Assembly: GCA_012270555.1 (NCBI GenBank)
Contig: JAAXIC010000055.1
Location: 1-36,269 of the forward strand
Direction of reading: 5' to 3'
DNA from: Chloroflexota bacterium
Lineage (GTDB): Bacteria > Chloroflexota > UBA11872 > VXOZ01
Length of the DNA stretch: 36,269 bases
The translations under genes and the position numbers were made by a program. Below the pieces are notes generated by a model. The model saw only the letters and a program-made list of their open reading frames with translations, was not told the DNA's origin and searched no databases. Below are positions 1 through 36,269 of this stretch, piece by piece. Every line of letters begins with the position of its first letter. Positions within the stretch are counted from its first letter, which is position 1.

Positions 1-777
<777 letters not shown>

Positions 778-827
778 TCGTGGCGAACTGCCTCGTGTGC
801 GTGGGGGTACTAGGAACAAGGCGTGGA

Positions 828-843
828 TGACCCCCGTGGGTCA
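828..843. terminator. Short hairpin between convergent katG and HEPN genes
   Basis: TGACCC and GGGTCA form a perfect 6-bp stem around a 4-nt loop (CCGT), 51 nt after the katG stop. No T-run follows on either strand, so this is a weak terminator candidate supported mainly by its place between converging genes. Confidence 0.3.
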
Positions 844-888
844 CTCGGCCGTTGAGTCTGGTTTGCCCTTGAAAGCCGTACACAGACG

Positions 889-1293
889 CTACGTTGTTTC
901 CAAATGCTGTTCCTTGGCCCAATGCACGACAGCTTCAGCGACCCTAGCCGCTTCATCGTAGTCTTGCTCTGAGACCGGTTGCTCAAGGCTTGGGTAGCGC
1001 GTTGACATTGCGTATTGGGTCAATTCTTCTGCTTGCATTACGGTCTCCGGCACGACTTCGCCTGCTGCCTCCAACAGGGATAGCAGGCGAGCCAGGTCAT
1101 GCACGTACGGAAACTCGACCCCCCGCTTGATCATCACGGACTTGATCGCCTTCTCCGCCGCCTGTTGGGCCTCGAAGCAGAGGTCTTCCAAATAGACTTC
1201 GGGTACACGGTTCTTTGCCATGGCGAGATTGCTCTTAGCGCGGTTCAACCACTCCCTAGGATCGTCGGGCGGATAGCGCTCAGGAGGCGTCAT
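889..1293 (-). CDS. HEPN domain protein (partner of the MNT nucleotidyltransferase)
   Basis: A 134-residue all-helical protein. The segment FEAQQAAEKAIKSVMIKRG (about residues 40-58) followed by YVHDLARLL (63-71) is the typical signature of the HEPN family related to PF05168. HEPN proteins beside minimal nucleotidyltransferases often form toxin-antitoxin pairs in which HEPN is an RNase toxin. Here the RNase motif Rx4-6H is not visible: R99 lies in RYPSLEQ with no His at the expected spacing. The protein may therefore be a non-nucleolytic HEPN, such as a substrate-binding partner. Its start overlaps the end of the upstream MNT gene by 14 nt, so the two are surely co-transcribed and probably translationally coupled. 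Confidence 0.85.
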   Translation of the reverse strand: MTPPERYPPDDPREWLNRAKSNLAMAKNRVPEVYLEDLCFEAQQAAEKAIKSVMIKRGVEFPYVHDLARLLSLLEAAGEVVPETVMQAEELTQYAMSTRYPSLEQPVSEQDYDEAARVAEAVVHWAKEQHLETT

Positions 1294-1597
1294 ACACGAC
1301 CCGTCCTTCCGCCAGCGCCGGCTTGATGATGAGCGCGTGACTATCTTTGTAGCGCTCCACGTCCGCCGGAGAGACCACTACTGCGTCCACGGCGGCGCCG
1401 ACCCCGTGCAGCTTGCGGTATATCCGTCCCACAAGTTTGCGCGAGTGCCCTCCCTTCCGAATGATGAGTAGATCGACGTCGCTGTGTGGGCCCATCTCGC
1501 CGCGCGCGGCGGAGCCAAACAAGATGATCTTGTCCGGGCGGGCAGCCTCGACAATTCTGCTGACGATGTCGTCCAATACCTTGGGTTCAAGCGTCAT
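1280..1597 (-). CDS. MNT-type nucleotidyltransferase (MntA-like)
   Basis: A 105-residue minimal nucleotidyltransferase of the DNA polymerase beta superfamily. It shows the exact GSx10DxD active site: G28-S29, then D40 and D42 in HSDVDLL, with a plausible third acid D71 in AAVDAVVV. I start it at the ATG of MTLEPKVLDD. A longer frame begins 30 codons upstream (1687), but those residues look non-coding and the family normally begins just before the first helix. In MntA/HepT systems the MNT protein adds AMP to the HEPN toxin and silences it. The MNT-first order with a 14-nt overlap into HEPN is a standard two-gene layout. A role as antitoxin here is inference, because the partner lacks the RNase motif. 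Confidence 0.85.
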   Translation of the reverse strand: MTLEPKVLDDIVSRIVEAARPDKIILFGSAARGEMGPHSDVDLLIIRKGGHSRKLVGRIYRKLHGVGAAVDAVVVSPADVERYKDSHALIIKPALAEGRVVYDAS

Positions 1598-1926
1598 GTC
1601 GCGATTTTGCTTCAAGGAATATATCCTCGGAACCAATGCTTGGGAGACTAGGGCCCCTGCCGAGCTCTGCAAGGTTTGGAGAGGCAAGCTTCTGTCAGAA
1701 ACATACCACGCGGGTAGGGTTCATCCAAGTGCGTTCAGATCTTTGAAGGCCGGTCAACCACATTGCCGATAACCTGGTGATGACTGTTTCCCCACATTCG
1801 TATGCTAGTATTGCCCCATTGAGAAATCGTGCGCTACGGTCATTAGTTCAGCTCTTCGCCAAGCCAAGAGAACTATACCCACAAGGCACCCAATCCCTTG
1901 GTGCGGAATCAAAGTCGCACAGGTAG
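1598..1926. other. Non-coding stretch upstream of the MNT/HEPN pair
   Basis: No convincing gene on either strand. A run of open frame at 1801-1923 (+) precedes the RCK_C-like remnant in the same frame but ends in TAG at 1924-1926 and resembles no family I know. The region should hold the promoter of the minus-strand MNT/HEPN pair. No clear -35/-10 pair was identified. Confidence 0.4.
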
Positions 1927-2175
1927 ATAGCCCATGAATCCTTCATAGGATTTGAGCCTTCGAGACAGATCTTGGCCACGAGACGACGTCTACACAACTT
2001 ACTAACCGTAGTCACCGCCAGCCAGCCTCCGCGCGGCGGGTTTGCTTTGGCCGTGAGAAAGCAAGACGGACAATTGCACTTTACCCCGGCAGCGGAGGTC
2101 GTATTGGAATTAGGTGACAGAGTTGTGGTGGCCGGGGACGACGACCGGCTGCAACACTTGAAGAGTGACACCTAG
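1927..2175 (+). pseudogene. Remnant of a potassium-channel/TrkA RCK_C domain
   Basis: An open frame between the stop at 1924-1926 and TAG at 2173-2175. A TTG at 1972 is the only start-like codon near its beginning. The second half reads ALAVRKQDGQLHFTP, then VVLELGDRVVVAGDDDRLQHL. This matches the usual RCK_C (TrkA_C) pattern in which a ligand-binding regulatory domain ends a K+ channel or Trk/Ktr subunit (variable strand, xPxxxxxLxxGDxLxVxG, then a helix). The pore, the NAD-binding RCK_N domain and a normal start are absent, so I read it as the decayed 3' end of a channel gene. It could also be a small stand-alone RCK_C protein, which is less likely given the lack of a ribosome binding site. 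Confidence 0.45.
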
Positions 2176-2555
2176 CGCGGCGCTAGGTCCTGCCACGCCT
2201 TGAATTCGCTTGTCCTACGGCCGCGCCAGACTCTCAGGGGAGATGTCTTGAATTTCCATGCATCTTGCAGGCCTTAATTGCACTTTACAGCGCTAGTCAC
2301 CATCGAATTCTCAGCCTGGTTGTGCGCGATTAGAGTCTTCGCTCTTGTGTGAACAATAGGACTCGCAGGAGTATTCGGTCGATGAGCATTCTTTCTGACA
2401 ATCGCGCCCGGTTGTGGTAGCATGCTCTGCAAATTGGGGCACTTAGTGGCTGCTAGTTGTGTGAAAACTGTGATGGTCGTCCGCAAGGCGCGCGCAGTTT
2501 GCTGATGTGAAGCGTAGTGGATGTGATTCCGCTCCGTTGTGGTGGGTAGCTCAGA
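2176..2555. other. Intergenic region upstream of the SulP gene
   Basis: 380 nt without a supportable gene. It opens with a small palindrome (CTAGCGCGGCGCTAG, 2174-2188) right after the RCK_C remnant, which could act as a hairpin terminator but has no T-run. The long minus-strand open frame covering 2274-4115 is a shadow of the transporter gene. The SulP promoter should lie here but no strong consensus was found. Confidence 0.4.
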
Positions 2556-4172
2556 GTGACGTACAACCTTCAGACACTCCGCGGCGACATCTTTGGCGGC
2601 ATCACCGCTGCCGTGGTGGGCTTGCCGGTATCGCTGGCTTTCGGAGTGGCGTCCGGCTTGGGAGCGCTGGCGGGCATCTACGGCGCAATTGCCGTCGGGT
2701 TCTTTGCGGCGGTCTTTGGGGGCACGAAGTCGCAGATATCGGGCCCCACCGGACCCATGGCGGTTGCCATGGCCGTCATCGTCACCACCCACGCAGGCTC
2801 GCTTCCCGAAGCCTTCACCATCGTCATCATGGCCGGTCTGCTTCAGATCGCGCTGGGCGTAATGCGGATCGGCCGCTTCGTGGCTTTCACGCCGTACTCG
2901 GTGATTTCCGGTTTCATGTCCGGCATTGGCATTATCATCATGCTGCTGCAGACACTCCCCTTCCTGGGAGCAGCGGGTGCGACGGGTGGGCCGCTGGGGG
3001 CCGTGCGCGCGTGGCCGAGCGCAATAAACAACATCAACTTCAGCGCGCTCGCCATCGCCGGCGTGACGCTCGTGGTGGGGATACTCTGGCCCCAGCAACT
3101 GCGCAGGTACTTTCCTCCCACCCTGGCGGCGCTTGTTGCCGGTACGCTGCTGGGCGTGTTGTGGCTGACAAACGTCCCGGTGATTGGAGAAGTGCCCACC
3201 GGTCTGCCGCAGATCGAGATGCCGGCCTTCTCGGCCGGGATTCTCGTCAGAGCCATCGAGCCCGCCTTGATCCTCGCCTTGCTCGGATCTATTGACAGTC
3301 TGCTTACTTCCCTGATCGCCGACGCTATGACCCGCACCCGCCACAACCCGAACCGCGAGCTGATCGGCCAGGGCATTGGCAACACCATCGCCGGCCTGAT
3401 TGGCGGCCTGCCCGGCGCAGGGGCCACCATGGGCACCGTGGTAAACATTCGCGCCGGTGGTCAGACGCAAGTTTCCGGCGCGCTGCGGGCGGCAATCCTG
3501 CTGGCCCTCGTGCTCGGCCTTGGCAGATACGTGGAGGCGATCCCCCACGCCGTGCTCGCCGGCATTCTGATGAAGGTCGGTTGGGACATCATCGACTGGC
3601 GATTCATCATGCGCGTGCACCGTGTGCAGCGCGAGCACCTGCTGGTGATGGTGATTACGCTGGGTCTCACGGTATTCGTCGACCTCGTTACTGCCGTTGC
3701 CATCGGTCTCATTGCCGCCGGTATGGCCAGCGCCCGTCAGTTCGAGCGTCTGGAGCTCGACCGGGTGGTCTCCGTGCCGCTGCTGGACCAGAGTTTCTTT
3801 GGTGAGGAGGAGACCGATGAGGAAAGAGATGCCTTCTCGGCCCGCGTGGGCCTGGTAGCGCTGCGGGGTAGCTTCTCCGTTGCCTCGTCCAACAAGCTGA
3901 TTAATACGATCAGCGTGGACATTCGCGATCACGAGGTGGTGATTCTGGATTTCACTGAAACCGTCTACATCGACGACAGCGCTGCGCTGGTGGTCGAGCA
4001 GATGATCGACAGCGCCATAGCGGAAGACACCCAATATATCATCATGGGTCTCACCGGCCCGCCCGCGTTCGCACTGCGGGCCCTCAACGTCTTGCAGCGC
4101 GTTCCTCCCGATCAATTCGCCAAGAATCTTGATGAGGCCAAGGTAATCGCGCAGCGGCTACTGGCTCAGTAG
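2556..4172 (+). CDS. SulP family inorganic anion transporter with C-terminal STAS domain
   Basis: 538 residues, typical for bacterial SulP (SLC26) carriers that take up sulfate, bicarbonate or dicarboxylates across the inner membrane. The N-terminal membrane domain (about 10-400) begins with DIFGGITAAVVGLPVSLAFG and continues with the conserved SGPTGPMAVAMA segment and LLGSIDSLLTSL. From about residue 428 a STAS domain follows (VGLVALRGSFSVASSNKL), with ILDFTETVYIDDSA carrying D473-D474-S475 at the conserved anti-sigma-antagonist-like loop. The GTG start at 2556 gives MTYNLQTLRGD, matching the family N-terminus. The Shine-Dalgarno site is weak. The substrate cannot be told from sequence; the compact form resembles BicA-like bicarbonate or sulfate carriers. 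A hairpin overlaps the stop codon. Confidence 0.92.
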   Translation: MTYNLQTLRGDIFGGITAAVVGLPVSLAFGVASGLGALAGIYGAIAVGFFAAVFGGTKSQISGPTGPMAVAMAVIVTTHAGSLPEAFTIVIMAGLLQIALGVMRIGRFVAFTPYSVISGFMSGIGIIIMLLQTLPFLGAAGATGGPLGAVRAWPSAINNINFSALAIAGVTLVVGILWPQQLRRYFPPTLAALVAGTLLGVLWLTNVPVIGEVPTGLPQIEMPAFSAGILVRAIEPALILALLGSIDSLLTSLIADAMTRTRHNPNRELIGQGIGNTIAGLIGGLPGAGATMGTVVNIRAGGQTQVSGALRAAILLALVLGLGRYVEAIPHAVLAGILMKVGWDIIDWRFIMRVHRVQREHLLVMVITLGLTVFVDLVTAVAIGLIAAGMASARQFERLELDRVVSVPLLDQSFFGEEETDEERDAFSARVGLVALRGSFSVASSNKLINTISVDIRDHEVVILDFTETVYIDDSAALVVEQMIDSAIAEDTQYIIMGLTGPPAFALRALNVLQRVPPDQFAKNLDEAKVIAQRLLAQ

Positions 4173-4194
4173 CGCGTGGAAACTTCCACACGCT
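4171..4194 (+). terminator. Hairpin at the SulP stop codon
   Basis: AGCGCGTGGAA and TTCCACACGCT form an 11-position stem with one C-A mismatch and a 2-nt turn, starting inside the stop codon. There is no T-run directly after it, but a T7 tract lies further downstream (4296-4302). Possible transcript end for the SulP gene. Confidence 0.35.
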
Positions 4195-4496
4195 GCCATC
4201 AACGCCGGATCTGAGACTCCTGCGCGGTCATCCGCTGATGTGATACGGAGCGGCTCATGTTTCAGCCGTTCTCCATAGCGTTCATGTCTCCCTGCTTTTT
4301 TTAATGCCTTGCGATTTCACATCAAGTACGTGGCATTTGCACAATGCACGGGCCTGTGGCTACAATCCGAGTACTTGGCAAGCCTTTTCGCCAAATTGGG
4401 TCGTCAAGAACTCATTTCGGCAGTCATGCTGCCAATTAAAGTTTCTTCCGACGACTTGCCGAACGGATATCACTGCGGATTAGGAGTTGGCTGGCA
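4195..4496. other. Intergenic region between SulP and alpha-2-macroglobulin genes
   Basis: About 300 nt with no supportable gene. A second imperfect hairpin (GGAGCGGCT...AGCCGTTCTCC, 4247-4274) lies upstream of a T7 tract at 4296-4302. The open frame at 4309-4500 has no ribosome binding site and overlaps the A2M start. The A2M ribosome binding site AGGAG is at 4482-4486. Confidence 0.4.
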
Positions 4497-7400
4497 ATGA
4501 GGAAGCTCTTCACATTTCTGCTCCTGGCAATCCTCATGCTGTTGCTCGTGGGCTGCGGCGAAGGCCCGCAGGAAATCCTCCATCTCGACAAGGAGTGCCC
4601 GTCCGAGGTAAAGCCGGCTGACGGCGCCTCACAAGCAGACGCGGTAGAACCAAGCCTCAAGCCCGATAGCTACGTCGCCGTCGTGCCAAGGACGCTCCGC
4701 CGGGGCTATACCGAGCAAATCTCAGTTTCCCTATTCAACAGTGACCGGCCTGCCGCCGGAGACGTGACCGTCTCGCTCCTGCGCGGCGGCACCGTGGTAC
4801 AAGCCGTTTCGGCCGCGGTGATAGGCACGGCGAACGTGGCGCTGCCGGTACCGCTACAAAGCAGCGGGCGTCACGCAGTCCGGGTGCGGGTTGATGGTGT
4901 GGCGGAAATCAGCAGTGCGAATGTAGAGGTCGTAGACGGACTCCTCCTCTTCGTCGAAACGGACAAGCCAATCTACCAGCCGGGCCAAACCGTCCATGTC
5001 CGCCTCATGACCCTGGACGCCGCGCTCAAGCCCTGGCCCTCTGCGGCAACCATTGAAATTCAGGACGCTAAAGGCACTAAGGTCTTTCGCAAAGAGGTCG
5101 AGACCGACGATTACGGCATGGTGACGATGGACGTGCCGCTTTCGGTAGAACCGAACCTGGGCGTCTGGAAACTCACCGCGTTTGCGGGCGACCAACGGAC
5201 CCAACTCGACGTGCGCGTGGAACGCTACGTGCTGCCCAAGTATGAAGTTGGCATCACCACCGCGAGCGACTGGATACTGGCGAGCGACCCCATAACCGGC
5301 ACGGTAACGGGGGAGTACTCGTTCGGCAAGCCGGTGGTGGGAGAGGTAGAAATCATCGCCTCGCGGTACGTCGGGCAGTGGGAAGAATTCGCCCGCTTCA
5401 GCGGCCCAATTGACGGCGAGGCTGAATTCGAGTTGCCGCCGGTGCGCTTTGTGGCGGGTGTTCCCCAGGCCGGCGGTCAGGGCAACGTCCAACTCGACGT
5501 GACCGTCCGCGAGAAGAGCACCGGCTACGAGCAGCAGACATCAAAGCTACTCACCGTCAGTGAAGCTCCCGCGTCGCTCAAGGTCATACCCGAGAGCCGC
5601 ATTCTGAAGCCCTGCCTGCCCTTGAGCTATCTCATTATTGCCCAGGAGCCTGACGGCGGTCCGATTGATACGGACGTTACCATCACCCTGGAATACTTGA
5701 ACCAGGCTTTCCAGGTGGCGAACACCGAGAAGATCACGGTTACGACCGTAAACGGCAAGGCCATTGTAAAAGCTACCGCTCCCGCGTATGCCGCTGCCCT
5801 AACCCTTCAAGCAAGTACGGAAGAGTCCTACGCATCACTTGCACTGCAGTCGGGCCATTCGCCTACCGACACCTTCATTCACGTCGAGCAGGTGACCGCG
5901 GGCGACATCGAGGTGGGCGATTCCGTGCAGTTCCGCGTCCTCGCCACGCGTGAAGCCCGCAATTTCTACTATGAAGTGCTCTCCAGAGGCGCAGTGGTCT
6001 TCACGGACGTAAGTTCCAGTCCAGACATCTCTTTCACGGCAACGGAGTTGATGGCGCCGTCTTCACGCATTCTGGTCTACCAGATTTTGCCGAATAATGA
6101 GATTGCCGCAGACTACCTGCCGTTCAGCGTCGAGGCGGCCTATGCCCACGACGTGGAGGTCGGTTTCAATGCGGAGGAAGTGCGGCCGGGCGATCCGGTT
6201 GACGTTAACGTGCAAACGCAAGGCGAGTCCCGTGTTGGGCTCGTGGCCGTGGACAAATCGGTCTTCATTCTTGCCGAAAACCGGCTCAATCTCCAGCAGG
6301 TTTTCAACGAACTGGAACGGCTCTACCAGCAACCGCAGGTGGAACTTCACGACACCTACATTGCCGACACCATCGACACGCGGGGCGCTCTTGAGACGTT
6401 TGCCGCCGCCGGTACGGTTGCCTTGACGAACAAAGACCTGCCGGCAGGCGAGCAACTGATTCGTCCGCCACCGCCGCCAACGCTTGAGGATTTCCTCAAC
6501 GCCGTGATCATGGGATTTGCGGCCGGAGGCGCGGGGATGGTGGCAATGGAGGCAGAAGCGATGGAAGAAGCACCCGCGGCGGAGATGATGGAACGGGCTG
6601 CACCTGAAAGTCTCGCGGAAGTCCAGCGCGTGCGCCAGTTCTTCCCCGAGACCTGGATCTGGCAGGACATTCACACGGATACTGAGGGTCGCGCCGTCCT
6701 GCCCGTGGAGGCTCCCGACAGCATCACCACGTGGGTGCTGCGTGGTGTCGGCATGTCAAAAGAACACGGCTTGGGTATGGGTGAGGGCACGCTGCGAGTC
6801 TTTCAGCCGTTCTTCCTGACCGTAGACTTGCCGGTTTCCGCGATACGGGGCGAGGAACTGCCGGTCAAGATCGCGCTCTTCAACTACCGCGAGACCGCTC
6901 AGGAGTTCTTCGTCGAGATCGAGGAAGCCGAATGGTTCGATCTGCTCGACGAACCCCTCAAGTCCGTTACGGTCGACGCCAACGACATCGGCGGGGTGGA
7001 GTTCATGGTCCGCCCCACAGGACTTGGGAACAACCCCATCCAGATCACGGCGCGCAGCATCGAAACCGCCGACGCCGTTATCAAGAACCTGCGGGTGGAG
7101 CCTGAGGGCATTCCCGTTGAGGTTGTCGGCAATCACCTGCTAGCGGGCGTCTTCCGGCACGAATTCCTGCCCTACCTGCCGTCCGACGCCATCGCGGGTT
7201 CCGGCCGCGCTTACGTGGCGCTCACCGGCAGTCTCATGACCCAGAGCATCGAGGGCCTCGATCAACTGCTGCAAATGCCGTTTGGCTGCGGCGAGCAGAA
7301 TATGATCCTCTTCGCGCCCAACGTGTTCGTCACGCGGTACCTGAAGGAGACCGACCAACTCAAGCCCGAGATCATGGCCAAGGCCGAACACCTCATGCTG

Positions 7401-8702
7401 GTCGGCTACCAGCGCGAAATGACGTACCAGCGCCGGGACGGCAGCTTCTCCGCCTTTGGCGACAGCGACGATTCCGGCAGCCTGTGGTTGACGGCGTTCG
7501 TGCTCAAGACGTTCGCCGAGTCGCGGGAAATCATCTACGTCGATCCGGCGGTGCTTGAGGCCGCAGCGTATTGGATTGGAGAACACCAACTGAGCGACGG
7601 CTCGTTTGAAAACGTGGGCTTTCTCCACCACCAAGAGCTATTGGGCGGCCTGCAAGGGCGCGATGCCCTGACGGCGTACGTGGCGATTGCGCTCTTGGAA
7701 GCAGGATCTAGCGTTGGGGCCTTTTACGGGGCCCTGCCCGCAATCCAATACTTGGAAGGCCGGCTGAAGGGCATAGAAGATCCCTACACCATGGCGATCG
7801 TTGCGTATGCCCTGGCAATTGCCGATAGCGCGCTGGCGGCGGACGCCCACGCCACGCTCATGGCCATGGCGGAAGAGGATGCGAACGGCGCGCTGTACTG
7901 GCCCGGCGGTCACGGCTACCAGAGCGCCGCCATCGAGACGACGGGCTACGCGCTGCTGGCGCTTATGGCCAACGACGACCTGGCGAACGCCTCGCAAGCG
8001 GCCAAGTGGCTCGCCACGCAGCGCAACGCTTATGGCGGGTTCGGCTCTACACAGGATACGGTGGTGAGCCTGCAGGCACTGGCGGAGTACTCGACCAGGG
8101 TGCGCGCGGACGTAGACATGACCGTCACCATGACAAGCGGCGACTGGCGCAAAGAGGTGCGCATCACGCCGGAAAATGCCGACGTGCTCCAGGTCGTGCA
8201 GGTGCCGCTCGCTAGCGAACTGGTCATGACTTCAGTTGGGAGGGGCACGGTGGTCCTGCAGTCGGTCCTGCGTTACAACGTTCCTGATCGGGAGACCGAG
8301 ATACCGGACGTGTTCGAGATCACCGTGGACTACGGCACAGAAAGCGTGGAGGTTGACGACCTCATCACGGTAAACACCAGCGTCACCTTCAACCCGCCGG
8401 AAGAAATCGAAGCGGGCATGGTGGTGCTGGACATCGCCGTACCCACGGGATTTGAGCCGGTGCGCGAGACCGTGGCGGCTCTTGTCGAAGCAGACCCCTT
8501 GTTCAAGCGGTTCGAAATCGCGGGCCGCAAGGTGATCCTCTATATCGACAACCTGCAGGCCGGGCAGACCCTCACCTTTGCCTTCCAGGCACGCGCCAAG
8601 TACCCCGTGCGCGCGAAAGAGGTTGTTTCTCAGGTCTACTCCTACTACCGGCCTGAGCAGCGCGGTGAGACGCTCGGCGGCGCGCTGCTCGTGACTGAGT
8701 AG
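4497..8702 (+). CDS. Alpha-2-macroglobulin family lipoprotein with animal-type layout and thioester
   Basis: 1,401 residues. The N-terminus (MRKLFTFLLLAILMLLLVGC) is a lipoprotein signal, so the protein should be lipid-anchored outside the cell membrane. Macroglobulin-type beta domains follow: VETDKPIYQPGQTV at 153-166 and GLVAVDKSVFILAENRL from 581, both close to animal A2M/C3. A low-complexity stretch (about 640-712, P5 run, then GFAAGGAGMVAMEAEAMEEA) sits where the bait region belongs. It is followed by FFPETWIWQDI (715-725) and FQPFFLTVDLPVSAIRGE, again animal-like. The thioester is GCGEQNM with C931 and Q934. A helical thioester domain follows to about 1220, and the last 130 residues match the receptor-binding domain (MVVLDIAVPTGFEP ... 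AKYPVRAKEVVSQVYSYY). A2Ms trap proteases through bait cleavage and covalent capture. AGGAG lies 10 nt before the ATG. A GNAT gene follows 17 nt downstream. Confidence 0.95.
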   Translation: MRKLFTFLLLAILMLLLVGCGEGPQEILHLDKECPSEVKPADGASQADAVEPSLKPDSYVAVVPRTLRRGYTEQISVSLFNSDRPAAGDVTVSLLRGGTVVQAVSAAVIGTANVALPVPLQSSGRHAVRVRVDGVAEISSANVEVVDGLLLFVETDKPIYQPGQTVHVRLMTLDAALKPWPSAATIEIQDAKGTKVFRKEVETDDYGMVTMDVPLSVEPNLGVWKLTAFAGDQRTQLDVRVERYVLPKYEVGITTASDWILASDPITGTVTGEYSFGKPVVGEVEIIASRYVGQWEEFARFSGPIDGEAEFELPPVRFVAGVPQAGGQGNVQLDVTVREKSTGYEQQTSKLLTVSEAPASLKVIPESRILKPCLPLSYLIIAQEPDGGPIDTDVTITLEYLNQAFQVANTEKITVTTVNGKAIVKATAPAYAAALTLQASTEESYASLALQSGHSPTDTFIHVEQVTAGDIEVGDSVQFRVLATREARNFYYEVLSRGAVVFTDVSSSPDISFTATELMAPSSRILVYQILPNNEIAADYLPFSVEAAYAHDVEVGFNAEEVRPGDPVDVNVQTQGESRVGLVAVDKSVFILAENRLNLQQVFNELERLYQQPQVELHDTYIADTIDTRGALETFAAAGTVALTNKDLPAGEQLIRPPPPPTLEDFLNAVIMGFAAGGAGMVAMEAEAMEEAPAAEMMERAAPESLAEVQRVRQFFPETWIWQDIHTDTEGRAVLPVEAPDSITTWVLRGVGMSKEHGLGMGEGTLRVFQPFFLTVDLPVSAIRGEELPVKIALFNYRETAQEFFVEIEEAEWFDLLDEPLKSVTVDANDIGGVEFMVRPTGLGNNPIQITARSIETADAVIKNLRVEPEGIPVEVVGNHLLAGVFRHEFLPYLPSDAIAGSGRAYVALTGSLMTQSIEGLDQLLQMPFGCGEQNMILFAPNVFVTRYLKETDQLKPEIMAKAEHLMLVGYQREMTYQRRDGSFSAFGDSDDSGSLWLTAFVLKTFAESREIIYVDPAVLEAAAYWIGEHQLSDGSFENVGFLHHQELLGGLQGRDALTAYVAIALLEAGSSVGAFYGALPAIQYLEGRLKGIEDPYTMAIVAYALAIADSALAADAHATLMAMAEEDANGALYWPGGHGYQSAAIETTGYALLALMANDDLANASQAAKWLATQRNAYGGFGSTQDTVVSLQALAEYSTRVRADVDMTVTMTSGDWRKEVRITPENADVLQVVQVPLASELVMTSVGRGTVVLQSVLRYNVPDRETEIPDVFEITVDYGTESVEVDDLITVNTSVTFNPPEEIEAGMVVLDIAVPTGFEPVRETVAALVEADPLFKRFEIAGRKVILYIDNLQAGQTLTFAFQARAKYPVRAKEVVSQVYSYYRPEQRGETLGGALLVTE

Positions 8703-8719
8703 GCTGGCGTGGGAACAAG

Positions 8720-9256
8720 ATGAAGATCCGTGTACGAGACGCCGGCCCGGCGGATGCCGCTGCTATTGCCCGGGTGCACGTGAACACCTGGCGCACCACA
8801 TACACGGGCATCCTGCCGGACGAATTCCTGGCCGGCCTGGAATACGCCAACAGCGAAGCGGTTTGGAGCGCTGCCATGGCGTCAGACCGTCCCGGCGCAA
8901 GCTTGCTGGTAGCCGAGACTGCCCAGGGTGAGGTCGTCGGCTTCGCGTATGGAGCGCCGGAGCGGGAAGGCGACCCGACTTACCAAGGGGAGATATTTGC
9001 TATCTACGTCTTGCAGGCGTACCAGCGCCAGGGGGCCGGTCACCGCCTCTTCTCCGCTGCGGCGCGGCGCCTTCACGAAGCAGGATTCGACGCATTCTTA
9101 TTGTGGGTGCTCAAGGACAACCTGCCAGCGCGCCGGTTCTACGAGTCGCTAGGCGGGACGTACCTGACTGAAAAGACCATCACCATCGGCGAAACGGACC
9201 TCATCGAGGTGTCATACGGCTGGCGGGACATAGCCGACATCACTGGTGAAGCGTAG
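8720..9256 (+). CDS. GNAT family N-acetyltransferase
   Basis: 178 residues. It begins with the strand-helix of the GNAT fold (IRVRDAGPADAAAIARVHVNTWRTTY; W24 R25). The acetyl-CoA pyrophosphate loop is Q102-R-Q-G-A-G107 after EIFAIYVLQAY, and the C-terminal helix has NLPARRFYESLG (F140, Y141). GNATs transfer acetyl from acetyl-CoA to an amine of a small molecule or protein; the substrate cannot be inferred. The WRTTYTGILPDEFL segment is common in a broad bacterial GNAT subfamily of unknown substrate. It starts 17 nt after the A2M stop, so co-transcription is likely, though no functional link is known. It converges on another GNAT gene. Confidence 0.9.
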   Translation: MKIRVRDAGPADAAAIARVHVNTWRTTYTGILPDEFLAGLEYANSEAVWSAAMASDRPGASLLVAETAQGEVVGFAYGAPEREGDPTYQGEIFAIYVLQAYQRQGAGHRLFSAAARRLHEAGFDAFLLWVLKDNLPARRFYESLGGTYLTEKTITIGETDLIEVSYGWRDIADITGEA

Positions 9257-9333
9257 GGATTTCGATCCGGCTTACCGGAATGTGGGAGGTTCCTCGATAA
9301 CCAGGCCGCTATGACGTTGCCAAGCCTGGAATT

Positions 9334-9354
9334 GCGAGACTTCTGGAGTCTCGC
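9334..9354. terminator. Perfect 8-bp hairpin between two convergent GNAT genes
   Basis: GCGAGACT and AGTCTCGC pair perfectly around TCTGG. It lies between the ends of genes facing each other, so it could serve as a terminator in both directions. No T-run follows, so this is moderate support only. Confidence 0.4.
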
Positions 9355-9414
9355 GCTGAGGCCAAGGGTGAAGCCAGAGTTCAGCCGCAGGGCCTTTAGC
9401 GCATACGATGGGCG

Positions 9415-9987
9415 TCACAAGTCCAGATACCACAGGAGTTGTGCTTCATCGGGGTACTCTGGATAAGCGCCATAATGCACGGCTCCGAGATAGCAGCCCT
9501 GCTTGGCATAGAATTTGCACGCCGGCACGTTGATGTTCTGCGTCTCCACCTTGAGTTGCCGACACCCTTTGGCACGCGCCCAGGCGGCGGCATGGCGGAA
9601 AAGCTGCGCCCCAATGCCCTTGCGGCGGTGTTCGGGATGAACGCGCAGATCCCAGAGCACCGCTAAGTCGTCGCGTTCCTCCAGCATGTTCACACCGGGC
9701 GTGTTCCAGGCGACGACGGCGCCGCCAAGCCGCATCCCAACCCCGATAGCCGCCAAGACTACCCAGTGAGAGAGATCCCATTTCTGTGCCCACCGCAACG
9801 GTCGTTCACTCCCTGCATCGTAGTCCTTGACGAATGGGCGCTCTACGCGCTCCTCGGTCAGTCTCCAACCGCCTTTCCCGCCGTCAATCGCAGCGATGCG
9901 GTACTGCGACGCGACCGTGAATGCAATTGGCAATTCACCGTAGCTGCGCAGTGTGACTACGGACTGCTCTACGATCGTGAAGGACAT
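9415..9987 (-). CDS. GNAT acetyltransferase, streptothricin-acetyltransferase-like
   Basis: 190 residues. The GNAT core is clear: VLWDLRVHPEHRRKGIGAQLF with the acetyl-CoA loop R121-R-K-G-I-G126, then VETQNINVPACKFYAKQG (148-164). The ETQNxNVxACxFYxKxG stretch and the closing LLWYLDL closely resemble streptothricin acetyltransferases (Sat/SatA), which inactivate the antibiotic by acetylating its beta-lysine. The resemblance is from memory of the family; many uncharacterised GNATs share these motifs, so resistance is not proven. The ATG at 9985-9987 lies 3 nt after the stop of the upstream corA-like gene, so the two form an operon. Confidence 0.88.
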   Translation of the reverse strand: MSFTIVEQSVVTLRSYGELPIAFTVASQYRIAAIDGGKGGWRLTEERVERPFVKDYDAGSERPLRWAQKWDLSHWVVLAAIGVGMRLGGAVVAWNTPGVNMLEERDDLAVLWDLRVHPEHRRKGIGAQLFRHAAAWARAKGCRQLKVETQNINVPACKFYAKQGCYLGAVHYGAYPEYPDEAQLLWYLDL

Positions 9988-9990
9988 TGC

Positions 9991-11091
9991 TCATCGAGTC
10001 CGGCGCCGCAAGTTCCTGGCTACGGCGCGTCCGGCAAAGACGGTCAGACGAATGGGGTCAACGGCCGTGGGGACGAATCCGCCGAAGCGCTGGCTTCTCA
10101 GCGCTCGCATTCGCGCCGAAAACCACCCTTTGAGCCAAAGCAGCCACAACATGAGCGCAATGGCGATGAGCGTTAAGCTCCACATGACGAAATATCCCCA
10201 ACGGAAATCGAGTCCCGGCATGTACTGGAAGTTCATGCCAAAGATGCCTGCCACAAGGCCCAAGGGCATGAATATCGTCGCGACAATGGAGAGCACCTTC
10301 ATGAACTCGTTCTGCCGGTTCGACACCGCGGAAAGATAGGTGGCGAGGGCGGTATCGGTTCGCTCACGAACGATGTCGTTTGCTGCCTGCACGCGCACCA
10401 AGTCCTCGAACAAATCTCGGAAGTAGAGGTCCGCTTCTTTCGCAATTAAGCCAAACTCCCGACGCCCCAAGCGGCTCAAGACCTCTCTCTGTGGCGCGAG
10501 GGCTCGATTCAGGCTCAGGCAAGACCGCTTGAGCGTCATGATCTCCGCCAGCACCGATTCACTTGGATTATCGATTATCTGCTCTTCGATTATGTCCGCG
10601 TGGTCGGACATTCTCTCCAGCGCCGGACGAACCACCTGAATGAGCGCATCCAGATGGGCATGTGCCAGCAGGGAAGGGCTGCTCATCAGATACTTGACGT
10701 CGCTCATCACGAGTTTCCTCACAGCCTCCACGCTCGGCATGAAAGTGTCATGCGCTGTCACGACGTAGTTGCGGCCGACGAACATGCTGAGATCGGTGGT
10801 TTCGAGCACATCTTCCTTCGTCGTGTAGTCGATACCACGTACGTTTATGAAGATATAGCTGCCAAAGCCCTCCACACGTACACTGTGTGCCCCGCGCTCG
10901 ATGCACGCTTCAACGGCAAGCGGGTGGAAGCCAAGGCCATCCAGGAGAAGCGACCGGTCCTCGGTGCCGGGTTCTTCAATATCCAGCCACAAGACTCCTT
11001 CTCCGTTCGCAACAACCGAGACGAGTTGCTCGTCGTCCAGGTGTTGGTTTATTTCAAAGTCAGGGTCGAGGAAATAGGAGGTGTGCGGCAT
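9991..11091 (-). CDS. corA: CorA family divalent metal ion transporter
   Basis: 366 residues with the CorA layout: an N-terminal cytoplasmic alpha/beta domain (1-240), a long stalk helix, and two membrane helices at about 266-284 and 300-320. The signature GMN is at 285-287 (GIFGMNFQYMP). CorA proteins form pentamers in the inner membrane that let in Mg2+ and sometimes Co2+ or Ni2+. The segment after the second helix is longer than in E. coli or Thermotoga CorA: about 45 residues, very basic (ending VARNLRRRTR). The protein could belong to the CorA/ZntB wider family; GMN followed by a non-MPEL sequence makes ion choice uncertain. It is the first gene of an operon with the Sat-like GNAT 3 nt downstream. 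Confidence 0.92.
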   Translation of the reverse strand: MPHTSYFLDPDFEINQHLDDEQLVSVVANGEGVLWLDIEEPGTEDRSLLLDGLGFHPLAVEACIERGAHSVRVEGFGSYIFINVRGIDYTTKEDVLETTDLSMFVGRNYVVTAHDTFMPSVEAVRKLVMSDVKYLMSSPSLLAHAHLDALIQVVRPALERMSDHADIIEEQIIDNPSESVLAEIMTLKRSCLSLNRALAPQREVLSRLGRREFGLIAKEADLYFRDLFEDLVRVQAANDIVRERTDTALATYLSAVSNRQNEFMKVLSIVATIFMPLGLVAGIFGMNFQYMPGLDFRWGYFVMWSLTLIAIALMLWLLWLKGWFSARMRALRSQRFGGFVPTAVDPIRLTVFAGRAVARNLRRRTR

Positions 11092-11253
11092 AGCGAACCC
11101 TTATACCTTAGAGAGCATTGGCGCTACGTTTCCCCAAAGAGGCCGCGGCTTTCTCTCTGCTTGCCCTCAATTTGCGTGTGGCCTCCATCTATGGCGCCGG
11201 TTATTTCTGCAAACGGAATTAGTAGACTTGGACTTAGACCATAGAGATATGAA

Positions 11254-11280
11254 TTGACAACGTACGAACCAACGTATACT
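11254..11280 (+). promoter_or_regulatory. Possible sigma-70-type promoter
   Basis: TTGACA at 11254-11259 is a perfect -35 hexamer and TATACT at 11275-11280 a good -10, but the spacer is 15 nt, shorter than the usual 16-18. It points toward the MFS gene, whose start is about 470 nt away with the inverted-repeat element between them. Confidence 0.3.
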
Positions 11281-11294
11281 GTGGCTCCTCAATG

Positions 11295-11370
11295 TGTCAT
11301 TCTGAGGAGCGGAGCGACGAAGAATCTAGAATCGGGAGCCTTTAGATTCCTCGCTGCGCTCGGAATGACA
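11295..11370. repeat. 76-bp imperfect inverted-repeat element (TGTCATTC...GAATGACA)
   Basis: Begins TGTCATTCTGAGGAGCGGAG and ends GCTGCGCTCGGAATGACA. The two arms (about 30 nt each, through AGAATCTA and TTTAGATTCC) pair with few mismatches. Elements with this end sequence are scattered in many bacterial genomes, including Chloroflexota, as non-coding palindromic repeats. No gene is inside it. Confidence 0.8.
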
Positions 11371-11746
11371 GGAACGCATCCCACGATACTACCAAGTCTA
11401 TAGCTACTGATTCCGTCTGCAAATATAGTAGCGGTTTCCAAAGCGCATCGCTCATTTGCAGTGTTGGCTACGCCCGTGTCAACTGGGTAGCGGGTTGCTG
11501 TGGATGCCCCGGCATGGATACGGATCGACCCACCGAGCCCGTTGCACGCCCACTTCACTTGGCGCTTCACTTCTCATGAAGCGTCCAATCTGGAGGTTGC
11601 GCTCGCTGCACACGCTGACTGTTGCAAGAAAGTCAGGGGGCGTTTGCACTGCTATTATAGAGCTTGCGGTCTCTTCAAGATGACAGCAATGTATCATGCC
11701 GCGCGCTGGCAGAGTCAGTGGCGGCCGGCAATCCGAACTCTTGTTT

Positions 11747-13813
11747 ATGCCAACCTTTTTCCAGCCAAGCGAAACGTTGACGGAGAGTCAACGCGCGAGT
11801 GGACTGAAGGCGCTCAGGTTCCAGACGATTGCCGCATCCGGGGCCGACGGACTGGCCTCCGGCGGTTTTCTGGCGGCTTTCGCGCTCATACTCGGCGCGT
11901 CAAACCTGCACATTGGCATCATGACGGCCATTCCGTTCATCATGCAGCCGGTGCAGCTCTTGGCAGTCGTGGCAGTCGAGCGCTTCCGCAGGCGCAAGGC
12001 TATCGCTGTTCCCTCGCATCTCATGGCCTACGTCGCGTGGGTACCCATCGCGCTCATACCGTTCTTGATCGGTGTGCCCAATCCGGGCGCCGTGACGTTG
12101 CTGTTATTCTTCATCGCGATCCGCGGCGTAGCTACCGCTTTTGTGAATACAAGCTGGACCAGTTGGCTGCGCGACCTCGCGGCGGGCGACGCGATGGGCG
12201 GCTTCTTCGCGCAGAGATTGCGCACCGCAACGATCACCGCGGCGATTACGGGTCTTGCCGCCGCATTCTACATCGATTGGTGGAAAGGCGTCGTTCCCGA
12301 TTCTGAAGTCATCTTTGGTTACTCGTACGCCATCCTCCTCGGCAGCATACTCTTGGGCTTTGGCTCGGTCGGCTTCATGTCGCGGATCCCGGAACCGGCA
12401 ATGGCGCAGGCGGCGGGGCCGCGGCCTTCAATTCTGGGCACTCTTTCTGCCCCATTGCGGGACAGCAACTACGCACAGCTTATCCGGTATCTCTTCCTGT
12501 GGAATTTCGTTATCTATCTAGCGGTGCCCTTCTTCGCGGTGTACATGTTGACCAAGCTGGAGCTATCCCTCCTCGTGGTCGTGGCGCTGGGAGTATGGAG
12601 CCAACTCTCCAACGTGCTCTTCTTGCGCGTGTGGGGGCCGTTTGCGGACCGCTTCGGCAGCAAGGTGATTCTTTCTCTCTGTTCCTCACTCTATTTCCTC
12701 GTTATCCTGGGCTGGACTTTCACCACAATGCCGGACACGCATGCCTTCACAATTCCCCTTCTCATTGTGCTGCACGCCCTCATCGGCATCGCCAGCGCAG
12801 GCATAAACGTGTCAAGCACGACGCTGCGGATGAAGATGGCGCCACAAGCCCAAGCCACAGCCTATCTTACTGCCGCTTCGCTCGCGGCAAACCTCGGCGC
12901 CGGCATTGGCCCGCTCCTTGGCGGCGCGTTCGTAGATTTCTTCAGCATCCGGCACTTTGAGATAGTGGTGCATTGGGCTGATCCCACTCGCGACTTTACC
13001 TTTCCCGCCGTCTTCTTGACCGGCTATGACTTCCTCTTCGCCATAGCATTCTTCCTCGGCCTGATTACGCAGGCGGTTCTCGCCACGATCAAGGAAGAGG
13101 GCGAGGTGGAAAGTGAGGTCGTTATGAACCAGTTACTGAACCAAACGCGCGAAAACCTGCGCTCGCTCAACGTCGTGCCGGGCTTGGGCACTATTGCCCA
13201 GTTTCCCATTGCCGGCTTGCGCTACCTCCCGCGCATCCCCGGGCTGGACGTTGCCGCGAGCGTTACGGCGTACCAGTTGGCGTCGTCTACCAAGGACGCG
13301 GTTGCAGCCGTAACCAAAAGCACCGCCACGGCCCGCCAGGTGCGAACAGGCGTAGGCCGGGCGATCGCTCGCGCCGGCAGGGAATCGCGCAATGTTGCCA
13401 GGCAGGGGACTGCGATTGCGGTCGGCGCCGCTCAAGGGGCCGTGAGCGCCGCTGCCGAGGCGGGTATCGGCACCGGCAGGCTCGTCCAGGCAGCCGTAAG
13501 TGAAACCATCGAGGCCGTAACTGAGGTTGGCGCCGATCCTATCGACGCTTTGCAGGGGGCGGTGATCGGCGCAATTCAAGGCGGGGCCAGCACGACGCTG
13601 CAGGAAAGCGCGGTCGCAACGCATGCCATCCGGGCCGCTAGAGAGTCCGCGCCGCAGCTTGGCATTTCAGAACAAGAAGCTGCGCAACACGCGGCCCAGG
13701 CCGCCATTCAAGCGGCAGAACTACTTACTGCTGAGTCTCAGGCCCAAGTCAAGGAAGCGGCTCTGCAGGAACTCATCGAGGGGGCCGAGAGCGAATCCGG
13801 CACAAGCGCTTGA
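11747..13813 (+). CDS. MFS transporter with long Ala/Gly-rich C-terminal extension
   Basis: 688 residues from the ATG at 11747 (a longer frame begins at 11696, but its 17 extra residues look non-coding; neither start has a clear ribosome binding site). Residues 1 to about 450 form a major facilitator membrane domain of about 12 helices, for example FLAAFALILGASNLHIGIM early on and WGPFADRFGSKVILSLCSS at the central loop, where FADRFGSK fits the MFS loop motif. Substrate unknown. From about 450 the protein continues for some 240 residues rich in Ala, Gly, Val and Thr with amphipathic periodicity (AIAVGAAQGAVSAAAEAGIG, ALQGAVIGAIQGGAST, AAQHAAQAAIQAAELL). This tail is not part of a normal MFS carrier. 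No partner gene is evident; the NCS2 gene converges from the right. Confidence 0.85.
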   Translation: MPTFFQPSETLTESQRASGLKALRFQTIAASGADGLASGGFLAAFALILGASNLHIGIMTAIPFIMQPVQLLAVVAVERFRRRKAIAVPSHLMAYVAWVPIALIPFLIGVPNPGAVTLLLFFIAIRGVATAFVNTSWTSWLRDLAAGDAMGGFFAQRLRTATITAAITGLAAAFYIDWWKGVVPDSEVIFGYSYAILLGSILLGFGSVGFMSRIPEPAMAQAAGPRPSILGTLSAPLRDSNYAQLIRYLFLWNFVIYLAVPFFAVYMLTKLELSLLVVVALGVWSQLSNVLFLRVWGPFADRFGSKVILSLCSSLYFLVILGWTFTTMPDTHAFTIPLLIVLHALIGIASAGINVSSTTLRMKMAPQAQATAYLTAASLAANLGAGIGPLLGGAFVDFFSIRHFEIVVHWADPTRDFTFPAVFLTGYDFLFAIAFFLGLITQAVLATIKEEGEVESEVVMNQLLNQTRENLRSLNVVPGLGTIAQFPIAGLRYLPRIPGLDVAASVTAYQLASSTKDAVAAVTKSTATARQVRTGVGRAIARAGRESRNVARQGTAIAVGAAQGAVSAAAEAGIGTGRLVQAAVSETIEAVTEVGADPIDALQGAVIGAIQGGASTTLQESAVATHAIRAARESAPQLGISEQEAAQHAAQAAIQAAELLTAESQAQVKEAALQELIEGAESESGTSA

Positions 13814-13846
13814 CCCGAGTACAGGCCCGCCGGAGCGTATAGCGGT

Positions 13847-13874
13847 GCCGCAGGTCTGCGGCGAGCGAACGCTC
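13847..13874. terminator. Paired hairpins between convergent MFS and NCS2 genes
   Basis: GCCGCAG and CTGCGGC (13847-13862), immediately followed by GAGCG-AA-CGCTC (13863-13874), sit in the 66-nt gap between two converging genes. Loops are very short and no T-run follows, so this is a weak bidirectional terminator candidate. Confidence 0.3.
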
Positions 13875-13879
13875 TTGGG

Positions 13880-15625
13880 TTAGCGCGCGCCTTCGACTTG
13901 CACCGTAATGATGTCCAGGCCGTGGTACTTCTGGTGCCGGACGGAGGACGCGTAGTGCCAGAGCAGGCGGAAGGAGACTTCGCGCTCGTCGGGCATCGGC
14001 GGCAGTTCGTTGAGATAGACGAGATGGTCTTCCAGGTTCTCACCTTCCAAAGAGGTGACGAATTCAAGCTCTGCCGTATCGCCCTCCACCCGCGCAATGA
14101 CGGTCAGTTGCCGGCCCGCGCTCTCTGCCGGATCCGCGCCGCTCTCTTGCAGCAGAATGGCCAGCGTCTCTTCACCCGCCGAAGTGAGCCGTTCCGCCGA
14201 AGCGTCGTTCCAGCCACGGTTGGCCGCAACTGCGAGCAAGAGTTGCTCGATCTTAGGCAGCGCGTCGCTCTCCAGAGCCGTTTGCAGCCGCCTGCGCCGC
14301 GGTCGGGTGAGCTCGATGAAGACCATCACGATGATCGCCACGATAGCGCCCGCCGTCATGCCGTTGCTCAGCAGCACGCCTATGAAACCTTCATCCAACA
14401 AGCTCGGGAAGATCCAGCCGCTCTGAAAACCCGCGCCAATCCAAAACGCGAGTCCCACAACGATTGCCTTGCGATGGTCCATGCCGTCATTGATGACGAT
14501 CCTAATGCCCTGCACGAAGAGCAAGACGACGAGCACGGTAATGTAGGCCGCTGCCACGGGCGGTGGAATTGCGATGAGCAGGGCGGCAACTTTGGGGAAG
14601 AACGCCAAGATGACGAACACTACGCCGATGACGACACCCACGCGCCGCGCGGCGACACCGGTTACCTCCGCCAGAGAGATGCTGGAGGAGTAGGTGGTAT
14701 TTGGCACCGTGCCCAGGAGTCCGGATAAGAGATTGCCCACGCCGTCGGCATTGAGCGCGCCCTGCACCACACGAAAGTCCGTCGCGCGCGGATTGCGGCG
14801 GGAGACCCGTTGGATCGCGACGCCGTCGCCGATGGTCTCGATGGCGCCCACCAGGGTAACCACGATGAAGGCGGGGAGAAGCGCCCAGAACTCGATGCCG
14901 GGCGTGACGTCAAACCCCGGCCAGCCGTCAAAAGGTATGCCAATCCACGGCGCATCCAGCACTTGCTGAAACTCGAAGATGCCGTACGGGATAGCCACGA
15001 TACAGCCCGCGGCAATGGCGATAATCGGCGACCACAGCCGCCAAGCCGGCGGCGACCGCACCACCATGGCCGCCACGATAACTATCGTAACCAGGGCCGC
15101 CACCGGCGCGGCTGTCTGCGGCGATCCTTCGGGCACGTCGCTGAGCGTTTCAAAGACGATGGGCATCACCGTGGCCGCAATCAACATGATCACCGTGCCG
15201 GTGACAATTGGTGTAAAGATGCGCCGCAGCCAGGAGAGACGCGCCGCCAGCAGAAACTGGAAGAGCGCTGAAATGACGATGAGGCTTGCCATGGTCGCCG
15301 GACCGGCCAACTGCAGCGCCGCCGCGCAGACGGCAATGAACGCCCCCGAGGTGCCCATCATGAGCACGTGCCCTGACCCAAACCGCCCGACGCGCACCGC
15401 CTGCAGCACGGTGGTTGAGCCGCTGATGAGCAGAGCGGCAAAGACCGCCCAGGTCATGAAGCTTTCAGACTGTCCGGCGATCCGCGAAACAATGACGACG
15501 GTCAAGACCACCGGCGCCAGAATCAGGATGGCCGCCTGAATGCCGGAGCCAATGGTGACTAAGCGGGGCGGGTTTTCGTCGGGTTCGTAGCGGACGTTTT
15601 CGTTGACGTTTATTGCTGCTGCCAT
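13880..15625 (-). CDS. NCS2-family nucleobase permease fused to an RsbW-like C-terminal domain
   Basis: 581 residues from the ATG at 15625, which has GAGG 6 nt upstream; a GTG four codons earlier is less well placed. Residues 20 to about 435 are an uracil/xanthine-type (nucleobase:cation symporter-2) membrane domain: the glycine-rich GSGHVLMMGTSGAFIAV, the ETIGDGVAIQRVS segment that carries the family's conserved Glu, and LSGLLGTVPNTTYSSSI. Such carriers import purines or pyrimidines with H+ or Na+. The last 126 residues (456-581) are cytoplasmic and not part of the transporter. They read like an anti-sigma-factor-type HATPase fold: helix ASAERLTSAGEETLAILLQ, strands RQLTVIARVEGDTAELEFV, then a late FRLLWHYASSVRHQKYHGLD. 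Usual ATP-binding boxes are not obvious. The specific nucleobase is unknown. Confidence 0.9.
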   Translation of the reverse strand: MAAAINVNENVRYEPDENPPRLVTIGSGIQAAILILAPVVLTVVIVSRIAGQSESFMTWAVFAALLISGSTTVLQAVRVGRFGSGHVLMMGTSGAFIAVCAAALQLAGPATMASLIVISALFQFLLAARLSWLRRIFTPIVTGTVIMLIAATVMPIVFETLSDVPEGSPQTAAPVAALVTIVIVAAMVVRSPPAWRLWSPIIAIAAGCIVAIPYGIFEFQQVLDAPWIGIPFDGWPGFDVTPGIEFWALLPAFIVVTLVGAIETIGDGVAIQRVSRRNPRATDFRVVQGALNADGVGNLLSGLLGTVPNTTYSSSISLAEVTGVAARRVGVVIGVVFVILAFFPKVAALLIAIPPPVAAAYITVLVVLLFVQGIRIVINDGMDHRKAIVVGLAFWIGAGFQSGWIFPSLLDEGFIGVLLSNGMTAGAIVAIIVMVFIELTRPRRRRLQTALESDALPKIEQLLLAVAANRGWNDASAERLTSAGEETLAILLQESGADPAESAGRQLTVIARVEGDTAELEFVTSLEGENLEDHLVYLNELPPMPDEREVSFRLLWHYASSVRHQKYHGLDIITVQVEGAR

Positions 15626-15762
15626 TGATCGCCTCACTCCATTGTGCCCAACTCACTGCTGCGGTGGGTGTGATTGTACCGACCTGGAAAGCCAATACCA
15701 TATTCACGTTGACGTTGCTGGGAAAGCCGGCGCAACGATCACGGTGAAGGTGAAAATGCAGC

Positions 15763-16083
15763 CTACGCTCCCGGCGGGCGGTAGGTCACCGTTTTTGCGC
15801 AGGCTTCGTCGATTTCCTCGGGGGTAATCAACTGCACGGTGGTGATGCTGAGGGCGCCCCCAGCACCTATGGACAGAGATACCGCGGAGGCGGTCGCCGT
15901 ATCTGGCAGCTCGAAGGTCAAGTACAGGTCAGTCCCGCCGAAAGCGTAGTAGAAGGACTCCAGCGTCCCTCCCTGCTCATTGGCTATGTCTTCAAAGACC
16001 TGTCGGCGTGAACTGCCTCCCTCCTTCAACAAACCCTGGAGACCCTGGGCGGTGTAATTGGCTTGGAAGAGGTACTTAGGCAT
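15763..16083 (-). CDS. GYD domain-containing protein
   Basis: 106 residues from the ATG at 16083. An ATG three codons earlier lies directly against the AGGAG, whereas 16083 sits 9 nt after it, so the shorter start is preferred. MPKYLFQANYTAQGLQGLLKEGG is the typical opening of the GYD family (PF08734), followed by FYYAFGGTDLYLTFELPD, where the family's Gly-Tyr-Asp segment is replaced by GGTDLY. GYD proteins are small ferredoxin-like alpha/beta proteins of unknown function, widespread in soil and marine bacteria. It lies upstream of the NCS2 gene on the same strand but 137 nt away, so a shared operon is uncertain. Confidence 0.88.
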   Translation of the reverse strand: MPKYLFQANYTAQGLQGLLKEGGSSRRQVFEDIANEQGGTLESFYYAFGGTDLYLTFELPDTATASAVSLSIGAGGALSITTVQLITPEEIDEACAKTVTYRPPGA

Positions 16084-16261
16084 TGTGCTCATCTCCTACA
16101 CATAATGTCTGTCCCGTAAATTTTGGCATCAAAGTCGTATCCTCGCTGATACGGCGGGATCAGCAATTGCCAGCACATCAACAATGCGCCATCACTTCGG
16201 TCCTTTCTCACTACACCTCCAATCCCAACCTTGAAGTGAAGGTTCTGTCTACCGTCAAGTC

Positions 16262-16338
<77 letters not shown>

Positions 16339-16666
16339 CGAGGAGAATGAAGAGATCTTGCCAGCTTTGCTCCGGCCAAATTCATCGCCTTGACTACGCT
16401 GGCAAGACCGACAAATTTCCGTAAGTATAGGGCGGAAATTCCGCTTGTGTCAAGCGAGTGACTGCGTGCAATCTTGGAAGTAGCCTCGGATTTGTGCATC
16501 CTTTGAATTTACTGAGAAGTACGTCTAATTCTGTGCATAAGGACTAGGCGCATTCGCGGGATCGGCATAGAATCTAATTGTGAGAATTAAGTCCCGGCCG
16601 GCTTTACTCTAGTTGCACAACCCAAACAATGCGGCCGGTGAGACAGTGCCTACGGGAGGATTCCTA
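16339..16666. other. Intergenic region between tRNA-Val and the formamidase-like gene
   Basis: 328 nt with no gene. It should carry the promoter of the minus-strand tRNA at its left end and that of the hydrolase at its right end. A small AT-rich palindrome lies at 16575-16589. The GGGAGG ribosome binding site of the hydrolase is at about 16654-16659. Confidence 0.4.
16575..16589. promoter_or_regulatory. Small palindrome TAATT-GTGAG-AATTA, possible operator
   Basis: TAATTGTGAGAATTA has perfect 5-bp arms about 78 nt before the start of the formamidase-like gene. Its centre resembles the core of lac-type operators, but no LacI-family gene is nearby, so any repressor link is guesswork. Confidence 0.2.
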
Positions 16667-17599
16667 ATGCGGCGCTTCACACGCACACCCTACTACAAGG
16701 GCCCCGACGATCCTGAGCGCGGCGAGATTAGAGGTAGCCTGCGCCTCGGCGAGACGGTCGTCATCGAGACGGTCGGCGGCCACGACCAAGACCTGCAGAT
16801 CGAGGGCGAACTCAAACCCGGCGCGGTCATGGAAGTCGGCACGCCGCGCTACTCGCGGCCCGGCGGACCCTTCTACATCGAGGGCATCGCGCCCGGCGAT
16901 TGGGTGTCCATTGAAATTCTGGATATGGAGTGCGGCCCCTACGGCTTCTACCGCAACGGCGGCCCCATCTGGGGCAGCGTGCGCCTCATTGCCCCGGTGC
17001 GCGATGGGCTCGTGCACTTTCCGCCGGACTTCGTGGTGCCCGTGCGCCCCATGGTCGGCGTGGTGATGCTGGAGTCGGTGGACCCGTATGAGATCGACCA
17101 CGGCGGCAACATGGACTTCAACTCGACGCGTCCCGGCAGCACGGTGCACATTCGCGCCCAGAAAGCCGGCGGCCTGCTCACGCTCGCCGACGCCCACGCG
17201 CGCATGTCCGACGGTGAACTCACCGGCACCGGCGTAGAGATCGATACTGCCGTGACGGTACGAGTCGACCGCTCGCCGGGCTTCTCGACTTCCAGCCCCG
17301 TGGTGGAAACGACCAACGTCGTCGAGAGCGCCGAAGAATACCTTACGGCAGGTCAGGGCCGCACCTGGACGGATGCCGTGCGCGCGGCGTGGGCGGACAT
17401 GGTGGGCCTCATCGCCGACCGCTACGATACCACCACCGAGCACGCCAATCTCATCGTCGGCACCATCGGCGACGCCCGGCCAGGTTACTCCGCGGGCGAC
17501 CTGAACCATCGCGGGCGGCCCTCCGAACATTTCTACGTCACCTGCCAGATCGCGGTGACGAAGGAATTGCGCCGCACCGGCAAGCCGTTTCGGGCATAG
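16667..17599 (+). CDS. Acetamidase/formamidase family protein
   Basis: 310 residues from the ATG at 16667, which has GGGAGG 7 nt upstream; an open frame reaches 16613 but lacks a ribosome binding site. The family (FmdA/AmdA) hydrolyses formamide, acetamide or related short amides to ammonia and the acid. Conserved features are visible: the early GPFYIEGIAPGDWVSIEIL strand pair (67-85), YEIDHGGNMD (141-150), which is the family's glycine/asparagine/aspartate motif, and DAHARMSDGELTGTGVE (175-191), matching the usual DxHAxxGDGE segment. The length agrees with the shorter members of the family. It faces the TIMP-like gene end to end, with about 97 nt between stops. It would feed nitrogen scavenging. 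Confidence 0.92.
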   Translation: MRRFTRTPYYKGPDDPERGEIRGSLRLGETVVIETVGGHDQDLQIEGELKPGAVMEVGTPRYSRPGGPFYIEGIAPGDWVSIEILDMECGPYGFYRNGGPIWGSVRLIAPVRDGLVHFPPDFVVPVRPMVGVVMLESVDPYEIDHGGNMDFNSTRPGSTVHIRAQKAGGLLTLADAHARMSDGELTGTGVEIDTAVTVRVDRSPGFSTSSPVVETTNVVESAEEYLTAGQGRTWTDAVRAAWADMVGLIADRYDTTTEHANLIVGTIGDARPGYSAGDLNHRGRPSEHFYVTCQIAVTKELRRTGKPFRA

Positions 17600-17696
17600 A
17601 CCAGCGGTTTTTCTATAGCGATAAGGCGCTGCTTCGCCTGCAATGGTCGCCCTTGACATCTGCTGGAGCGCACTGCGGTCTAGCGCGGAGACAGGC

Positions 17697-18341
17697 CTAG
17701 CCCCTCTGGGTGGTGCCGCGCAGCACCCAGCCCAGCACCGCTACCACCACAATGATGAGCAGCGCAAAGCCCAGCCACGCCGGAATAATATCCCGCAAAG
17801 GGCTTTCAGCGGGCGTGGCTGCGTCGGTCGCGGCGGTCGGCGAACGTGAACGCTCTATCCGGGCGCCGGATTGTTGATAGGGCTCGATTGTGCCCGAGGC
17901 AGGCACTTGGCCTGCGCCGAGCGCGTCAACGTCTGCTTGCGCCAACTCCAAGTGCCGTGTGCCACCGCAGGGATGCGTGGTCTCACCGTCATATGAGATG
18001 ACCAGCCACTCCTGTCCCACGTAGAATTCCACTCCACAACTGCCGCTCCACCATGCCGTTTCAATGAACATGGTGGCAAAGGCCGGACCCTTCCACACCG
18101 TGTAGACTTCGAATTCTACTAGGATATAGCCGTTGATCAGCGTGGGCTGTCGCTGCGTGCCGCTGCCGCCATGCACGGCGACAACTTTCCCAGAGAAAAT
18201 CTTGGTAGCTTGCGCCATGGCCTGGGCCGGTGTGGGGAAGTCCCCGCACGAACAGGCATGTGCTTGGGGCGCGGTCAGTAGGAAACACAGTCCGGCGAAT
18301 AGTATCGCTGCGGAGAACTGAAAGGCGCGGATGAGGTTCAT
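17697..18341 (-). CDS. Secreted, membrane-anchored TIMP/NTR-like protein
   Basis: 214 residues from the ATG at 18341, chosen because it gives a clean signal peptide ending TAPQAHA. A longer frame starts at 18380. Cleavage after residue 29 leaves Cys30 at the mature N-terminus as C-S-C. This is the arrangement of animal TIMPs and bacterial TIMP-like proteins, where the N-terminal CxC chelates the metal of a metalloprotease. The following FSGKVVAVHG, VEFEVYTVWKG, SCGVEFYVGQEWLVIS and CGGTRHL match the NTR/OB-fold pattern, with Cys102 and Cys125 as likely disulfide partners of Cys30/32. A Pro/Ser/Thr-rich linker leads to a single membrane helix (187-207) and a short basic tail, so the domain faces outward. 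Inhibition of a protease is inferred from shape only. Confidence 0.75.
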   Translation of the reverse strand: MNLIRAFQFSAAILFAGLCFLLTAPQAHACSCGDFPTPAQAMAQATKIFSGKVVAVHGGSGTQRQPTLINGYILVEFEVYTVWKGPAFATMFIETAWWSGSCGVEFYVGQEWLVISYDGETTHPCGGTRHLELAQADVDALGAGQVPASGTIEPYQQSGARIERSRSPTAATDAATPAESPLRDIIPAWLGFALLIIVVVAVLGWVLRGTTQRG

Positions 18342-18422
18342 TGCACTCAACTGTGTGTAATGCCGGTGGAGCAATGTCATATGACGGTATTCTAAGCCTT
18401 TTGCATGAGAGTACGACTCTAC

Positions 18423-19298
18423 CTAAACCCAACGAGCCCATTCAAACGGGACAGCCTCGGCATGGTACCCCTCATGCTGGAGTGCGGCGGCAAGCTTGCA
18501 AGCCTCGGCTTCCTCCTGGCAGACGGTGAACACCGTGGGACCGCTGCCGGAGACGTGGGCGTATGGGGCGCCAGCCCTAAGCAATGCCGCTTGTGCTGCC
18601 ATAATCTCTGGCGCGAGCGCGCGGGCGGGGCGCGCGAGAGCGTTGTGCCAGCGGGTCTGCGTTAAGAGTGCGCCATGTTGTGCGGCAGCGACAGTGTCCG
18701 CGGTGACGACGCCCGAGGTGTAATCCGAGGGAATAACTGAGCCATAGACCGCTGCCGTGCTGAGCGCGTTCGGCAGCGGCACAAGTACCACCCAGTGCGG
18801 CGGCAGTGGCGGCAGCGGCGTGATGCCTTCGCCGCGGCCGGTGGCAAGCGCCGTACCGCCGGTGAGGAAGAAGGGCACGTCCGAACCCAGCAGAGCCGCC
18901 AGCCGTTGCTGCTCCGACAACGAGAGCCGCAAGTCCCAGAGCCGGTTGAGAGCGACTATCGTCCCCGCCGCATCGCTGCTGCCACCGCCCAAGCCGGCCG
19001 CAACCGGAATGCGTTTCTCCAACCGCATCTCTGCTCCCGTCCATACGCCGTACTCCGCTTGCAGCAGCCGCGCGGCGCGGAAGACGAGGTTGTCCGGCGT
19101 TTCCAGAGTAGGATCGGAACACGTGAAGGCAAGCTCCTCTGCCACTGTCACTTCCAGCCGGTCCGCCAGCCCGATAGTCTGCATGACCGAGCGGACCTCA
19201 TGGTAGCCGTCGGCGCGCTTCCCCAGTATCTCCAGGGTGAGGTTGATCTTGGCGTAGCAATCAATGACCACGGACTTGCCAGTTCCTAAAGTGCGCAC
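18423..19298 (-). CDS. ispE: 4-diphosphocytidyl-2-C-methyl-D-erythritol kinase
   Basis: 291 residues, normal for IspE, which phosphorylates CDP-methylerythritol at the 2-OH in the MEP route to isoprenoid precursors in the cytoplasm. The GHMP-kinase ATP loop is PVAAGLGGGSSDAAG (98-112). The N-terminal AKINLTLEILGKRADGYHE is diagnostic, with Lys17, and Asp140 in LLGSDVPFFLTGG is the catalytic base. The C-terminal glycine motif is VSGSGPTVF. The GTG at 19298 is taken as start; a GTG nine codons later is possible. It lies between the TIMP-like gene and two cytochrome genes on the same strand, with gaps of about 80 and 270 nt, so it is probably its own unit. Confidence 0.96.
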   Translation of the reverse strand: MRTLGTGKSVVIDCYAKINLTLEILGKRADGYHEVRSVMQTIGLADRLEVTVAEELAFTCSDPTLETPDNLVFRAARLLQAEYGVWTGAEMRLEKRIPVAAGLGGGSSDAAGTIVALNRLWDLRLSLSEQQRLAALLGSDVPFFLTGGTALATGRGEGITPLPPLPPHWVVLVPLPNALSTAAVYGSVIPSDYTSGVVTADTVAAAQHGALLTQTRWHNALARPARALAPEIMAAQAALLRAGAPYAHVSGSGPTVFTVCQEEAEACKLAAALQHEGYHAEAVPFEWARWV

Positions 19299-19405
19299 CC
19301 AATCACTCTAAGGCAGCACAGGGATGGAGAAATTTCAGCATCCCTGTGGTCTATTCCGTTTCGATCCTCAATAGTCTATTTTGAGGCATTGCCGGCATGG
19401 TATAC

Positions 19406-19442
19406 GTTCACCCTGAGCTTGTCGAAGGGTCGCGGGGTGAAC
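19406..19442. repeat. Palindromic repeat with CTGAGCTTGTCGAAG core, copy 1
   Basis: Arms GTTCACCC and GGGTGAAC enclose CTGAGCTTGTCGAAGGG. The core is a very common intergenic repeat motif in bacterial genomes. It lies between ispE and the cytochrome gene. Confidence 0.7.
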
Positions 19443-19479
19443 CGTACGGCGAGGCAATCCGGCTTGTCCCATCACCCAA

Positions 19480-19518
19480 AGTCCGTTCATGCTTCGACAA
19501 GCTCAGCACGAACGGACT
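19480..19518. repeat. Palindromic repeat with CTTCGACAAGCTCAG core, copy 2
   Basis: Arms AGTCCGTTC and GAACGGACT enclose CTTCGACAAGCTCAG. Its core is the inverse of copy 1 at 19406-19442, so the two repeats form a head-to-head pair about 40 nt apart. Confidence 0.75.
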
Positions 19519-19570
19519 TCACGGCTGCGCAAAAGCACTCCAAGAAACAGCCACCCGGCTGCTTAGCTCT

Positions 19571-20029
19571 CTACTTCAAAGTCTCCAAGTATGCGACGAG
19601 GTCGGCGGCTTCTTGGGGGGTAAGCGGCTGGGATGCCATGAGGGTGCCGCGCTTGACCAATTGCGGATTCGTGATCCAACGCCACTTGTTCTCCGGCGTG
19701 TTCACAAGATTCCCCGCCAGCGTTGGGCGCTTCGTTCGATCACCAATGCCGTCGAGTTCAGGGCCCGCGCTGCCGCCCTCGCCGCCGATCTGGTGGCAGG
19801 CGGTACAGCCCTTGGCCGCAAATAGAGTTTTGCCCTGTGTAGCGTCACCTGAATCGAGAATGCCCGGCGGCACGGTCGGCAGCGGCTTGGCGGCAGCGCG
19901 TGAACCGGCATTCGAGGCTGGACGAGATGACGCTTGCTCCGCAGTTTCCCATGGAAAGCAAGCAGCGGACACAGCAAGCAGGAGAGTGGCAAGGAATAGG
20001 GCCGCAGCGCTTTGGACAAGCTTACGCAT
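19571..20029 (-). CDS. Monohaem cytochrome c lipoprotein
   Basis: 152 residues. A hydrophobic N-terminus ends in AVSAAC (Cys24), a plausible lipobox, followed by a Ser/Ala/Pro-rich linker. The haem site is CTACH (75-79), and Met131 in GTLMASQPLTPQE is the likely sixth ligand. The fold matches class I cytochrome c domains such as those in cytochrome oxidase subunit II or in small membrane-anchored electron carriers. The NTPENKWRWITNPQ segment and the closing LTPQEAADLVAYLETLK are nearly repeated in the upstream neighbour, so the two genes are tandem duplicates. They are 64 nt apart on the same strand. Redox partner unknown; no oxidase gene is in the window. Confidence 0.92.
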   Translation of the reverse strand: MRKLVQSAAALFLATLLLAVSAACFPWETAEQASSRPASNAGSRAAAKPLPTVPPGILDSGDATQGKTLFAAKGCTACHQIGGEGGSAGPELDGIGDRTKRPTLAGNLVNTPENKWRWITNPQLVKRGTLMASQPLTPQEAADLVAYLETLK

Positions 20030-20093
20030 CGACTACGGTTCTCTGAAAGTGCCGCAAAGAATCCCGACGCCCGACTTCAGCCGGCTTGATACG

Positions 20094-20609
20094 CTACTTC
20101 AGCGTTTGGAGATACGCCACCAGATCGGCAGCCTCTTGCTCGGTAAGGGGCTGTGGCGCCATTTCCGTCCCCGGCTTGATCTTCTGCGGGAACTGCACCC
20201 ACCGCCAGATGTTCTCAGGAGTGTTGGGAATGCCCGCCGCTTCGTCATCGCCCGCTGCCAGCATCGGGCGGCCCGCCGGATCGCCAATGCCGGCGAGCAA
20301 GGGACCGATGGTGCCGCCGGGGCCGTCTTCTTCAACCTGATGACAGGCTACGCATCCCTTATCCTCGAATAGCTCCATGCCGTTCTCGGCGTTGCCCCTG
20401 CTCAGGTCTACCGTAACCTCAATGCAATCCGGCATTGGTTCGCAGGCTTCTTCCTTGGCGGTAGCGGAATCTGAGACGGCGACTGTCTCGGGCGTTGGTT
20501 CTTCATCCCAACTCCAGGCTGCTTCCTCTTCACCACCACAGGCGCTGATCAGTATTAACGAAAGCGCAATCGCGACGAGCGCCACGGGAGCGCGCAAACC
20601 CCACCGCAT
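20094..20609 (-). CDS. Monohaem cytochrome c lipoprotein (paralogue of the next gene)
   Basis: 171 residues from the ATG at 20609, which has AAGGAG 9 nt upstream and gives a clear lipoprotein signal (ALSLILISAC, Cys24). An open frame reaches 20702 but that start has no such support. An acidic linker (EEEAAWSWDEEPTPE) precedes the haem domain: CVACH at 86-90 and Met150 in GTEMAPQPLTEQE as probable axial ligand. An extra pair of cysteines (Cys56 and Cys62) before the haem could form a disulfide. The end LTEQEAADLVAYLQTLK and the NTPENIWRWVQFPQ stretch mirror the downstream cytochrome. It would carry electrons on the outer face of the cell membrane. Confidence 0.92.
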   Translation of the reverse strand: MRWGLRAPVALVAIALSLILISACGGEEEAAWSWDEEPTPETVAVSDSATAKEEACEPMPDCIEVTVDLSRGNAENGMELFEDKGCVACHQVEEDGPGGTIGPLLAGIGDPAGRPMLAAGDDEAAGIPNTPENIWRWVQFPQKIKPGTEMAPQPLTEQEAADLVAYLQTLK

Positions 20610-20920
20610 CAAGAGCAACTCCTTCTTGCGACAAGCAACTACGGCCAAGTAACGTCCATATTGGTCCGGCATTGGAAGGGCGAATTTCATCACCCAACCC
20701 ACAACTCTAGCATAGCACTACGCTGCTGTCATGTTTCCATTGCCGCCAGCGCCGTGCATCATTTATCATGCGATGGCATTCAGCGGTGGCAATGCCCGGT
20801 TTGTCTCATAGCCACGCGGTCGCTGCGAAACGCTCAAGGTGAGCGCGAGAACAAGCGTAAGCAACTCAGGCCGCTGAGTGCGAGGCACGGAGAGTTTCCC
20901 AGTGGGATTTGACGCCCGCA
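20610..20920. other. Divergent promoter region between cytochrome and methyltransferase genes
   Basis: About 310 nt without a gene, between a minus-strand and a plus-strand gene, so both promoters should lie here. A short hairpin CTCAG-GCCG-CTGAG is visible near 20867-20880. No convincing -35/-10 pair was recognised. Confidence 0.4.
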
Positions 20921-21694
20921 ATGGGTCAGGCAATGAGTGAGAGATCGTACAAACAGGTGCAGAAGCAGTTCGGCCGCGCGGCTGACGCGTACACATGGAG
21001 CCCTGCCTTTGCTGAGGGCGAGGACTTAGGTTGGCTGGTGGAGCAGGCCGGGGCCGAACGCCACGCCTATGCGCTGGATATCGGCACCGGCGCGGGCCAC
21101 GCCGCCTTTGCACTGGCGCCCTGTGCGCAGCAGATAGTTGGACTCGACATTACGCCCCAGATGGTGCAGGCGGCCCTGCGCAACGCGGGCGAACGCGGGA
21201 TAGAATCCTTTTCAGCCAGCGTGGGCAACGCCGAACACCTCCCGTTTCCTGATGAGAGTTTTTCGCTCGTCGTTTGCCGCTACACCGGGCACCACTTCCA
21301 CAACCCCGCGCGCGTCGTGCAGGAAGTTGCCCGCGTGCTCACCGCGGCTGGGCGCTTCTTGGTGGTGGACAATACGTCGCCGGATGATGCCGCCGCCGAC
21401 CGCTGGATAAACACTGTGGAAGTGCTGCGGGATCCCTCCCATGTCCGCGAGTGGAGCCAAGGCGAATGGCAGCGGTACTTTCAAGATGCGGGCCTGAGCT
21501 TTTCCGTGACGCATACGTGGCTGAAAATGCTGGAATTCGACGATTGGGTCGCCCGCCAGCAGACGCCGCCGGAGGCGGTGGCCGAGTTGCGGAGTCTGTT
21601 TGCCGCCGCCCCGGCCGCGATACGCGAGACGTTCGCGATCGAGTCAAACCAGTTCGGCCTGCTCACCCGCCTGATGGTGGGAAGAAAACAATGA
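20921..21694 (+). CDS. SAM-dependent class I methyltransferase (Methyltransf_11 type)
   Basis: 257 residues from the ATG at 20921; a TTG at 20909 and an ATG at 20933 are also possible and no strong ribosome binding site decides. The SAM-binding motif I is ALDIGTGAGHAAFAL, the acidic end of strand 2 is VGLDITPQMV, and NAEHLPFPDESFSLVVCRYTGHHF gives motifs II/III. The layout is that of small-molecule methyltransferases of the UbiE/Methyltransf_11 kind; the opening KQFGRAADAYTWSPAFAEGEDL is common in this group. Substrate cannot be told. It is transcribed toward a Gfo/Idh gene 217 nt downstream. Confidence 0.88.
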   Translation: MGQAMSERSYKQVQKQFGRAADAYTWSPAFAEGEDLGWLVEQAGAERHAYALDIGTGAGHAAFALAPCAQQIVGLDITPQMVQAALRNAGERGIESFSASVGNAEHLPFPDESFSLVVCRYTGHHFHNPARVVQEVARVLTAAGRFLVVDNTSPDDAAADRWINTVEVLRDPSHVREWSQGEWQRYFQDAGLSFSVTHTWLKMLEFDDWVARQQTPPEAVAELRSLFAAAPAAIRETFAIESNQFGLLTRLMVGRKQ

Positions 21695-21811
21695 GCAACT
21701 CGACGCGCATTCTTCTACCAAGGGAGACCTTCGCGAAACCTCTTCCCCTTGATGGCGGAAGTCCGGCAACACGCACCACGCATACATGTGTATACCCTCA
21801 GAAGTGCGAAA

Positions 21812-21847
21812 TCACTCCCTCTCCCTGGGGAGAGGGTTGGGGTGAGG
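21812..21847. repeat. Palindromic repeat of the CCCTCTCC...GGAGAGGG type
   Basis: TCACTCCCTCTCCCTGGGG, then AGAGGGTTGGGGTGAGGG. CCCTCTCC and GGAGAGGG pair around a 4-nt loop, and TCAC/GTGA flank it. It is a common intergenic bacterial repeat. A truncated copy of the same repeat lies at 36035-36054. Confidence 0.75.
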
Positions 21848-21911
21848 GGCTCCTGGCATCTCCGGTTTCCCTTCCCTGCGGAGAGGCAAAGAAACGGAGA
21901 TAGTCTCAAAC

Positions 21912-22889
21912 ATGATCCGTGTAGGCGTGATTGGCTGCGGCACCATTTCCCATTCTCATCTGCGCAGTTATGCCAAGAGCGGCCGCGCGGAGATCATCGC
22001 TGTGGCCGATCCCCTTCAGGCCGTCGCGGAGGCGCGCGCGCAAGAGTACGGCGCAAAAGCCTACAGCGACTACGCGGACCTGCTGCACAGTGAAGACCTG
22101 CACGCCGTGAGCATCTGCACGCCGCCGCCCTCTCACCGCGAAATCACTGAACAGGCAACGAGCCGTGGCCTGCACGTTCTCTGTGAGAAACCGTTGGCCA
22201 TGAGCGTCGACGAGGGCAAGGCCATGGTCGCTGCCGCCAAGCGCGCCAACGTCTTGCTCCTCACCGCCTTCTGCAACCGTTTCTATACGCCCATCGTGAA
22301 AGCCAAGGAGTGGATAGATGCCGGCAAGCTGGGGCCCTTGCACCATCTGCGGCTGCGCTTTGCGGGGGTCGAACTCATGGCAGGCACGTGGCTGGCGGAC
22401 CCGGCTCAGGGGGGTGGCATCCTCTGGGAGACCGCCCCGCACTACGTAGACCTCTTTCGCCACTTGGTGGGCGAAATGAAAAACATCTACGCCAAGGGCG
22501 GCACGCTTGCCCAGGACATTCGTGGCACAGACACCGTCGCCTTCATGGCGGAGAGCGTGGACGGCGTGGTTGGTACGCTGGAGGGGAGCTGGTCGTCGCC
22601 GCACACGGAGAAGCGCGTGGAGGTCTTTGGCGAGCGCGGCGCCATCGTCATCGACTTTCTATCCGGCCGCAGCCGCTTCAGTCTGGACCACGTTACCGAG
22701 CGGCTGGAAACGGACATCGGCGGCCATGACCGCTTCTACTGGGAGATCAGCCACTTTCTCGACTGCATAGAAGCCAGCACGGCGCCTATCGTCACGGGCG
22801 AAGACGGTGTGGAAGCCATGCGGCTGATCGAAGCTGCCCGGCAGTCTATTGAGACGGGCTTGCCAGTGGACGTAGCGAGGCAGACTTAG
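21912..22889 (+). CDS. Gfo/Idh/MocA family oxidoreductase
   Basis: 325 residues. The N-terminal Rossmann domain has GVIGCGTISHSHL (5-17), the dinucleotide-binding turn, and CEKPLAMSVDEG (91-102) with the catalytic-type Lys93 of the EKP motif. The C-terminal alpha/beta domain includes GGGILWETAPHYVDLFRHLVG, where the histidine aligns with the family's active-site position. Members oxidise or reduce sugars, inositols or related polyols with NAD(P). The exact substrate is unknown. GGAG lies 12 nt before the ATG. A second, divergent family member is present at 29304-30371. Confidence 0.93.
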   Translation: MIRVGVIGCGTISHSHLRSYAKSGRAEIIAVADPLQAVAEARAQEYGAKAYSDYADLLHSEDLHAVSICTPPPSHREITEQATSRGLHVLCEKPLAMSVDEGKAMVAAAKRANVLLLTAFCNRFYTPIVKAKEWIDAGKLGPLHHLRLRFAGVELMAGTWLADPAQGGGILWETAPHYVDLFRHLVGEMKNIYAKGGTLAQDIRGTDTVAFMAESVDGVVGTLEGSWSSPHTEKRVEVFGERGAIVIDFLSGRSRFSLDHVTERLETDIGGHDRFYWEISHFLDCIEASTAPIVTGEDGVEAMRLIEAARQSIETGLPVDVARQT

Positions 22890-23026
22890 CTGGCCAATTG
22901 CGACAGCCTCTAGTCTTCCCAGGAGAATAGGGAGATACTATGCTAATAAAAGCCCTCACAGAGCCCTGCATTTGGCTATAGAAATCTGTCAGTAGAATCA
23001 ATGCAATTTCGCCAGGCCGGTGAGAG

Positions 23027-23827
23027 ATGAAAACACGGCTGGAAATACGACGCAACTACGACCGCGAGTGCGTGAAACTCAAGATTTGGTACGTCCACCA
23101 CCTGCTCCAAACCGAGCAGCGGCCTTTTGAGGAACTCATCGCGGGACGCGCCGACATCTACCGCCGCACGCATCTCTGGGACGGCGAGCACCATCCCGCC
23201 AACGGCCATTCCGATCCGGAGTGGAACGTGCTCGTGGATGGGCTGAAGGACCTATTCCGCCAGCATCGCGACGACGAGACCACGCAGGCGTTGGAAGACG
23301 CCGCCTACGCGCTGCTGCTTCCGGCTATGGAAAAGCGCCTGGCCGGTGAGCGCGGCGGTGACCTTTGGGAGGGAGCCGGCCAGATAATCCCACCCACGCC
23401 CTACGGCTGCTTTAGCCGCGACTACGCTGAAGACAGAGTGCACATTCACTTCACGAACGTGCTGCAGCCAAAATCCCCTTTCTGGGACATGCCTGCCCTG
23501 ACGCGGTCGCTGCTGAAACTCCTGGACGACCTGGAGCATGACCGGCCGGACATCCGAATCGTGCAGTGTGGCAGTTGGATCAACAACTTTCCGCCCTTTC
23601 GGTCGCTCTTTCCCCCGGAGTGGCGCGACGACGGCAAACAGTATACCCCAGGCTACACCTACGGCTGGTGGGGACAATTCATGACCCACACCGGCGACTT
23701 CCACTACCGGAACGCCGAGCGCTTCCGCGCCACCGGCGAATTCCCTTACGCCAGCCTGGTCTGCAGCGCAGACCGCAGCAGCATCCGCGCGCACGTGGAA
23801 ACGCTGCTGGCGGAGTACGGCGAATAG
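23027..23827 (+). CDS. Uncharacterised protein, 266 residues
   Basis: I do not recognise this family. The protein is soluble-looking, with no signal peptide or membrane helix, and is unusually rich in aromatic residues and histidine. Marked segments include KLKIWYVHHLLQTEQRPFEEL, RRTHLWDGEHH, PPTPYGCFSRDY, VHIHFTNVLQPKSPF, CGSWINNFPPFRSLFPPEW and TYGWWGQFMTHTGDFHYRNAERFR. The last part suggests a substrate pocket built from Trp, Tyr and His. The ATG is preceded by GGTGAGAG. Codon use looks like the neighbours and the frame is clean, so it is a real gene. It stands alone between the Gfo/Idh gene (137 nt upstream) and a convergent receiver-like gene. Confidence 0.8.
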   Translation: MKTRLEIRRNYDRECVKLKIWYVHHLLQTEQRPFEELIAGRADIYRRTHLWDGEHHPANGHSDPEWNVLVDGLKDLFRQHRDDETTQALEDAAYALLLPAMEKRLAGERGGDLWEGAGQIIPPTPYGCFSRDYAEDRVHIHFTNVLQPKSPFWDMPALTRSLLKLLDDLEHDRPDIRIVQCGSWINNFPPFRSLFPPEWRDDGKQYTPGYTYGWWGQFMTHTGDFHYRNAERFRATGEFPYASLVCSADRSSIRAHVETLLAEYGE

Positions 23828-23942
23828 GGTTCAATCTCGTCGCACCTGTCCCACTACTCGGCACCCCGCAGTTATCCGGCATGCGGGAGGGGTCGCCTGG
23901 AATCATGCCCACTATTACGTACGAAACGGGCATAATGCCCAA

Positions 23943-24332
23943 TCAATAGCCGGTGAGGCTGTAGACAAGGTTGAGCAGTTCGAAGGGGCTGAAGTGCTTG
24001 TGGAGCGTGCGATCCGGCGGGCTCAGGCCTCCAGGTGGATTTGGGTCTGGAGCGGATGGGTCGGTTAGCAGGATAACTGGCACGTGGCTGAAAGCCGTAT
24101 CACGCTTGAGCTCTTGATATGGCGTTTTCGGTCTATTGGGTGTGAGTTCAAAGTCCAGAATTACGAGATCTAAGCGCTCGCCTTGTGCCGCAGCGCGCAA
24201 TTCCTTCAGGGACGACGCCTCCACCACGCTCGTACGCTTGTTTGCCAGGGCGGCGCGCACGAGCGACCGCAGGTGCCACGCAGCGGCTACCACAGCGATG
24301 GTTTTACTGCGGCCTTTCGTTTCGGGGAGCAC
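23943..24332 (-). CDS. Degenerate response-regulator receiver-like protein
   Basis: 129 residues with the alternating strand-helix pattern of a CheY-like receiver domain. Asp60 in LDLVILDFELTP sits where the phospho-accepting aspartate belongs, VPVILLTD ends with the Thr/Ser-like position, and Lys112 in LHKHFSPFELLNLVYSL matches the conserved lysine before the last helix. The acidic pair normally found after strand 1 is missing: the sequence there is IAVVAAAWHLRSLV. Without it Mg2+ binding and normal phosphorylation are doubtful. No output domain and no kinase gene are nearby. The GTG start at 24332 has no clear ribosome binding site. Confidence 0.65.
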   Translation of the reverse strand: MLPETKGRSKTIAVVAAAWHLRSLVRAALANKRTSVVEASSLKELRAAAQGERLDLVILDFELTPNRPKTPYQELKRDTAFSHVPVILLTDPSAPDPNPPGGLSPPDRTLHKHFSPFELLNLVYSLTGY

Positions 24333-24482
24333 GTGGGGCTGGGAAATGGAGCTTCACTCCAGTAGAACTGCACTGTACGGTATTGCGTTAAACCACAAGG
24401 CGTTGCGTTCGGCACTCACCTTCAATATCGTATTCTAGGCCATTGAAGAGTATCTGCGCAGGTCAAGCAGAGAATAGTCAGC

Positions 24483-24488
24483 TATAAT
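24483..24488 (+). promoter_or_regulatory. Candidate -10 box TATAAT upstream of the aldolase/PFK operon
   Basis: A perfect TATAAT lies 50 nt before the aldolase-like gene. The hexamer 17 nt upstream (AGGTCA, 24460-24465) is a poor -35. The position between a divergent gene and the operon start favours a promoter. Confidence 0.4.
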
Positions 24489-24538
24489 GGGATGTTGCAA
24501 TCAGTAGGCCAAAAGGCGGCCTGCACGCAGCAGTTTTC

Positions 24539-25579
24539 ATGGCAAAGGCGATGAGCGCGTACACATTTGACCTAGACCGGTTCTTCCCGGAAGACGTCTT
24601 CTGGCGCATTACGGACGTGCGGGTGGACAAGCCGGAGATCGTGGCGTTGGAGCAGCGCTCGCGCAAGCGGCGCACACACCTTGCGCCAGACGGCAAGCTC
24701 GTCATCCTGGCGGCGGATCATCCTGCCCGCATGTCCACCGCCACGCCTTCCGATCCCCTGGGCATGACCAACCGGCACGCTTACCTGGGCCGCGTGCTGA
24801 GGGCGTTGGTGGGCGGTCTCATTGACGGCCTCATGGCGACGCCCGACGTCCTCGACGACGTCTTCATCGTCAACCACTTGGTCAAGCAGGGCGGCGGTCC
24901 GGGTTTCCTGGACGGCAAGGTCCTGCTGGGTTCCATGAACCGCTCCGGCCTGGCCGGTACGGCCTTCGAGATGGACGACGATATGAGCGCCTATACCGCT
25001 GATGGCATTGCCGAAGCGAACCTGGACGGGGCAAAGGTGCTGTGGCGTCTTGACCCCAACGAGCCCGGCTCCGGCAAGACGCTCATGTACATCGCCGAGG
25101 CGGTGAGCGAACTCAGCGCCATGGGACTGCCGAGCTTCTTGGAACCGCTCCCGGTCACGAAGACCGAAAACGGCTACCAGCCCACCAAGGATCCTATTGA
25201 ACTGCTCAAGCAGATCGGCGTGCTTGCCGGTCTCGGCGGCAATACCGCCCGCACGTGGCTGAAGATTCCCGTGTGCGAGGACTACGAGCGCATCGTGCGG
25301 GCCACGACGATGCCGCTGCTCATGCTGGGCGGGGCGTCGCACGACAATCCCGAACCGACCATTCGCGAGTTTGCCCGCGGTCTCACCGGCGGGCCGAACG
25401 TGCGCGGGGCCATGGTGGGACGCAATGTGCTCTATCCGGGGAAGGATGATCCCCTGGCCGTCGGCAATGTAATCAGTGAGATCATTCACGACGGCATCGG
25501 AGCGGACGCGGCGCTGGAAAAGCTTCCCCAGCACCGCGATCAAAATATCGACCTGCTAACGCACTATGCGCTTGCCTAA
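24539..25579 (+). CDS. Cgl0159-type (DeoC/LacD-like) TIM-barrel aldolase
   Basis: 346 residues. Conserved blocks include KLVILAADHPARM (53-65), MATPDVLDDVFIVNHL, VLLGSMNRSGLAGTAFEMDD (128-147), DGAKVLWRLDPNEPG, TWLKIPVCEDYERI (239-252) and GAMVGRNVLYP. This is the pattern of the Cgl0159 family, a (beta/alpha)8 group related to class I aldolases DeoC and LacD that often sits in myo-inositol or sugar catabolism clusters. Lys242 in TWLKIPV is the best Schiff-base candidate; Lys166 is another. The expected reaction is cleavage or formation of a phosphorylated ketose or deoxy sugar acid, but this is unproven. The next gene, a PPi-type phosphofructokinase, starts 23 nt downstream, which suggests the pair acts in one pathway. 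Confidence 0.85.
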   Translation: MAKAMSAYTFDLDRFFPEDVFWRITDVRVDKPEIVALEQRSRKRRTHLAPDGKLVILAADHPARMSTATPSDPLGMTNRHAYLGRVLRALVGGLIDGLMATPDVLDDVFIVNHLVKQGGGPGFLDGKVLLGSMNRSGLAGTAFEMDDDMSAYTADGIAEANLDGAKVLWRLDPNEPGSGKTLMYIAEAVSELSAMGLPSFLEPLPVTKTENGYQPTKDPIELLKQIGVLAGLGGNTARTWLKIPVCEDYERIVRATTMPLLMLGGASHDNPEPTIREFARGLTGGPNVRGAMVGRNVLYPGKDDPLAVGNVISEIIHDGIGADAALEKLPQHRDQNIDLLTHYALA

Positions 25580-25602
25580 TATGAGAGAGGCGGAGACCTC
25601 CC

Positions 25603-26832
25603 ATGCCTGACACCTTGCGCGGCAATCTGGCGATCGGCCAGTCGGGCGGCCCGACTGCCGTTATCAATGCATCGCTCGTGGGCATGTTGCACGAGGCAAG
25701 CAAGCATGCCGCCATCGAGAACGTCTACGGCCTGCGGCACGGCGTGGAAGGCTTGCTCAAGGAAGACCTGATGGACCTCGGCGGTACCAGCGACGCGGAG
25801 CTGGACCTCATCAAGCACACGCCGGCGGCCGCCCTGGGCTCCTGCCGCCGCAAGCTGCGGCCGGACGACTACGTGCGCATTCTGGAAGTATTTCAGGCCC
25901 AGAACATCCGCTACTTTCTCTATAACGGCGGCAACGATTCCATGGATACGAGCCAGCGCATCGCCGACCTGGCCGCGCGCGAAGGCTATGAGTTGCGCGT
26001 GATCGGCGTGCCGAAGACCATCGACAACGACCTCATGTACACCGATCACTGCCCCGGCTACGGCAGCGCCGCGCGCTACTGCGCGCTGTCGGTCCGCGAC
26101 ATGGGCCGCGACGTGGAAGCGATGGCGGGCTACGATAGGGTTGCCATCTATGAGAGCATGGGCCGTCACGCCGGGTGGCTGACGGCGGCAAGCTGCTTGG
26201 GCAAAGAGAGCCCCATCGACCCGCCGCATCTGGTGTACGTGCCGGAGATACCGTTCAGCGAAGACCGCTTTCTGGATGATATTTCACGTTGCTTCGTTGA
26301 GTTTGGTTTCGCTACGGTGGCGGTCGCCGAGATGCTGATAACGGCGGACGGCGATATTGTTGGCCTCTCGGAGGCTACCGTGAACTCCGATTCCTTTGGT
26401 CACATCATTGTCGCCGGGTGTGCCAACTACCTGGCGCGGCAGGTGCGGGAGCGCCTGGGACTCAAGGCCCGCGCGAATCGTCCCGGCACCCTGCAGCGGT
26501 CGTCCATGATTACGGCCTCCGCCGTAGACCGCGAGGAAGCCTACATGGTCGGGCAGGCAGCGGTGCGGGAAGCCGTGGGCGGCGCCAGCGGTGTCATGAT
26601 TACCTTGGAACGCATAGGCAACGATCCCTACCAGTGCACGACCGGTACGGCGCCGCTGGGAACCGTGGCCAACGCCGAGAACCTTATGCCCCGCGCTTAC
26701 ATGAACAAGGACGGCAACATGCCGTCGGCAGCGTTCGAAGCGTACGCCCGGCCGCTGATCGGCGATCCGCTGCCGCCCGTCGGTCGCTTTGCGTACCGTG
26801 CCGTAGAACGACGGGCGACGGTGGCAGACTGA
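25603..26832 (+). CDS. 6-phosphofructokinase, pyrophosphate-dependent type
   Basis: 409 residues. The PFK active-site segments are clear: the phosphate loop IGQSGGPTAVINASL (11-25), GGNDSMDT (109-116), VPKTIDNDL (136-144) and SMGRHAGWLTAA. Two positions decide the phosphoryl donor in this superfamily. ATP enzymes have Gly in GGDGS and Gly in PGTIDND; here they are Asp112 (GGNDS) and Lys138 (PKTIDND), the pair typical of PPi-using enzymes. It should interconvert fructose 6-phosphate and fructose 1,6-bisphosphate reversibly, although related enzymes also use sedoheptulose 7-phosphate. GGAG lies 7 nt before the ATG. It is the second gene of the operon with the Cgl0159-like aldolase. Confidence 0.93.
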   Translation: MPDTLRGNLAIGQSGGPTAVINASLVGMLHEASKHAAIENVYGLRHGVEGLLKEDLMDLGGTSDAELDLIKHTPAAALGSCRRKLRPDDYVRILEVFQAQNIRYFLYNGGNDSMDTSQRIADLAAREGYELRVIGVPKTIDNDLMYTDHCPGYGSAARYCALSVRDMGRDVEAMAGYDRVAIYESMGRHAGWLTAASCLGKESPIDPPHLVYVPEIPFSEDRFLDDISRCFVEFGFATVAVAEMLITADGDIVGLSEATVNSDSFGHIIVAGCANYLARQVRERLGLKARANRPGTLQRSSMITASAVDREEAYMVGQAAVREAVGGASGVMITLERIGNDPYQCTTGTAPLGTVANAENLMPRAYMNKDGNMPSAAFEAYARPLIGDPLPPVGRFAYRAVERRATVAD

Positions 26833-26875
26833 TAGTTTGCTTGTGTCTGGTTGATTGCTAGAGGGTGTGAAAGGG

Positions 26876-26914
26876 TGTCCGTTCATCCTTCGACAGGCTC
26901 AGGACGAACGGACA
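26876..26914. repeat. Palindromic repeat with CCTTCGACAGGCTCAGG core
   Basis: TGTCCGTT and AACGGACA arms enclose CATCCTTCGACAGGCTCAGG. Same family as the repeats at 19406-19518. Confidence 0.75.
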
Positions 26915-26995
26915 GACTCAGAGTTTGTTGCAAGGTCAGAATTTGTAAAAGGGCCAGATTGCGCCAGAAGACAACAATCCGTCGCAAGGCCATAG

Positions 26996-27053
26996 TCCGT
27001 TCGTGGTGAGCATGCCTGACCTGAGCTTGCCGAAGGATCGAACCATGAACGGA
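26996..27053. repeat. Second repeat of the CTGAGCTTGCCGAAGG type
   Basis: TCCGTTC and GAACGGA arms 58 nt apart enclose CCTGAGCTTGCCGAAGGATCG in the opposite orientation to the repeat at 26876-26914. As in the ispE/cytochrome gap, two inverted copies flank a short unique stretch. The 330-nt gap 26833-27162 between the PFK and DsbB-like genes holds nothing else I can support. Confidence 0.65.
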
Positions 27054-27162
27054 TGCCGACGCTGGGAAGTCTTAACACACCCTCGTAGTGCCCTTGACCG
27101 AGATTGTGGCGTATAGCCGTCACCCCGGCATTGAGCAGCCGGATGAAGGAGTGTCGTAGCTC

Positions 27163-27756
27163 GTGTGGTCCGTGCCGCAAGCGCTTGCAACGCTTACCCT
27201 TATTGCCTTTGCGGCAGTAGCGATCCTTGTGATCGTAGGCGTGTGGAATCGTGTCTCTTCCCCCTCAGATTCAGCGCGTTCGCCTTTCTTGGGCAGCGTC
27301 TGGACTCAGGGCAAAGATTCCGCGCTTAGCATCGCGTGTCTTGTGGCACTCGTGGCGACCCTCGGCAGTCTCTACCTTTCGGAGATTGCCAACTATCCGC
27401 CCTGTACCCTCTGCTGGCTGCAGCGCATTGCCATGTACCCGCTGGTAGTGATTCTTGGCATTGGCGCGCTGCGCGAGGATCGTGCGGTGGGTTGGTATGC
27501 GCTGCCGCTGACGGGCATCGGCGCGGCGCTGGCCTTCTATCACGTGTTGGTGCAGCGTGTACCCGGGTTGGATCAGGCAACAAGCTGCAGCGCGGAGGCG
27601 CCCTGCAACGCCATGTGGGTGCGCGAGTTTGGCTTTGTTTCGATCCCCGTCATGGCGCTCGGCGCCTTTCTGCTCATAGCCGCGCTGGTGCTGGTTGGCA
27701 GAGCAGCCGCTGCCGGCGACGTTGCAGCAGAGAGAAGATCACGCCGCAGACGCTAA
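27163..27756 (+). CDS. DsbB-family disulfide bond formation protein (BdbC-like)
   Basis: 197 residues. After an extra N-terminal membrane helix comes the four-helix DsbB/BdbC core. The first redox pair is Cys81-x2-Cys84 in PPCTLCWLQRIAMYP, where the following Gln-Arg fits the quinone-binding arginine of DsbB. The second pair is Cys142 and Cys148 in the external loop (TSCSAEAPCNAMW). DsbB proteins reoxidise an extracytoplasmic thiol oxidase such as DsbA and pass electrons to quinone. No DsbA-like gene is in the window. The GTG start has AAGGAG about 11 nt upstream. The C-terminal tail (AERRSRRRR) is basic and cytoplasmic. It would help fold the cysteine-rich exported proteins in this region. 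Confidence 0.93.
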   Translation: MWSVPQALATLTLIAFAAVAILVIVGVWNRVSSPSDSARSPFLGSVWTQGKDSALSIACLVALVATLGSLYLSEIANYPPCTLCWLQRIAMYPLVVILGIGALREDRAVGWYALPLTGIGAALAFYHVLVQRVPGLDQATSCSAEAPCNAMWVREFGFVSIPVMALGAFLLIAALVLVGRAAAAGDVAAERRSRRRR

Positions 27757-27918
27757 TGCATGCCCATCCGACGGGGTTGCGGCCCCGCCTACACACGTGG
27801 TTTGTCCAGCACGCGGGCATAAGGTACTATGAGGAATGGCGCATCACGCCGGTGATGCGGGTGCGGACTTTCTGCTAAACTAACGGCTTGGTTTAGCTTG
27901 CGTTTGAGGGAGGCATGC

Positions 27919-29220
27919 ATGCCAGTTACAGCCGTGGTTGGAGCCCAGTGGGGTGATGAGGGCAAGGGGCACGTGGTGGATTTCATGGCCTCGCAGGCCC
28001 ACATGGTGATTCGCTTTCAAGGGGGGGACAACGCGGGTCATACGGTAGTAAACAACCACGGCAAGTTTGCGCTGCATCTCTTCCCGTGCGGAATCTTCTA
28101 TCCGCACGTGCACAACGTCCTCGGCACGGGTATGGCCATTAATCCGCAGTCATTCCTCGAAGAAATGACGATGCTGAATGACGCGGGTCTGGAGACGCCA
28201 TCAAGCCGCCTGCATATCTCGGAACGGGCACAGGTGGTGATGCCGTACCACGTGCTCATCGACGGCCTCGAGGAAGAGGCCCGCGGCAAGCACGCTCAGG
28301 GCACCACCAAGCGCGGCATCGGCCCGTGCTATACGGACAAGGCGGCGCGTGTGGGACTGCGCATGGGCGATCTCACCGACGCAGGGCACCTGCGGGAGTA
28401 CTTGCGCCACGTGATGGACGTGAAGAATCGCTTGCTGACGCGCGTCTACGACCACGACCCGCTCTGCTATGACGACGTGCTGGAGCAGGCGCTGGCCTGG
28501 GGCAAGCAACTCGCTCCGTACATCAAGAACACGCATCCTCTGGTACAGCAGGCGTTGCGCGAAGATAAGACGATACTTTTGGAAGGCCAACTGGGCGCGC
28601 TGCGCGACGTCAACTGGGGCATTTATCCTTATGTCACGTCTTCGTCGCCCATCGCCGGTGGCGCTGCCACCGGCGCGGGCGTGCCGCCGCATCGGATCAA
28701 TAACATCATCGGTGTGGTGAAAGCCTACACCACGGCGGTGGGCGAAGGACCGGTGCCAACCGAGCTCGACGGCGAGATGGAGAGAACTTTGCGAGAAGTC
28801 GGCGAGGAGTACGGCGCAACGACCGGACGCCCCCGCCGCTGCGGCTGGTTCGATGCCGTGGCCGTGCGCTATGCCGCCGAACTGTGCGGTTTCTCTTCCA
28901 TTGCCGTCACGAAGATCGACGTGCTCGACCAACTGCCGACGCTCAAGCTCTGCGTGGCCTACGACGTGGACGGCACACGCTATGAGACGGTACCGGATAC
29001 ACGCCTGATGGCGCGGGCGCAACCGGTATACGAGGAGTTTCCCGGCTGGCAAGCGTCAACAACGGAGGCACGGGCGTGGCACGATCTGCCGCCCAATGCC
29101 CAGGCCTACTTGGAACGCATTAGCGAGTTGACCGGCGGTCTGCCGATCTCCATGGTAGGGGTTGGACCGCACCGCAACGATACGCTGGTGGTAGACGGGC
29201 AGCATTACGAAGTGGCCTAG
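27919..29220 (+). CDS. purA: Adenylosuccinate synthetase
   Basis: 433 residues from the ATG at 27919, preceded by GAGGGAGG at about 27906-27913; an upstream in-frame TTG at 27898 lacks such a site. The GTP loop is GAQWGDEGKGH with catalytic Asp13, and His41 lies in GGDNAGHTVV; both match the E. coli enzyme's acid-base pair, as does the total length. Other family blocks are GTTKRGIGPCYTDKAAR, LLEGQLGALRDVNWGIYPYVTSSSP and TGRPRRCGWFD. It makes adenylosuccinate from IMP, aspartate and GTP, the committed step to AMP. One small difference is GKGHVVD for the common GKGKIVD. A Gfo/Idh gene follows after 83 nt. Confidence 0.97.
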   Translation: MPVTAVVGAQWGDEGKGHVVDFMASQAHMVIRFQGGDNAGHTVVNNHGKFALHLFPCGIFYPHVHNVLGTGMAINPQSFLEEMTMLNDAGLETPSSRLHISERAQVVMPYHVLIDGLEEEARGKHAQGTTKRGIGPCYTDKAARVGLRMGDLTDAGHLREYLRHVMDVKNRLLTRVYDHDPLCYDDVLEQALAWGKQLAPYIKNTHPLVQQALREDKTILLEGQLGALRDVNWGIYPYVTSSSPIAGGAATGAGVPPHRINNIIGVVKAYTTAVGEGPVPTELDGEMERTLREVGEEYGATTGRPRRCGWFDAVAVRYAAELCGFSSIAVTKIDVLDQLPTLKLCVAYDVDGTRYETVPDTRLMARAQPVYEEFPGWQASTTEARAWHDLPPNAQAYLERISELTGGLPISMVGVGPHRNDTLVVDGQHYEVA

Positions 29221-29303
29221 AGCAAATTCGATGCCGATGCGCTTCACAGGGTGCCTCGGCAAGAACGCAAGACGCGAGTGAGTAGAAGGAGGGACGGTAC
29301 AGC

Positions 29304-30371
29304 ATGGCTGCACAACAAGCGATTGGGTTTGGCGTGATCGGCGCCGGGGGCATTGCCGGTTCCCACACGCAGGCAATCAAGGACGCCGCCGGAGCGGAAT
29401 TGATCGGCATCGGCGACGTGGAGCCGCAGTTTGCGGTAGGCCTCGCGGAGAAACATAACGTCACGGCCTACGGCTCGGTTGAGGAGTTGCTTGCCGATGA
29501 CGCCATTCAGGTGGTGAACATCTGCACACCCACCGGCACCCACGCCGAGTTGGGCATCCAAGCGGCGGAGGCCGGCAAGCACGTCATTTGCGAGAAGCCC
29601 TTGGACGTTACCCTGGAGAAGGCCGACGCTTTGATTGCGGCGTGCCGCGAGCATGACGTCAAGCTGATGGCGATCTTCCAGTCCCGCCTGCATCCGCTCT
29701 ACGCCAAGGTGAAAGAGACCATTGCGTCCGGCCGTTTGGGCCGTGTCTTCTACGCCGACGTGCAACTCTACTGGCTGCGCACGGCGGAGTATTTCGCCGG
29801 CGGCGGACCGGTCAGTTGGCGCGGCACCTATAAGTTCGACGGCGGCGGCGCGTCCATGAACCAGGGCATCCACAGCATCGATCTCTTGCAGTGGATCATG
29901 GGGCCGGTGGCATCGCTGACGGCGAATCTCGGCACCTTCACCCACGACATCGAGACGGAAGACCTGGCCGTGGTGAACGCGCGCTTTGCGAACGGCTCGT
30001 TCGGCAACATGGTCTTCACCACCTCGGCCTATCCGGGGCTCGACCATAACTTCCACTTCTTTGGCGAAAAGGGCAGCATCTGCCTGACGAACGCCGGGGT
30101 CGTTACCTGGCGCATCCAGGGCGACCGGGAAGAAGAGGAAGAGCAGGAGATGAAGTCCGGCTACTCCGCGCGCATGACCGCGGCTGCCGACCCCACGGTC
30201 AAGGGGTGGAACGGCCACCAGGTGCAGGTGGAAGACATGGTAGCGGCCATCCACGAGGGACGCCCGCCCGCGATTACGGGTGAAGAGGCCCGCCACGCGC
30301 TGGAGATCGCCTGTGGCATCCAAAAGGCCGGCAAGATCTCACCCGCGCCGGTGACGTTCCCGCTAGACTAG
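29304..30371 (+). CDS. Gfo/Idh/MocA family oxidoreductase (second copy, divergent)
   Basis: 355 residues. The nucleotide-binding turn is GFGVIGAGGIAGSH (8-21), the EKP motif is CEKPLDV (96-102, Lys98), and the C-terminal domain has GGASMNQGIHSIDLLQWIMG with the active-site histidine. It resembles sugar or polyol dehydrogenases of the family but is only distantly like the copy at 21912-22889, so the two likely use different substrates. An acidic insert (GDREEEEEQEMKSG) interrupts the C-terminal domain and is probably a surface loop. The ATG follows AAGGAGGGA at good spacing. A strong hairpin terminator follows the stop codon. It may share a transcript with purA, 83 nt upstream. Confidence 0.93.
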   Translation: MAAQQAIGFGVIGAGGIAGSHTQAIKDAAGAELIGIGDVEPQFAVGLAEKHNVTAYGSVEELLADDAIQVVNICTPTGTHAELGIQAAEAGKHVICEKPLDVTLEKADALIAACREHDVKLMAIFQSRLHPLYAKVKETIASGRLGRVFYADVQLYWLRTAEYFAGGGPVSWRGTYKFDGGGASMNQGIHSIDLLQWIMGPVASLTANLGTFTHDIETEDLAVVNARFANGSFGNMVFTTSAYPGLDHNFHFFGEKGSICLTNAGVVTWRIQGDREEEEEQEMKSGYSARMTAAADPTVKGWNGHQVQVEDMVAAIHEGRPPAITGEEARHALEIACGIQKAGKISPAPVTFPLD

Positions 30372-30392
30372 ACCGCAAACAGCAAGGGAATA

Positions 30393-30430
30393 GGCAAAGG
30401 GGGGCTAGCGCAAGCGCAGCCCCCCTTTGC
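30393..30430. terminator. Strong hairpin terminator between convergent genes
   Basis: GCAAAGGGGGGCT pairs perfectly with AGCCCCCCTTTGC (13 bp), and the 12-nt loop contains a further small GCG/CGC pairing. The flanking A- and T-containing ends (GCAAAG/CTTTGC) suit both directions. It lies 22 nt after the Gfo/Idh stop and 17 nt before the end of the minus-strand gene. Confidence 0.8.
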
Positions 30431-30446
30431 TTATGCGTTGCTGGCT

Positions 30447-31184
30447 TTAGCTTTCACTTCCGCAGCTATCTTGCGGAGAGTGGGATCTCACGCCTGTCCG
30501 CGCATATTGGTAGGCGTTCCCCTGCTTGCCGACGACTTCAATTGCCCCCATGTGGCGCAGGCAGTAGGCGATCTTTTGTCCCTGGCTGCGGCGCACGCCA
30601 AAGCGCGCGGCAATATTGCTGCTGGTGAAGGGGTCCGGCAGTGTCGTTGGCAGCAGGGCGGCAAAGTCGGCCGGACCGTGAAAGCGGTGTTGGGACTCCA
30701 CGCCGACGAGAATCTGGTCGTGAATGCTCCACCCCCGCCGCCGCCAACTGCCGCGGCCGTCCTGTTGGCGCGATTCTTCAACCTCGACGAGCAGTACCTC
30801 CAACGCAAACCGCGGGTACGCGATGAGGTGCGGGATGCTCACAAGCTCATCGAAGATGTCCAATAACCTGCCGCGCTTGGGTGAGCGCCGCCGGCTGAGC
30901 ACGGTGGAGCCGTCGCGGTCCAGCCGCACGATCCACTTTAGCGTCGGAATCGGATGCACCAGGCGCACCGGGTGGTTTTGCAGCAGTGTGGCGAGCTTGC
31001 GTTTGATGGCGGAGAAGTTCCGCGTCTGGATCTCGATGAGTTCCTCGCCGCGTACCAGGTCAACCACGTAGCCGTCTACGGGCTGTTCTGTCCTGTCATC
31101 CGGCGCGGCGTACCAGTCCTTGAGCGCCGCGTGCAGCGATTTCTCCCGGTACGTGCCGATGGTTGGCGCGGGTGCGGTGTTCAC
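30447..31184 (-). CDS. Uncharacterised protein, possible nuclease-like N-domain plus C-terminal winged helix
   Basis: 245 residues from the GTG at 31184, which puts it 10 nt after the stop of the upstream gene; an open frame continues to 31274 but would overlap that gene. The first part has Glu15 in a helix (REKSLHAALKDWY), then GYVVDLVRGEELIEIQTRNF with Asp42, Glu51 and Gln53, followed by a helix and strand (HPVRLVHPI). This spacing recalls the PD-(D/E)xK nuclease core with an ExQ variant, but that is an inference from pattern. The end (SSNIAARFGVRRSQGQKIAYCL ... GNAYQYA) looks like a winged helix-turn-helix. The middle is basic. It is co-transcribed with the deacetylase-like gene. Confidence 0.7.
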   Translation of the reverse strand: MNTAPAPTIGTYREKSLHAALKDWYAAPDDRTEQPVDGYVVDLVRGEELIEIQTRNFSAIKRKLATLLQNHPVRLVHPIPTLKWIVRLDRDGSTVLSRRRSPKRGRLLDIFDELVSIPHLIAYPRFALEVLLVEVEESRQQDGRGSWRRRGWSIHDQILVGVESQHRFHGPADFAALLPTTLPDPFTSSNIAARFGVRRSQGQKIAYCLRHMGAIEVVGKQGNAYQYARTGVRSHSPQDSCGSES

Positions 31185-31194
31185 GGGTGAACTA

Positions 31195-32202
31195 TCAGAC
31201 AGGGTCCGCGGCGCTGATCCGCATCCGCTGGCCGTCGTGCACCGGCAGCGTAAAGCGCAGGCGGCCTTCGCCAAGTACGGTCACATCAGACACGGGGGCG
31301 CCGTCGCTGGTCACCAACGGCATCTGCCAGGCGGGCGGCACGTCCATGGTGAAGGTGAGTTCCCGGTTCTGCACGCGCTCCGGTATGCGCGGCGCTTCCA
31401 TCCAAAACGTGATTGCGTCGTCAGTGGCGCGGTATCCGCGCGGGTGGGCGGCGCGGCGTAGCAGAATGTAGTCAATCACCTCATCCGGCGTAGCGCGCCA
31501 CACGTCGCCGACTTCCGCTACTTTCGCAAAGCGTTCGGCAAGCAGCGCGGGGGTGATGTCGCGTTCCGGGTCAGCCGGTTCCTCCGACACCAGCCGCGCG
31601 CTATCCACCAGCCAGCCTTCCGTATCCCGAGCCTGGTGCAGCCGCCAGTACGGATCGTAGGTCCGGGCAGGCAGCGGCAGGCCTTCCACCGTGTACATGG
31701 CAGACCGACCCAGCGCATGGAAGTCCTCATCGACGTGGTTGTAGTTCAGGCGGTCTTCCAGGATAAAGACTCCCAGGTAGCCGGCTTGCTGTATCTCCGC
31801 CGGCGTGAATCCGTGGTGATGGTCTATGGTCGATACCGTGAGCACCATAACCGGCGCACCCACCAGTTGCTCCAGCGCTACCCGCGCTTCCCGCGTAGGG
31901 GCGCCCCTTGTGGGCGCCCGCTCGCCCTCACAACTCGGCCCCAGACTGGCAACACTCCAACCATGGCGCTGCAATTCCTGGATCTCCCCCACGTTCAGGT
32001 AGCGCCCATGCTCGCTGCCGCGAGAGCTAAGACGAAGCTGGCCGTCCTCTGCGAGCAGCTCCGCATCCAACGCCACCATTCCGGGAATGCCATGCTGCCG
32101 GTGCAACGGTACGGCATGCTCCAGCAAAGACTGTACTGCTTCGTCATAGGTGACGGAGTACACCCAACGCCAACCGTGCTTCCAGGTCTCTACACGCAGC
32201 AC
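31195..32202 (-). CDS. Polysaccharide deacetylase-like (NodB-fold) protein, probably inactive
   Basis: 335 residues from the GTG at 32202, which has AGGAG 7 nt upstream; an upstream TTG at 32232 lacks one. The opening YSVTYDEAVQSLLEHAVPLHRQHGIPGMVAL and YLNVGEIQELQRHGWSVASL fit NodB-type carbohydrate esterases (xTFDDG, then helix, then EIGSHxxxH). The catalytic features are eroded: DDG is DEA (Asp20, Glu21), and the metal-binding HxxxH is replaced around residues 85-90 (ASLGPS). A 10-residue stretch (95-104, RAPTRGAPTR) is encoded by a palindromic repeat unit. The C-terminal 150 residues look beta-rich (TFTMDVPPAWQMPLV ... GRLRFTLPV). It may bind sugar rather than deacetylate it. No signal peptide is visible. 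It is coupled to the nuclease-like gene. Confidence 0.75.
   Translation of the reverse strand: MLRVETWKHGWRWVYSVTYDEAVQSLLEHAVPLHRQHGIPGMVALDAELLAEDGQLRLSSRGSEHGRYLNVGEIQELQRHGWSVASLGPSCEGERAPTRGAPTREARVALEQLVGAPVMVLTVSTIDHHHGFTPAEIQQAGYLGVFILEDRLNYNHVDEDFHALGRSAMYTVEGLPLPARTYDPYWRLHQARDTEGWLVDSARLVSEEPADPERDITPALLAERFAKVAEVGDVWRATPDEVIDYILLRRAAHPRGYRATDDAITFWMEAPRIPERVQNRELTFTMDVPPAWQMPLVTSDGAPVSDVTVLGEGRLRFTLPVHDGQRMRISAADPV
31895..31921. repeat. Palindromic repeat unit inside a coding region
   Basis: GTAGGGGCGCCCCTTGTGG followed by GCGCCCGC. GGGCGCCC arms pair around CTTGT. This is the same kind of unit usually found between genes in such genomes. It lies in frame within the deacetylase-like gene and encodes residues 95-104. 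Confidence 0.7.
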
Positions 32203-32222
32203 GCCGCTACTCCTCTCATCGC

Positions 32223-32240
32223 GTTCTTGCAAACAAGAAC
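32223..32240. promoter_or_regulatory. Perfect small hairpin upstream of the deacetylase-like gene
   Basis: GTTCTTG-CAAA-CAAGAAC has 7-bp perfect arms, 21 nt before the GTG start of the minus-strand gene. It could be an operator or an mRNA hairpin in the leader. No matching regulator is known. Confidence 0.3.
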
Positions 32241-32260
32241 ACGTACGCTCTCAGCCGTCA

Positions 32261-32297
32261 CTCCCGCGAAAGCTCGCCCCGTGCAGGGGCGCGGGAG
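32261..32297. repeat. Compound palindromic repeat (CTCCCGCG...CGCGGGAG)
   Basis: Outer arms CTCCCGCG and CGCGGGAG, with inner arms GCCCC and GGGGC around GTGCA. It belongs to the widespread CGTCATTCCCGCGAAAGC type of intergenic repeat. The 285-nt gap 32203-32487 holds this repeat, the 18-nt hairpin and the promoters of two divergent genes. Confidence 0.65.
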
Positions 32298-32487
32298 TCC
32301 ATCTTTGTGCCATCTACCAACACCTGCGCCGTATCACACGCGAGGCAGACTTCGCGCGGGTCTACAGTCAGTTGGGCAGTGAATTTCACCCTAAAGGTAA
32401 CCTAAACTGGAGAGAAATGCACAGGCTTTTTCTTCTGAAACTAGAATAGGGACTATCGTGCCTGCCAGGAACTGACGGAGGACTGGA

Positions 32488-33294
32488 ATGGCTAACCTAG
32501 AGTTGACGACGCGTTTTCTCATTCACGAGCCCCGTGCGCCGGACTTGCCATACCGCGAAGAGCACTTCGGCTTCAAATACGCATCGCTGAGCATCCCTCC
32601 TACAGAAGCCGCCATCGTGCTCGTGGACTGCTGGGATGAGCCGACCATTGCGAGCCACGGCGAGCGTTCCGCCCAGATCTGCCGCGACCTTATTGGGCCG
32701 CTGTTGGACGTGTGCCGCGCGTTAGGCGTGACGATTGTGCACGCGCCGTCGCCGCCGGTGGCGGAGAAGTTTCCCCAGCGGTTGCGGTACGCCAGTGACA
32801 GCGAACTCTCTCCCCCGCGTAAGCCCGTGCCGGACTGGCCGCCGCCCGACTTTGCACAGCGCAAAGGCGAATGGGCGAGCCTGGAAGCGCACTACGGTGA
32901 GGAGTGGCTGCCTCTCCGGCAACAACATGAAAAAGCCCGGTCAATTGACCTCTCGGTTTGGCCTGCGGACGAGGACTTTGTGATCGCCACCGGCGAGCAA
33001 CTGCACCGCCTGTGCCGGGACAAGAAGCTGCGCTACCTCTTCTATGCCGGATTTGCCGCCAACTACTGCGTGCCGCACCGCGATTATGGTGTCTTCGCCA
33101 TGCGCGAACGCGGCTACTGCATCATCGTGCTGCGGGACTGCACGACGAGCATCGGCGCGCCGGGACTGCCTCACGACCTCTGCACGGAGGAGGTATTTCA
33201 TCACCTTGAGTCGCGCAGCCTTGCGGGGTCGATCACGTCAGAGGAGTTCACGGCTGCGGCCCAACGCGTAATCGGAGCAGCACAGACGACATGA
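32488..33294 (+). CDS. Isochorismatase-like cysteine hydrolase
   Basis: 268 residues. The family core is visible: AAIVLVDCWDEPTI with the catalytic Asp47, and YLFYAGFAANYCVPHRDYG with the nucleophile Cys194 after the GFAxNxC turn, then a C-terminal IIVLRDCTTS strand. The lysine of the triad is not assigned with certainty. Members hydrolyse isochorismate, nicotinamide, carbamoyl compounds or other amides. This one has an N-terminal extension of about 40 residues and an insert (about 90-160, rich in Pro and charged residues), so it is larger than the usual 180-220. GGAGG lies 8 nt upstream of the ATG. A strong terminator follows. The substrate is unknown. Confidence 0.9.
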   Translation: MANLELTTRFLIHEPRAPDLPYREEHFGFKYASLSIPPTEAAIVLVDCWDEPTIASHGERSAQICRDLIGPLLDVCRALGVTIVHAPSPPVAEKFPQRLRYASDSELSPPRKPVPDWPPPDFAQRKGEWASLEAHYGEEWLPLRQQHEKARSIDLSVWPADEDFVIATGEQLHRLCRDKKLRYLFYAGFAANYCVPHRDYGVFAMRERGYCIIVLRDCTTSIGAPGLPHDLCTEEVFHHLESRSLAGSITSEEFTAAAQRVIGAAQTT

Positions 33295-33301
33295 CAATAA
33301 A

Positions 33302-33333
33302 AAGAGGGAGGCACGCCCCGATGCCTCCCTCTT
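33302..33333 (+). terminator. Hairpin terminator after the isochorismatase-like gene
   Basis: AAGAGGGAGGCA and TGCCTCCCTCTT pair perfectly over 12 bp with an 8-nt loop, 7 nt after the stop. A T-rich stretch (GATTTTCTTTCT) begins shortly after. It can act in both directions because A-runs precede it. Confidence 0.8.
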
Positions 33334-33376
33334 CGGTGGATTTTCTTTCTGCGCGTCCTTTGGGAGCCTTTCACGT

Positions 33377-33404
33377 GTAGGGGCGGTTCGCGAACCGCCC
33401 CTAC
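33377..33404. repeat. Perfect 28-bp palindrome GTAGGGGCGGTTCG/CGAACCGCCCCTAC
   Basis: The 14-nt half-sites are exactly complementary. It lies between the isochorismatase terminator and the end of the solute-binding gene. This is a common bacterial repeat unit and shares GTAGGGGCG with the repeat inside the deacetylase-like gene. Confidence 0.8.
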
Positions 33405-33477
33405 GTTGTGCCTAACTGGTTTGCGGCCCCAATAGTCGGCTGGATCCGCGCACAACGAGCGATTTGTCTTCTGCTCG

Positions 33478-34848
33478 TTAGGCGTTCTCCTTCTTCCAGT
33501 CCTCAATTGCCTGCTCGAGCGCCGCGAACGCGTTTTCCACCGCCTCTTCCGACGTCAGGTTGTCTTCCTCGCGGAAGTGCGGCCGCAGGTGCGTATTGAG
33601 TGCGCCCGTGAAACTCCGGTACGCCGGGTGCGGCCAGAACGGCGTGGCATAGCCCGCGCTGCGGGCAAACGACAGTTGGTTTGCCGGGTGCGGATTGTCT
33701 TCCGGCGGGCCGAAGGCATGCTGTGACGGGATGTGCACCGGAATGGCATGGCCGCGCCGGCCCATCCACTCTTGATGGGTGGACTTGGCGAACCACACCA
33801 CGAGTACTTCCGCATCCGGATTGGTGCTGCTATCGAGCACGAAGTGCTCTTCCTGTCCCATGAACGCGCCGCGCGTGCGCCCACCGCCGATTTCGAGATA
33901 CGGCGGCTCGATGGAATCGAACCCGAACTCCGCCGCTTCCCGTGTCGGCACAATACCCCACGTGCCGAAGATAACCTGGCTGAGTTGCTGTCTGCCGAAG
34001 GCCGCGATGGCAAAGCGACTCAGGTCGATATCCTCGTTGTTCGGACCTGGCGCCGCTTCCCTGCGGGTCCACGAATCCTTGATCATTTGCACCATGTGGA
34101 GCACGATTTCGCGGTCGGCAGCCAGTTCGCCGTCCGCATCCAGCATGCCGCCATAGACGAACGGCAAGTACTGTGGAATGTACGAACTCATGGCGATACC
34201 CCAGGCGGTCTTCTTTTCCGACCCCTGGTTGAGATGTGCCGTCAAGGCATCGGCATCGTTGAGGACTTGCTCCCACGTGGTTTCGTCTGTTGGGGGATTC
34301 AGGCCGGCCGCAGCGAAGTGATCTTTGTTGTAGAAGATACTGGTCGTATTCAGGCCGTACGGCACGCCGAGCAGTTTGCCCTGCCACGTATTGCCCGTGA
34401 TCACCGGCTCGACGATCTCGTCAATATTTACGCCGTGTGCCGCCAGAATTGGACGGTGGTCCCGGACGATGTCGGCCACTTGGTGCGGCGCCACGCCCCA
34501 CCAGCAGACGTCGGGCGGTGAACCGGCTGCCAGGAGCGCCGGCAGTTCTCCCGGCGGGTAGCCCAACTTCCACGCGATGTCGACTTCGGGATGTTCCGTA
34601 TCGAAGAGTTCGAGCGTGGCCGCCGTCTTGGCGATTGTGTCCTCACGCTGGCTGATGAGCAACGCCACTACGGGCGCGTGCTCCATCATCTGCGGCTGCT
34701 CGGCCTCTTCCTGCGGGGCTTCTGCATCCTGCTCCATCGGCGCTTCTGCCATCTGTACCTGGCCGCAGGCTGCCAAGACGAGTCCGGCGGAGCCGACGGC
34801 CGACGCGCCCAGTAGACTGCGCCGTGAAAAACGGTGGATCTCTTTCAT
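33478..34848 (-). CDS. ABC-type extracellular solute-binding lipoprotein, Tat-exported
   Basis: 456 residues from the ATG at 34848, which has AAGGAG 8 nt upstream. The N-terminus FSRRSLLGASAVGSAGLVLAAC carries twin arginines (9-10) and a lipobox ending in Cys28, so the protein should be exported folded through Tat and lipidated. An acidic Met/Glu/Pro linker follows. The rest is a family 1 periplasmic sugar-binding fold: ATLELFDTEHPEVDI, LLAAGSPPDVCWWG, LLGVPYGLNTTSIFYNKDHFAAAGL and TTWEQVLNDADALT are typical. Such proteins deliver sugars or glycosides to an ABC importer. No permease or ATPase gene is adjacent, so it is an orphan in this window. The ligand is unknown. Confidence 0.93.
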   Translation of the reverse strand: MKEIHRFSRRSLLGASAVGSAGLVLAACGQVQMAEAPMEQDAEAPQEEAEQPQMMEHAPVVALLISQREDTIAKTAATLELFDTEHPEVDIAWKLGYPPGELPALLAAGSPPDVCWWGVAPHQVADIVRDHRPILAAHGVNIDEIVEPVITGNTWQGKLLGVPYGLNTTSIFYNKDHFAAAGLNPPTDETTWEQVLNDADALTAHLNQGSEKKTAWGIAMSSYIPQYLPFVYGGMLDADGELAADREIVLHMVQMIKDSWTRREAAPGPNNEDIDLSRFAIAAFGRQQLSQVIFGTWGIVPTREAAEFGFDSIEPPYLEIGGGRTRGAFMGQEEHFVLDSSTNPDAEVLVVWFAKSTHQEWMGRRGHAIPVHIPSQHAFGPPEDNPHPANQLSFARSAGYATPFWPHPAYRSFTGALNTHLRPHFREEDNLTSEEAVENAFAALEQAIEDWKKENA

Positions 34849-35131
34849 CTCTGCTCTCCTTTGCACCACTGCTCACTCCACGCAAACGGCCTGGGAAGCG
34901 CCTCCTGGCGACTCCCGCCTATGTGCTAGGAGTGTATTCCTCAGCGGTACTACTGTCAAATCAAAACCGAGCACTGCGGGTCTACGTGCTACGCGAAATT
35001 GAAGAGCCGGAGTTTGCACGGATGCTCATTCAGAGCAACGATCCTTGGAGGGATGACGGAGGTTGGGCACACCTTGGCAGCGCGCCGCCGCTGGACCGAA
35101 CTTCGGGCGGTGTTCTCTGGACGATAGTCGG

Positions 35132-35905
35132 CTACGACTTACGCATGGCCAGGATGCGCGCCATGTTGCCGCCCATGATGAGCGCGCGCTCTTTTTCTGT
35201 GAGGTCTACCGCTCGTATCTTGCCGATGCCGGCGGTGAATGAGGTGTCGCAGCCGAAGAGCACGCGCTCCGCGCCGACCACGCGCACGGCCATTGCGACC
35301 ATGCCGCTATCGAAGACGCTGCCGCTGGTATCGAGGTAGATGTTTGGCATGGTGCGCGCGGCTTTGATCGTCCATTCCCAATCGCCGCCACCGCCAATGT
35401 GGGCGCAAATGAAGACCGCCTCCGGGTAGCGGACGGCGAGTTTCGCGATGTCGCCGCTGTCGGAAATGTTGGGTTGGCTGGGTATCGGACGCCACTGATG
35501 GCTGGCGTGCTGCAGGATGGGTACGCCGAGCTCGATAGCGAGTTCAACGATGGGAAAGAGGATGGGATCGGTGCACACGTACTCGTTGTAGAGCTTGACG
35601 CCCATAAAGTCGTGCTCCTCCACGTAAGTGCGAATCTCGTGCAGGGCTTCCCGCGTGTAGCCGGGATTCACGTAGCAGTAGCCGCGCACTTTACCAGGGA
35701 ATAGTCGGGTTGCAGCAACCATCTGGCGGTTGCACTCCTGGAAGTCCGCCAGCGGCGCGGGCAGCGCGGTGGTGAGGATGGAAGCGCAACTCATGTCGAT
35801 GCCCACGCGGTCCGCCGCGGCAATGAGCGCGGCGTCGCTCCTGCCCCAGATCCGCGTGATGCCGGTATGTTCGCCGCTCAGGTGGGCGTGACAGTCAATG
35901 ATCAT
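35132..35905 (-). CDS. Amidohydrolase family protein (Amidohydro_2, PF04909 type)
   Basis: 257 residues. Metal-binding features of the TIM-barrel amidohydrolases are present: IIDCHAHL (His6, His8), GVKLYNEY (Lys104), LQHASHQWRP (His133), FICAHIGGGGDWEW (His169) and LFGCDTSF (Asp220). The family includes decarboxylases and hydrolases of cyclic or aromatic acids; this member is short. The order of ligands fits a metal-dependent hydrolase or decarboxylase in the cytoplasm. The ATG at 35905 has a GGAG about 13 nt upstream. It follows the solute-binding gene on the same strand after 283 nt, so a shared operon is uncertain. Confidence 0.9.
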   Translation of the reverse strand: MIIDCHAHLSGEHTGITRIWGRSDAALIAAADRVGIDMSCASILTTALPAPLADFQECNRQMVAATRLFPGKVRGYCYVNPGYTREALHEIRTYVEEHDFMGVKLYNEYVCTDPILFPIVELAIELGVPILQHASHQWRPIPSQPNISDSGDIAKLAVRYPEAVFICAHIGGGGDWEWTIKAARTMPNIYLDTSGSVFDSGMVAMAVRVVGAERVLFGCDTSFTAGIGKIRAVDLTEKERALIMGGNMARILAMRKS

Positions 35906-36034
35906 AGTGATTTTCTTAACTCCGTGGCAGCCGCACTCCCATAACAGCAGACCCTTGCACGACCCGCGCCGGCTGGGGACAGGTCACCCTCTCCTCAGGG
36001 AACCCATGCACAACCCGCAGCGGCAGGCGAAAAG

Positions 36035-36054
36035 ACTCCCTCTCCCCGGGGGAG
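36035..36054. repeat. Truncated CTCCCTCTCCCC repeat at the insertion-sequence boundary
   Basis: ACTCCCTCTCCCCGGGGGAG is the left part of the repeat seen whole at 21812-21847. The usual continuation AGGGTTGGGGTGAGGG is missing; instead the insertion element begins with TGTATAGACC. Confidence 0.6.
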
Positions 36055-36269
36055 TGTATAGACCGGGTTGATGGGTAACACTTGTTCGGGCTGATGGGTT
36101 ACACCTAGAGGCATGGAGAATCTTGCAGTAGGAGGATGACCATGCCGTGGAAGGTGGAGACGCTTATGTCTGCCCGGGAAGAGTTTATTGCGCTGGCCTT
36201 GAGTGGCGTAATGAGTATGCGTGAATTGTGTGATCGGTTCGGCATCAGCCGCAAGACCGGCTACAAGTG
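36055..36269 (+). mobile_element. Left end of an IS481-like insertion sequence (right end outside window)
   Basis: The presumed end starts TGTATAGACCGG, directly after the broken palindromic repeat. Two near-identical subterminal direct repeats (GGGTTGATGGGTAACAC at 36065-36081 and GGGCTGATGGGTTACAC at 36088-36104, 23 nt apart, 15 of 17 matching) follow, plausible transposase binding sites. The transposase gene starts at 36142. Confidence 0.7.
36142..36269 (+). CDS. IS481-family transposase, N-terminal part (cut by window end)
   Basis: The ATG at 36142 follows AGGAGG at about 36129-36134. The 42 visible residues include MPWKVETLMSAREEFIALAL and ELCDRFGISRKTGYK. MPWK at the start and the helix-turn-helix CDRFGISRKTGYK are characteristic of IS481-type DDE transposases. 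The catalytic domain is beyond the window. Confidence 0.88.
   Translation, partial: MPWKVETLMSAREEFIALALSGVMSMRELCDRFGISRKTGYK

Follow-up and report, generated by a model that had tools for sequence, protein, structure and literature searches.

A predicted surface lipoprotein of animal-type alpha-macroglobulin architecture in Chloroflexota

Introduction

What kind of alpha-macroglobulin (A2M) does this locus encode: an ordinary bacterial protein, one borrowed from an animal, or a member of a prokaryotic branch close to the animal family? Bacterial A2Ms are usually split into YfhM and MagD types and regarded as probable acquisitions from animals, and Budd and colleagues are said to have suggested in 2004 that bacterial A2Ms in general were transferred from animals. 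Reviews speak of two bacterial kinds and of a metazoan-host origin that is non-definitive (PMC5764988, PMC13069473), and derivation from metazoa is the published view (PMC13069473, PMC9156758). The locus lies in a stretch of 36,269 nucleotides (the window; contig JAAXIC010000055.1) from a Chloroflexota genome of 3.18 Mb (G000). A sequence-only reading of the window had described a 1,401-residue lipoprotein A2M with an animal-like domain order and the motif GCGEQNM, had set it apart from the longer, CLEQ-type YfhM proteins, and had proposed either an old bacterial branch or a transfer between domains.

Gene and domain architecture

The ORF at 4497-8702 (+), which starts with ATG, encodes the 1,401 amino acids of P0001. 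Its features are as follows.

4497..8702, + strand: gene P0001 for an animal-type alpha-macroglobulin lipoprotein (ORF, Pfam, phmmer, trees, AlphaFold matches)
4482..4486, + strand: AGGAG, ribosome-binding-site-like, 10 nt 5' of the ATG (sequence reading)
4497..4556, + strand: lipoprotein signal peptide and lipobox LVGC, with predicted lipidated Cys20 (sequence)
4653..6413, + strand: MG1-MG6 region, about residues 53-639 (Pfam, AlphaFold model with pLDDT 83, PDB fold matches)
Inside the MG1-MG6 region, + strand: MG2 at residues 151-238, MG3 at 243-294, A2M_BRD at 466-592 (Pfam)
6414..6614, + strand: bait-like segment, about residues 640-706 (alignment of 36 homologues, pLDDT 29-50)
6651..6917, + strand: MG7, Pfam A2M, residues 719-807, with FFPETWIW (Pfam)
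7221..8090, + strand: thioester domain (TED), residues 909-1198 (Pfam E 6e-86, model, fold matches)
7284..7304, + strand: GCGEQNM thioester motif at residues 930-936, Cys931-Gln934 (C, E and Q kept in 36/36 homologues)
7629..7631, + strand: His1045, aligned with the catalytic His in C3, CD109 and A2ML1 (phmmer alignments, 34/36 homologues)
8409..8669, + strand: MG8 or receptor-binding-type domain, Pfam A2M_recep, residues 1305-1391 (Pfam)

The N-terminus, MRKLFTFLLLAILMLLLVGC, reads as a signal peptide ending in the lipobox LVGC with Cys20 as its cysteine, by which P0001 would count as a bacterial lipoprotein; the lipobox of the sequence-only reading is in place, and the surface anchoring it implies is predicted. 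In a rule-based scan, 57 of 99 homologues, archaeal members among them, carried a strict lipobox, and in many that failed the rule the signal ends in PAC or PGC. P0001 has only four cysteines, and hence practically no disulfides are expected.

Pfam matches to MG2, MG3, A2M_BRD, A2M, TED_complement (E 6e-86) and A2M_recep all exceed the curated cut-offs and stand in the animal order, while Pfam returned no match to anaphylatoxin or C345C/NTR domains and NCBIfam no matching model. P0001 has the full animal-type A2M layout, running from MG1-MG6 through a bait segment and a CUB/TED unit with GCGEQNM to MG8, and it belongs to the A2M/thioester-protein superfamily by its ordered MG, A2M/BRD, TED and MG8 domains and its CxEQ motif. 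The domain order described earlier from the letters is thereby borne out by ORF and Pfam, as is the terminal receptor-binding-like domain (A2M_recep), and the segments quoted as close to animal A2M/C3 (ETDKPIYQPGQTV, AVDKSVFI, GCGEQNM, FFPETWIW and FQPFFLTVDLPVSAIRGE) were all located in P0001.

Searching the PDB with phmmer returned human CD109 at 486 bits and human A2M at 473 bits over residues 55-1388, followed by A2ML1, TEP1, C4, C3 and C5. In its C-terminal 670 residues P0001 is 36% identical to human A2M, with 34% for CD109 and 29-33% for C3/C4, and in the TED the figure rises to 40-41% for A2M, A2ML1 and CD109; chance is excluded as the source of this likeness. P0001 was modelled in AlphaFold as two halves (pLDDT 83 and 84). 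In the PDB fold search the C half matched native A2ML1 (TMq 0.78), native A2M (0.77) and CD109 (0.76), and the N half was matched best by CD109 and the beta chains of C5, C4 and C3 (TMq 0.70-0.74), YfhM being absent among the 50 matches listed for each half. The TED, which sits between two CUB halves and forms a helical toroid in the model, matches the folds of A2ML1, CD109, A2M and C3. Both the sequence search and the structure prediction that the sequence-only reading had proposed as checks returned animal-type domains and folds, and the models and the homologue alignment show the anatomy of animal A2M/CD109, with an MG ring and a bait between MG6 and the VR-FFPETW strand.

Active site, bait segment and proposed function

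Cys931, Glu933 and Gln934 are invariant in an alignment of 36 homologues (36/36), and a thioester bond is predicted from the conserved GCGEQNM motif. Position 1045 is His in 34 homologues and Asn in two; in the PDB alignments the matching residue is Asn in human A2M, and His in CD109, A2ML1 and C3. Judged by this alignment, His1045 would be the catalytic His of complement C3/C4B chemistry. The segment at about residues 640-706, which varies in length and sequence between well-conserved blocks, is rich in Ala, Met, Glu and Pro, is predicted to be disordered (pLDDT 29-50), and occupies the animal bait position directly before VR-FFPETW.

We consider it probable that P0001 is a surface lipoprotein of an animal-type (GCGEQ) alpha-macroglobulin branch, one that is native to Chloroflexota and to certain other prokaryotes, and that it acts as a monomeric protease trap tethered to the cell. 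By analogy, the mechanism is most likely a surface-tethered, single-use, covalent one, in which P0001 would resemble CD109, which is GPI-anchored, or A2ML1, which is a monomer. Once a foreign protease had cut the bait segment, the MG ring would collapse and the TED swing out, exposing the Cys931-Gln934 thioester; with His1045 aiding acyl-imidazole formation, the activated protein would then couple to the attacker's amines or hydroxyls and tie the protease down at the cell surface. A2ML1 is known to use its His for acyl-imidazole chemistry and to trap covalently as a monomer (PMC9156758). The likely role would be to shield the envelope of a free-living microbe from extracellular proteases of competitors or predators.

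The main functional rival, which we regard as unlikely, is complement-like tagging, whereby cleaved P0001 would bond to hydroxyls on nearby surfaces, be they those of an invader, a substrate or a neighbour cell, and would mark or attach to them instead of inhibiting a protease. His1045, kept in 34/36 homologues as in C3, C4B and TEP1, would serve tagging equally well, and the predicted anchoring by the lipobox suits it too; however, we know of no bacterial complement receptor, Pfam finds neither an anaphylatoxin nor a C345C domain in P0001, and the long bait segment is typical of protease inhibitors. Moreover, A2ML1 has the catalytic His and yet is a protease inhibitor (PMC9156758). We prefer the tethered protease trap.

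Genomic setting and distribution

Upstream of the A2M gene lies a SulP/STAS permease gene (2556-4172, +) and downstream, after a gap of 17 nt, a GNAT gene (8720-9256, +), beyond which follow a second GNAT gene and CorA on the opposite strand. Beside the A2M genes of bacterial relatives we found no recurrent neighbour, operon partner, protease gene or pbpC, and the absence of a recurrent neighbour suggests that the gene works alone. Within the genus, G005 shows a clean empty site, with no A2M gene between flanks that are 88 and 91% identical and separated by about 91 nt. What is left of the A2M gene in G001, at the same locus and beside other genes, is a short remnant covering residues 1182-1228 (tblastn E 3e-7), which points to ancestral presence followed by loss; G003 and G004 have unrelated genes there, and G002 a short interval without A2M. 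The gene has therefore been lost in at least one relative and has decayed in another. Contamination was ruled out by the bacterial neighbours, a GC content of 0.59-0.62 and the syntenic locus in sister genomes, and homologues of full length, found both in isolates and in complete chromosomes, contradict it as well.

The nearest A2M homologues of P0001 come from Dehalococcoidia MAGs (63-66%). In a set of 400 Chloroflexota genomes, an animal-type A2M occurs in about 18 and a GCFEQ/GCLEQ type (34-35%) in two, and six have YfhM-type matches only. Searching a single genome from each species for QFFPETW/GCGEQNM patterns yielded 179 relatives, of which 80 were kept: from bacteria, Dehalococcoidia, SAR202, other Chloroflexota, a few Actinomycetota MAGs and one Phycisphaerales chromosome; from archaea, Methanosarcinales (about 40%, Methanolobus and Methanococcoides isolates included), ANME-2 and Methanoperedens. 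Matches occurred in 20/247 genomes of the phylum of Methanolobus, 2/246 of Actinomycetota and 83/246 of Planctomycetota, the last over a broad range of identity; viral contigs yielded no homologue. This wide spread of the GCGEQ family had not been foreseen by the sequence-only reading. P0001 belongs to an uncharacterised clade of Chloroflexota, a few Actinomycetota MAGs, methanogenic and ANME archaea, and Planctomycetota. The Methanolobus proteins retrieved here are members of the GCGEQ clade, and the Methanolobus psychrophilus protein WP_015053894.1 is described, in the portion of Makarova et al. 2021 that concerns it, as resembling bacterial A2Ms closely and as a probable acquisition from bacteria (PMC8416519); that portion describes neither the Chloroflexota family nor its relation to animals. 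Our literature search found no paper on this family or on its sister relation to animals.

Phylogeny and origin

The trees included six animal proteins (A2M, A2ML1, CD109, C3, C4A and TEP1), taken from PDB alignments, as their only eukaryotic sequences. In the tree rooted on the YfhM types, which are very divergent, these six group together on a long stem as sister to Chloroflexota/Actinomycetota (100/99); the GCFEQ clade of Planctomycetota, with its predicted selenocysteine forms, branches first and the archaeal and planctomycete GCGEQ sequences next, and the YfhM types form a separate clade (100/98). A realigned tree without the YfhM types and TEP1 again joined the animals to Chloroflexota/Actinomycetota (100/98), and animals with Chloroflexota were recovered in 984/1000 bootstraps from TED columns alone and in 979/1000 from non-TED columns alone. 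The AU test rejected grouping the prokaryotes with the A2M-branch animals (p 0.001) and the animals with the archaeal group (p 0.0046), and it weakly to moderately rejected a single clade of all GCGEQ prokaryotes without animals (p 0.019, 0.014). P0001 thus does not fall inside the animal A2M/CD109 clade; it is sister to all six sampled animal proteins, and in these trees no other known group stands closer to the animal family as a whole than P0001 and its bacterial relatives. Of the two origins that the sequence-only reading had left side by side, the old branch is favoured (100/99, 100/98) and transfer from animals to bacteria is rejected (AU p 0.001). The outcome that the sequence-only reading had named as refuting, nearest relatives of ordinary YfhM type, was not observed: the nearest relatives make up a prokaryotic GCGEQ clade of their own.

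Provided that the YfhM root is correct, the animal family has a prokaryotic ancestor. Our judgement is evenly balanced on the fuller claim that a surface lipoprotein of the prokaryotic clade of P0001 entered an early animal or pre-animal lineage and gave rise to the A2M/complement superfamily of animals, and transfer or shared descent may have run opposite to the animal-to-bacteria direction.

A recent horizontal transfer of an animal A2M/CD109 gene, from a host or a sponge, into bacteria is very improbable. The identity of P0001 to human A2M (36%, and 41% in the TED) and the published view of a metazoan origin (PMC13069473, PMC9156758) would fit it, but the animal proteins, C3/C4 too, form one clade without prokaryotes (100/99), the nesting of prokaryotes with A2M-branch animals is rejected (AU p 0.001), and the family spans two domains and several phyla at deep divergence (40-66%), occurs in cultured Methanolobus and Methanococcoides strains and in complete chromosomes, and shows bacterial neighbours, matching GC and no introns. 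For the sampled animal families, an animal A2M gene as the source is rejected by the same test (p 0.001).

The YfhM gene adjoins pbpC in a number of bacteria, which is no strict criterion. That P0001 is an ordinary YfhM-type (type I) periplasmic A2M of superficial animal likeness is scarcely credible, even if both are lipoproteins, by prediction in P0001, with a CxEQ thioester motif, and is refuted by motif (GCGEQ vs CLEQ/CTEQ), by length (about 1,400 vs at least 1,650 residues, P0001 lacking the two additional N-terminal MG domains of the long form), by identity to Chloroflexota YfhM types (about 24% at best), by best PDB matches (animal proteins, whereas the YfhM-type L022 matches YfhM best) and by the separate YfhM clade (100/98), the neighbours being SulP/STAS and GNAT genes and not a pbpC-like one.

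In-frame TGA codons in a planctomycete sister clade

In the GCFEQ sister clade of Planctomycetota an in-frame TGA often stands exactly at the thioester Cys codon, which in 29 genes reads TGA (20), TGC (6) or TGT (3) and nothing else. Of the 12 TGA genomes checked, 11 have a SelB match above the cut-off and the remaining one has a 202-bit fragment, and a strong tRNA-Sec match was present in nine of the 12; SelB is missing from G775, which has the Cys form, and from G401. A SECIS search found hairpins after the TGA in several sequences, their covariation lying slightly above controls and Cys homologues scoring about equally. The TGA at the Cys codon, together with SelB and tRNA-Sec, points to selenocysteine at the thioester position, and hence to a possible selenoester replacing the thioester. 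A literature search found no paper naming a selenocysteine A2M, and the clade, if the prediction is true, would bring new chemistry to the A2M active site.

Significance and comparison with known systems

The GCGEQ clade is a third, animal-type kind of bacterial A2M beside the YfhM and MagD types, widespread in free-living Chloroflexota and methanogens, and by the present trees the nearest known relative of the animal family. Prokaryotic ancestry, if true, would reverse the published animal-to-bacteria idea for the animal-type family; animal immunity may owe an important component to prokaryotes, and the origin of A2M and complement becomes testable. The clade also makes it possible to study an animal immune machine in prokaryotic models that are nearly disulfide-free, some of them in culturable archaea.

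E. coli YfhM and Salmonella A2M are, as P0001 is predicted to be, lipoproteins with a thioester and a trap-like plan (PMC5764988, PMC9156758), whereas YfhM has about 1,650 residues, CLEQ and extra N-terminal MG domains against 1,401 residues and GCGEQ in P0001. Complement C3/C4/C5 have the same MG ring, CUB, TED and MG8 and the thioester predicted for P0001, with the catalytic His in C3 and C4B, but P0001 is devoid of their anaphylatoxin and C345C (NTR) domains. Human CD109 and A2ML1, the best PDB matches in both sequence and fold, have the same order of MG1-MG6, bait, CUB/TED and MG8, the same GCGEQNM and the catalytic His; CD109 is membrane-anchored, as P0001 is predicted to be, and A2ML1 acts as a monomer. 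P0001 differs from them in its four cysteines and its position outside the animal clade, and from CD109 in having a predicted N-terminal lipid anchor in place of GPI.

In-frame TGA codons at the thioester of Planctomycetota homologues

Codon reading revealed an in-frame TGA exactly at the thioester Cys (G-TGA-FEQ) in A2M homologues from Planctomycetota (loci L130, L131, L133, L135-L143, L152-L156, L158, L159, and L165); among the 29 genes read, this codon was TGA in 20, TGC in six, and TGT in three, with no other codon encountered. SelB was encoded in all 12 TGA genomes checked, in one of these as a fragment, and a strong tRNA-Sec was detected in 9/12. These TGA-bearing homologues are probably selenocysteine alpha-macroglobulins, of which no description was found in the literature searched. 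The window's own genome (G000) also appears to use selenocysteine, as both a tRNA-Sec and SelB are present, while its own A2M retains cysteine:

G000:C15:21403-21498, tRNA-Sec, 67 bits
G000:C17:148540-150393, SelB, 378 bits

The A2M locus within the genus

Window positions 4166-8752 were compared with the corresponding loci of five congeneric genomes, G005:C456 (L184), G001:C8 (L185), G003 (L186), G004 (L187), and G002 (L188). What lies between SulP and GNAT/CorA varies within the genus: A2M occupies this slot in the window genome, whereas G005 has a clean empty site, G001 holds an A2M remnant, and G003 and G004 carry unrelated genes there. Near the window start lies another ORF:

73-774, + strand, Pfam match to haem peroxidase (PF00141, E 1.7e-22)

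Chloroflexota and archaeal homologues

Four Chloroflexota homologues (L007, L008, L009, and L082) carry a twin-arginine-like signal peptide ahead of the lipobox (RRR...LAAC), suggesting that the folded protein may be exported via Tat. The cultured methanogens Methanolobus and Methanococcoides also encode animal-type A2Ms of full length (L093-L109, L113-L123), which bear archaeal lipoboxes (ISGC, LAGC) and are good models for experiment.
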